NCBI GenBank assembly: GCA_905236805.1
Contig: CAJOPH010000072.1
Coordinates: 1-42,556, forward strand
Direction of reading: 5' to 3'
DNA: 42,556 nucleotides
Origin: an uncultured Eubacterium sp.
Lineage (GTDB): Bacteria > Bacillota > Clostridia > Lachnospirales > Lachnospiraceae
In this document: positions 1 through 42,556 of the stretch, one piece after another
How positions within the stretch are numbered: the stretch's first letter is position 1
Layout: each line of letters opens with the position of its first letter
Position numbers and translations under genes: made by a program
Notes under the pieces: model-generated
The model's database searches: none
Told to the model about the DNA's origin: nothing
Seen by the model: the letters and a program-made list of their open reading frames with translations, nothing else

Positions 1-20
1 AAAAGCTTTATTGAAAATGC

Positions 21-111
21 AAAAAAAAAATCTATGGAACTGTAGAATAATAAGTTGTGCATATGAACGAAAAGACAAGTCAAAATGTGCAATTTATTGT
101 TCTATAGTTCC
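21..111 (-). terminator. Candidate terminator at the end of the iron/redox operon
   Basis: On the minus strand, 16-nt arms (GGAACTATAGAACAAT at 111-96 and ATTATTCTACAGTTCC at 51-36) pair with two mismatches, both of which can be G-U in RNA. They are followed by ATAGA and then ten consecutive T (plus-strand A-run 30-21). The first arm overlaps the stop codon of the ABC ATPase gene. The loop of about 44 nt is longer than usual, so this is a probable rather than textbook intrinsic terminator. Confidence 0.5.
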
Positions 112-797
112 TATTCATGAGTAATGCTCTTAAGAACCGAAAGCTCCATCGTGTATACCTTATCCGCATACTCTTTTACGCCCTCTTCATGGGTAACAAC
201 AAAAACTCCCGCTCCCTCATCCGCAGCCATCCTAAGAAGGGAAAGTACAAATCCTGTATTTTCGTCATCCAAATCTCCGGTGGGCTCATCCGCAAATATA
301 TAAGAGGGTTTTCTTACCAGGGCCCTCGCTATGGCCATCCTCCTCATCTCTCCGCCGGAAAGCTCCCCGGATGAGACATCCCTCAAATGAGCTATTTGCG
401 TCTTTTCCAACAGCCCTAATGCGTAGTTTTCCGAGTCGTTTTCAAGCTCATCATGGATTAGAAATGGGAGCATCACATTTTCCAGTACCGAAAAGTTTCC
501 CAAGGCGCTTTGTCCCTGGGGAACCACTCCCATCTTTTTTCGCCTCAGGGAGGATTGTTCATCATCAGGCAAAGAATAAATATCGATCCCATCCAAAAAG
601 ACGCACCCCGACGAAGGGGGAAGTATGCCGCATAGCATGTTCAAAAAAGTGGTCTTTCCGCTCCCGGACCTTCCCATCAGGGTGACAAACTCTCCTTCAT
701 TCAATGAAAAATCCGTTTCCTTTACGGCTACGAAGGTATTTGATTTTCCGGTTTTCCTTATGAATCTCTTTGAAATTTTTTTCGCTTCTATTCCCAT
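111..797 (-). CDS. ABC transporter ATP-binding protein (MacB/LolD type)
   Basis: 228 aa cytoplasmic ATPase of the family that energises FtsX-like permeases. Visible motifs: Walker A GRSGSGKTT near residues 42-50, signature LSGGEMRRM, Walker B with IFADEPTGDLDD, and a switch histidine in VVTHEE. It lies directly downstream of an FtsX-like permease, its obvious partner, and is the last gene of the operon. Odd feature: the start ATGGGAATAGAA is the last of five 14-bp tandem copies of the same sequence. The first copy's ATG overlaps the permease stop as TGATG and follows a good Shine-Dalgarno (GAGAGGGG), so the ancestral start was probably translationally coupled and is now 56 bp further away. 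The substrate is unknown; MacB-type machines often act on extracytoplasmic substrates mechanically rather than by import. Confidence 0.9.
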   Translation of the reverse strand: MGIEAKKISKRFIRKTGKSNTFVAVKETDFSLNEGEFVTLMGRSGSGKTTFLNMLCGILPPSSGCVFLDGIDIYSLPDDEQSSLRRKKMGVVPQGQSALGNFSVLENVMLPFLIHDELENDSENYALGLLEKTQIAHLRDVSSGELSGGEMRRMAIARALVRKPSYIFADEPTGDLDDENTGFVLSLLRMAADEGAGVFVVTHEEGVKEYADKVYTMELSVLKSITHE

Positions 798-853
798 GCC
801 CCTATTCCCATGACTCTATTCCCACGCTATTATTCCCATGTTTCTATTCCCAT
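784..853 (-). repeat. Five 14-bp tandem units duplicating a start codon
   Basis: Read on the minus strand, five back-to-back 14-nt units follow the consensus ATGGGAATAGANNC, at 853-840, 839-826, 825-812, 811-798 and 797-784. Four begin with ATG and one with GTG. The last unit is the actual start of the ATPase ORF. The first unit's ATG overlaps the TGA stop of the preceding permease gene. Because 14 is not a multiple of 3, upstream copies are out of frame with the ORF; the first copy, for example, gives a 7-codon peptide. Each unit carries GGGA about 9 nt ahead of the next ATG, which may act as a weak ribosome binding site. Confidence 0.9.
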
Positions 854-2043
854 CAGTTCCCCTCTCTTAATACGGTTCCGGCATCTATTCTGCTAAGCCG
901 TACCGCGCTTATCCCTGCGCTGATGGCCCCCGCCGACACGGACAAGAGGAAAGATCCCACAAAAATCCCCACCAGACTCCCTGCGCCAGGCATAAGGAAA
1001 GGAAGACCCATGAGATCTTCTATCAGTGTCCTAAAAGGCACCATTATCAAAAGACCGAGCAAAGCGCCCAAAAGACCCCCTATGCCTATGAGGATCCCCG
1101 CCTCTTTCATCACCAGGGAAAGAAGCTTTTTCCTTGAGGCTCCAATGACCCTCATTATGGCAAATTCCCTCTTTCGTTCATTGGTGATCATGGCAAACGA
1201 AATGATCATGATCACGGCACACAGGACCCAAAGCGCAACAATAAGAATACCTATCACAGAAGATGTTCCCTTAAGGCTCATCTGGACATCCGTTATCATA
1301 TCATCCGTCTTTACCGCCACTACTTTCCTGACGTGAAGGTTTATGTCATTTAGCACCTCATCTACCGTATATCCTTCCGCTACCTTGATAAGGACACAGG
1401 AAACCACATTGTCAGGATCTACGTCATATAGATTCATCTTTTTTCCCACCGACGATGATATGAGCTCTTTTATGGTCTCCTCGGAAGTATATACGGTAGT
1501 ATCCATGGATGTTCCTGTCTTGTCAAGCTTTGCCACCACACTACAGTCCATGTCATAAAAGGTAAGTGTATCACCGACAAAGGCATTCAGGTCATTTCCC
1601 ACCACGATGTCCATTTTTTCAAGGTCTTTTCCATAGCTTTTTAATATCCAGGGCTGAACCGTAAAGTCGCTTTCGGGTTCTATCCCTATTATTTCCACGG
1701 GTATGGAACAGCAAGAAGAACTTAACGATGCCAGGTAAAACTGCGCGGAAATATTTCCTATGCCATCTAAGGACTTTATCTTGTCATAATATTTTTCATC
1801 CATGTAAAAATAGCCGGTATTTCCCTGGAGAACTATCCCTGAAAGGTTTGCCTTGGTGGTAGCCTCGTAAGGAACTACCATGATGTCAGCCCCCAGTCTG
1901 TCCTCCAGGGAAGAAAAACCATTCTTAAGCGAAAAAATCATAAAAGACCCCGAAAGCACCGCAAAGCTAAGAAGGAAGGATATGAAACAAAGCGCAAAGC
2001 TTCTTAAGGGTTTGTTTTTTATATTGGTAAGATAGATTCTCAT
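853..2043 (-). CDS. FtsX-like ABC transporter permease
   Basis: 396 aa. The layout is MacB/FtsX-like: one N-terminal membrane helix (about residues 12-35), a large extracytoplasmic domain (about 40-260), then three C-terminal helices. The cytoplasmic segment TNERKREFAIMRVIGAS between helices 2 and 3 is the typical FtsX signature that contacts the ATPase. The following gene supplies that ATPase, and the stop overlaps the first ATG of the start-codon repeat. A DUF4418 membrane protein lies 17 bp upstream, a pairing I recall for this permease type. The extracytoplasmic domain contains a Cys-Cys pair (SSCCS). Substrate not predictable from sequence. Confidence 0.85.
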   Translation of the reverse strand: MRIYLTNIKNKPLRSFALCFISFLLSFAVLSGSFMIFSLKNGFSSLEDRLGADIMVVPYEATTKANLSGIVLQGNTGYFYMDEKYYDKIKSLDGIGNISAQFYLASLSSSCCSIPVEIIGIEPESDFTVQPWILKSYGKDLEKMDIVVGNDLNAFVGDTLTFYDMDCSVVAKLDKTGTSMDTTVYTSEETIKELISSSVGKKMNLYDVDPDNVVSCVLIKVAEGYTVDEVLNDINLHVRKVVAVKTDDMITDVQMSLKGTSSVIGILIVALWVLCAVIMIISFAMITNERKREFAIMRVIGASRKKLLSLVMKEAGILIGIGGLLGALLGLLIMVPFRTLIEDLMGLPFLMPGAGSLVGIFVGSFLLSVSAGAISAGISAVRLSRIDAGTVLREGN

Positions 2044-2060
2044 GCTATATTCTTCCCGGC

Positions 2061-2669
2061 TTATTTCTTTTTCTTCCAGTCAGATACGGCCTTTGAGATA
2101 AGGTTTGTCAGGGAGTCTACCACAGCCACGATGATTATGAGCACCGCCATTACTATGACGAATGGCCTCATATACGCATGGCATCTCATATCGGCCATCA
2201 TGCAGAGGTTTATTAGTGTTCCCGGGATAACGGCCATAAGGGCGGCCGTAGGTATCATGGCCAGCGCCAAACCTGTTTTTACCTGCTTCCCGGGGATGAT
2301 AAGGAGAAGAAGGGACTGCAGGATGAGTATGATGCTGACACAAAATACTGCCTCTTGCGCCCAATGGCAGCTCATGATATTATCAGAATTCACGGCGCAT
2401 GCGGAAAAGACAGTCTTTACCCCTGCCATAAGGATGATACTCATGATCAAAAGGGATACTCCAAGTACATATGAAACGGTCTTTTTTCTCTTTGCATCCT
2501 TTGTTTCTTCCTTTTCTTTGACCTCATCTTCGGACACATAGACCTTGGCTTCCTTGGAAAAATCCTTATTATTTTGCCCTTGTTCTTCATTGACAGAGAC
2601 GCTTTTTATGTACTCTTCTTCTGTCCCATCCCCCTGATCTGCGGGAAGATTTTTTTCGTTTTCATTCAT
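2061..2669 (-). CDS. DUF4418 family membrane protein
   Basis: 202 aa. An N-terminal cytoplasmic segment of about 65 residues is strongly charged (E/K rich). About four membrane helices follow. Conserved-looking motifs of the DUF4418 family are visible: VFSAC, MSCHWAQ, IPGTLINLCMM and MRCHAYMRP, so Cys and His lie near the membrane faces. The Shine-Dalgarno AGGAGGTG overlaps the stop of the transglutaminase gene, giving tight coupling. Members of this family are commonly encoded beside FtsX-like permeases and LolD-like ATPases, as here. No function is established to my knowledge. The repeated SCH/RCH motifs would be compatible with metal or redox chemistry, which is inference from context. Confidence 0.75.
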   Translation of the reverse strand: MNENEKNLPADQGDGTEEEYIKSVSVNEEQGQNNKDFSKEAKVYVSEDEVKEKEETKDAKRKKTVSYVLGVSLLIMSIILMAGVKTVFSACAVNSDNIMSCHWAQEAVFCVSIILILQSLLLLIIPGKQVKTGLALAMIPTAALMAVIPGTLINLCMMADMRCHAYMRPFVIVMAVLIIIVAVVDSLTNLISKAVSDWKKKK

Positions 2670-2672
2670 GTT

Positions 2673-3659
2673 TTAACACCTCCTAAACACATGATTTGAC
2701 AAATCAAAAGTGATTCCCGGATGGTTCCGCACTTCGCACTCCCACCGGAGAACAATATAATCATATTTTCCTGTTTGGTATTTATCCGTAAAATCTTTTG
2801 TCAGAAATTCGCCATCCCTTTCGTGGCTTGTGAAATTATTATCAGACTTCAGGTAATAATCATATCCGCCCGTCATTGCGTCCCAGGTAATGTCTGTATT
2901 GTAATACATCCCATCTACCTTTACAAGGTTCCATGAGTGGTATTCCTTTCCGTCATCATACCTGGCCTGCCCTGTCACTATCCTGTTATCTATCCCCGCC
3001 TCCTTGAGCATCCTATAGAAAAGAACGCAAAACCCCTGACAGACGGCGGTTTTTTTCATCAGGGCGTAATAGGCGGTGGATTTTTTGTGGTTGTAGGAAT
3101 TTTGCTTGTGAACTGTGTCATATGATACATTTTCCACTATGTAATCATGGATCCTTCTTACCTTTTGCTCATCCGTCATATCCTCCGTGAAGGAAAATGA
3201 ATCCATGACCTTTTCCACATTCAAGCTTAGTTCTTCTTCCCACAAAGGATAGGAATAATATTTCGGATAGATCTTCAAGAACTTTTTTTGGGGGTCTTTA
3301 TCCTCATATCCATATTCCAGATCATATCCTCCTATCTGGTACTTTAAATAATCCCCTTCGTCAGGCAGATCGCCATAGCTATACGCATCTTCCAACAATG
3401 AATCCGCAAGCTTTGATATTTCGGATATGTCCTTTTTTTCAGAGTAATACCTGACGGTAATATATTCAGAAAAACCTTTGAGTCCCTCCCGTAAAGTATA
3501 TACCACCTTGCTTCCATTTGAAAAATATTCAAAATATTTTTCATCGAGGTACTTATCTTCCGATGAAAGTCCTTTGCTGTCATATGGGGCACCGGAGGAT
3601 GATACTAAAAGGATTGCCGTCATTATAAAAATGATGGTCACCCTAATGGCTTTTTGCAT
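2673..3659 (-). CDS. Secreted transglutaminase-like (papain-fold) protein
   Basis: 328 aa. An N-terminal hydrophobic stretch (about residues 7-24) looks like a signal peptide or anchor, so the protein is probably exported. A transglutaminase-like core occupies roughly 160-280. The catalytic triad is recognisable: Cys in TAVCQGFC (about 207), His in EYHSWNL (about 241) and Asp in YNTDITWD (about 254). In bacteria such domains act as cysteine proteases, peptidoglycan or peptide amidases, or cross-linkers; the sequence does not choose between these. It overlaps the Fe-S subunit gene by 17 nt upstream, and its last codons hold the ribosome binding site of the next gene, so it belongs to the same transcript. 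Its role in an iron/redox operon is unexplained. Confidence 0.8.
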   Translation of the reverse strand: MQKAIRVTIIFIMTAILLVSSSGAPYDSKGLSSEDKYLDEKYFEYFSNGSKVVYTLREGLKGFSEYITVRYYSEKKDISEISKLADSLLEDAYSYGDLPDEGDYLKYQIGGYDLEYGYEDKDPQKKFLKIYPKYYSYPLWEEELSLNVEKVMDSFSFTEDMTDEQKVRRIHDYIVENVSYDTVHKQNSYNHKKSTAYYALMKKTAVCQGFCVLFYRMLKEAGIDNRIVTGQARYDDGKEYHSWNLVKVDGMYYNTDITWDAMTGGYDYYLKSDNNFTSHERDGEFLTKDFTDKYQTGKYDYIVLRWECEVRNHPGITFDLSNHVFRRC

Positions 3660-4332
3660 GTTTTCTCCAGATGGCTATTTTATTTGACCTTGCAAGCAGG
3701 TTGTCGATATTTATCTTCATGGGGCAGATATTCCTGCATGAGAGGGATTTGGCGCATTTATCATATATGTGGGTTTTGTAGTCTTTTGCCCTTTTTTCAT
3801 CATCCTCCTGAATAAACATCCTTGAAAGCGGCACCAAAAAGGCCGTCCCGTAAAAGTCCCCATCATGGTTAAATGAAGGACAGACCTCAAGGCACAGACC
3901 ACACTGGAGGCATTTTAATGACTCATAGGAATCTTCCACCGTGTTTTTTTTATCAAAAGAAGCATAATCTTTTATAAAAGCATCTGTCTCTAAGAGGTTT
4001 TTTTTCAATATGCTCCTATCTACCACGAGATCCTTTATCACGGGAAACTTCCTTAAGGGCTCTATGGTGATTACGCCCTTTTTATAATCCCCAATCTTTG
4101 CAGCGCATGCAAGGGATGGCTTTTGGTTTATCACCATGGCGCAGGCTCCGCATTTTTTCTGGAGGCAGCTGTGTTCAAAAAAGATTTTTCTTTCATCTTC
4201 AAGCCCTTTGTTTATTTCCAAAAGAACCGTGGATATCGCCATGTTAGATTCATCTGTTTCAAACTCAAATTCCTCCCAAAAAGGATCTTTGTTTTTTTCT
4301 TTTTGCCTTAAAATCCGTATCTTATACTTCAT
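3643..4332 (-). CDS. Succinate dehydrogenase/fumarate reductase-type iron-sulfur subunit
   Basis: 229 aa SdhB/FrdB family protein. The N-terminal ferredoxin domain has a [2Fe-2S] motif CX4CX2CX11C (CLQKKCGACA...LAC, about residues 55-76). The C-terminal domain has CLQCGLCLEVCP, then CAKSLSCRNICP, which together supply the cysteines for a [4Fe-4S] and a [3Fe-4S] cluster. It would wire electrons between the flavoprotein encoded just upstream and the membrane heme subunit. Gap to the flavoprotein stop is 5 nt, with a modest ribosome binding site (AAAGGTC). The cluster ligands look complete, so this should be an active electron carrier. Direction of electron flow cannot be read from sequence. Confidence 0.9.
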   Translation of the reverse strand: MKYKIRILRQKEKNKDPFWEEFEFETDESNMAISTVLLEINKGLEDERKIFFEHSCLQKKCGACAMVINQKPSLACAAKIGDYKKGVITIEPLRKFPVIKDLVVDRSILKKNLLETDAFIKDYASFDKKNTVEDSYESLKCLQCGLCLEVCPSFNHDGDFYGTAFLVPLSRMFIQEDDEKRAKDYKTHIYDKCAKSLSCRNICPMKINIDNLLARSNKIAIWRKHAKSH

Positions 4333-4337
4333 GACCT

Positions 4338-5927
4338 TTAATCTATTTCCTGAAGGGAAATGTTTATTTCTTCATCCCTGTATTCTGACACCGTTTTTTT
4401 CCGGTATTCTTCCCTGGTCTTTGGGTAATCGATCCTGTAATGAGCCCCCCTGCTTTCCTTTCGCAAGATGGCTGACTTTATCATGGCTTTTCCCAAGGTT
4501 AGTTTCTTTTTATCCATATTTTTACAGGCTTTTTCTTGAAGAAGCTCCATCTGGTTAAGACCTTCCTGGAGGGAGGATTCATCCCTTACTATGTCAAGAC
4601 ACTTTCTTAGTATTTCACCTGACCTTGCGGATATTTCGGGGTCATCTGTCCCATAGCTTAGGGGCTTTATTTCCTTATCCGAATCCCTCGAAAAATCATC
4701 CCAGGCGTCATTTTCCATGATGGTCTGTGCGGCCCTCTTACCCCCGTATATGGCCCCCATGGTGGAATTCCCCCCCAGCCTGTTTGCCCCATGGTAAAGG
4801 GATGTGGCTTCGCCTGATGCATAGAGGTTTTTTATGTTTGTCCTGTGCATTTCATCCGTGTCTATCCCTCCCATGAAATAATGAATTCCGGGGGATACTT
4901 TGACGGGTGTTTTTTTAGGGTCAATGGATAGGTAATCCATGATCTCATCCCTTAGGTCGGGGAGCTTTTCCTTCCAGGTCTTTTTGGAAAGACCCCTCAT
5001 GTCAAGGTAGATGGGGCTTTCATTTTCCTCATGGGATATAAAATACATCTCCCTCGATACCACATCCCTTGGCATAAGGTTCTTTAGCTCCGGATATTTT
5101 TCTTCCATGAAATAATATGGCTTTTTATCTTTTTCCACATAGAGCCTTCCGCCTTCCCCCCTGGCCGCCTCGGATATAAGGCACCTTTTCCCACTTATAC
5201 CGAAGGTGGTGGGATGGTACTGTATCATCTCAAGGTTTGAAAAACGAACCCCGCAGGAAAAAAGAATGGCCTGTACGAAGGCATTGTTCTGGGTGGTGCC
5301 GGTGGTAAATCCGGGAAACAGGCCGTTTAACCCCCCGCAGGCTATGATCACAGGTCCCCTTAAAAGAATGGGGCTGTGGGAAGGGGCGTATTCATCCGCA
5401 ATCCATGCTCCAAGGCAGGTATCCTTTTTTCCTTCGGGAAAAACAAGCCCCAAAAAGCAATGAGCGGAAAACCTCCTTACAAGCCCCATTTTTTCATATT
5501 TCCTGCACTCATCCGCAAGCGTATTTACAAGAATCCTTCCTGTTGAGCTCTTCGCGTAAGCCGTCCTTCGTTTCTTCTGTCCCCCGAAATACCTTTGCAC
5601 TATGCGCCCGGATTCCATATTAAAGGGCATCCCAATGGAATGGAGGTACTCTATTACCGAAGGGGCGTTTTGGGTAAGGTTTCTTACGGCCTTTGGGTTT
5701 GCAAGATATACCCCGCCTTTCATTGTATCATCGTAATGATCTTCTATGGTGTCTCCATCCCCCATGGTATCAAGGACCGCATTTATCCCTCCTTCCGCAA
5801 GGGTCGACTGGGAACGGTAGGAGTCCTGACGGGAAACAAGGTTTACGTGTATGTTGTGTTCCGCAAGGCTAATGGCGCAAGATAGGCCTGAGAGCCCCGC
5901 CCCTATTATGTTTGCTACCTTATCCAT
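4338..5927 (-). CDS. Fumarate reductase/succinate dehydrogenase-type flavoprotein, non-covalent FAD predicted
   Basis: 529 aa from the ATG at 5927. The track's TTG at 5960 adds 11 residues before MDKVANIIGAG, has no ribosome binding site, and lies deep in the upstream gene. FAD-binding GAGLSGLSCA is at residues 9-18. Catalytic-domain motifs include QYHPTTFG, SEAARGEGG, MPRDVVSREM and GIHYFMGGIDTD, plus the C-terminal GANRLGGNS FAD motif. Key oddity: the segment RSQSTLAEGGIN has Gln40 where SdhA/FrdA proteins carry the His that covalently binds FAD (RSHS..A.GGIN). L-aspartate oxidase (NadB) also lacks this His and is a possible alternative. The adjacent cytochrome b and Fe-S genes favour a membrane Sdh/Frd-like complex. 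The natural substrate may not be fumarate. Confidence 0.85.
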   Translation of the reverse strand: MDKVANIIGAGLSGLSCAISLAEHNIHVNLVSRQDSYRSQSTLAEGGINAVLDTMGDGDTIEDHYDDTMKGGVYLANPKAVRNLTQNAPSVIEYLHSIGMPFNMESGRIVQRYFGGQKKRRTAYAKSSTGRILVNTLADECRKYEKMGLVRRFSAHCFLGLVFPEGKKDTCLGAWIADEYAPSHSPILLRGPVIIACGGLNGLFPGFTTGTTQNNAFVQAILFSCGVRFSNLEMIQYHPTTFGISGKRCLISEAARGEGGRLYVEKDKKPYYFMEEKYPELKNLMPRDVVSREMYFISHEENESPIYLDMRGLSKKTWKEKLPDLRDEIMDYLSIDPKKTPVKVSPGIHYFMGGIDTDEMHRTNIKNLYASGEATSLYHGANRLGGNSTMGAIYGGKRAAQTIMENDAWDDFSRDSDKEIKPLSYGTDDPEISARSGEILRKCLDIVRDESSLQEGLNQMELLQEKACKNMDKKKLTLGKAMIKSAILRKESRGAHYRIDYPKTREEYRKKTVSEYRDEEINISLQEID

Positions 5928-6466
5928 AAAATATAATACCCAATGAAGCCTGCCGCGCAAAACAGCATGACCACCGACAAAACGAACAAAATATCCCCCG
6001 AGTATTTTCTAAGGGAAGGTATCCCCAGGGAAATAAGGAGAGGGTTGATATTTGAAATAATATGAATGGCCAGGCATACAACAAAAACGAGGGAGATGAC
6101 CAGTTCAAAGGAACCAAACAAATTCAACCTGAAAAAACCATCCTCGCTTCTCCCCGCAAATATAAGTACGTGAAAAACCATGAAAAGGATAATGGCAAAT
6201 CCCGAAACCCTCCTTGCCCAAAAGACAAGGTTTTCCCTGAAATAATATACACCGCTTTTTTTTATGGTTCTTAAGGAATCCGCGGTAAGCTTTGCCCCTA
6301 TCAGTATATGGATAAATGCCAGGATCACAAAAAGGTTTGTGGCCACAATAAGCAGCATGCTTCCCCCTTCCATGATATTAAGCATCATGAATGCACCTGA
6401 TATGGCATGAATCAGGAAAGTCAGCATCATAGCCCCCGTGATTATTGAATTTATCCTTCTCATCAT
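5915..6466 (-). CDS. Cytochrome b-type membrane anchor of the Sdh/Frd-like complex
   Basis: 183 aa with five predicted membrane helices and almost no soluble part. Histidines lie inside helices 1 to 4 (His20, His53, His99, His135), the arrangement of di-heme, single-subunit anchors such as Wolinella FrdC, so two b hemes are predicted. It overlaps the upstream gene by 4 nt (ATGA) and the flavoprotein gene by 13 nt, so the subunits are translationally coupled in the order anchor, flavoprotein, Fe-S protein. It would carry electrons across or within the membrane between a quinone, or another carrier, and the cytoplasmic subunits. Assignment rests on topology, histidines and neighbours; similarity to any named family is not obvious by eye. 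Confidence 0.75.
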   Translation of the reverse strand: MMRRINSIITGAMMLTFLIHAISGAFMMLNIMEGGSMLLIVATNLFVILAFIHILIGAKLTADSLRTIKKSGVYYFRENLVFWARRVSGFAIILFMVFHVLIFAGRSEDGFFRLNLFGSFELVISLVFVVCLAIHIISNINPLLISLGIPSLRKYSGDILFVLSVVMLFCAAGFIGYYILWIR

Positions 6467-6969
6467 TTGATCCCTTCTGTTTCGGATACGTCTATTTTAA
6501 TTATGCCGTCTATTCCTTCAAGGGTCTTTGCCCCATACATATCATAATACTCCTTGGACATGATGATGATATCAAACCGCTTAGCTTCCGCCTTTGAAAG
6601 CATCATGGTCGCTTCCTTGATATACACCTTCATCTGGTTTTCGGGAAGGTGGGACATAAAGCTTTCAGCCATGGTCTCTCCCTGCTCATCACCCTTTGCC
6701 ACATAAGCCCTTATGTCCTCAAAGAGAAATGAAATCTCTTCTCCTTTGAAAAAGCAAATCCAGGTCTTTAGGTTATCTTCGTCAGGATGCATGTCTTTAT
6801 TTATAAAGACCACAAATTTTCCCGAAGGCTCATCCAGTGCCACAGATGCCGAAGATACTGCATCCTCCCCCGAAACAAGGGTTTGGAAAAAGGGGGAGGT
6901 AAGAAATGGAACCCCCAGCATTATGAAAAGGGACAAAAAAACAATGATTATATGCTTGATCAGGTTCAT
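6463..6969 (-). CDS. Membrane-anchored protein of unknown function in the redox operon
   Basis: 168 aa, not recognised. One N-terminal hydrophobic segment (about residues 5-30, MNLIKHIIIVFLSLFIML) acts as signal or anchor. The rest is a soluble, mildly acidic domain predicted outside the cell, with alternating strand-like and helix-like stretches (KFVVFINKDM, FDIIIMSKEYY). The only cysteine is in TWICFF, so no obvious heme or Fe-S motif is present. It lies between the FMN-binding lipoprotein (8-nt gap) and the cytochrome b gene (4-nt overlap), which strongly suggests it is an accessory part of that redox assembly. The segment around MSKEYYDMYG faintly recalls solute-binding folds, but I would not assign one. 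Confidence 0.65.
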   Translation of the reverse strand: MNLIKHIIIVFLSLFIMLGVPFLTSPFFQTLVSGEDAVSSASVALDEPSGKFVVFINKDMHPDEDNLKTWICFFKGEEISFLFEDIRAYVAKGDEQGETMAESFMSHLPENQMKVYIKEATMMLSKAEAKRFDIIIMSKEYYDMYGAKTLEGIDGIIKIDVSETEGIK

Positions 6970-6977
6970 AATACATA

Positions 6978-7436
6978 TTATTCTTCTGCCTGGGAGAGGG
7001 CATCTTCCACGGCTTCCTTAAACTCTTCGTAATTGATGGTGGCTCCCGATATGGCGTCAACCCCTGAAAGGGAGCCTGTTTCTACCAGCTGCGCCGCATA
7101 TTCATCGCAGGCGGCCACAGCCTTTTGGGCCTTGGTGTAATAATCCTGGTTTGCCACGGCTCCGCCTTCCTTGCCATATTCTGAATCCTTCAAAGTTCCA
7201 TCCAGCATATAGGTTTGGTAGGTACACTCTGATATCGCACCGTCCTTGACAGTGATATTTACGATGCCGTACCCATTTCCCTCTTCAGAATCATCTTCCC
7301 CCTCTTGCGTATGCTCCTGGCTTTTTCCTTCATAGGATCCATCCACATAAGATTTGGGCTCTGATGAGCCGCAGGCAAAGAAAATACAAGAAGAGATGGC
7401 AACTGTCAATATAAAGGTTAAATTCTTTTTAAGCAT
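6978..7436 (-). CDS. FMN-binding domain lipoprotein, predicted covalent flavinylation
   Basis: 152 aa. A lipoprotein signal peptide ends at IFFAC, giving lipidated Cys22. A short acidic linker follows, then a small FMN-binding domain (PF04205 type, about residues 55-152). The motif DAISGATIN matches the S/T-G-A-S/T site where ApbE attaches FMN through a phosphoester, so Thr133 is the predicted attachment site. No apbE is in the window; it would have to lie elsewhere. Such proteins carry electrons on the outer face of the membrane. The gene follows the ABC ATPase of the iron system and precedes the cytochrome b/flavoprotein genes, so it is the natural bridge between the two halves of the operon. 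The ribosome binding site (AGGAG, 6 nt spacing) supports this start. Confidence 0.88.
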   Translation of the reverse strand: MLKKNLTFILTVAISSCIFFACGSSEPKSYVDGSYEGKSQEHTQEGEDDSEEGNGYGIVNITVKDGAISECTYQTYMLDGTLKDSEYGKEGGAVANQDYYTKAQKAVAACDEYAAQLVETGSLSGVDAISGATINYEEFKEAVEDALSQAEE

Positions 7437-7465
7437 CTGTAACTCCTAAAATCACGCTATGATTT

Positions 7466-8179
7466 TTATTCATTACCTTTTTCGGTAAGCGTTATCTTTT
7501 TTATTTTTCCCGTAAAGTTTTCATTTACTATTTCGTGGTCATATTTACCGGACCTTAAAACCATAGTCCTTTGCGCCACCTCGGCCACCTCCGGGTTATG
7601 TGTGACCACTACCAGCGTAGTCCCTTCCGCATGAAGCTTCCTAAAGAGCTCGACCACTATCTCCTCGTTCTTCTCATCGAGGTTTCCCGTGGGCTCATCT
7701 GCCAAAATGATCTCCGGATAATTTATAAGGGCTCTTGCCACGCAAACCCTCTGCTGCTCTCCTCCCGAAAGCTGGGAGGGAAGGTGGTGTGCCCTGTCCA
7801 AAAGTCCTACCCTGTCCAAAGCCTCCAGGGCTTCTTTTTCATCGGGCACGCTGTGGTAATACTGGGATACCATGACATTTTCCACGGCCGTTAAGTATTG
7901 GATCAAATGGAACTGCTGGAATATAAGGCCTATCTTATCCCTCCTTATGGCGGTAAGCTGCTTCGAGCTAAGCTTCGTAAGATCCTCACCGTCCAGAAGA
8001 ACCTCTCCTTCTGATGCATGATCCATACAGCCTATGATATTCATCATGGTACTTTTCCCCGAACCGGAAGGTCCCATGATGGAGACCCACTCTCCCTTTT
8101 CAACGGAAAAGTTCACATGGTCTAAGGCATACAGTTTTCCGTATATCTTGCAAACGTCTTTTAATTCCAATAAACTCAT
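7466..8179 (-). CDS. ABC transporter ATP-binding protein of the P19-type iron system
   Basis: 237 aa. Walker A GPSGSGKSTMM (about 36-46), Q-loop in LIFQQFHLI, signature LSGGEQQRV (about 140), Walker B IILADEPTGNLDE and switch His in VVTHNPE are all present. It belongs to the MacB/LolD group that pairs with FtsX-like permeases, two of which are encoded directly upstream. A short C-terminal extension (about residues 215-237) is lysine rich. The position FTR1, P19, DUF2318, permease, permease, ATPase matches the gene order of the Campylobacter p19 iron system and of related Gram-positive loci, so it probably powers that system. The gap to the permease stop is 2 nt and the ribosome binding site (GGGAGAG) spans that stop. 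Confidence 0.92.
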   Translation of the reverse strand: MSLLELKDVCKIYGKLYALDHVNFSVEKGEWVSIMGPSGSGKSTMMNIIGCMDHASEGEVLLDGEDLTKLSSKQLTAIRRDKIGLIFQQFHLIQYLTAVENVMVSQYYHSVPDEKEALEALDRVGLLDRAHHLPSQLSGGEQQRVCVARALINYPEIILADEPTGNLDEKNEEIVVELFRKLHAEGTTLVVVTHNPEVAEVAQRTMVLRSGKYDHEIVNENFTGKIKKITLTEKGNE

Positions 8180-8181
8180 GT

Positions 8182-9384
8182 CTACTCTCCCTTCAAAACT
8201 AACGCGGGATCTATCAGGGTGGCACTCCTTATGGGAAGAATGCAGGCTATGGCCGTAACCGCCACGGACGATAGCACGGATATCGGTATGAGCAGCGGCC
8301 TGAATACTATGGAGCTGCTAAAAACATTTATCGATACTTCCTGTGCAAACAAAAATCCAAGACCTGCGCCCAAAAGCCCTCCCAGGGCTCCAAGAAGGAT
8401 GTTTTCCCCCATGAATTCCCATATGATCTCGGTATTGGTCGCGCCAAGCGCCTTCTTTAATCCTATCTCCCTGCGCCTTTCAACCACCACGGCCATCATC
8501 GTGGTAGCCACACATATCATGGTAAGGGCAAGCACCACTATGGTGACAAGAAGCACCAAGGACTGAAGCTTTCCCAATACCGTGGTCTCTGATGCGGTAA
8601 CCCTCTTTATGAGCCTTGCGTCAATGGCAGGGACACTGTCTGATATCTCCTTGGCATATGCACTTAGCTGCTCGGAATCGGATGATACGGAAACCTCCGC
8701 AAGATCATATGTAGTATCATCCCCTGTCAAAGTCTCCATATCTCCCAAGGTCATATAAAGATAATCTTCTTCCGAACCTCCTGTCTCAAGGATCGCGCTG
8801 CACTTGAGTGTAATCTCATTGTCAAAGACTATCTCTTCCTCATCGGATACCTCATCAGAATCTTCATAGGAATAATCCTCCGAAACCAAAGCGTTGCCCT
8901 CTTCCGTATCAGGCGCAAAGGTGATGGTAACATCTTCTCCCTGCTTTATGCCATAGGTATCTGCTACCGTGGCACCCACCATGATCTCCCCGTCGCCGGC
9001 AGGCCACTCTCCGTCTACTGACCAGTAGGGGGATGTCTTTTCGGCTCCCTCCATATCGGTAGCCGCCGCAAGTACGGGCGTGGAATTGATCCTTACCGTC
9101 TCATACCTGTATGGGGCAACCCCCACCACCTCATCTTCCGGAATGAGGCAGATCCCATCATCTATGTCGCTTTGGGAAAAATCTTCCCCGGAGGCCACAA
9201 AGAGCATATTTGCCCCGTAGTTTCTAAACTCCGCGCCCATCTGCCTTGGAACATCATAATATATGGTGATAAGTCCGCATAATATGGTAGCCCCTATAGC
9301 TATGGCAAGAAGAGCCACGAGCATCCTGGACCTTCTCCTTATCAGGGAGGCTGTGATCATCCTAAAATACATCTTACGCTTCAT
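8182..9384 (-). CDS. FtsX-like permease 2 of the P19-type iron system
   Basis: 400 aa from the ATG at 9384. The track's GTG at 9393 lies inside the Shine-Dalgarno GGGAGGTGA, so it is unlikely. Topology: one N-terminal helix (about 17-40), an extracytoplasmic domain with an acidic low-complexity stretch (YSYEDSDEVSDEEE, about 190-205), and three C-terminal helices with the FtsX-type loop VVERRREIGLKKALGATN. The acidic stretch could bind metal ions, which is speculation. The ribosome binding site overlaps the stop of permease 1, so the two are made in a coupled way and likely form a heterodimer. The closest known context is Cj1661/Cj1662 of the Campylobacter p19 locus. Confidence 0.88.
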   Translation of the reverse strand: MKRKMYFRMITASLIRRRSRMLVALLAIAIGATILCGLITIYYDVPRQMGAEFRNYGANMLFVASGEDFSQSDIDDGICLIPEDEVVGVAPYRYETVRINSTPVLAAATDMEGAEKTSPYWSVDGEWPAGDGEIMVGATVADTYGIKQGEDVTITFAPDTEEGNALVSEDYSYEDSDEVSDEEEIVFDNEITLKCSAILETGGSEEDYLYMTLGDMETLTGDDTTYDLAEVSVSSDSEQLSAYAKEISDSVPAIDARLIKRVTASETTVLGKLQSLVLLVTIVVLALTMICVATTMMAVVVERRREIGLKKALGATNTEIIWEFMGENILLGALGGLLGAGLGFLFAQEVSINVFSSSIVFRPLLIPISVLSSVAVTAIACILPIRSATLIDPALVLKGE

Positions 9385-9389
9385 GTCCG

Positions 9390-10688
9390 TCACCTCCCAT
9401 GCAGCACTTCGGCAGGTCTAAGGCGAAGCAGCATCCTTATGGCGGGTATGCTGCCAAGCAAAGTCACAAGTATCACCAAAACCGCCACTATGGGAATCAC
9501 CATCGGCCTCATGGTGATGGATGACCCAAAGACCGTAAGCCCTATTATCTGCGCAAAGCCATATCCCGCAAAAAAGCCTGCCACACCGCCTAATATAGCA
9601 GAAATAATGATTTCTGTCAATACCAAACCGGTGACCGCGCCATTTTGGGCCCCTATGGCCTTCATAAGCCCTATCTCGCCCGCCCTCTCCATGACGGATG
9701 CGGTAACGAGGTTACAAATGCCAAGGGCAGCCCCTATCATGGAAAGTATGGTGATAAGGATCATAAGCAGCTGAGTCTTTTCAAGGATGGAGCCTTCTGA
9801 GTCCGCCACCTGGCGTACGGCCGATGCCACAGAATCCGTGATAACTTCCTGAATCTGGTAACAGATGGCGCTGACATAGGCCGTGCAGTACCAGGTCTCA
9901 TACTGGCTGATGGTAAGGGATGAAGGATCCTTTGCGGCCTTTTCGGAAAGCTCGTTGTCAGGCGTGGTAAGCGCTGAGACTTCAATATTATCAACACACC
10001 CATCAAGCCCGCTAAGGGCCTGCGCCTGATCTAATGTGACATAAATATTGTCATCCTCTTCTCCACCTGCGTCAAATATCCCAACCACGGTGAATGTTTC
10101 GGAAGACTTAAGACCTTTAAGGCTTATGCTATCTCCCACGGAGAGACCTTCTTTTTCGGCAACCGCTGTTCCTGCCATGCAGGGATTTTTGGCAGAAGAA
10201 GCCTGCTCATCTATCCACTCTCCGTCTGTTACCTCCCACCAGCTCCGCAGGCTCTGCATTCCCGCATCAAGGCTCTCGCCCGTTGGAAGATCCATGTGGT
10301 GGTTAAACCACGCCCCAATCACATTGACATCGTTTCCCGATTCATCAGTGACGGAAGCGTTAAGGAAAGGGGAATAGTCCACTATGTTAAACGCCCAGAA
10401 TATGGTCTTTATATTTCCCAGCTCATCTTCCTTGAGGTATGAACCTATCTCGCCTCCACCAGTGTCATCTTCTATGTCATAAAGGTCTGATATGACGGAT
10501 GAGTCCTTGGGAACCACGTTGATATTTGCCCCATAGGTCTTTAGCTCCTGGTTCACCTTGTCCCCTACATCCAGCATGACCGACAGCATCGCCGTAGCCA
10601 ATGATGAACCCAGCGCAATGGTGAAAGCAATCATGAGCATCTTTTTCCACTGCCTGAAAAAAGCACCCCTGATCATTCTGATAAACAT
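9390..10688 (-). CDS. FtsX-like permease 1 of the P19-type iron system
   Basis: 432 aa. It has an N-terminal helix (about 14-35), a large extracytoplasmic domain (about 40-310) and three C-terminal helices. The cytoplasmic loop MERAGEIGLMKAIGAQNG is diagnostic of FtsX/MacB permeases. The start is supported by AGGAGG 5 nt upstream. The gene lies 16 nt after the DUF2318 gene. The domain carries two cysteine-containing segments (SAKNPCMAG, LDGCVDN, and CTAYVSAICYQ) that could form disulfides outside the cell. Together with permease 2 and the ATPase it should form the ABC part of the iron uptake or iron-redox machinery. Confidence 0.88.
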   Translation of the reverse strand: MFIRMIRGAFFRQWKKMLMIAFTIALGSSLATAMLSVMLDVGDKVNQELKTYGANINVVPKDSSVISDLYDIEDDTGGGEIGSYLKEDELGNIKTIFWAFNIVDYSPFLNASVTDESGNDVNVIGAWFNHHMDLPTGESLDAGMQSLRSWWEVTDGEWIDEQASSAKNPCMAGTAVAEKEGLSVGDSISLKGLKSSETFTVVGIFDAGGEEDDNIYVTLDQAQALSGLDGCVDNIEVSALTTPDNELSEKAAKDPSSLTISQYETWYCTAYVSAICYQIQEVITDSVASAVRQVADSEGSILEKTQLLMILITILSMIGAALGICNLVTASVMERAGEIGLMKAIGAQNGAVTGLVLTEIIISAILGGVAGFFAGYGFAQIIGLTVFGSSITMRPMVIPIVAVLVILVTLLGSIPAIRMLLRLRPAEVLHGR

Positions 10689-10704
10689 ACTGTCCTCCTA
10701 AAAA

Positions 10705-11955
10705 TCATTTGAACTCTGATTCGTATTCCAATAGTCCTTCTATCGGGACTATTATCATCCCATCCGATATGGAGTAATCTATCACTATCGGGTTGCACCC
10801 GCCCTTAAATCCTATCGTTGATATATTCATTACTACGTCACAGAGCTTGCAAACTACCTGTCCGTCCCTTTCATAATATCCCGTCTCACCGCAGATATCG
10901 CAGGCATCAAGCCCCACTCCGTAGGAAGAAGATGACTTTTGTATGACTATGAACCTTATATTGGTGCCGTCTTCCGTTTCATAGGCAAACCTGTGAAGAT
11001 GCCCGTCAGAGACCTGCTCAAAGGATACATATACGTTTTCATCATCCACATCCGCCGCGTCCTCAACGGGAGAAAGCTCCACCACCTTTGTATCATAGGC
11101 CTTTACCACCGTCATGTTCAAAACCACAAGCACAAAGCAAACGATAGCCGTCGTAGCCCACCTTCTCGCACTCCTCCACTTCGCCTTTATCTTCCTGTGT
11201 TCGGCAGGGTTTGACCAGGGCTCTTTTTCCATGGAAAAGCTCCTTGCCCACAAAATCATGGGAATCGCCAAAGCTACCGCCATGGTCAGGTAAATAAAAT
11301 AATCAGAGTGATTCGATGAAAAGACCGTTATCGAAAAAACCATATGATTTGATTCTATTATCCTCTTCGCGAGCATAATGGACAAACATACCGTAACCTG
11401 CCTTAGAGCGTTGATAAGGAGGGTTAGGAAAAACAAAACAGATACTATCTTCAGGGAAAGCTTGTTTGCTCCCTTGTACACCGAAAACCCCGCCACCACG
11501 GCAAGGATTATCCCGCAAAGATAACCTATCGTCTTGTATAGGTAGTCCGTGGAGATAACGCTCGAAGATGTCTCAAGGAAAGTATATGGGTAAGCTATCA
11601 CATCAGGCAACGCATATAAGATGAGCGTGGCCAGCAAAAGCGCCAAAATAACAGCCGATATGACGCCTATTATTCTTATCTTCTTGACCGGTGTAAATGA
11701 CAAGATGGTAAACAGCACAAAAAGGCATAAAGATACCGAAAAAATCCTCAGGTTCCATATACCCGTATCTATCCTGTTCGTGGCATTTTTCATGTAGGAC
11801 ATAATGAAAGCCAAAACAAGTCCCAATCCTATCCCGCATAAATGAATCACCATCCCCTTGGGCATGTTTTTCAACTTCACGAAGGACAGCGAAAGACAGG
11901 TGACTATCACTACGGATATAAGGTTTTGTGATGTGGAAATAAGGTAGCTAAGCAT
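10705..11955 (-). CDS. DUF2318 domain membrane protein (BfeB/Cj1660-like)
   Basis: 416 aa. About eight membrane helices fill residues 1-250, another helix lies near 265-285, and a soluble extracytoplasmic C-terminal domain follows. That domain holds CDICGETGY...CKLC (Cys352, 355, 369, 372) plus a later Cys387 in GFKGGCNP, the hallmark of DUF2318 (PF10080). In this family the domain always travels with FTR1 and P19 proteins. The CXXC pairs are likely to bind a metal or Fe-S-like center, or to act as a dithiol redox site, feeding or accepting electrons outside the membrane. The start has a GGGGGGAAG ribosome binding site. The gene is separated from P19 by 126 nt that contain two overlapping hairpins, so its expression may be tuned separately. 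Confidence 0.85.
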   Translation of the reverse strand: MLSYLISTSQNLISVVIVTCLSLSFVKLKNMPKGMVIHLCGIGLGLVLAFIMSYMKNATNRIDTGIWNLRIFSVSLCLFVLFTILSFTPVKKIRIIGVISAVILALLLATLILYALPDVIAYPYTFLETSSSVISTDYLYKTIGYLCGIILAVVAGFSVYKGANKLSLKIVSVLFFLTLLINALRQVTVCLSIMLAKRIIESNHMVFSITVFSSNHSDYFIYLTMAVALAIPMILWARSFSMEKEPWSNPAEHRKIKAKWRSARRWATTAIVCFVLVVLNMTVVKAYDTKVVELSPVEDAADVDDENVYVSFEQVSDGHLHRFAYETEDGTNIRFIVIQKSSSSYGVGLDACDICGETGYYERDGQVVCKLCDVVMNISTIGFKGGCNPIVIDYSISDGMIIVPIEGLLEYESEFK

Positions 11956-11990
11956 TTAAACTTCCCCCCAAAAACAAGCCATTACCATAA

Positions 11991-12036
11991 ACGCAAATTT
12001 GCGTTATGCCGAAATCCTAAGAAATCGACATAACGC
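11991..12036 (-). promoter_or_regulatory. Two overlapping hairpins between the P19 and DUF2318 genes
   Basis: A perfect 14-bp palindrome ACGCAAATTTGCGT (11991-12004) overlaps a larger inverted repeat with 12-nt arms, gcgttatgccga (12001-12012) and tcgacataacgc (12025-12036), one G-U pair and a 12-nt loop. The GCGT at 12001-12004 belongs to both, so the structures exclude each other. There is no T-run, so this is not a normal terminator. It could be an mRNA processing or stability element, or a regulator site. Confidence 0.5.
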
Positions 12037-12081
12037 CGGCTCACTCATAGATATTTATTGTACTGGTGTTTGCTAAATATT

Positions 12082-12756
12082 TTACCACTCCTGCGGTGTG
12101 TACTCCCATCCCTCAAATGTATAGGTAAGGTTTCCATCTGCAAAATAATCATCGAATGATCCCCCGGGACCTGTCTCAGAGTCCGTGTGAAGAAGGTATC
12201 CATTCTCACCGGGGCTGTGGATGGTGATGGTAAGGTCATATGTACCTGCATCGGGAAGGGCGATGTTTGCGCCATAGTGCGGACCGTCCGACGCACTCAT
12301 GGTCATGAACGTACCCTCTGCGGCAACATTTCCGTCCTGATCGGCTACGGAATAGTCTACCGTAAGGTAAGGTACCCAGTCGCCCACGCCAAAACCAAGG
12401 GTGTTTTCAAGGGCAGAGATATCAGCCTCAAGATGGATGTCAAAGTCATCCGTACCAATGGTGGTGTCCCCGCCATTGGACATGGGTACCGGCTGGAAAT
12501 ATACAGCCGAAAGGTTGATAAATCCTACTTCCTCATCCTCAAATATGGGATACTCCGTAAATCCTGACTCTTCACCCGGAGCAGCTGCGCCCGCGTCAGC
12601 GGTCTCTGTGGTAGCGGCGTCCGTGGTGGTATCAGCAGTCTCCTGCGTCTGCTCCTGATTGCTTGCGCTCTCAGAACTACCGCTCCCGCAGCCAACAAGT
12701 GCCATAGAAGCTACGCACGCAGCCGTAAGAAGAGCCATTAAATTCTTCTTTCTCAT
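12082..12756 (-). CDS. P19/Tp34-family iron-binding lipoprotein
   Basis: 224 aa from the ATG at 12756. The ATG at 12774 in the track overlaps the Shine-Dalgarno AGGAGG, so the second ATG, 9 nt after it, is preferred. Lipobox LVGC gives lipidated Cys23. A Ser/Thr/Ala/Glu-rich linker (about 24-65) leads to the P19 domain (PF10634 type). Family hallmarks: the segment around FDIHLEADI, GVGDWVPYLTVDY, and MTMSASDGPHYGANI, which supply Met, Glu and His ligands for copper and a ferric or ferrous iron site in known homologues. It should hold iron, possibly with copper, on the outer membrane face and hand it to the FTR1 permease encoded just upstream. BfeO and FetP are comparable proteins. Confidence 0.9.
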   Translation of the reverse strand: MRKKNLMALLTAACVASMALVGCGSGSSESASNQEQTQETADTTTDAATTETADAGAAAPGEESGFTEYPIFEDEEVGFINLSAVYFQPVPMSNGGDTTIGTDDFDIHLEADISALENTLGFGVGDWVPYLTVDYSVADQDGNVAAEGTFMTMSASDGPHYGANIALPDAGTYDLTITIHSPGENGYLLHTDSETGPGGSFDDYFADGNLTYTFEGWEYTPQEW

Positions 12757-12860
12757 TTTCTTAATCCTCCTCATTTACAAAAATATCTAAGTGATAAAAT
12801 ATATCATAAAGCCTCTTTTAGGAAGGCATCATGAACTTTTTTTTATATCTGTCAAAGTCA

Positions 12861-14657
12861 TCAAGCCGCCTCCGCAGCCTCTTTTTCCATTTGTTCCTTA
12901 AGCTTTTTATTTCTCTTAAGCTGCCAGATAAATACTATTATGGTGACCACAAGAAGTATTAGCTGTGGGAAGACTGTCTGGTCACAGGGGTATACCCCAA
13001 GTATCTCAAGCACGGAGTTGGAGGGGATCCATGATACCAAAGGCGATGATGTCATGGTGATGACATCCCCCTCTATAAGCTCCTTTATTCCCGATCCAAG
13101 GAAGGCTATAGACATGATAAACATCAGTATGCTGGTTCCCAGGAAAAATGGTTTCAACGGAAGCTTCAGGCTAAAGAGCCTGATGGCAATGTAAACAAAG
13201 ACGAGGCACACGCACCCTACCCCAAAGCCTGCCCATACCATGTTGATGTCGGTTCCTAAAAGCATGGGCTGGAAGAAAAGTATCACTTCCGCCCCCTCCC
13301 TGTACACCGCAAGGAAGGCCGTAAACGCCAACGCAAAAACCGAACCTTTTTCGGAAGACGATTTTACTTTTGACTTTATATACGCACTCCAGGCCTCGGA
13401 CTCTGACTTCGACACCATCCAGTTTGATACCCAGTAAAGAACCACAACGGCTATAAGGGCCGTAACGCCTTCTATCACCTCCTGGGAAGCGGAATTTGCA
13501 AGCTTTAGCTGATTTAGCGCCCATGCGGATATGAAGGATGCGACTATCCCAAGGACAGCCCCCCAGTATACAGGATGAACCAGTTTTTTTTGCTTTTCCT
13601 TATCCTCCGTGGTCTTAAGAAGATATGCCAAAATGGCTCCCACCACAAGGATGGCCTCAAAACCCTCCCTAAGGATGATGGTAAAGCAGGCTATAAACGT
13701 GGCTACCGCGGCAGACCTGGTGGTTCCTGAAGAGCCCTCATCAGCCGCAGACGTATCAGATGCATCGTCTTCTTCGGTGGTACCATCCAGTATATGCGCA
13801 TCGGTGCGGAGCATGGATTTTAAGGTGTCGCATTCCGAAACAAACTCATCCTCCGTACCGTTATTTTTTGTGACAGACTTACACGATGAAAACTGAAGCT
13901 CCATTTCGGACTTTCTGGCTCCTGAGATATAGCCCATGGCCACCCTCTCGAAGCCTGTGGTCTCATAGTATCCATAGTAGGCATCGTTTATGCAGTCATA
14001 GGCGCCTTCCATGTCACCGTCCGCAAACTTTACCTTGCCTGCTTCTATGACCTCGTCCATGGCATCCACCACATCTATCCATGTCACGGTCTCAATACCC
14101 GCATCGGCAAGATATTCATCCCATGTGGAATAATATTTTGATGCAAAAAGCTCTGTCGCCAGGGTATCTTCTGTCTCCTCGGTCTCCGTACCGGAAGTCC
14201 CGTCCAAAACATTTGCATCCTCATGGAGCATGGAGGATAATGTATCAACCTCAGTGTTAAACTCATCTACGGAGCCATTTTTCTTGGTTACGGATTTGCA
14301 GGACGAAAACTGAAGCTCCATCTCGGACTTTCTGGCCCCTGAGATATAGCCCATGGCCACCCTCTCAAAACCCGTGGTCTCATAGTATCCATAATAGGCA
14401 TCATTTACACAAGCATAGGCTCCCTCAGCATCCCCCGCCGCATACTTTTCCTTTGCACTGTCAAGCACGGCATCCATGGCATCTACCACTATGTTCCATG
14501 TGGCATCCATCGTGCCGGTACCTTCCTGATATTCGCTCCAGGTGGAATAATAATCCCCGTCTGCCAAAGCCGACACGGGGAAGGATAATCCCAAAAGCAA
14601 GGCAGCACCCAGAACAAAACAAGAGATTTTTTTGACAGAATATTTATACAATTTCAT
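12861..14657 (-). CDS. FTR1-family iron permease with duplicated N-terminal extracytoplasmic module
   Basis: 598 aa. A signal peptide (about 1-32) is followed by two copies of a module of about 140 residues (about 35-170 and 175-305). Each opens with YYSTW.EY and contains DAYYGYYETTGFERVAMGYI. The permease domain (about 320-598) has seven or so helices with the two iron-binding REXXE motifs, REGFE (about 333) and REGAE (about 452), so it should be active in iron transport. The C-terminus is Lys/Glu rich. Over at least 40 residues the two modules are identical in protein while the DNA differs at 7 of about 103 positions, all silent. It is the first gene of the operon, with GAGGA 8 nt before the ATG. 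The N-terminal modules may collect iron for the channel (inference). Confidence 0.93.
   Translation of the reverse strand: MKLYKYSVKKISCFVLGAALLLGLSFPVSALADGDYYSTWSEYQEGTGTMDATWNIVVDAMDAVLDSAKEKYAAGDAEGAYACVNDAYYGYYETTGFERVAMGYISGARKSEMELQFSSCKSVTKKNGSVDEFNTEVDTLSSMLHEDANVLDGTSGTETEETEDTLATELFASKYYSTWDEYLADAGIETVTWIDVVDAMDEVIEAGKVKFADGDMEGAYDCINDAYYGYYETTGFERVAMGYISGARKSEMELQFSSCKSVTKNNGTEDEFVSECDTLKSMLRTDAHILDGTTEEDDASDTSAADEGSSGTTRSAAVATFIACFTIILREGFEAILVVGAILAYLLKTTEDKEKQKKLVHPVYWGAVLGIVASFISAWALNQLKLANSASQEVIEGVTALIAVVVLYWVSNWMVSKSESEAWSAYIKSKVKSSSEKGSVFALAFTAFLAVYREGAEVILFFQPMLLGTDINMVWAGFGVGCVCLVFVYIAIRLFSLKLPLKPFFLGTSILMFIMSIAFLGSGIKELIEGDVITMTSSPLVSWIPSNSVLEILGVYPCDQTVFPQLILLVVTIIVFIWQLKRNKKLKEQMEKEAAEAA
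13888..14407 (-). repeat. Direct repeat inside the FTR1 gene, offset 417 bp
   Basis: Plus-strand 13888-13990 and 14305-14407 align without gaps at an offset of 417 bp (139 codons), with 7 mismatches that leave the encoded protein unchanged. These are the most conserved cores of the two N-terminal modules. The coordinates span both copies. The repeat could recombine to delete or add one module in frame. Confidence 0.85.
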
Positions 14658-14686
14658 AGAACTAATCCTCGTTTTCTGTAACTTAT

Positions 14687-14709
14687 CTAGGTTAGTATTT
14701 TCTAACTCA
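14687..14709 (-). promoter_or_regulatory. Candidate metal-regulator site upstream of FTR1
   Basis: The inverted repeat GTTAG-tatttt-CTAAC lies 30-50 nt upstream of the FTR1 start. On the plus strand the left side reads CTAGGTTAG, 8 of 9 matches to a DtxR/IdeR half-site (TTAGGTTAG). The right side is poorer and the spacing is 6 rather than 1, so it is not a canonical box. I could not identify a convincing -35/-10 pair around it. An iron-responsive operator is expected here from gene function. Confidence 0.3.
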
Positions 14710-14740
14710 CCCCAAGTGCATATGATACCACATATCTATC

Positions 14741-14786
14741 AAAAAGTAAAGGGGATTTATTGATATAAATATATCAATAAATCCCC
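14741..14786 (-). terminator. Intrinsic terminator after the alarmone synthetase gene
   Basis: A perfect 16-bp stem (ggggatttattgatat at 14751-14766 and its complement at 14771-14786) has a 4-nt loop. On the minus strand it is followed by TTTACTTTTTG. It lies 30 nt past the alarmone synthetase stop and separates that transcript from the iron operon. Confidence 0.9.
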
Positions 14787-14816
14787 CTGAAAATCCATGC
14801 AAATCCTTCAGAATCC

Positions 14817-15644
14817 TTATGCCTGGTCTATCCTGTCCCTTATCTGCATCATCCTTCTGTCCAGCTGGTTTATGATGTCGGCACTGTATCGAAGCTCTTC
14901 CACTATGGACTCAGAATGTGGGATTTCTTTCTTATATTTCATCTTATGCTCGACCGATGCCCAAAAATCCATGGCTATCGTCCTAAACTGCACCTCCACA
15001 TGCATGATCTTTTTCTCATTCATGAGGAAAATGGGAACCCCCAGTATGAGGTGTAAGGACCTGTAGCCGTTCCTTTTGGGATTGTTTATGTAATCCTTTT
15101 GTTTGATAAGGGATATGTCGTCCTGCTTTATCAAAGCATCCCTTAACCTGAAGATATCGTCCACGAAGGAACATATTACCCTTACCCCCGCAATGTCATC
15201 CAGCTGGGTTTCTATGTTCTTCATGTTGAATTCCAAAGACCTTCCCTTTATCTTGTCATAGATGGAAGAAGGGGTCTTTATCCTGCTTTTTATGGACTCT
15301 ATAGGGTTTCTGTTGTCCCTTACGGTAAGCTGGTTGTTCAAGACGTCCAGCTTGGTACGCACCTCTATCATGGCGCACTCATAGCACATCATAAGGTAAC
15401 GGAACTCCTTCATCTCATCCTGAATGGAAATAAGCTCCGCCACCCTGTTATCGGATATCTGATGGAGATTTTCATCAAAGCCATTGCCTGTCAGATGGTT
15501 CTCCAGGTAATTAAGCATTATCTGCTCTTCCTTACCGGAAAGGGAAGAATCCGATTCATCCAAAATGAGCCTTTCCTTTGGATCGTCAATTTTTCCTGCA
15601 TCATCCCTGACCAATACGCCGGTAAAATCATTTTTTTCATCCAT
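14817..15644 (-). CDS. Small alarmone synthetase, (p)ppGpp synthase (RelA/SpoT domain)
   Basis: 275 aa. It transfers pyrophosphate from ATP to GDP or GTP to make (p)ppGpp. The synthetase domain covers about residues 95-250: NPIESIKSRIKTP, SIYDKIKGR, DDIAGVRVICSF, NNPKRNGYRSLH and EVQFRTIAMDFWASVEHK are the standard motifs. There is no HD hydrolase domain, TGS or ACT, so this is a RelQ/RelP-type enzyme. It is longer than typical RelQ (about 210 aa) because of an acidic N-terminal extension of about 60 residues. The gene is 12 nt downstream of aroF and shares its transcript up to the terminator. Linking an aromatic amino acid synthesis gene to alarmone production is unusual and may be only a convenience of gene order. 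Confidence 0.92.
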   Translation of the reverse strand: MDEKNDFTGVLVRDDAGKIDDPKERLILDESDSSLSGKEEQIMLNYLENHLTGNGFDENLHQISDNRVAELISIQDEMKEFRYLMMCYECAMIEVRTKLDVLNNQLTVRDNRNPIESIKSRIKTPSSIYDKIKGRSLEFNMKNIETQLDDIAGVRVICSFVDDIFRLRDALIKQDDISLIKQKDYINNPKRNGYRSLHLILGVPIFLMNEKKIMHVEVQFRTIAMDFWASVEHKMKYKKEIPHSESIVEELRYSADIINQLDRRMMQIRDRIDQA

Positions 15645-15656
15645 GGCTAAATACTC

Positions 15657-16685
15657 CTACCACATTTCAGCCAGCTCATATATGAGCCTTTCGCTCTTTT
15701 CCCATCCAAGACATGGGTCTGTAATGGACTTTCCGTACACTCCTTCCCCTATTTTCTGTGAACCGTCTTCTATGTAGCTCTCTATCATTATGCCCTTCAC
15801 CAGACCTTTAATGTCATTGGAAAGCCTGCAGCTGTTTAAGACATCCTTGCTTATCCTTATCTGCTCCAAATATTTTTTGCCGGAATTGGAGTGGTTTACG
15901 TCCACTATGACCCCGGGATTCTTTAACTGTCTTTCCTGGTAATTTTGGTACAAAAGTTCCAGATCCTCATAGTGATAATTAGGATGGTTCTTTCCGTAAT
16001 AATCCACGTACCCCCTTAATATGGCATGGGCCAAAGGATTCCCCGGGGTCTTTACCTCCCATCCCCTGTAAATGAACATATGGGAGCTTTGGGCGGCCGT
16101 AATGGAGTTCATCATCACGGAAAGGTCTCCCTCCGTGGGATTTTTCATGCCCGCAGGGATCCCGAGTCCACTGGCCGTCAGCCTGTGCTGCTGGTCTTCT
16201 ACAGACCTTGCTCCTACCGCCACATAAGACAAAAGGTCTGAAAGGTACCTGTGGTTTTCGGGATAGAGCATCTCATCCGCACAGGTAAACCCCGTCTCCT
16301 CCGCAGTCCTTTGGTGCATGCGCCTTATTGCCAAAATCCCCTGCAACATGTCCTCATGCCTCGAAGGATCCGGCTGATGGAGCATCCCCTTGTAGCCCGT
16401 ACCTAAGGTGCGGGGCTTGTTCGTATATATCCTGGGAATGATAAAAAGCTTGTCAGATACCTTGTCCGCAGCCTTCCTAAGCCTTCCCATGTAATCCAAA
16501 ACTGCGTCTTCATTGTCAGCGGAACAAGGTCCTATGATGAGAAGGAGCTTGTCAGATTTGCCCTCAAATATGTCCCTTATTTCCCTGTCCCTTTCTTCCT
16601 TTAGTCTTGCCACCTTCTCCCCGACAGGATACTGCTCCTTTACCGTTTTGGGCACAGGAAGCTTTCTTAAAAAATTCATATCCAT
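15657..16685 (-). CDS. aroF: 3-deoxy-7-phosphoheptulonate synthase (DAHP synthase, AroG/F/H class)
   Basis: 342 aa, normal length for class Ialpha. It condenses phosphoenolpyruvate and erythrose 4-phosphate, the first step of the shikimate pathway. Motifs: GPCSADNEDA, IPRIYTNKPRTLGTGYKG, GARSVEDQQHR, GIPAGMKNPTEGD and VDVNHSNSGKK. These include the substrate-binding Lys/Arg residues and a metal-binding His. A clear promoter lies upstream, and a ribosome binding site (AAGGGTGG, 9 nt spacing) precedes the ATG. Feedback by Phe, Tyr or Trp is typical of this class, but the specificity cannot be read by eye. pheA, which uses the pathway's product, is encoded about 2.4 kb upstream. Confidence 0.95.
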   Translation of the reverse strand: MDMNFLRKLPVPKTVKEQYPVGEKVARLKEERDREIRDIFEGKSDKLLLIIGPCSADNEDAVLDYMGRLRKAADKVSDKLFIIPRIYTNKPRTLGTGYKGMLHQPDPSRHEDMLQGILAIRRMHQRTAEETGFTCADEMLYPENHRYLSDLLSYVAVGARSVEDQQHRLTASGLGIPAGMKNPTEGDLSVMMNSITAAQSSHMFIYRGWEVKTPGNPLAHAILRGYVDYYGKNHPNYHYEDLELLYQNYQERQLKNPGVIVDVNHSNSGKKYLEQIRISKDVLNSCRLSNDIKGLVKGIMIESYIEDGSQKIGEGVYGKSITDPCLGWEKSERLIYELAEMW

Positions 16686-16735
16686 GACTAAAAACCACCC
16701 TTAATCATAATAATTCATAACATCCAAACCAATCA

Positions 16736-16764
16736 ACAATACACCAAAACAAACGTTTTGTCAA
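16736..16764 (-). promoter_or_regulatory. Promoter of aroF
   Basis: Minus strand: TTGACA (16764-16759), 17-nt spacer, TATTGT (16741-16736). The spacer contains a 6-bp inverted repeat CAAAAC-GTTT-GTTTTG (16760-16745) overlapping the -35 box, a possible operator. The expected leader is about 45 nt, too short for a transcription attenuator. Confidence 0.75.
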
Positions 16765-16778
16765 CATCACAGGCTATA

Positions 16779-17537
16779 TCACATATCTATATCAAGCTCC
16801 ACCGGGCAATGGTCAGAGCCGTAGACACCGGTGTGAATCTTTGCATCCTTTAGCCTTTCTTTTAAGATTTCTGACACAAGAAAATAATCTATCCGCCACC
16901 CGGCGTTTTTCTCCCTTGCCTTAAAACGGTAAGACCACCAGGAATATACGCCCTCCCTGTCAGGATAAAAATATCTGAATGTATCTATAAACCCTGATTC
17001 CAAAAGAGCTGAAAATTTCCCCCTCTCCTCATCGGTAAAGCCCGCGTTGCGGCGGTTGGTCTTTGGATTTTTAAGGTCTATCTCCTTGTGGGCTACATTA
17101 AGGTCGCCGCACACTATGACAGGCTTATTCTTTTCGAGGTTCTTTAGATAATCCTTAAAATCATCCTCCCATTGCATCCTGTAGGGCAGCCTTTCCAATT
17201 TTTGTTTGGAGTTTGGGGTGTAAACGGTGACAAAATAAAATCCGTCATATTCCAGCGTAATGATCCTTCCCTCATGGTCATGTTCATCTATTCCCATTCC
17301 ATATGAGGCGCGAAGGGGTTTATTTTTTGTGAAGACGGCCACGCCTGAATATCCCTTTTTTTCGGCATAGTTCCAATACTGATGATAGGTGTCGGGGATT
17401 TTAAGGTCGATCTGACCCTCTTTAAGCTTTGTTTCCTGGACACAGAAAAAATCCGCATCAGCCTCATCGAAAAATTCATGGAAATTTTTGCCCACACAGG
17501 CCCTTAGGCCATTCACATTCCAGGAAATACACTTCAT
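16779..17537 (-). CDS. xth: Exodeoxyribonuclease III / AP endonuclease
   Basis: 252 aa from the ATG at 17537. The track ORF starts 28 codons earlier inside the preceding gene. The true start overlaps that gene's stop as ATGA and has GGGAGG upstream. The enzyme cuts abasic sites and trims 3' ends in base excision repair. Exonuclease-endonuclease-phosphatase motifs are intact: WNVNGLRA with the Asn, CVQETKL with the metal-binding Glu, VYTPNS, CGDLNVAH, NAGWRIDYF and the terminal catalytic GSDHCPVELD. It is co-transcribed with the DUF815 ATPase gene and ends just before the aroF promoter. Confidence 0.95.
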   Translation of the reverse strand: MKCISWNVNGLRACVGKNFHEFFDEADADFFCVQETKLKEGQIDLKIPDTYHQYWNYAEKKGYSGVAVFTKNKPLRASYGMGIDEHDHEGRIITLEYDGFYFVTVYTPNSKQKLERLPYRMQWEDDFKDYLKNLEKNKPVIVCGDLNVAHKEIDLKNPKTNRRNAGFTDEERGKFSALLESGFIDTFRYFYPDREGVYSWWSYRFKAREKNAGWRIDYFLVSEILKERLKDAKIHTGVYGSDHCPVELDIDM

Positions 17538-18976
17538 GCGGTAAATCCCTCCCTGCCAAGGATATAGTCTATAAACTGCCGGGCACACCTTCCCGAATAC
17601 CCCCCGTGTGCGACCTCCCATTTATTCGCCTCTTCCAAAAGCTCATTTTCAGGCATTTTGCAGCCGTTTCTTATGGCAAGGATCTTGACCATTTCCCTGA
17701 ATTCCGTGGAAGATGGCTTTCCATAATAAATCTGCATCCCGAAGCGGGCAGCAAGGGAAGTTTTTTCCTGCACCGTATCAGATGTATGCATGTCTTCGTC
17801 CCTGTCGTTTTTGTCAGATACACTCTCCCTAATAAGGTGCCTTCTGTTCGATGTCGCATAGATAAGGACATTGGAAGGACGAACCTCCAGCCCCCCTTCT
17901 ATAACGGCCTTTAAGTATTTGTAATCGGTCTCAAATTCTTCAAAGGAAAGATCGTCCATGAAAAGAATGAATTTATAGTTTCTTGGCTTTAGCGAGGATA
18001 TTATCCCGTTTATTTCCCTAAACTGGTGCTTATATATCTCTATCACCCTAAGGCCGTCCTTGTAATATCTGTTCATAATGGCCTTTACGGAAGAGGACTT
18101 GCCTGTTCCCGCATCACCGTAGAGAAGGCAGTTGTTGGCAGGAAGGCCCTTAAGGAAGCTTTCCGTATTTTCGATCAGCTTTTGCTTTGCGTATTCATAC
18201 CCGATAAGGTCATCCAAATCCATTGAAGAAACATTTTCAATGGGGATAATGGATGTTTCATCATCACCATCTATCACCCTGAAAGCCTTGTGAAGACCTA
18301 AAGCTCCTACCCCGTAATCCTTATAAAAACCCGTACAGTAGTCCTTAAATTCCATGGCATTATCGGTATTGGCAAGTATCTTTGACAGGTGGACTATGCT
18401 ATCTCTTATGTCAGGGTTAAAGGAGATTACCCCTTCATCGGAAGACCTCCTGTAATTTGCTATCACGGGGTAAAGCATAACACCGCAGGTATCTGCCACC
18501 TGACCCAGCGGATAGTCGAAAAGGGATTTTAAGATCTCAAAATCGTGAAGGGCTATTTCATTGATGCTTCCATCCACCATACCTCTTCCTTCACATGAAA
18601 GGCTGTAGGGGTTTTCGTGTGTCACTATTAAAAATGTCAGGTAATCCTGCCAAAGGTTTCCCTCGAATCCAAACCTCTGGGCATAGTCAATGAGACCTCC
18701 AAACACCTCATAAAACGTGGTCCTTATATCCCAGGCGTCATCATCGTCATCCCAGTCGTCATCATCGTCATCGTCCCAGTCATCATCGTCGTCATCAGGC
18801 AAAATATCATCCTCATAGTCATGTATGATCTCCCATACACTGTCAAAAATCTCCCCCTCTGCAAAGTCCCTGAAAAGTATAAGTTTATCCTCATCGTGCA
18901 TAAACCTGTCAATCTCCTTTATCTTGTGGAATCTGTACTCACCGGATTTGTTTTGAAACATGAAAAATCTAGCCAT
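17534..18976 (-). CDS. DUF815 family AAA-type ATPase with Asp-rich tract
   Basis: 480 aa. The C-terminal half (about 225-475) is a P-loop ATPase of the DUF815 type: Walker A YGDAGTGKSSSV (about 285-296), Walker B FILFMDDLSFEE (about 336-347), and sensor region YATSNRRHLIRE. The N-terminal half contains an extreme acidic tract near residues 55-80: runs of six, seven and five Asp separated by single Trp, about 18730-18810. The remainder of the N-terminal half is unassigned. DUF815 proteins are common in Firmicutes but their target is unknown; a remodelling or chaperone role is a guess. The gene overlaps xth by 4 nt. The region upstream holds an ATTGAT array and only a weak ribosome binding site (AGGT). 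Confidence 0.85.
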   Translation of the reverse strand: MARFFMFQNKSGEYRFHKIKEIDRFMHDEDKLILFRDFAEGEIFDSVWEIIHDYEDDILPDDDDDDWDDDDDDDWDDDDDAWDIRTTFYEVFGGLIDYAQRFGFEGNLWQDYLTFLIVTHENPYSLSCEGRGMVDGSINEIALHDFEILKSLFDYPLGQVADTCGVMLYPVIANYRRSSDEGVISFNPDIRDSIVHLSKILANTDNAMEFKDYCTGFYKDYGVGALGLHKAFRVIDGDDETSIIPIENVSSMDLDDLIGYEYAKQKLIENTESFLKGLPANNCLLYGDAGTGKSSSVKAIMNRYYKDGLRVIEIYKHQFREINGIISSLKPRNYKFILFMDDLSFEEFETDYKYLKAVIEGGLEVRPSNVLIYATSNRRHLIRESVSDKNDRDEDMHTSDTVQEKTSLAARFGMQIYYGKPSSTEFREMVKILAIRNGCKMPENELLEEANKWEVAHGGYSGRCARQFIDYILGREGFTA

Positions 18977-19004
18977 AATATGTAATACCTGTTAAATGTT
19001 ATAC

Positions 19005-19061
19005 CTCAATAAGTATAATCAATAGCACAATCAATAATATGTATCAATGACGCGCATCAAT
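19005..19061 (-). repeat. Periodic ATTGAT array between pheA and the DUF815 gene
   Basis: On the minus strand, five ATTGA(T/G) hexamers start at 19061, 19048, 19035, 19023 and 19010, a period of 13, 13, 12 and 13 nt. The first contains the TGA stop of pheA. Bases between the hexamers are not conserved. It may be a degenerate tandem duplication or repeated binding sites for one protein. Confidence 0.65.
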
Positions 19062-20187
19062 AGTTGCCAAGTATCCTTAAATTTATCGCTTCTTCCCTTA
19101 ATCCCCTTATCGCATTCTTTACCGGGGACTCGGCAAGGTTTCCCTCGAAATCCACAAAGAAGCAGTACTCCCATGTCCTCCCGGGGATGGGACGTGACTC
19201 TATCTTTGACATATTAAGGCCATTGAATATGAAGTGGCCTATCAGCCTGTAGAGGGCTCCCCTCTCATGGGGCAAAAGGAAGGAAATGGATATTTTCCCG
19301 GCATCCTTACGGAATATCCTCTGATTTGTAACCACGATGAAGCGGGTAAAATTTTCATCGTCCAGGCTGATATTTTCCGCCAGAATATCCAGCCCGTAAA
19401 GCTCAGCCGAATGCCTGGATGCTATGGCCGCCTGGTTAAAGAGATTATCCTCCTTTACCTTCTGCGCCGCCATGGCGGTATTTTCGGCTTCCACCTGCCT
19501 CATCCTCCTGTGGGCATCCAAAAATCTTGCGCACTGGGAAAGTCCCTGTGGGTGGGAGTAGACGGTATCTATGTTTTCCAAAGATGATTTGGGAAGCCCT
19601 AAGAGGCAATGCTCTATTTTTACCACGACTTCCCCCACTATATAATTTTCAAACTCGGCCAACATATCGTAATTCTGGGAGACTATTCCGGCCGTGGAAT
19701 TTTCTATGGGAAGAACCCCATAGTCGGCCGCCCCGTCCGCTATAAGATGCATGGCGTCACGGAAGGTCTCTACGTTCACCCTGTCGGTATCTTCCCCAAA
19801 ATACTTGATGAGGGCCATCTCCGAATAGGCACCCTCCACTCCCTGGAAGACTACCCTGACGTCCTTTTTTTTCAAAGAATCCACCGCTATGAAGGGAAGG
19901 TTTCCCTTAGCTCCCCGTTCGGTAAGCTTTTTGTACTGAAGCTTCCTGCTCATGGACATTAACTGTTCGAAGAGTTCCCTTATGCCTTCCCTGTTAAAAT
20001 CATTGGAAGCCATGGCAGATACCTCGGCAATCTTTTGCCTCTCCCTCTCCTTGTCAAATACGGAGCGTCCGTTTGAAATCTTGTATTCGGCCACTTCCTC
20101 ACAAAGTGCCATCCTGTCCTCGAAAAGGGAAACGAGGTTTTTGTCTATATCATCTATCCCTTTTCTTAATTCACTTAAATCTCTCAT
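19057..20187 (-). CDS. pheA: Bifunctional chorismate mutase / prephenate dehydratase (P-protein)
   Basis: 376 aa, usual length for the fused enzyme. Domains in order: AroQ-type chorismate mutase (about 1-90; LRKGIDDIDKNLVSLFEDRM, with DKERERQKI), prephenate dehydratase (about 108-285; GVEGAYSEMA, PIENSTAGIV, SHPQGLSQC, and the catalytic-site segment ENFTRFIVV), and a C-terminal ACT domain (about 295-376; GALYRLIGHF and ESRPIPGR, the phenylalanine-sensing motif). It converts chorismate through prephenate to phenylpyruvate, with feedback inhibition by Phe expected. It starts 3 nt after the polC stop, so it is translated from the same transcript. Confidence 0.96.
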   Translation of the reverse strand: MRDLSELRKGIDDIDKNLVSLFEDRMALCEEVAEYKISNGRSVFDKERERQKIAEVSAMASNDFNREGIRELFEQLMSMSRKLQYKKLTERGAKGNLPFIAVDSLKKKDVRVVFQGVEGAYSEMALIKYFGEDTDRVNVETFRDAMHLIADGAADYGVLPIENSTAGIVSQNYDMLAEFENYIVGEVVVKIEHCLLGLPKSSLENIDTVYSHPQGLSQCARFLDAHRRMRQVEAENTAMAAQKVKEDNLFNQAAIASRHSAELYGLDILAENISLDDENFTRFIVVTNQRIFRKDAGKISISFLLPHERGALYRLIGHFIFNGLNMSKIESRPIPGRTWEYCFFVDFEGNLAESPVKNAIRGLREEAINLRILGNY

Positions 20188-20190
20188 ATA

Positions 20191-23100
20191 TTACACCATA
20201 TCAAAAAGCGATATCTGGTTGGTCTCCGGTAGCCCCACCAGGATTCCCAGCTCTTTTAATTTATCCGTCATGGAATTACCGACCTTTGCCCTCTTCCTAA
20301 AGTCATCCATGGAAAGGAAGGGGCCTTCCTTTGCCGCAGTCTCTATATTTACCGCAACGCTCTCCCCGAGGCCGGGTATCGTATCTAAGGAAGGCATGAG
20401 CTTTCCTTCAATCACCCTAAACCTTGTGGATTTTGCCTCGTAGATATCTATCGGGGCAAATTCAAAGCCCCTTTGGTACATCTCATAGACATTCTGCATG
20501 GCATCCATGGTGCCTTCTTCCGCCTGGCTTAGCTCTTTATTGTCAGAGCGCCTCTTGAAATCCTCCATATGGTAGGAAAGCCTGTCCTTCCCCATCGTCA
20601 TTATCTCATAGTCAAATTTCTTCTTTGCCCTTATTGAAAAATACGCCGCGTAATATTGAAGAGGATAATTTATCTTAAACCAGGCTATCCTCCACGCCAT
20701 CATGACATAGGCCGCGGCATGGGCCTTTGGGAACATGTAGGAAATCCTGTTGCACGACCATATGTACCAATCCGGTACACCATTTTTTTTCATCTCCTCC
20801 TCAAACTCACCGGTAAGACCCTTTCCCTTACGGACATTTTCCATGATCGTAAAAGAAAGCTCACTTTCCATACCCTTTCCTATGAGATAAGACATTATGT
20901 CATCCCTGGTACAGATAGCCGTGGATATCGTAGCCTTACCTGCCAGGATAAGGGTCTGGGCGTTGTCCAGCCATACATTGGTCCCGTGTGAAAGACCGGA
21001 TATGCGCACAAGGTCTGCAAAGGTGGAAGGCTTTGTATCCTCAAGCATCCCTATCACGAATTTGGTTCCAAACTCAGGCACCCCCAAAGAGCCTGTGGAG
21101 ACGTTTATGTCTTTCGCGGATACCCCCAGGGCTTCGGGGGATTTGAAAAGGGACATTACTTCCCTGTCATCCAAGGGTATTTCTTTGGCGTCTATATCCG
21201 TCTCATCCTCCAGCATCTTTATCATGGTGGGATCATCATGTCCTAGGATGTCAAGCTTAAGGAGGTTGTGGTCTATGGAATGATAGTCAAAATGCGTGGT
21301 AATTATGTCCACGTCCTTGTTTGCGGGATGCTGTATCGGCGTAAAGGAATAGATGCTTTCACCGTGGGGAAGGACTATTATCCCTCCCGGATGCTGGCCC
21401 GTGGTCCTTCTCACCCCCACGCACCCCTTGAGGAGACGGTTCATCTCGCACTTTCTTTTCTTTATTCCCCTATCCTCAAAATAATTTTTGACAAACCCGA
21501 AGGCATTTTTTTCCGCCAAGGTGCCTATGGTGCCTGCCCTGAAGGTCTGGCCTTTGCCGAATATGACCTCGGTATAGGCGTGTGCCTGTGACTGGTATTC
21601 ACCTGAAAAATTAAGGTCTATATCAGGCTCCTTGTTTCCCTTGAACCCTAAGAAGGTCTCAAAAGGAATGTCAAACCCGTCCTTTAAGAGCTTTTTTCCA
21701 CATACGGGGCAGGGTTTGTCGGGAAGATCGCACCCCGCCCCTCCCGCATGGGCCTTTACCTCATCAGAATCAAAATCCACATAATGGCAGGATGTGCAGT
21801 AATAATGGGGAGGCAGGGGGTTTACCTCCGTGATCCCTGACATCGTGGCCACAAAAGATGAACCCACGGACCCACGTGATCCTACCAGGTACCCGTCATC
21901 ATTGGAATGCTTGACCAGCCTTTGGGCAATAATGTACATCACGGCAAAGCCGTTTGATATAATGGAATTAAGCTCTCTTTCCAGTCTCTCAGTGACCAAA
22001 GCCGGCAGGGGATCCCCATACATGCTCTTTGCCTTTTCATAGCACAAATGCCGCAGCTCCACATCGGAATTTTCTATTACGGGAGGGCATTTGTCGGGAC
22101 GTACCGGAGATATCACGTCACACATGTCCGCTATCATATTGGTGTTTTTTACAACCACCTCATATGCCTTCTCGTACCCCAAATAAGAAAACTCATCCAG
22201 CATCTCCTGCGTCGTATGAAGGTACAAAGGGGGCTGCTCATCCGCATCCTTGAACTTTTGGCCGGCCATGATGATCCTTCTGTAGATTTCATCCTCAGGA
22301 TTAAGGAAGTGGACATCGCAGGTTGCAACCACGGGTTTTTCCAGTTTCTCACCGATGGAGACTATTTTTTTGTTTATCTCCTGCAAGTCTTCCACCGTAT
22401 CTATGCCGTTTCCCTCTTCCTTTAGCAAAAAGGCGTTATTGCCTACAGGCTGTATCTCCAGGTAATCATAAAAGGATGCGGTCTCCGTGACCTCATCATA
22501 TGGCCTGTTATTTACGATCTTTCTGTATAATTCCCCTGCCTCACAGGCAGAGCCTATAATGAGCCCTTCCCTGTATTTTTCAAGGAGGCTCTTTGGAATG
22601 AGGGGACGGGAATTAAAGTACTTAAGATGGGACTCGGAAACCAGCCTGTATAAATTTATCCTTCCTATCTCATTTTTTGCCAGGATTATCACATGGTATG
22701 AATAGAGCTTCTTTATGGAATCATCAGACATATGGGCGGCCCTGTTCATTTCATCCAGGGTATATACGCCCTGTTTGTCAAGCCTTTTGCAAAGCTCTAT
22801 GAATATCTGCGCGGTGCACCGAGCGTCATTTACCGCCCTGTGATGCCCCTCCAGGGGAATCTTTAATTCCTTTGCCACCTGGTCGAGCTTGAAACGCTTC
22901 AGCCTTTGCAAAACAAGCCTTGACATCCCTACGGTATCTACCTCCGTAAAATCATATGGAATGTCAAGATTTTCACAATTGACCCTGATAAAGGAAGTGT
23001 CAAACGACGCATTGTGCGCAACCAAAGAAGATCCCTTACAAAACTCCATAAACTTTGGAAGGATATGGTCTATCGTGTCTGCATCCGATACATCAACATC

Positions 23101-24591
23101 CCGTATTCCCGTCAGCTTTTCTATCGAATATGGAATCGGTGTCTTTGGGTTTACAAAGGTAGAAAATTCATCAACTATTATTCCGTTTTCTACCTTTACC
23201 GCCCCTATCTCTATTATTTTATTTTTCTTTGCGCTAAAGCCCGTGGTCTCTATGTCAAATACCACGTACGAATCCTTAAGGCTTTGGTTTTTGGAATGCT
23301 TCGCTATATTTTCCAGGTCATTTACCAGATATCCTTCACAGCCATATATCACCTTGAAATCAGGGTCTCTTCCCACCATATGGTAGGCGTCCGTAAAGGC
23401 CTGCACCACACCGTGGTCGGTAATGGCCAAGGCCTTGTGTCCCCATTTTTTCGCCTGCGCTATAATGTCTGTAACATCAGATACCGCATCTAAGTTGCTC
23501 ATCTTGGTATGGCAGTGAAGCTCTACCCTTTTTTCCGGGGCTTCATCCATGCGCTCTTTCCTGAAAGGCAAGATCTCCTTTATGCCATAAATCCTGTCAA
23601 ATACAACCTCCCTGTCATAATCAGAATACGAAGCGTTTCCCTTTACGAGGATGGTTTTTCCCCCGGTAAGATAAGGCCTTACGTCATCTGCCTCATGTAC
23701 CTTTGAGAAGATTTTTAAGTTTATGCTGTCTGTATAATCCGTTACGGATATGGTAAAGATTACCTTGTCCCCGCGCCTGGTGGTTATTTCCTCAATATCG
23801 AATATCTCACCCTTTATTACTATATTTTCGATGTCTCCCGTGATCTCGGAAATGGATATTATGCAATCTTCCTGAAAATCCTTCCCATATAAAACATCCG
23901 GATGCTTTGATCTGTATTTTTGCCGTGGTGTCAATTCATTGTCATCAGATAACGCTTCTTTGTCATCAGATGGCGATTTTTTGTCATTAGATGGCGCCTC
24001 TTCTTCATTTGATGTGGGTGGGATGTTTTCATTGTCTTTGGCAACGGACATTTCCAAAGCAGGCTCATTTTCATGCTCTTTTTTTTCAGGCAGATAAAAC
24101 TCCTGCCTTATCTCCACATCCACTCCGCATTTTTCTGCAATTATATGCTTTAACGCACCGGTAAGCTCTTTGGATTTTTCATCCTTCACCACTCCCTTTG
24201 GGATTTTTAGCATCATTATCCTTTCATCGGGAAAGGTGATTTTGCTCTTCCTGTAGAGATAGTAATCGATCCTGCTGGTAAATTTAAGTTCATCCTCTAT
24301 GCTTTTTTTGTACATATCATAGAGGCTCTTAGCGGTATATTGGTCAGACAATGCAAAATGAGGCACTATCTTAAGGTCTATTTTTTTCCACTGGGAAAGA
24401 TTTGCCTTTAGTTCGTCCTCCATCTCCAGTATCGATGAAAACGGGATAAGGTGGGAGCTTTTTATGTGGATTATCATACGGGTCCATTTAGAATCCCTTG
24501 ATATCTTTAGTACCTCTACGTCCTCAAAGATATCCTTTAAGTCCCCCTTGGGTTCATATTTAGGAAATACATCAAGAAAATTCTTAGTCAT
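20191..24591 (-). CDS. polC: DNA polymerase III alpha subunit, Gram-positive PolC type
   Basis: 1466 aa replicative polymerase with built-in proofreading. Order: N-terminal domains (1-220), OB fold (about 235-335; IVIKGEIFDIE), PHP domain (from about 357; ELHCHTKMS) interrupted by a DEDDh exonuclease (about 445-615; VFDIETTGF, HNASFDTSF), then the polymerase core. A zinc-binding segment CTSC...CPVCGKK is near 930-965. The catalytic aspartates are in PDIDLNFSGEY (about 992). The C-terminus has a helix-hairpin-helix (IPGLGESVAVNI) and ends NQISLFDMV, where QISLFDM is a classic beta-clamp-binding motif. Odd: the linker at about residues 193-220 is a four-fold 7-residue repeat. The start is 6 nt after ispG with a weak ribosome binding site. 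Confidence 0.97.
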   Translation of the reverse strand: MTKNFLDVFPKYEPKGDLKDIFEDVEVLKISRDSKWTRMIIHIKSSHLIPFSSILEMEDELKANLSQWKKIDLKIVPHFALSDQYTAKSLYDMYKKSIEDELKFTSRIDYYLYRKSKITFPDERIMMLKIPKGVVKDEKSKELTGALKHIIAEKCGVDVEIRQEFYLPEKKEHENEPALEMSVAKDNENIPPTSNEEEAPSNDKKSPSDDKEALSDDNELTPRQKYRSKHPDVLYGKDFQEDCIISISEITGDIENIVIKGEIFDIEEITTRRGDKVIFTISVTDYTDSINLKIFSKVHEADDVRPYLTGGKTILVKGNASYSDYDREVVFDRIYGIKEILPFRKERMDEAPEKRVELHCHTKMSNLDAVSDVTDIIAQAKKWGHKALAITDHGVVQAFTDAYHMVGRDPDFKVIYGCEGYLVNDLENIAKHSKNQSLKDSYVVFDIETTGFSAKKNKIIEIGAVKVENGIIVDEFSTFVNPKTPIPYSIEKLTGIRDVDVSDADTIDHILPKFMEFCKGSSLVAHNASFDTSFIRVNCENLDIPYDFTEVDTVGMSRLVLQRLKRFKLDQVAKELKIPLEGHHRAVNDARCTAQIFIELCKRLDKQGVYTLDEMNRAAHMSDDSIKKLYSYHVIILAKNEIGRINLYRLVSESHLKYFNSRPLIPKSLLEKYREGLIIGSACEAGELYRKIVNNRPYDEVTETASFYDYLEIQPVGNNAFLLKEEGNGIDTVEDLQEINKKIVSIGEKLEKPVVATCDVHFLNPEDEIYRRIIMAGQKFKDADEQPPLYLHTTQEMLDEFSYLGYEKAYEVVVKNTNMIADMCDVISPVRPDKCPPVIENSDVELRHLCYEKAKSMYGDPLPALVTERLERELNSIISNGFAVMYIIAQRLVKHSNDDGYLVGSRGSVGSSFVATMSGITEVNPLPPHYYCTSCHYVDFDSDEVKAHAGGAGCDLPDKPCPVCGKKLLKDGFDIPFETFLGFKGNKEPDIDLNFSGEYQSQAHAYTEVIFGKGQTFRAGTIGTLAEKNAFGFVKNYFEDRGIKKRKCEMNRLLKGCVGVRRTTGQHPGGIIVLPHGESIYSFTPIQHPANKDVDIITTHFDYHSIDHNLLKLDILGHDDPTMIKMLEDETDIDAKEIPLDDREVMSLFKSPEALGVSAKDINVSTGSLGVPEFGTKFVIGMLEDTKPSTFADLVRISGLSHGTNVWLDNAQTLILAGKATISTAICTRDDIMSYLIGKGMESELSFTIMENVRKGKGLTGEFEEEMKKNGVPDWYIWSCNRISYMFPKAHAAAYVMMAWRIAWFKINYPLQYYAAYFSIRAKKKFDYEIMTMGKDRLSYHMEDFKRRSDNKELSQAEEGTMDAMQNVYEMYQRGFEFAPIDIYEAKSTRFRVIEGKLMPSLDTIPGLGESVAVNIETAAKEGPFLSMDDFRKRAKVGNSMTDKLKELGILVGLPETNQISLFDMV
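23942..24015 (-). repeat. 21-bp tandem repeat in the polC linker
   Basis: Units of 21 bp (tcatcagataacgcttctttg and two close variants, plus a partial fourth) run from 23942. They encode 7-residue steps SNEEEAP, SNDKKSP, SDDKEAL and SDDNELT in a disordered linker ahead of the OB fold. Copy-number change would stay in frame. Confidence 0.8.
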
Positions 24592-24597
24592 AATCTA

Positions 24598-25650
24598 CTA
24601 CCATAAGTATCCATCACTTACCAGCTCTTTTTTTAATTCCTCCAAAAGGTCATCTTCCTTAACCTTCCTTAAGACCTTCCCCTTCTTCATGATGATCCCT
24701 TCACCGTTCCCTCCGGCTATCCCGATGTCTGCATCCTTGGCCTCCCCGGGTCCATTGACCGCACATCCCATAACGGCTATTTTTATGGGCTTTTTTATGG
24801 AAAGCGCCATTTTTTCCACCCGGTTTGCCAGGGCTATTAAATCTATCTTTGTCCTTCCGCAGGTGGGGCAGGAAATGATTTCGGCTCCCGTCTTTCTTAG
24901 ATCAAGGGCAGAAAGTATGGTCTTTGCGGCCCTTATTTCCTCCACGGGGTCTCCCGTAAGCGACACCCTTACCGTATCACCTATTTTCTCATTGAGAAGA
25001 ATCCCTAAGCCCACGGCGGATCTAACAGAGCCGTTATATACGGTGCCTGATTCCGTAATCCCTACATGAAGCGGATATGGGGATTTTTTGTCAACCATCT
25101 CATATGCCCTTACACAGAGCATCACGTCGGATGATTTTATGCTTATTACTATATTGTCGTAACCTAAATCCTCTATGATCCTTACCTTATCCAACGCGCT
25201 CTCGGAGAGACCTTCCGGCGTAACCCCGTTATATTTTTCACGTATTTTTTTTTCCAAAGAACCTGAATTTACCCCCACCCTTATGGGAATATTTCTTTCC
25301 CCGGCCTTGTCCACGATTTTTTTAATGCCTTCCGTGCTCCCGATATTCCCGGGATTTATCCTTATCTTATCGGCACCGTTTTCAATGGATTTAACGGCCA
25401 GCCTGTAATCAAAATGTATGTCGCAGACCAAGGGGATATGGATTTTTTTCTTTATTTCCTTTATGGAATCACAAGATTCCATGTCAGGGACCGCACACCT
25501 TATGATGTCGCACCCGGCTTTCTCAAGTTCAAGGATCTGTTTTACCGTGGCATCTGCGTCCCTTGTGTCTGTGTTGGTCATGGACTGGATAAGGATTGGG
25601 TTTTTACCGCCTATTTTTTTATTTCCTATCTGTATTTCTTTTTTCATCAA
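24598..25650 (-). CDS. ispG: 4-hydroxy-3-methylbut-2-enyl diphosphate synthase
   Basis: 350 aa. The enzyme makes HMBPP from MEcPP in the MEP isoprenoid pathway and carries a [4Fe-4S] cluster. Cluster cysteines are visible in SCPTCGRTKID (about 262-266) and MGCAVNGPGEA (about 296). The N-terminal TIM barrel shows PILIQSMTNTDTRD and CDIHFDYRLA. The start codon overlaps the rseP stop by 4 nt (ATGA), and polC follows after 6 nt. dxr is two genes upstream, so two steps of one pathway sit in the same operon. It needs reduced ferredoxin or flavodoxin as electron donor, as is known for the family. Confidence 0.97.
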   Translation of the reverse strand: MMKKEIQIGNKKIGGKNPILIQSMTNTDTRDADATVKQILELEKAGCDIIRCAVPDMESCDSIKEIKKKIHIPLVCDIHFDYRLAVKSIENGADKIRINPGNIGSTEGIKKIVDKAGERNIPIRVGVNSGSLEKKIREKYNGVTPEGLSESALDKVRIIEDLGYDNIVISIKSSDVMLCVRAYEMVDKKSPYPLHVGITESGTVYNGSVRSAVGLGILLNEKIGDTVRVSLTGDPVEEIRAAKTILSALDLRKTGAEIISCPTCGRTKIDLIALANRVEKMALSIKKPIKIAVMGCAVNGPGEAKDADIGIAGGNGEGIIMKKGKVLRKVKEDDLLEELKKELVSDGYLW

Positions 25651-26684
25651 AAAAGATTCCTAATGTCATTTGCCATTATGACGACCATAAGCCCCAGAAG
25701 GATCATAAGCCCCGCAAAATGCACCATGGCTTCTTTTTCAGGATTTACCCTCTTTCCCCGGATAGCTTCAATGATAAGGAAGATAAGCCTTCCTCCGTCC
25801 AGTGCAGGTATGGGCAAAAGATTCATTACGCCAAGGTTTGCGGTAAGGAGTATCGATATGTTCATAAGGTTTACCACTACCGCAAAAATACTGACTTCAA
25901 GGCTTTGTGTATAGGTCTGTCCTATGGTGTTTACTATCCCCACGGGTCCCGAAACATCATTTAATGAGACATTTCCCGTCACCATGAGCTTTAGGCTGTC
26001 TATTGTCACGGCTATCCAGTACTTTACCTCGTAAAAGCTATATCCTATGATCTTTAAGGGATTAACCTTTTTTCTTTCCGAACCTACCACTCCCAAAAGA
26101 TACCTTCCCGACTCCTCGTCATATTTAGGAGAAAGCCGGCAGGTGTTTTTTTCACCGTCCCTTATGTAGGTAATGGTAAGGACATCGTCTGCCTTGCCGG
26201 GATGAAGGGTTAGGTAATTTGAAATATCCCTGTATACCCCTATATGGGTGCCATCTATACCGGTGATCTTATCTCCCTGCTTAAGGCCTGCCTCCATGGC
26301 CGCACTTCCATCCACCACCTCTGAAATATATGGCTCATCTACCCCTATCATGGAAATAAGGACGATAGATAGTAAAAATGCCAGAATAAAATTAAAAAAA
26401 GGTCCCGCAAATACCACCGCCATCCTGGCCCACACGCTCTTTTGGGAGAAGGACTTTGGGTCATCTGAAGCTTCATCCTCACCCGTCATTACGCAGGCTC
26501 CCCCAAAGGGAAGAAGCTTTATGCAATAAAAAGTCTCTCCCTTCTTAAAGCCCACAAGCTTTGGTCCCAAACCCACGGAAAACTCTTCCACCCTTATGCC
26601 ATTTTTCTTTGCCACTATGCAGTGCCCAAACTCATGAAAAATGATTATCAGGCTGAAGATCAAAATAGCTATCACTATACTCAT
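25647..26684 (-). CDS. rseP: Site-2 protease, RIP metalloprotease
   Basis: 345 aa membrane zinc protease of the M50 family. The zinc site is HEFGH (His17, Glu18, His21) in the first helix, with the distal metal ligand in NLLPIPALDGG (about 290). One PDZ domain lies at about 105-190 (ISEVVDGSAAMEAGLKQGDKI). The last helices are near 295-340. It performs intramembrane cleavage of anti-sigma factors or leftover signal peptides; the substrate here is unknown. The order cdsA-dxr-rseP-ispG is a standard Firmicutes arrangement. The ribosome binding site GAGGGAA supports the start. Confidence 0.96.
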   Translation of the reverse strand: MSIVIAILIFSLIIIFHEFGHCIVAKKNGIRVEEFSVGLGPKLVGFKKGETFYCIKLLPFGGACVMTGEDEASDDPKSFSQKSVWARMAVVFAGPFFNFILAFLLSIVLISMIGVDEPYISEVVDGSAAMEAGLKQGDKITGIDGTHIGVYRDISNYLTLHPGKADDVLTITYIRDGEKNTCRLSPKYDEESGRYLLGVVGSERKKVNPLKIIGYSFYEVKYWIAVTIDSLKLMVTGNVSLNDVSGPVGIVNTIGQTYTQSLEVSIFAVVVNLMNISILLTANLGVMNLLPIPALDGGRLIFLIIEAIRGKRVNPEKEAMVHFAGLMILLGLMVVIMANDIRNLF

Positions 26685-26707
26685 AGATCATTCCCTCATT
26701 CACATAT

Positions 26708-27856
26708 TTACTTTCCTATGTATTCCTTCGCCTCTTCCATTACTCCAAGGATATCATCCACCGAAGGGTTTGCGATGAAAGGCATCTTTTCGATGCATTT
26801 TTCTATCATGTCAGGAATATCCAAAAAACCTATCTTCCCATCAAGGAATTTCCCTACGGCTATCTCATTTGCGGCATTATATACCGCAGGGACATTCCCA
26901 CCCTTTTCCATGGCATAAAACGCAAGTCCAAGACCTTTAAAAACCTTGATATCGGGCTTTTCAAAGGTAAGGCTTCCCAATTCAAAAAGGTCAAGTTCAT
27001 TTTCTTTCATGGGGAGCCTCTTTGGATATGTAAGCGCATACTGGATGGGAAGCTTCATATCAGGAACACCCATCTGCGCTATCACGGCATTATCTTCAAA
27101 CTGCACCGCGGAATGAATGACAGATTCCGGATGTATCATCACCTCAATATCTTTGTAACAGGTATCAAAAAGCCAGCTTGCCTCCATCACCTCAAGACCC
27201 TTATTTACCAATGTGGCTGAATCTACGGTGATCTTTTTTCCCATGTTCCAGTTTGGATGTTTTAAGGCATCCCCGACAGTCACTTTTTCAAGGTCTTTTA
27301 ATGAATATCCCCTGAAAGGTCCCCCCGAACATGTAAGGATTATTTTTTTTATCTTATTTTCCCTTTCCCCGTTAAGGGACTGGAAAATCGCGGAATGCTC
27401 GCTGTCTACGGGGAGTATGGGGACATTTTTTTCTTTTGCAAGGGGCATTATGATATGCCCGGCGCATACCAGGGTTTCCTTGTTCGCAAGGGCAATCTTT
27501 TTTTGGCTCTTTATAGCCCAAAGGGTGGGGAGTATGCCTATCATTCCCACCACTGCGGATAACAGATACTCCGAATCATTGTCACAGGCGCACTCAATAA
27601 GGCCATCCATCCCATAAAGGACCCCTACATCAAGGTCTTTTACCTTATGCTTTAGTTCAAGGGCTTTATCTTCTTCAAATACGCAGACCTTTTTGGGCTT
27701 AAATTCCCTGATCTGTTTTTCCAGCTCCTTTATGTTGCTTTTTGCGGCCAAGGTTTCTACCTTCATTTCAGGATTGTTCCTTACCACTTCAAGACCCTGG
27801 CTTCCTATGGAGCCTGTGGAGCCTATGATTGATATTTTCTTGATTTTCTTAAACAA
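26708..27856 (-). CDS. dxr: 1-deoxy-D-xylulose 5-phosphate reductoisomerase
   Basis: 382 aa. The enzyme makes MEP from DXP using NADPH and a divalent metal. The NADPH-binding motif GSTGSIGSQ is at about 12-20. Catalytic/metal motifs: ANKETLVCAG, PVDSEHSAIFQ (Asp and Glu ligands), and HPNWNMGKKITVDSATLVNKGLEVMEA. The start is TTG, preceded by GAGGA at 8 nt. An ATG 4 nt earlier is out of frame and stops after three codons, so the TTG is preferred. Located 11 nt after cdsA. Confidence 0.97.
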   Translation of the reverse strand: MFKKIKKISIIGSTGSIGSQGLEVVRNNPEMKVETLAAKSNIKELEKQIREFKPKKVCVFEEDKALELKHKVKDLDVGVLYGMDGLIECACDNDSEYLLSAVVGMIGILPTLWAIKSQKKIALANKETLVCAGHIIMPLAKEKNVPILPVDSEHSAIFQSLNGERENKIKKIILTCSGGPFRGYSLKDLEKVTVGDALKHPNWNMGKKITVDSATLVNKGLEVMEASWLFDTCYKDIEVMIHPESVIHSAVQFEDNAVIAQMGVPDMKLPIQYALTYPKRLPMKENELDLFELGSLTFEKPDIKVFKGLGLAFYAMEKGGNVPAVYNAANEIAVGKFLDGKIGFLDIPDMIEKCIEKMPFIANPSVDDILGVMEEAKEYIGK

Positions 27857-27867
27857 GCATTAAGTCC

Positions 27868-28671
27868 TCATTTCAAACACATGGCAATGGCATAAACCAA
27901 TGGAGCCGTCACCATCACGGAATCAAATCTGTCCATTATCCCCCCATGCCCCGGGATAAGGTTTCCATAGTCCTTTATTCCTTTTTCCCTCTTTATGCCG
28001 GAAGCAAAAAGGTCACCGGCCTGGGAAAAGACGGAAGCTATCGCACAGATGGCGGGAAAAATATATAATACATTTCTGTCAAACCCAAAAAAGCTAACAA
28101 CCACTTCCGCATATATAAACCCTAGCAATCCTGCTCCCACAACGCCCCCCACGGCCCCCTCGATGGATTTTTTGGGGCTTAAGGTGGGTGAGAGCCTGTG
28201 CTTTCCAAAGAGCCTTCCTACGCAGTACGCCATGGTGTCACATCCCCATGAGGAAATAAATATCAGCCACGAATAAAAAAGCCCCCCCTCCATCCCCCTC
28301 ACTAAGGGAATAAATGACAAAAGTAAAGGCGCATAAAGCACCCCAAATAAGGTATGGGCTATTTCACCCGAAGATATCTTTGGGTATGAAAGCACGTATA
28401 CCATAAAAAGGATAAGGATAAGCCCCGCAAATACCAGGTATATATACCCTTCCATGCCAAACATCAAAACCAGGAAAATAATCCCCGAAGCCACAAACCC
28501 GAGAACGCACAAAACAATCTTTTCCGTAAGTCCAAAGGCTTTGTACAACTCGTACAAGGCTACGAAGGATATAAGGGCAAAGCCTGTTACGGTAACAGCC
28601 TTTCCGGGAATGATCAAAGCCAAAAGAACCAAAATAAGGACTATCCCACTTAAAAGCCTTTTTAAAAACAT
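27868..28671 (-). CDS. cdsA: Phosphatidate cytidylyltransferase (CDP-diglyceride synthase)
   Basis: 267 aa, about eight membrane helices. It makes CDP-diacylglycerol from phosphatidate and CTP for phospholipid synthesis. Family signatures: LSPKKSIEGAVGG (about 165-177) and the C-terminal GIKDYGNLIPGHGGIMDRFDS (about 230-250), which holds the catalytic Asp residues. The start has GGAG 6 nt upstream, just after the uppS stop. The order uppS-cdsA-dxr is conserved across Firmicutes. Confidence 0.96.
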   Translation of the reverse strand: MFLKRLLSGIVLILVLLALIIPGKAVTVTGFALISFVALYELYKAFGLTEKIVLCVLGFVASGIIFLVLMFGMEGYIYLVFAGLILILFMVYVLSYPKISSGEIAHTLFGVLYAPLLLSFIPLVRGMEGGLFYSWLIFISSWGCDTMAYCVGRLFGKHRLSPTLSPKKSIEGAVGGVVGAGLLGFIYAEVVVSFFGFDRNVLYIFPAICAIASVFSQAGDLFASGIKREKGIKDYGNLIPGHGGIMDRFDSVMVTAPLVYAIAMCLK

Positions 28672-28674
28672 TGC

Positions 28675-29376
28675 CTACTCCTTTAACCCGCCGTACCTTC
28701 TGTCCCTTTTTTCGTAAACATCTATGGCCTCTTTAAGATCTTCTTTCGAAAACTCAGGCCACATCCTGTCCGTGAAGTACAGCTCTGCATATGAAAGCTG
28801 CCACATCAAAAAATTAGAAAGCCTCATCTCACCGCCTGTCCTTATCAGAAGGTCAGGGTCAGGGATATCTTTGGTATCTAAATAAGAGCTTATGGTCTCT
28901 TGGGTGATACGAAACGGCTTTCCTTCGGAATCCATTTCATCATAGGCTTTATTTACAGCCCTTACTATCTCATCCCGGCCGCCGTAGTTTATGGCAAGCT
29001 GCATCTTAAGGCCTGTGTTTTTTGATGAGGCATCCTCGAGGTTTAGTATGTCTTTTTGGAGCTTTTGGGAAAGCCTTGATATATCGCCTATCACCCTTAC
29101 GCGGATATTGTTTTTGGTAGTCTTTTTGATGGAGGTCTTCATATAGTCCGAAAGAAGAGCCATAAGCTTATCTACTTCTTTTTGGGGTCTTTCCCAGTTC
29201 TCCGTGGAAAAGGCGTAATATGTAATATACTCTATCCCAAGATTATCCGCGGCTTCGGCAATTTTTTCCACGTTTTTGGCTCCCATCGTATGCCCTGCCT
29301 CCCTGGGAAGGGCCCTTTTTTTTGCCCATCTGCCGTTTCCGTCCATTATAATGGCTACATGCCTCGGAACTGCCAT
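28675..29376 (-). CDS. uppS: Undecaprenyl diphosphate synthase
   Basis: 233 aa from the ATG at 29376, which follows GGAGGG; this gives the normal N-terminus MAVPRHVAIIMDGNGRWA. The track ORF begins at a GTG 19 codons earlier without a clear ribosome binding site. The enzyme adds eight cis isoprene units to FPP to make the C55 lipid carrier for peptidoglycan. Motifs: IIMDGNGRWAKKR with catalytic Asp12, YAFSTENWERP, and RTGGEMRLSNFLMWQLSYAEL with the diphosphate-binding Arg. It uses isoprenoid precursors whose MEP enzymes are encoded in the same operon. Confidence 0.96.
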   Translation of the reverse strand: MAVPRHVAIIMDGNGRWAKKRALPREAGHTMGAKNVEKIAEAADNLGIEYITYYAFSTENWERPQKEVDKLMALLSDYMKTSIKKTTKNNIRVRVIGDISRLSQKLQKDILNLEDASSKNTGLKMQLAINYGGRDEIVRAVNKAYDEMDSEGKPFRITQETISSYLDTKDIPDPDLLIRTGGEMRLSNFLMWQLSYAELYFTDRMWPEFSKEDLKEAIDVYEKRDRRYGGLKE

Positions 29377-29447
29377 ACAACCCTCCATGTGAATTTCATC
29401 TTCTTGGGAACTTGTACCTATAGCAAAGCGCACAATTAAGAAGATAC

Positions 29448-29473
29448 GGGGACACAGATTGCACCATGTCCCC
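29448..29473 (-). other. Hairpin between frr and uppS
   Basis: A 7-bp perfect stem GGGGACA/TGTCCCC with a 12-nt loop is followed on the minus strand by GTATCTTCTTAATT. The T content after it is too low for a strong terminator. It could cause partial termination or mRNA processing between frr and uppS. Confidence 0.4.
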
Positions 29474-29498
29474 GCCCTAAGATCCTAACAGTACAATT

Positions 29499-30047
29499 TC
29501 ATACCGCCATTACTTCTTTTATTTTTTCTTCCACAGCCTCGTCCATCTCCTTGATATATTTGTCGGTGAGCTTTTGAATCTTTTCCTGAAGCTCTTCTTC
29601 TTCATTCTCGGAGATATCACCTGCCTTTTGGGATTTTTTCGCGGCCTCATTGGCATCCCTGCGGATGTTCCTTATGGCCACCTTGCCATTTTCACCCTTT
29701 TTCTTGACATCCTTCGAGACTTCTTTTCGCCTCTCCTCAGTCATCTCGGGAAATACTAGGCGGATGGTTTTTCCGTCGTTGGTAGGATTAATCCCCAAAT
29801 CCGATGTCAGAAGGGCCTTTTCTATGGTTCCCAGCATATTCTGCTCCCAGGGACTTATCTGTATGATCCTTGCCTCGGGGACAGCTATATTGGCTACCTG
29901 GTTTATCGGGGTGGGAGAACCGTAATAATCCACCGTAATCTTATCCAAGACATGGGGGTTCGCCCTTCCTACCCTGATGCTCCCGAATTCTGAAAGCAGA
30001 TTTTTGTAAGACTTTTTCATCTTGTCTTCGTAAACATTGATATCCAT
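29499..30047 (-). CDS. frr: Ribosome recycling factor
   Basis: 182 aa, the usual length. It splits post-termination ribosomes with EF-G. Recognisable signatures: the N-terminal KMKKSYKNLLSEFGSIRVGRANPHVLDKITVDYYGSPTPINQ region, ISPWEQNMLGTIEKAL, LTEERRKEVSKDVKKKGENGKVAIRNIRRDA (read here as MTEERRKE), and a terminal helix EMDEAVEEKIKEVMAV. It follows pyrH by 24 nt with an AAGGAGG-type ribosome binding site. The pair pyrH-frr is almost universal. Confidence 0.97.
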   Translation of the reverse strand: MDINVYEDKMKKSYKNLLSEFGSIRVGRANPHVLDKITVDYYGSPTPINQVANIAVPEARIIQISPWEQNMLGTIEKALLTSDLGINPTNDGKTIRLVFPEMTEERRKEVSKDVKKKGENGKVAIRNIRRDANEAAKKSQKAGDISENEEEELQEKIQKLTDKYIKEMDEAVEEKIKEVMAV

Positions 30048-30071
30048 GAACCTATCCTCCTTGAAAAAGCA

Positions 30072-30767
30072 TCAGACGGTGATCTTTGTCCCGGTAAATT
30101 TGCCTGTCATGCTGTTTATTATGGAATTTTCTCCCTTTAGGGCGAACACATACATCGGAATCTTGTGCTCTGATAAAAGCGCTGAAGCCGCAAGATCTAT
30201 CACGCCCAGCTTTTCTTCGACCACTTTTTCGATGGAAATCTCATCGTACTTTATGGCATCCTTGTATGTCTTTGGATCTTTGTCATAAACACCGTCTACC
30301 GCCTTGGCCAGGTAGATGCAAGAAGCCTCCATTTCAATGGCCCTTAGGACGGTGGCCGTGTCAGTAGAAAAATAAGGGTGTCCGGTCCCCCCGGCGAAAA
30401 AAACAGCCTTTCCCTCATCGAGATCTTCCATGAGGCGGTCTTTGGAATAAAGATTTGAGAAATCAGCGCATTCAAAGGGTGTAAGTATGTCAGTCCTTAT
30501 ACCTTCGGAACGGAAAATCTCAGACACATATATGCAATTCATGACCGTGGCAAGCATCCCTATCTGATCGGCCTTTGTTCTTTCTATGGATGATGACGAC
30601 CTGCCCCTCCAGAAGTTTCCTCCGCCTATGACTACGCCAAGACGGATTCCGGTATCCATCGCCCCCTTTACCTGGGAAGCAACATTCTTTACTGTATCTT
30701 CGTCAAAACCAAAACCCTTATCCCCGGACAAGGCCTCGCCACTTAGCTTTAGAAGGATGGATTTCAT
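30072..30767 (-). CDS. pyrH: UMP kinase
   Basis: 231 aa hexameric amino-acid-kinase-fold enzyme that phosphorylates UMP to UDP. Motifs: LKLSGEALSGDKGFGFDE (phosphate binding), GVVIGGGNFWRGR, and VFFAGGTGHPYFSTDTATVLRAIE. GTP activation and UTP inhibition are typical of the family. The start is 3 nt after the bactofilin stop, so it is probably translated by reinitiation. In most Firmicutes tsf directly precedes pyrH; here two extra genes intervene. Confidence 0.97.
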   Translation of the reverse strand: MKSILLKLSGEALSGDKGFGFDEDTVKNVASQVKGAMDTGIRLGVVIGGGNFWRGRSSSSIERTKADQIGMLATVMNCIYVSEIFRSEGIRTDILTPFECADFSNLYSKDRLMEDLDEGKAVFFAGGTGHPYFSTDTATVLRAIEMEASCIYLAKAVDGVYDKDPKTYKDAIKYDEISIEKVVEEKLGVIDLAASALLSEHKIPMYVFALKGENSIINSMTGKFTGTKITV

Positions 30768-30770
30768 ACA

Positions 30771-31685
30771 TTACGCCTCTGATATCTTTCCGAAGAGCTC
30801 ATCCACATCCACATCTGCGTATGCCTGTGAGCAGAAGCCCTCGATAACAGCTCCGTTGTTTATCTGTACTGACTTTGACTTTATGTTTCCCACTATGATG
30901 GCCGTGGTATCTACTATGACAGGTCCCCTAACGTCAAGATCTCCCTTTACCGCACCTGCAATGACAGCAGAAGAAGCCACTATATTTCCGACAATGACAG
31001 ACCCGTTTCCTATCTTCACCGACCCGTCGGAATTAATTTCGCCATCTACCCTTGCGGAATCCGCAAAGAACTCCTTGGAATTGGAATTTCCCCTGATCTT
31101 TCCGCTGATCATAAGCTTGCCATTGGTCTTGACATTACCATTTATAACTCCCCTTATCTCAACAGAACCAATGGACTCTAAGTCACCCGTGATGGTCATC
31201 CCCTTTGTGATGACGGCCATCTCAGCCTCATCAGTCTCATCTGACGACCCGAATATACCCTCCACATCTATCGGGGTCTGCGGCTCGTATTTTACGGCCT
31301 CCTTCGCCTCGTCGGTTCCAACAACAGGCTCATCCATAACCGGTTCCTCCTCATTTGTAATAACATCCTCAAAGACCACGTCAGATGTTTCCCCCAAAGA
31401 GGTATCCTGCGCAGTCTCTTCTTCATCTGCCTTCATATCCTCCGCTATGGCCTGATCCATATCCATGGGGATATCCTCATTTAAGGCCTCTACTGCGGCT
31501 GCCAAGTCTATCGTATCAGTCTCTCCTTCATCAGAATTTTTGGGAACTGATTCTTCTGCCGCATCCCCTATCTGTGCCTCATCTTCCGTGGTTTCCCCAT
31601 CCAATGCCTCTAAAGCATCTTCATCCGGAAGAAGGTCTCCTAACGCCTCTGAAAAATCTTCTTGATAATCCTTGAAAAAACTCAT
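30771..31685 (-). CDS. Bactofilin-family polymer-forming protein with long acidic N-terminus
   Basis: 304 aa from the ATG at 31685. The track's GTG at 31697 is inside the Shine-Dalgarno GGAGGT. Residues 1-160 are acidic and low in complexity (many Asp, Glu, Thr and Ala). The bactofilin beta-helix domain follows at about 165-300: TITGDLESIGSVEIRGVING, NGKLMISGKIRGN, GSVIVGNIVAS, GDLDVRGPVIVD and SVQINNGAVIEGF show the short repeating turns of the fold. Bactofilins form cytoskeletal filaments linked to cell-wall synthesis, shape or flagella. The preceding gene encodes a polysaccharide deacetylase, so a local role in peptidoglycan modification is plausible. The unusually long acidic tail distinguishes it from typical bactofilins of 110-200 aa. 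Confidence 0.85.
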   Translation of the reverse strand: MSFFKDYQEDFSEALGDLLPDEDALEALDGETTEDEAQIGDAAEESVPKNSDEGETDTIDLAAAVEALNEDIPMDMDQAIAEDMKADEEETAQDTSLGETSDVVFEDVITNEEEPVMDEPVVGTDEAKEAVKYEPQTPIDVEGIFGSSDETDEAEMAVITKGMTITGDLESIGSVEIRGVINGNVKTNGKLMISGKIRGNSNSKEFFADSARVDGEINSDGSVKIGNGSVIVGNIVASSAVIAGAVKGDLDVRGPVIVDTTAIIVGNIKSKSVQINNGAVIEGFCSQAYADVDVDELFGKISEA

Positions 31686-31706
31686 ATTTACCTCCACGAT
31701 CCCGGA

Positions 31707-32663
31707 TTATTTTACGGAATCACTGCTCACATGCTGAACCAAAGGAGTATCCTTATCTATAGCCTTTAAGGTAGCATCCCTCTTTTGGAGGGTCTCTATA
31801 AGGACGGGAAGCGCCGCTACGGTGTTCATCTTCGCGTTCGTATCATGAAGAAGAACCACTGCGGTCTTATGTTTCCCTATATCAGCCATGACTGTTTTTA
31901 TGACGCTTTTTTTTGTGTATGACTGACTGGTGGCATCTCCACCTGTGACATTCCAGTCAAAATAAGTAATATCCTCGCTGTTTAGGTAGGATATCAAATC
32001 CGCCATAGGGACATTTGACACCTCATTGGAACTGCCTCCGGGAAAACGAAACAGCCATGGCTTAACACCCGTAAGCTTCTCCAGTAGCTTTTGTTCTTTC
32101 TTTATTTCTTTTTTGAATGAATCCGAAGACTCATACAGGGAACTGTACTTGTGGGTATAGGAATGCATAGCCAGAACATGGCCCCTGTCCACTATTTCCT
32201 TACACATATCCTTGTATTTTTGAACCGATGTTCCCACCACGAAAAAAGTAGCCTTTACATCGTATTCATCCAGAATGTCCAAAATCTTTTCGGTATTATC
32301 CGAAGGTCCATCGTCAAATGTCAGGTAAATATCCTGATGAGCATCTATCCCGTACTCACCCGAAGCATCACTATTCCCATCCACCGTGGCAAGGGAAGCA
32401 TTGATATCCCCATAGTCCCCGTCGAACCTTTCCTGAAAATTGACCCTTCCCTGGGCATCCGCCGAAGCCACGGCTTCCAGTGTATCTATCCTCTTTTCGA
32501 GACCGGAAACTTTTTTGTTCAGCGAAAATACAAAATAAGAAAGAACAATACATACTATCAGCAACACGGTAAGGACAGCCACCAGGCTCCCCACAAGCCT
32601 TTTCCTGATGCGGGCAACCCTCCGGCTCCTCACCCTCTGCCTATGTAAATCATTGCTGCCCAT
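31707..32663 (-). CDS. Membrane-anchored polysaccharide deacetylase (NodB domain)
   Basis: 318 aa. A basic N-terminus (about 1-25) precedes one membrane helix (about 26-50) and a short coiled coil (LNKKVSGLEKRIDTLEAV), so the enzyme faces outside. The NodB domain covers about 120-305. The metal-site motifs are IYLTFDDGPSD (Asp-Asp) and MHSYTHKYSS (His-X3-His). RFPGGSSNE, FDWNVTGGDA and VVLLHDTN complete the catalytic site. A peptidoglycan N-acetylglucosamine or N-acetylmuramic acid deacetylase is most likely, which would give lysozyme resistance. It sits 27 nt after tsf and 21 nt before the bactofilin gene. Confidence 0.92.
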   Translation of the reverse strand: MGSNDLHRQRVRSRRVARIRKRLVGSLVAVLTVLLIVCIVLSYFVFSLNKKVSGLEKRIDTLEAVASADAQGRVNFQERFDGDYGDINASLATVDGNSDASGEYGIDAHQDIYLTFDDGPSDNTEKILDILDEYDVKATFFVVGTSVQKYKDMCKEIVDRGHVLAMHSYTHKYSSLYESSDSFKKEIKKEQKLLEKLTGVKPWLFRFPGGSSNEVSNVPMADLISYLNSEDITYFDWNVTGGDATSQSYTKKSVIKTVMADIGKHKTAVVLLHDTNAKMNTVAALPVLIETLQKRDATLKAIDKDTPLVQHVSSDSVK

Positions 32664-32690
32664 GTATGCACCTCTTGAACCCTAAGCGCA

Positions 32691-33629
32691 TCAGGAACCA
32701 AGCTGGGCGGCTACCTCCGCCGCAAAGTCGTCCTCCTTCTTCTCTATGCCTTCACCTGTCTCGAAACGCACGAAGCCGGCAATCGAAAGGGTCCCCCCTA
32801 CGGACTTGGATACTTGCTCTAAATACTTTCCAACGCTCTGCTTTCCATCTTCGGCCTTTACATATACCTGATCAAGCAGGCAGATTTCCTTCATTTCCTT
32901 GTTGACCCTTCCGGTAACTATCCCCTGGATGACCTTTTCAGGCTTTTTAGACTCCTTGGGATCGTTCATGATCTGTGCAAGAAGTATCTCCTTCTCATGA
33001 TCGATATATTCCTGCGAAATCTCGTCCTGGGATACATACTTGGGGTTCATGGCGGCTATCTGCATGGAAATGTTATTGAGCGCTTCCTTAACCTCATCAT
33101 TTACCACATCGGTCTTGGCAGATACTATGACACCGATCCTTCCCTCTCCATGCGTATACGTGGAAAGCAGCCCGTCCGTGGCAGTAACCTTCTTGAAACG
33201 CCTTATGGTAAGCTTTTCACCTATCACGGCTATCTGATCTACCAAAGCTTCCTTAACCGTCTTTGATGAATCCTTGATCCACGCTTCCTCCATGAATGCT
33301 TCTATATCTTCAGAATCAGATGCCAAAGCCTGGTTTGCCACGTCAGATACATACGCCCTGAACTTTTCGTTCTTGGCAACAAAATCCGTCTCGGAATTTA
33401 CCTCCACCACGACGGCTTTCTTATCCCCATCCGATGCAATCTTGCAAAGACCTTCCGCGGCTATCCTGTCCGCCTTCTTGTCTGCCTTGGCCTGCCCTTT
33501 CTTACGAAGCTCCTCTATGGCCTCATCCATATTTCCGTCAGTTTCCGCAAGAGCCTTCTTGCAGTCCATCATGCCGGCTCCCGTCTTCTCGCGAAGCTCT
33601 TTTACCATTGCAGCTGTAATTGCAGCCAT
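32691..33629 (-). CDS. tsf: Elongation factor Ts
   Basis: 312 aa nucleotide exchange factor for EF-Tu. The N-terminal UBA-like domain (ITAAMVKELREKTGAGMMDCKKAL) and the EF-Tu contact TDFVAKNEKF are standard. The later core includes NNISMQIAAMNPKYVSQDEI and the C-terminal coiled region DQVYVKAEDGKQSVGKYLEQV. The start follows ATAGGAGGATAAG, an excellent ribosome binding site. It is separated from rpsB by 184 nt containing two structured elements, so its level may be set apart from rpsB. Confidence 0.97.
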   Translation of the reverse strand: MAAITAAMVKELREKTGAGMMDCKKALAETDGNMDEAIEELRKKGQAKADKKADRIAAEGLCKIASDGDKKAVVVEVNSETDFVAKNEKFRAYVSDVANQALASDSEDIEAFMEEAWIKDSSKTVKEALVDQIAVIGEKLTIRRFKKVTATDGLLSTYTHGEGRIGVIVSAKTDVVNDEVKEALNNISMQIAAMNPKYVSQDEISQEYIDHEKEILLAQIMNDPKESKKPEKVIQGIVTGRVNKEMKEICLLDQVYVKAEDGKQSVGKYLEQVSKSVGGTLSIAGFVRFETGEGIEKKEDDFAAEVAAQLGS

Positions 33630-33705
33630 CTTATCCTCCTATCAAAAAAAATATGAAAAACACGAATTTCTCTGTTTCTTATTCAAGTCAGCCCCCAGCG
33701 GACTT

Positions 33706-33755
33706 GGCGCGAGATTTGCGGTGCGAAGCACCTTCCTATGCAAATCTTTAGCGCA
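33706..33755 (-). repeat. Compound inverted repeat in the rpsB-tsf spacer
   Basis: Nested arms: gcgc (33707-33710) with gcgc (33751-33754), agatttgc (33712-33719) with gcaaatct (33740-33747), and an inner hairpin GGTGC-gaa-GCACC (33720-33732). Together they give a two-part stem. There is no T-run on the minus strand directly after it. It resembles a dispersed extragenic palindrome more than a terminator, though only one copy is in this window. Confidence 0.6.
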
Positions 33756-33768
33756 TCCCGCCGAAGGC

Positions 33769-33804
33769 TTTATCACGGACGGGGTATTCTCCGTTCGTGA
33801 TAAA
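33769..33804 (-). other. Long hairpin just after rpsB
   Basis: 14-nt arms (tttatcacggacgg at 33769-33782 and ccgttcgtgataaa at 33791-33804) pair fully if one G-U is allowed, with an 8-nt loop. It starts 9 nt past the rpsB stop. The minus strand continues GCCTTCGGCGGG without a T-run, so it is more likely an mRNA stabiliser or partial attenuator than a full terminator. Confidence 0.55.
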
Positions 33805-33813
33805 ATACTAATA

Positions 33814-34587
33814 TCATTCATCATCAGACGATAACTCCAGATCAGGAATATCGTCCCCATCATCTGCGAGCGGAAGGTCTTCATCCCCATCCGTCTCATA
33901 TATCTCTCCCTGGTTGGCTTCTACCACTGCGTCAGCCATGGTGGATACGATGAGCCTTACGGCGCGGATCGCATCATCATTTCCCGGAATAATGTAGTCT
34001 AATTCCTCAGGGTCGCAATTGGTATCGGCTATCCCGATAAGGGGTATCCCCAAGGCATGTGCCTCATGCACACAGATCCTTTCTTTTTTGGGATCTACGA
34101 TGAAAATAGCATCCGGAAGGGACTTCATTTCCTTTATTCCGCCCAGGTTCTTCTGGAGCTTTTCCATCTCCTTCTTAAGCTTTATGACCTCTTTTTTGGG
34201 AAGTACCTCGAAGGTGCCATCCTCCTGCATCTTCTCGATGGCTTTCAGCCTGTCTATACGGCTCCTTATGGTCTTGAAGTTTGTAAGCATTCCTCCCAGC
34301 CATCTCTCATTTACATAGAACATCCCGCATCTTTGGGCTTCCGCGGCCACAGTATCTTGAGCCTGCTTCTTTGTTCCCACAAAAAGCACCGTGCCGCCTT
34401 CCGCGGCAATATCAAAGACCGCCTTGTAGGCATCATCTATCATGCCCACGGTCTTTTGCAGGTCTATGATATAGATACCGTTTCTCTCTGTGTAGATGTA
34501 TGGAGCCATCTTAGGGTTCCATCGCCTTGTCTGATGCCCGAAGTGGACACCCGCTTCTAACAACTGTTTCATTGAAAGTACGCCCAT
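33814..34587 (-). CDS. rpsB: 30S ribosomal protein S2
   Basis: 257 aa. Typical S2 sequence: the start [55 protein letters not shown], and [29 protein letters not shown]. The C-terminus carries an added acidic tail of about 25 residues ([11 protein letters not shown], ending LSSDDE), longer than in most S2 proteins. It is the first gene after a strong promoter and a long leader, where autoregulation by S2 would be expected. The ribosome binding site is GGAGG 7 nt before the ATG. Confidence 0.97.
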
Positions 34588-34856
34588 TTTTTAATCCTCC
34601 ATTTTTGTTGGTGCGTCCACGCACATCCTACCCCTCTCAGGCATCGGAATAAAGTATACCGACACTGGCCCAAAGGAGTCCATGCATGTGTTTTTTTATT
34701 CCCTGCCAAACGGCAGGCAAAACTATATGGCAACGCATAAATGTTAATGCACACGGATTTTGCAAAGAAATACGCAGCTTCCAGCCGCCAAAATCCGGCG
34801 CAGGAAACGAACAAAACGCTAACATTTTGTTCGTTTCTTATAACATGCGAAACCGA
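34588..34856 (-). promoter_or_regulatory. Structured 5' leader of the rpsB operon
   Basis: About 270 nt between the predicted transcription start and rpsB, with no credible ORF. It begins with a 13-bp perfect stem (GAAACGAACAAAA with its complement, 34804-34837, 8-nt loop). Later come CCTGCC-GTTT-GGCAGG, a segment where TCGG pairs with CCGA, and a GTGCGT/ACGCAC hairpin 17 nt before the Shine-Dalgarno. The length and hairpins suggest autogenous control by S2, or another leader RNA. I cannot match it to a known family by eye. Confidence 0.5.
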
Positions 34857-34862
34857 CTAAGT

Positions 34863-34891
34863 ATTATATCACAGGTAAATGAGTATTTCAA
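34863..34891 (-). promoter_or_regulatory. Promoter of rpsB-tsf operon
   Basis: Minus strand: TTGAAA (34891-34886), 17-nt spacer, TATAAT (34868-34863), with TGTG just upstream of the -10. It is an almost perfect sigma-A promoter starting right after the stop of the upstream membrane protein gene, so it separates the growth block from the flagellar block. Confidence 0.88.
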
Positions 34892-34896
34892 GCCTT

Positions 34897-35595
34897 TCAT
34901 TTCAAAATTTCGGAAATTATTTCGTCATAGCTCATGTTGGAATTTACGCTGAAGGATATCCCTTCCCGCAGCGATGTGTCATAACCTTTTGACACCATGT
35001 ACTCATCAAAATCCGAAGCATCCTTTATGATGCCGGCCTCCTGGAGCTTTTTGGCTACGTCGAATGAATTGTCAGACCCCGTGATCTTTAATGTAAGCTC
35101 ATGGTATGAGTCATCATCTGTGCCTTCTTCGGAAGATCTGTCTGTCCCTGAGGATGAATCTGTACTTGAAGATGAATCATTGCCTGAGGATGTATCTGTC
35201 TCGGAAGAGGTATCTTCCTCATCCCGGCTTTTGGTTTCATCCTTTTCATCAGAGGCGGATGCATCTTTGTCATCACCGGTATCTTCGGAATTGGATTGTG
35301 TATTATTGGTAATCGTGCCGGTATCCGTGTCATTTTTATTGTAAACACCTACCCTCCCGGCATTTTGCCTTTCATATTCATCCACGGTCATGGAATCATC
35401 CGCATCCCCCGATACATATACATATCCCAGCTCCGTAGCCCTTTTTACGGCGGATTTGTCGTTTAATATACCGCCATGGCTGTTTATCGCAAATATAAAG
35501 ATAAGCGTGGTTATTAATATACCCACGCCAATCCCCCTTATATAATATTTGAATCTCAAACCTATCTCCTGCCTATCTCCTGGATCTTTCCTCAT
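34897..35595 (-). CDS. Membrane protein with MltG-like LysM domain, no lytic domain
   Basis: 232 aa. One membrane helix (about 18-42, IRGIGVGILITTLIFIFAI), then a Ser/Asp/Thr/Glu-rich disordered linker (about 95-165), then a C-terminal domain. There the segment LTLKITGSDNSFDVAKKLQEAGIIKDASDFDEYM...LREGISFSVNSNMSYDEIISEIL resembles the LysM-like N-terminal domain of MltG/YceG. The transglycosylase domain that should follow is absent. A role in sensing or binding cell wall is possible. The ATG at 35595 overlaps the upstream gene by 23 nt. An in-frame TTG at 35559, preceded by AGGAG, is an alternative start. It is the last gene before the rpsB promoter. Confidence 0.65.
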   Translation of the reverse strand: MRKDPGDRQEIGLRFKYYIRGIGVGILITTLIFIFAINSHGGILNDKSAVKRATELGYVYVSGDADDSMTVDEYERQNAGRVGVYNKNDTDTGTITNNTQSNSEDTGDDKDASASDEKDETKSRDEEDTSSETDTSSGNDSSSSTDSSSGTDRSSEEGTDDDSYHELTLKITGSDNSFDVAKKLQEAGIIKDASDFDEYMVSKGYDTSLREGISFSVNSNMSYDEIISEILK

Positions 35596-36394
35596 AAAGG
35601 CCTATTATGAGCTGAACCTCACCCCTGCCCATGCCAAGCTCCTTAGCTATCTCTATGTCGGACATTCCCCTGAGGTGACGACTATATATCTCTTCATGGG
35701 AAGAGGACGATGTCCTCACAAATTCCGCGGGAGCATTTCCTTCCTTCACCAAGGGCTTTTCCACCGGAGGCTTCGGCGCATCCTCTTTTTCAGGAAGAGG
35801 GGGCTTTGGTAATGCTTGGGGACTTTTACCTGCCTCATTATGGAAAGGAGGAATAAGCTCCTCTTCAGCCGGCATAACGGGGTCTTTTTTTGGAACGGTA
35901 CTTGCCGGTTCGGAAGGCGCAGCTTCCTTCGGTGCGCTGTTTTTTATCTTTTCCAGTTCCCTAGCCTTCGTATCGGCATGCTCTGCCGCATTATTAAGCC
36001 TGCTATTAAGGGTCTGGGCATCTGAAACAGTTTTTTTCAGGTCATCTTCCTTGTCATTTAGCATACTGTAAAGAAACAAAACCTCCGTATGGGTCTTGTG
36101 GAGGGATTCTGTCACTTCATTTGCATACTCTTCTATGGACATAATCTTCTCATTGGAGATCTTTTCCATCTGCCTCTGGGAGGTTTCCGAGGCTTCCTGT
36201 ATCTTTTCATCTATGCGACTTTGTATCTTCACATCGGCATCAGAAAAGCTGTTGTCCAATATTTTATTAATCTCGTCCTTTGATAAGGATGAGAGATACT
36301 CTACTTCTTTATTGTTTAATTTTTCAGATACCATAAAGCTCCCGAAGATGAAAACGAGGGCTACCAGTATCATTATTATCTCAAGAGCTGTCAA
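35573..36394 (-). CDS. Coiled-coil membrane protein with C-terminal HTH-like segment (DUF6115-like)
   Basis: 273 aa. An N-terminal membrane helix (about 4-24), a long helical coiled-coil region (about 30-145), a Pro/Ala/Glu-rich linker (about 150-215), and a C-terminal segment EEIYSRHLRGMSDIEIAKELGMGRGEVQLIIGLYEE that looks like a small helix-turn-helix. This layout matches proteins found next to fapA and sigD in Firmicutes flagellar operons (DUF6115-like). The start in the track is a TTG with AGGG 9 nt upstream; the first ATG is 7 codons later and lacks a good ribosome binding site. Function unknown. Confidence 0.7.
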   Translation of the reverse strand: MTALEIIMILVALVFIFGSFMVSEKLNNKEVEYLSSLSKDEINKILDNSFSDADVKIQSRIDEKIQEASETSQRQMEKISNEKIMSIEEYANEVTESLHKTHTEVLFLYSMLNDKEDDLKKTVSDAQTLNSRLNNAAEHADTKARELEKIKNSAPKEAAPSEPASTVPKKDPVMPAEEELIPPFHNEAGKSPQALPKPPLPEKEDAPKPPVEKPLVKEGNAPAEFVRTSSSSHEEIYSRHLRGMSDIEIAKELGMGRGEVQLIIGLYEERSRR

Positions 36395-36405
36395 CTTTTC
36401 TTACC

Positions 36406-36738
36406 CTATACAGACATATCAAAAGAACTCCTAGAGCTCTTTATGAAAAAAGTATCCTTTCCTTTTTCATCGGAATCGGATGATTTTTTCTTTTTTCCTT
36501 CTTTTTTATCATACTTATTTCTGCCTTCTTCCTTGGCATCAAACTTAAAGTCTTCCTTTTCGGTATCATCTGCCTCCTGGACAGTCTCCCGCCTGTCATC
36601 TTCTTCCTTGCGGCCTTCGATCATCATGTCAAACTGCTGGATGGTGGGCTTATTGTCTTCATTGGCCTTGATCACGCTCATGTCATATGTTCTTAACATC
36701 ACGCCGTTATTTATATCTATTGAATTAACCATGGCCAT
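36406..36738 (-). CDS. Small charged protein of the flagellar operon, unknown function
   Basis: 110 aa. The N-terminal 45 residues look ordered (MAMVNSIDINNGVMLRTYDMSVIKANEDNKP). The remainder is extremely charged with many Lys, Glu and Asp (KKEGKKKKSSDSDEK) and probably disordered. The ending SSFDMSV echoes YDMSV near the N-terminus. No signal, helix or known domain is visible. A good ribosome binding site (GGGAGG, 10 nt before the ATG) and the tight spacing to the next gene support a real gene. I do not recognise the family. Confidence 0.65.
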   Translation of the reverse strand: MAMVNSIDINNGVMLRTYDMSVIKANEDNKPTIQQFDMMIEGRKEEDDRRETVQEADDTEKEDFKFDAKEEGRNKYDKKEGKKKKSSDSDEKGKDTFFIKSSRSSFDMSV

Positions 36739-36803
36739 AACTATATTACCTCCCTGAAGCTATTTACATCCTTAGGACATAATCATTCTTACAATGGCAT
36801 TTA

Positions 36804-38426
36804 TCATACGCTGGTAAACCTCACGTCAGCCCCGTCCTTAACGAGCTTGGTGCAGGAATATTTGTCGGTAATAGACCTCTGCGCGCCCGATATCGTGACA
36901 AGGCATCCGGAGTAAAGATCCCCCTTCACCACGATGGAGGCATTTTCTGCTATCTCCATCTCTTCATCGAGCTTGGCCTTTTCTTTTGCCACCTCAAGAA
37001 GCTGTTTTTTGACATCCTGATAGGCCTTTGCCACGCTCTTTAAAAAAACCATTTTTTCCTCGGGCAAAACCATTCCCTCTGCCACCTTCTTGCCTATCCC
37101 GGTGATGGTAGGCTCCATCTTTCCCTGTTCCGCCTCAAGCTCCTTTTGCTTTTCGCCAAGGTCATGCGCTTTCTTTTTCATGGCCGTGGAAACCCCTACC
37201 TCTATCCTGGTAGATGCACCCATCTCGGAACCTAAGGTCTGTGTAAGGACCTTGGAGCCTGCCCTTATCTTTCCGCCCGATATAAAGCCTTTTTTTCCCT
37301 GAACCCTTACCTCGTACTTAGCAGATACATTGCTGTGGAGGATGGAATCGGTATTTATGCTCTCATCACTGTAGACCTCGGCATTCTCAATGAACTTTAC
37401 GGTAACGGACTTTCCGGCCTGTAAGAGAGCCTTGGACATGCCATGGATCCCACGGGCCACCACTATGTCACCTCCGGCCTTTAAGGTGGCTCCTTCGACT
37501 ATGCCCCCCACCGTGATGTTTCCTCCCGCTTCCACGGTAAAGCCGCTGTTAACATTACCCTTTATCTCAACAGAACCTGAATACTCTATGTTCCCGGTGG
37601 AATTGTCCACATTTGCCGGAACTATATATACATCAGAAACAAATACCTGACCATCTATGAGCGAGGCATGACCCTCCACCAGGGATCTAAGCTCTGTATG
37701 ATCCTCGGACAGCTCCATGTTTTTCCCGGGCGAAAGGAAGAGATGCTTCACATCATATGCCCTCATGCTTTCCCCGTAAACACTCGTCCCGGGAACGCCT
37801 TCCACCGCGGGGGTAAGCTTTGCCAAAAGGTCTCCCTCATGTACATGAGATATGATGTTAAGGTCTTTGTAATTTACCGTTCCGTCTTCATTAAGGGTAG
37901 GCGAAAGGTTCGTCTCGGTATTAAAAAAATACTCTATGGAAGCATGGGAACCCTCTACAGGCTCTTTACCCTTGGCCACTATCACGTCGGTACACCACAT
38001 GGGCGCTTCGACAAAGGTTTTAAGAAGATCCTCATCAATGCCAAATTTAATCTTTTCACGCTCCAGCGTTGACTTGATGTCATCCATGGTCAGGGGCTGC
38101 CCGTTCACGGACGGTGGATAAAACCTCGCAACCGCCTTCATGTGATCTGACCCGTGATCTACTATCATGGTGGCGCTCTCTTCGAAAGGAAGCTTGTCAC
38201 ACAAACGGCATCCCTTGGGATCCAAGGGGGTATCATGGTCTGCCCCTTCAGGAACTTCCATGCTGAGCGAGTCGCTTATCGCCTTTACATCATATTCGGT
38301 AATGTTCTTGTAGGTAAGGTACTTGGAAACATCATTGAATGAAGGCATGTTCCCGCCGTCCATAGGCGGATATACCAAAAGATACGTTCCATCATCTCGA
38401 ATATCCAGGCGAAAATATCCATCCAT
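36804..38426 (-). CDS. fapA: FapA family protein (DUF342)
   Basis: 540 aa. The N-terminal part (about 65-230) is the FapA N-domain, with STLEREKIKFGIDEDLL and VHEGDLLAKLTPAVEGVPGTSVYGE. A right-handed beta-helix follows (about 250-420; NIEYSGSVEIKGNVNSGFTVEAGGNITVGGIVEGATLKAGGDI read in short turns). A coiled coil (about 420-500) and a closing segment complete the protein. FapA proteins are usual in Firmicutes motility operons next to the flagellar sigma factor, as here. Biochemical role unsettled; control of two-component signalling has been proposed for some members. The start has GGAGG 7 nt upstream. Confidence 0.9.
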   Translation of the reverse strand: MDGYFRLDIRDDGTYLLVYPPMDGGNMPSFNDVSKYLTYKNITEYDVKAISDSLSMEVPEGADHDTPLDPKGCRLCDKLPFEESATMIVDHGSDHMKAVARFYPPSVNGQPLTMDDIKSTLEREKIKFGIDEDLLKTFVEAPMWCTDVIVAKGKEPVEGSHASIEYFFNTETNLSPTLNEDGTVNYKDLNIISHVHEGDLLAKLTPAVEGVPGTSVYGESMRAYDVKHLFLSPGKNMELSEDHTELRSLVEGHASLIDGQVFVSDVYIVPANVDNSTGNIEYSGSVEIKGNVNSGFTVEAGGNITVGGIVEGATLKAGGDIVVARGIHGMSKALLQAGKSVTVKFIENAEVYSDESINTDSILHSNVSAKYEVRVQGKKGFISGGKIRAGSKVLTQTLGSEMGASTRIEVGVSTAMKKKAHDLGEKQKELEAEQGKMEPTITGIGKKVAEGMVLPEEKMVFLKSVAKAYQDVKKQLLEVAKEKAKLDEEMEIAENASIVVKGDLYSGCLVTISGAQRSITDKYSCTKLVKDGADVRFTSV

Positions 38427-38450
38427 TCCTAACCCTCCAAAAAGCCATAA

Positions 38451-39218
38451 TCAGATGCGAAGCACATCCATGTACCCGCCTAAGCTTTTTTTCATCTTCT
38501 GTAACGCCTTGGTGTGCAACTGGGAAACGCGGGACTCTGAAACCTCAAAGACCTGACTAATCTCCTTAAGCGTCATGTCCTCATAATAGTAAAGCAATAT
38601 TACCTTTCTTTCTTTCTCGGTAAGAAGCTCCATGGAAGCTACAAGCTTTTGCTTTAGCTCCTTTTCTTCTATCATATCCTCGGGAGAAGAAAACCTCGCA
38701 GCGCCATGATATGAATCCGTGGGTTCATTACCCTGCTCGATAAATTCGTTTAGGGAAACCACGTTTGTAACCTTGAGCTGGGACTGCCATTTGGAAAGCT
38801 CTTCCTCCGAAAGACCCAGGTGAGAGGCTATCTCTTCATCCGTGGCAGGCCTGCCCTTGCTGGCCTCTACGTATTTTATGGCATCATCTATCTTTCTTTG
38901 GCGCTGCCTCACCGTACGGGGAATCCAGTCCATCTTCCTTATCTGATCCAAGATGGATCCCCTTATCCGCAGGGAGGCATACGTCTCGAATTTGACATCC
39001 TTGCTTAAATTAAATTTGTCTATGGCGTCAATAAGCCCAAAAACACCATAACCTACAAGGTCGTCATATTCCACATTGCTACCCAGGTACATAGAAAGCT
39101 TCCCGGCCACTATCTTTACCAAAGGAGCATACTCTACTATGATCTGCTCACGAAGCTCCTGGGTGGGTGATTTTGCGTATAATTCCCAAAGTTTTTCTTT
39201 GCTTACATCGTTAGCCAT
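38451..39218 (-). CDS. sigD: Flagellar RNA polymerase sigma factor (FliA/WhiG/SigD family)
   Basis: 255 aa sigma-28 protein that directs late flagellar, chemotaxis and often autolysin genes. Region 2: EYDDLVGYGVFGLIDAIDKF and KFETYASLRIRGSILDQIRKMDWIPRTVRQ, the FliA hallmark. Region 3: KGRPATDEEIASHLGLSEEEL. Region 4: LTEKERKVILLYYYEDMTLKEISQVFEVSESRVSQL read in parts. No FlgM (anti-sigma) gene is in the window. It starts 2 nt after the small membrane protein gene. Confidence 0.95.
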   Translation of the reverse strand: MANDVSKEKLWELYAKSPTQELREQIIVEYAPLVKIVAGKLSMYLGSNVEYDDLVGYGVFGLIDAIDKFNLSKDVKFETYASLRIRGSILDQIRKMDWIPRTVRQRQRKIDDAIKYVEASKGRPATDEEIASHLGLSEEELSKWQSQLKVTNVVSLNEFIEQGNEPTDSYHGAARFSSPEDMIEEKELKQKLVASMELLTEKERKVILLYYYEDMTLKEISQVFEVSESRVSQLHTKALQKMKKSLGGYMDVLRI

Positions 39219-39220
39219 AT

Positions 39221-39556
39221 CTAAAACTCTTCGTCATCAAACGATCCATCTTCAAACAAGTCAAGCTCTTCGTCCGCATCTTCTGATTCTTCTTCATCGC
39301 TCTCTAAGGAAATATCCTCCCTTTCACCGACAGGCTCCTGTGCCAGGTCATCCTCATCCTCATCAAGCTTTTTTACGGCACCAAGGTTCCTGTCAATAAT
39401 TATCCTTATGATGACTCCCACCACATAAAAGATGACGAGCACCAAAAGCAAGGTAAGAAGAAATTCTATATTGGATACCCCCCGTAAAAGGAGGACGATA
39501 CAGGTGACAAATCCGGCCAAAAGCATCACCAATGCCGGGATATTCTTTGTATTCAT
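39221..39556 (-). CDS. Small two-helix membrane protein with acidic tail
   Basis: 111 aa. Two membrane helices (about 8-25 and 30-52), then a strongly acidic cytoplasmic tail (about 65-111; DEDEDDLAQE, ESDEEESEDADEE). I do not recognise a named family. The position between cheD and sigD is typical of small membrane proteins in Lachnospiraceae motility operons. It is 15 nt from the cheD stop and 2 nt before sigD, so it is very likely translated. A scaffold or regulatory partner of the motility system is only a guess. Confidence 0.7.
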   Translation of the reverse strand: MNTKNIPALVMLLAGFVTCIVLLLRGVSNIEFLLTLLLVLVIFYVVGVIIRIIIDRNLGAVKKLDEDEDDLAQEPVGEREDISLESDEEESEDADEELDLFEDGSFDDEEF

Positions 39557-39571
39557 TGTCCAAACGCCCCG

Positions 39572-40060
39572 TCATATAACTTTTTTGCCTTTGCCAACGG
39601 CCTTTATATGATACTCCCCTGTATCACAGTAAAGTTCCACGGTACGCCCGTAGTCAAGTCCGCAGTCCTCGGCTATAAGCCTTATTCCGTGCATCTTAAG
39701 GCGTTCCCTTACGGCCGCTGCATTCCTGTCCCCTACATTTCCTACGGTGGATTTATCAGAGAACGAAAACATCTTTGCACCGCCGGCTATCTTGGCAACC
39801 AAGTTTCTCTTTTGGACGCCTGCCGACAGCATCCTTTTCACCAGCTCATCCACACCGGTGTCTGCGAATTTTGAGGGATTGTTTCCGGGATTCCTGATCT
39901 GGGTGCTGTCAGGCAGCATTATATGCACCAGCCCGCCCGTCTTTGTCGTTTTGTCAAACAAAGCCACACCTATACAAGACCCCAGGCCCAAAGTGGTAAT
40001 CGCATCAGGAGCCTTCGTCACCGCAATATCCGCAATGCCAATCTTAATCATTTTGCCCAT
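39572..40060 (-). CDS. cheD: Chemoreceptor glutamine deamidase CheD
   Basis: 162 aa. It deamidates receptor glutamines and stimulates CheC. The catalytic Cys29 is in TLGLGSCIGVAL and the His46 in GGLVHIMLPDS. GGAKMFSF and the final segment complete the domain. The start ATG follows TAGGAGAG by 7 nt. It lies 12 nt after cheC, its binding partner, as in Bacillus-type chemotaxis operons. Confidence 0.96.
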   Translation of the reverse strand: MGKMIKIGIADIAVTKAPDAITTLGLGSCIGVALFDKTTKTGGLVHIMLPDSTQIRNPGNNPSKFADTGVDELVKRMLSAGVQKRNLVAKIAGGAKMFSFSDKSTVGNVGDRNAAAVRERLKMHGIRLIAEDCGLDYGRTVELYCDTGEYHIKAVGKGKKVI

Positions 40061-40072
40061 ACGAATACTCTC

Positions 40073-40696
40073 CTAACTCACGATACCCAGTGATTTCAAT
40101 ATCTTGTCATAAGAATCCACATTGGGCATCAAAATAAAATAACCATTCAGATCAAAGTCATCCCCGAATTTGGACTCTATGAGCAAAGCATTATCCCCGT
40201 ACATACCAAACTCCGTAGCCGGAACGCTAAGAATCGCCGCCGTCATGTCTATACATATGTATGGGATTGACGGCGTAATCATCATATTGGTAAGCGAGGC
40301 TAAGGCAGACAGATATGAAGCCGCTATTATGTTTCCTATTTCCTTTAAAGCCGAAAGCTCTATTTCCGTAAAGTTAAAATTGTCCTTCTGGTCAGTCCCC
40401 ATCAGCTTGTCGACAAAGAACCTGGCGGAATGCATGTCAAGAAGGAACATCATGCTCCCTTCGATATCTGCCTCCACCTCCAGATAGATTCCCACTATCA
40501 GATCTTCTTCTTTGCCTATGGCCTTGGGCAGCTCCTCAACGCTCATCAAAAGCACCTGGGGAACCTGCATATCCAGCTTGGTATTTACCATATTGGCCAT
40601 AGCTGTTGTGGCATTGCCTGCTCCGATGTTCCCTATTTCCTTAAGGACATCGAAATACATATTATTTACATTTTCTAAAACACCGTCTTCTGGCAT
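40073..40696 (-). CDS. cheC: CheY-P phosphatase CheC
   Basis: 207 aa from the ATG at 40696; the track's TTG at 40708 sits in the Shine-Dalgarno GGAGG. CheC dephosphorylates CheY-P and is activated by CheD. Two active-site helices are visible: DVLKEIGNIGAGNATTAM (about 16-33) and ELSALKEIGNIIAASYLSAL (about 115-135), each with the Glu/Asn pair used in catalysis. It has the two-site CheC layout rather than the CheX layout. Confidence 0.95.
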   Translation of the reverse strand: MPEDGVLENVNNMYFDVLKEIGNIGAGNATTAMANMVNTKLDMQVPQVLLMSVEELPKAIGKEEDLIVGIYLEVEADIEGSMMFLLDMHSARFFVDKLMGTDQKDNFNFTEIELSALKEIGNIIAASYLSALASLTNMMITPSIPYICIDMTAAILSVPATEFGMYGDNALLIESKFGDDFDLNGYFILMPNVDSYDKILKSLGIVS

Positions 40697-40717
40697 AACG
40701 ACCTCCAAACAAAAGGC

Positions 40718-41185
40718 TTAAGCGTTATCCTTATCCTCTATCACGCGCATGACATCAAGGAGCGAAACGAGCTCTTCGCCATTTTTTCCTATGCCATACA
40801 AAAAGTTCAATGGGTCAGACTTGGCATCAGATGAAATATCCTCGATCTGATTTTCTCCCAAGGTGACGACCTCGCGCACGGCATCCACGACAACACCGAT
40901 GACACCGGATTCTTCGACCTTCAATATGATAATACGGGAATCCTTGGTAAATTCATCATCATCAAGCTCCATGCGGCGCCTCAAGCTCATGACAGGCACA
41001 ACCTCGCCGCGAAGGTTTATTATGCCCCTGAAATACCTCTGCGCGGAAGGAACGCGCGTGATGCTCTGCATGCGGACTATGTTGTCGACATATTTGATGT
41101 TGATGCCGTAGTTCTCGCTTCCTACCTTCACCACGATGAACTGAATGCGTTCCCCAACATTTTCTTCTATTGCCAATGCATCCAT
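40718..41185 (-). CDS. cheW: Chemotaxis coupling protein CheW
   Basis: 155 aa SH3-like adaptor that links receptors to CheA. Recognisable parts: QFIVVKVGSENYGINIKYVDNIVRMQSITRVP, FRGIINLRGEVVPVMSLRRRM and GVVVDAVREVVTLGENQIEDI, read in segments. Start with AAGGAGGG 8 nt upstream. It lies 15 nt after cheA and before cheC, so adaptor, phosphatase and deamidase are produced together. Confidence 0.96.
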   Translation of the reverse strand: MDALAIEENVGERIQFIVVKVGSENYGINIKYVDNIVRMQSITRVPSAQRYFRGIINLRGEVVPVMSLRRRMELDDDEFTKDSRIIILKVEESGVIGVVVDAVREVVTLGENQIEDISSDAKSDPLNFLYGIGKNGEELVSLLDVMRVIEDKDNA

Positions 41186-41200
41186 AGGTTCTATCCCTCC

Positions 41201-42556
41201 TTACATCAAAGCGTTCACATCAAGGATAAGGGCTACCTCTCCATCCCCAAGGATGGTGGCTCCGCTTATGACCTTGCTGTTGTTTATGTATTTGCCCAAA
41301 GACTTTATTACTATTTCCTGCTGGCCTATAAGGTTGTCCACGACAAGACCCGCCAGTGAATCGCCCTTCTTGGTAATTACCACTACGAGGCTTTCTTTTT
41401 CTTCCTCGCTCTGTGGAAACTCCAGTATCTGGTCAAGCCTTATGATGGGAATGACGGTTCCCCTTATATTTATCACTTCCTTGGATTGTACGAACTTGAT
41501 GTCACTGATGGGTATATCCTCTATGGTCTGGATGCTTCCCAGGGAAATGGCATACTTTTCATCCCTTACCTCTACCATGAGAGCCTGAATGATGGCCAAA
41601 GTAAGCGGCAGCCTTACGATGAACTTAGTCCCTTCGCCCAGGACGGATTTGACCTCGACATCCCCGCCCAATGCCTCGACATTGGAACGCACCACGTCAA
41701 GCCCGACGCCTCGACCTGAGATATCCGTGATCTTCTTTGCCATGGAAAAGCTTGGCAGGAACAAAAGGTCTGTAATCTCCTTCTGGCTCATGGTCTCAGC
41801 ACGCTCCGGGGATATGACCCCGCGCTCTATGGCTTTTTGCTTGATGGCCTCGGTATCTATTCCATTACCGTCATCACCTACCTCTATGATGACATTGTTT
41901 CCTTCCTGGAAGGCATTTAGGAATATCTGCCCTACCTCGGGCTTGCCCCTTGCGACACGGGTCTCATTGTCCTCAAGACCGTGATCTGCGGAGTTTCTAA
42001 GAAGATGCTGCAGGGGATCTCCTATCTCGTCCACCACGGTACGGTCGAGCTCCGTGTCCTCACCTGTTATGACCAGCTCCATCTTTTTGTTCAAGGTCTT
42101 GCAAAGATCCCTGATCATCCTCGGGAACTTGGAGATGCTGTTTTCTATCGGCACCATCCTTACCTTCATGACTGACTCGTGGAGGTCTGTGGTCACCCTC
42201 TCAAGGTACTCTATCTGCTCAGAAAACTGCTGTGAGTCCGTACTCGACGAATCCTCGGAAGCAGATGCTATAGATACCAGAGAGTTCTTTGCTATGATAA
42301 GCTCTGAAACCTGGTTCATCAGGGCATCGAGCTTTTCTATGTCCACACGCACCGTACGGGAGGTAACGGGTTTGTTGGCTTTCTTTGCGGGAGCCTTCTT
42401 CGTATCCTGCTTGGCCTGGGGCGCGGCGGGAGGAGCAGCGGCCGGCGCGGGCGCAGGCGCGGCGGGTGCCTCTTCCTTCGGAGCTTCCTGCGCAGCGGGC
42501 GCAGGAGCCGCCTGGGCAGGCTCAGGTATGGCCGTAACCTTTTTGCATATGATCTT
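41201..42556 (-). CDS. cheA: Chemotaxis histidine kinase CheA, C-terminal part (cut by window edge)
   Basis: 451 codons are visible and the frame stays open to the window end, so the track's start (a GTG at 42352) is internal. The missing N-terminus would hold the phospho-accepting Hpt domain and CheY-binding domain. Visible order: an Ala/Pro-rich linker (42548-42380; PAAPAPAPAP), P3 dimerisation domain (VRVDIEKLDALMNQVSELI), P4 kinase domain with the N box (LRNSADHG), G1 (VGDDGNGID) and G2 (GRGVGLDVVRS), then the CheW-like P5 domain. The linker DNA is markedly GC-richer than its surroundings. It phosphorylates CheY and CheB in response to receptors. Confidence 0.95.
   Translation of the reverse strand, partial: KIICKKVTAIPEPAQAAPAPAAQEAPKEEAPAAPAPAPAAAPPAAPQAKQDTKKAPAKKANKPVTSRTVRVDIEKLDALMNQVSELIIAKNSLVSIASASEDSSSTDSQQFSEQIEYLERVTTDLHESVMKVRMVPIENSISKFPRMIRDLCKTLNKKMELVITGEDTELDRTVVDEIGDPLQHLLRNSADHGLEDNETRVARGKPEVGQIFLNAFQEGNNVIIEVGDDGNGIDTEAIKQKAIERGVISPERAETMSQKEITDLLFLPSFSMAKKITDISGRGVGLDVVRSNVEALGGDVEVKSVLGEGTKFIVRLPLTLAIIQALMVEVRDEKYAISLGSIQTIEDIPISDIKFVQSKEVINIRGTVIPIIRLDQILEFPQSEEEKESLVVVITKKGDSLAGLVVDNLIGQQEIVIKSLGKYINNSKVISGATILGDGEVALILDVNALM

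Follow-up and report, generated by a model that had tools for sequence, protein, structure and literature searches.

Among the described systems closest to the locus presented here are fumarate reductases with non-covalently bound FAD on the one hand and the P19/FTR1 type of iron uptake on the other. When FAD is held non-covalently, the flavin potential is lower by about 90-150 mV (PMC9557727), and neither E. coli FrdA nor yeast SDH oxidises succinate once the FAD-linking His is mutated and FAD is non-covalent (PMC2680327, PMC9557727). A natural counterpart is the Wolinella 8-methylmenaquinol:fumarate reductase (MFR), in which Ala occupies the FAD site, FAD is non-covalent, and fumarate is reduced while succinate is not oxidised (PMC2680327). 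With respect to iron, transport by FTR1-type permeases is assumed to require the oxidation of Fe(II) (PMC11966278), a need that is puzzling in strict anaerobes, and P19 clusters with FMN-binding proteins have been described as having no core carrier that moves electrons across the membrane (PMC8238504). A conserved membrane-spanning redox complex encoded in the same operon makes the question of the redox partner of P19/FTR1-type uptake directly testable. A literature search of openly licensed papers found no prior description of this Gln-type complex or of its linkage to P19 operons.

The window, i.e. the whole stretch of 42,556 nucleotides analysed here (contig CAJOPH010000072.1 of an uncultured Eubacterium sp.), encodes in the interval 4338-6466 a flavoprotein and a cytochrome b, with the gene of an Fe-S subunit just beyond it. 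The sequence-only reading that preceded this analysis had not given a strand; these genes, and all other genes of the window located below, lie on the minus strand. The FrdA/SdhA-like flavoprotein (529 aa; 5927..4338, ATG to stop) was assigned by its Pfam domains FAD_binding_2 and Succ_DH_flav_C, by alignment and by phylogeny, and inspection of its sequence revealed no apparent signal peptide and no N-terminal extension. Codon 40 (5810-5808) is CAG and falls exactly in the alignment column of the covalent-FAD His of SdhA and FrdA, as that reading had proposed, so that Gln40 stands where type B complex II has this His. All SdhA/FrdA references carry His in this column (E. coli SdhA and FrdA, B. 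subtilis, Rhodococcus, Acinetobacter and 27 SdhA from the sampled phylum), 12 methanogen TfrA carry Gly, and NadB proteins carry Ser, Asn or Asp. Scanning genomes of bacteria and archaea yielded 80 related loci, and Gln occupies the column in 80 out of 80, with no His orthologue found; 82 of the 83 alignment rows show Gln, and the remaining row, with Asp, is the NadB of the host itself. Since Gln is present in all related loci, neither an error in sequencing nor a chance substitution explains it, and judged from these alignments Gln40 is a fixed trait of the family. The remaining catalytic motifs, earlier claimed to be kept, are invariant or near-invariant across the loci (QYHPT, EAARGEGG, RD, HYFMGG, HGANRLG and KESRGAH), and both the dicarboxylate-site residues and the FAD fold are present. 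By analogy with the mutant and natural enzymes mentioned above, FAD in the Gln-type flavoprotein is very likely non-covalent, which would make the family a second natural route to the loss of covalent FAD (Gln, type B, cytosolic) besides MFR.

The flavoprotein remained under every NCBIfam cut-off, scoring 375 bits against 855 for SdhA, 309 against 453 for NadB, 304 against 718 for TfrA and 227 against 1100 for the MFR model. Phylogenetic analysis (IQ-TREE, mixture model) showed the Gln proteins to be monophyletic (support 100/98) and sister to Bacillus-type SdhA (100/100), with NadB and TfrA on separate branches. A NadB identity was rejected on the basis of the score, the separate clade, the different partners and the presence of a separate NadB elsewhere in the host genome; the neighbours that recur across the loci are cytochrome, Fe-S and iron-uptake genes and not nadA/nadC. 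Of the two outcomes that the sequence-only reading had named as refuting it, His orthologues and a place inside the NadB clade, neither was thus observed. TfrA was rejected by score and by its separate clade, and MFR (SdhABE) by score, by the type-B cytochrome and by the missing N-terminal extension (Tat signal). A phylum-wide sample returned chiefly ordinary SdhA and NadB-like matches, and a plasmid collection contained distant SdhA/NadB relatives only (best row 34%).

Other carriers of Gln-type genes extend to archaea. Gut Methanobrevibacter and Methanosphaera encode a Gln-type frdA-frdB pair (loci L070, L073, L074, L075 and L081), with a cytochrome-like gene in L070, and in Methanobrevibacter the pair is additional to a true TfrA. 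Because the true TfrA is encoded separately in methanogens, the Gln-type copies were rejected as TfrA, and their transfer from bacteria is likely. The metagenome-assembled genome (MAG) SRR8387714_bin.37 holds two Gln-type copies, one within an iron operon and one outside (L029, L038). Two deep-branching Gln-type proteins with about 40% identity (L084, L085) have an Fe-S partner and no recognisable cytochrome within their short loci, and a 57%-identical protein lies on a contig filed as Sphaerochaetaceae (spirochaete; L082), for which mis-binning or transfer is possible.

Cytochrome b and Fe-S partners had likewise been claimed as kept, and the conservation of their cofactor ligands bears this out. 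The FrdB/SdhB-like Fe-S subunit (229 aa; 4332..3643) scores above the cut-off of TIGR00384, contains Fer2_3 and has PDB matches to Wolinella FrdB; its 11 Cys, for a 2Fe-2S and two further clusters, are invariant across 77 sequences. The cytochrome gene (6466..5915), the stop of which overlaps the start of the flavoprotein gene, encodes five predicted transmembrane helices, with the invariant His20, His53, His99 and His135 on the first four. Pfam, NCBIfam and PDB sequence searches with the cytochrome gave no match, nor did Pfam and NCBIfam searches with the membrane-anchored protein discussed below, and fold comparison was therefore needed for both. The AlphaFold (AF2) model of the cytochrome (pLDDT 94) matched best to chain C of the Chloroflexus SDH (prob 1.00) and second to Wolinella FrdC (prob 0.99, with a weak E-value). 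In Wolinella FrdC, one pair of heme ligands lies toward the outer face and one pair toward the cytosol, and by the helix positions His20 and His99 would correspondingly point to the outer face and His53 and His135 to the cytosol. Based on the modelled fold and the four His residues, the complex is of type B and predicted to be diheme.

The genomic context, overlooked by the sequence-only reading, which in its entirety was partly supported, places the cytochrome-frdA-frdB genes at the end of an FTR1/P19 iron-uptake operon on the same strand. The operon contains the components of the P19/FTR1 system, starting with an FTR1/FetM-like iron permease (12861..14657; PF03239, TIGR00145), just upstream of which a terminator-like stem is found (14788-14749), and continuing with a P19/FetP-like iron-binding lipoprotein (12082..12774; PF10634; invariant His114, 166 and 196), an FtrD/FetA-like membrane protein with a Cys-rich domain (10705..11955; PF10080; five invariant Cys), two FtsX/MacB-like permeases resembling FetB/FetC (permease 2, 9390..10688, assigned by position and relatives; permease 1, 8182..9393) and a FetD-like ABC ATPase (7466..8179), the latter two assigned by NCBIfam search and conserved order. 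Downstream of frdB, further genes (111-3659) recur in relatives, namely those for a transglutaminase-like protein (2673..3659; PF01841), a membrane protein with a DUF4418 domain and conserved Cys (2061..2669; PF14387), and a second FtsX/ABC pair consisting of a third FtsX-like permease (853..2043; PF02687) and a second ABC ATPase (111..797; PF00005). A Fur-box scan of the window gave no convincing site (7 sites versus 3.7 expected), and an Rfam search of the window gave no match.

The FTR1/P19 arrangement with the complex is repeated in 30-40 other loci. Counting only loci with room for the respective gene, the cytochrome was present in 63 of 73, the Fe-S gene in 74 of 76, the FMN protein in 40 of 61, P19 in 31 of 43 and FTR1 in 30 of 42. 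The same gene order is present in the isolate Catonella morbi ATCC 51271, and hence is not an artefact of MAGs. Among 245 Catonella relatives, nine encode P19, ten the Gln-type protein and five both, four of those with the genes close together (Fisher p = 4e-6, which is optimistic because the genomes are related); four of the nine P19 genomes do not have the Gln-type complex. Several hosts possess the complex and no P19 gene, so that iron is not its sole context. Overall, the gene distribution indicates a link between the complex and the iron operon that is strong, though not obligatory.

Between the ABC ATPase and the cytochrome, the operon encodes two proteins with flavinylation motifs. The first is an FMN-binding lipoprotein (6978..7436; PF04205), in which lipobox and motif are conserved and the motif, DAISGAT, follows the canonical D-x-x-[ST]-G-A-[ST]; ApbE is encoded in the genome of the window host. 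The second is a membrane-anchored extracytoplasmic protein of 168 aa (6463..6969), which directly behind its transmembrane helix carries the degenerate motif DAVSSAS, with the Gly of the ApbE consensus absent. Across its family, the motif D-x-x-[STA]-x-A-[ST] is full in 14 of 48 sequences, and the Gly is missing in 28. A Gly-to-Ala exchange in such a motif left about 50% of flavinylation (PMC12052999), and by analogy flavinylation of the anchor protein is possible. In Succiniclasticum, an ApbE gene lies behind the complex, which is headed by a DAVSSAT homologue of the anchor protein; flavin-motif protein, cytb, frdA(Gln), frdB and ApbE form one operon there (L079:8913-13535, L080), adjoined on the opposite strand by a P19/FTR1 cluster and TonB-ExbBD-like genes. 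In fold comparison, the 168-aa protein matched best to PDB 3noh (RUMGNA_00914 of Ruminococcus gnavus), a solved structure with unassigned function, for which the operon context suggests an iron or redox role. In Gemmiger/Faecalibacterium loci (L066, L077 and L078), the complex lies beside an ArsR-like regulator and a gene resembling heavy-metal P-type ATPases, and upstream of the cytochrome a DUF6921 protein is encoded whose flavinylation motif is full (DAISGAT/DGLTGAT).

Neighbouring genes can also give a hint to the substrate. In Erysipelotrichaceae (L040, L043 and L045), a gene for aspartate ammonia-lyase (aspA), an enzyme that produces fumarate, directly follows cytb-frdA(Gln)-frdB, and P19 is absent from these genomes. 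Taken together with the invariant substrate-site residues, these neighbours make fumarate the likely substrate. A change to another dicarboxylate-like substrate, with fumarate chemistry lost, would have parallels in the wider superfamily, where NadB, urocanate reductases and methacrylate reductases act on changed substrates; however, all substrate-site residues tested are retained here and aspA neighbours occur, and we regard such a change as very improbable. Fumarate reduction is thus likely the reaction of the complex. The suggestion of the sequence-only reading that the enzyme runs only as a reductase is well supported by analogy, given the published precedents and the aspA neighbours, whereas its other suggestion, a different acceptor, was too loose, the substrate site being unchanged. 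What looks altered, as far as gene content indicates, is the electron partner, since the host lacks genes of quinone synthesis and iron and flavin proteins are encoded in the operon, a point which that reading missed.

Electrons might also run outward, from a cytosolic donor over FAD and the hemes to extracytoplasmic flavins and further to Fe(III), which would be reduced for uptake. Such a ferric reductase would be in line with the proposal that the FMN-binding proteins of P19 clusters are akin to assimilatory iron reductases (PMC8238504) and with the proposal of the C. jejuni authors that FetMP is supplied with reducing power by a relay (PMC10783030). We nevertheless consider it unlikely, as the substrate site is of the fumarate/succinate type, non-covalent FAD stops succinate oxidation in the precedents, the aspA neighbours indicate fumarate consumption, and Pfam/NCBIfam searches found no NAD(P)H-oxidoreductase partner domain in the complex.

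Known quinone synthesis requires UbiA, which was found in 14 of 14 control genomes and was missing, one weak sub-threshold hit aside, from the window genome (99% complete), from its genus mates and from the other bacterial hosts tested. MqnA was absent in the window genome, and cytochrome bd in all hosts tested including the window host. Given the absence of UbiA, and of MqnA in the window host, hosts of the Gln-type complex most likely make no quinone, suggesting that complex II can function in bacteria without quinone synthesis, including abundant gut and rumen species. Use of exogenous quinone by these hosts is possible by analogy, as Faecalibacterium, which has a fumarate reductase and no menaquinone genes, responds to added menaquinone (Fenn et al., PMC5738691), and one locus with the Gln-type complex (L077) is from Faecalibacterium. 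This response suggests a quinol donor, and accordingly a quinol:fumarate reductase fed by menaquinone scavenged from neighbouring bacteria is a serious rival to a flavin or iron donor, also because the cytochrome resembles quinone-reactive subunits of SQR/QFR in its fold. The position in the iron operon would then reflect co-regulation at iron limitation, or a role in providing the iron system with reduced quinol. Yet most of the conserved polar residues of the cytochrome lie toward the cytosol, a conserved quinone site on the outer side is not obvious, flavin-motif genes directly adjoin those of the complex, and the window host is without UbiA, MqnA and cytochrome bd, even if scavenging requires none of them; on balance, we hold scavenged menaquinol to be a somewhat unlikely donor.

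Instead, we tentatively favour, with a little less than even confidence, a complex II variant that only reduces fumarate, contains non-covalent FAD and receives its electrons from extracytoplasmic flavoproteins or iron. The donor identity and the direction of electron flow are uncertain. In the proposed mechanism, the cytosolic flavoprotein and Fe-S subunits would be seated on the type-B diheme cytochrome, through which electrons would cross the membrane. On the outside, either P19/FtrD-held iron or the flavins carried by the FMN lipoprotein would be the source, from which electrons could pass via the membrane-anchored flavin-motif protein to the two hemes, and then through the three Fe-S clusters and FAD to fumarate. 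With the donor outside and fumarate reduced inside, this flow would, from established bioenergetics, favour a membrane potential. The complex would in this way serve as electron sink for the oxidation-dependent FTR1 permease in an anaerobe without oxygen or quinones of its own. A more far-reaching version, in which complex II is quinone-independent, has flavinylated surface proteins and ferrous iron as its direct electron donors, and acts as anaerobic oxidase partner of the FTR1 permease, appears to us conceivable but somewhat unlikely. The favoured fumarate-reducing complex fits the transmembrane-carrier gap in the P19-FMN clusters and may be the missing membrane wire that leads from the iron machinery outside to fumarate inside the cell.

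In comparison with known systems, the Gln-type complex is a variant of complex II and not a new kind of system. It shares with Bacillus SdhCAB, Wolinella FrdCAB and the Chloroflexus SDH the order cytochrome-flavoprotein-FeS, the five-helix diheme cytochrome fold and the three Fe-S clusters, and differs from these type-B SQR/QFR by Gln at the site of the FAD-linking His throughout the family, by a shorter flavoprotein and cytochrome, by hosts that most likely lack quinone synthesis and by its linkage to iron and flavin proteins. The natural loss of the His is common to the MFR (SdhABE) of Wolinella and Campylobacter, with its non-covalent FAD and fumarate-only activity (PMC2680327); MFR, however, carries Ala, reaches the periplasm by Tat export and includes a subunit of type E (heterodisulfide-reductase-like), whereas the complex described here carries Gln, is cytosolic and has a type-B anchor predicted to be diheme. 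Methanogen thiol:fumarate reductase TfrAB likewise combines a flavoprotein without His with a fumarate-type site, but TfrA has Gly at this position and forms a separate clade, while the Gln-type complex has a membrane cytochrome and an Fe-S subunit of 229 aa without the HdrD-like extension, in contrast to the 488-position TfrB model. Finally, the window operon resembles the P19/FTR1 uptake systems (C. jejuni fetMP-fetABCDEF, FtrABCD and the FMN-binding Gram-positive form) in FTR1, P19, FtrD/FetA, two FtsX permeases, ABC ATPase and FMN lipoprotein (PMC8238504, PMC10783030), and departs from them in that a whole cytochrome-frdA-frdB module is added.
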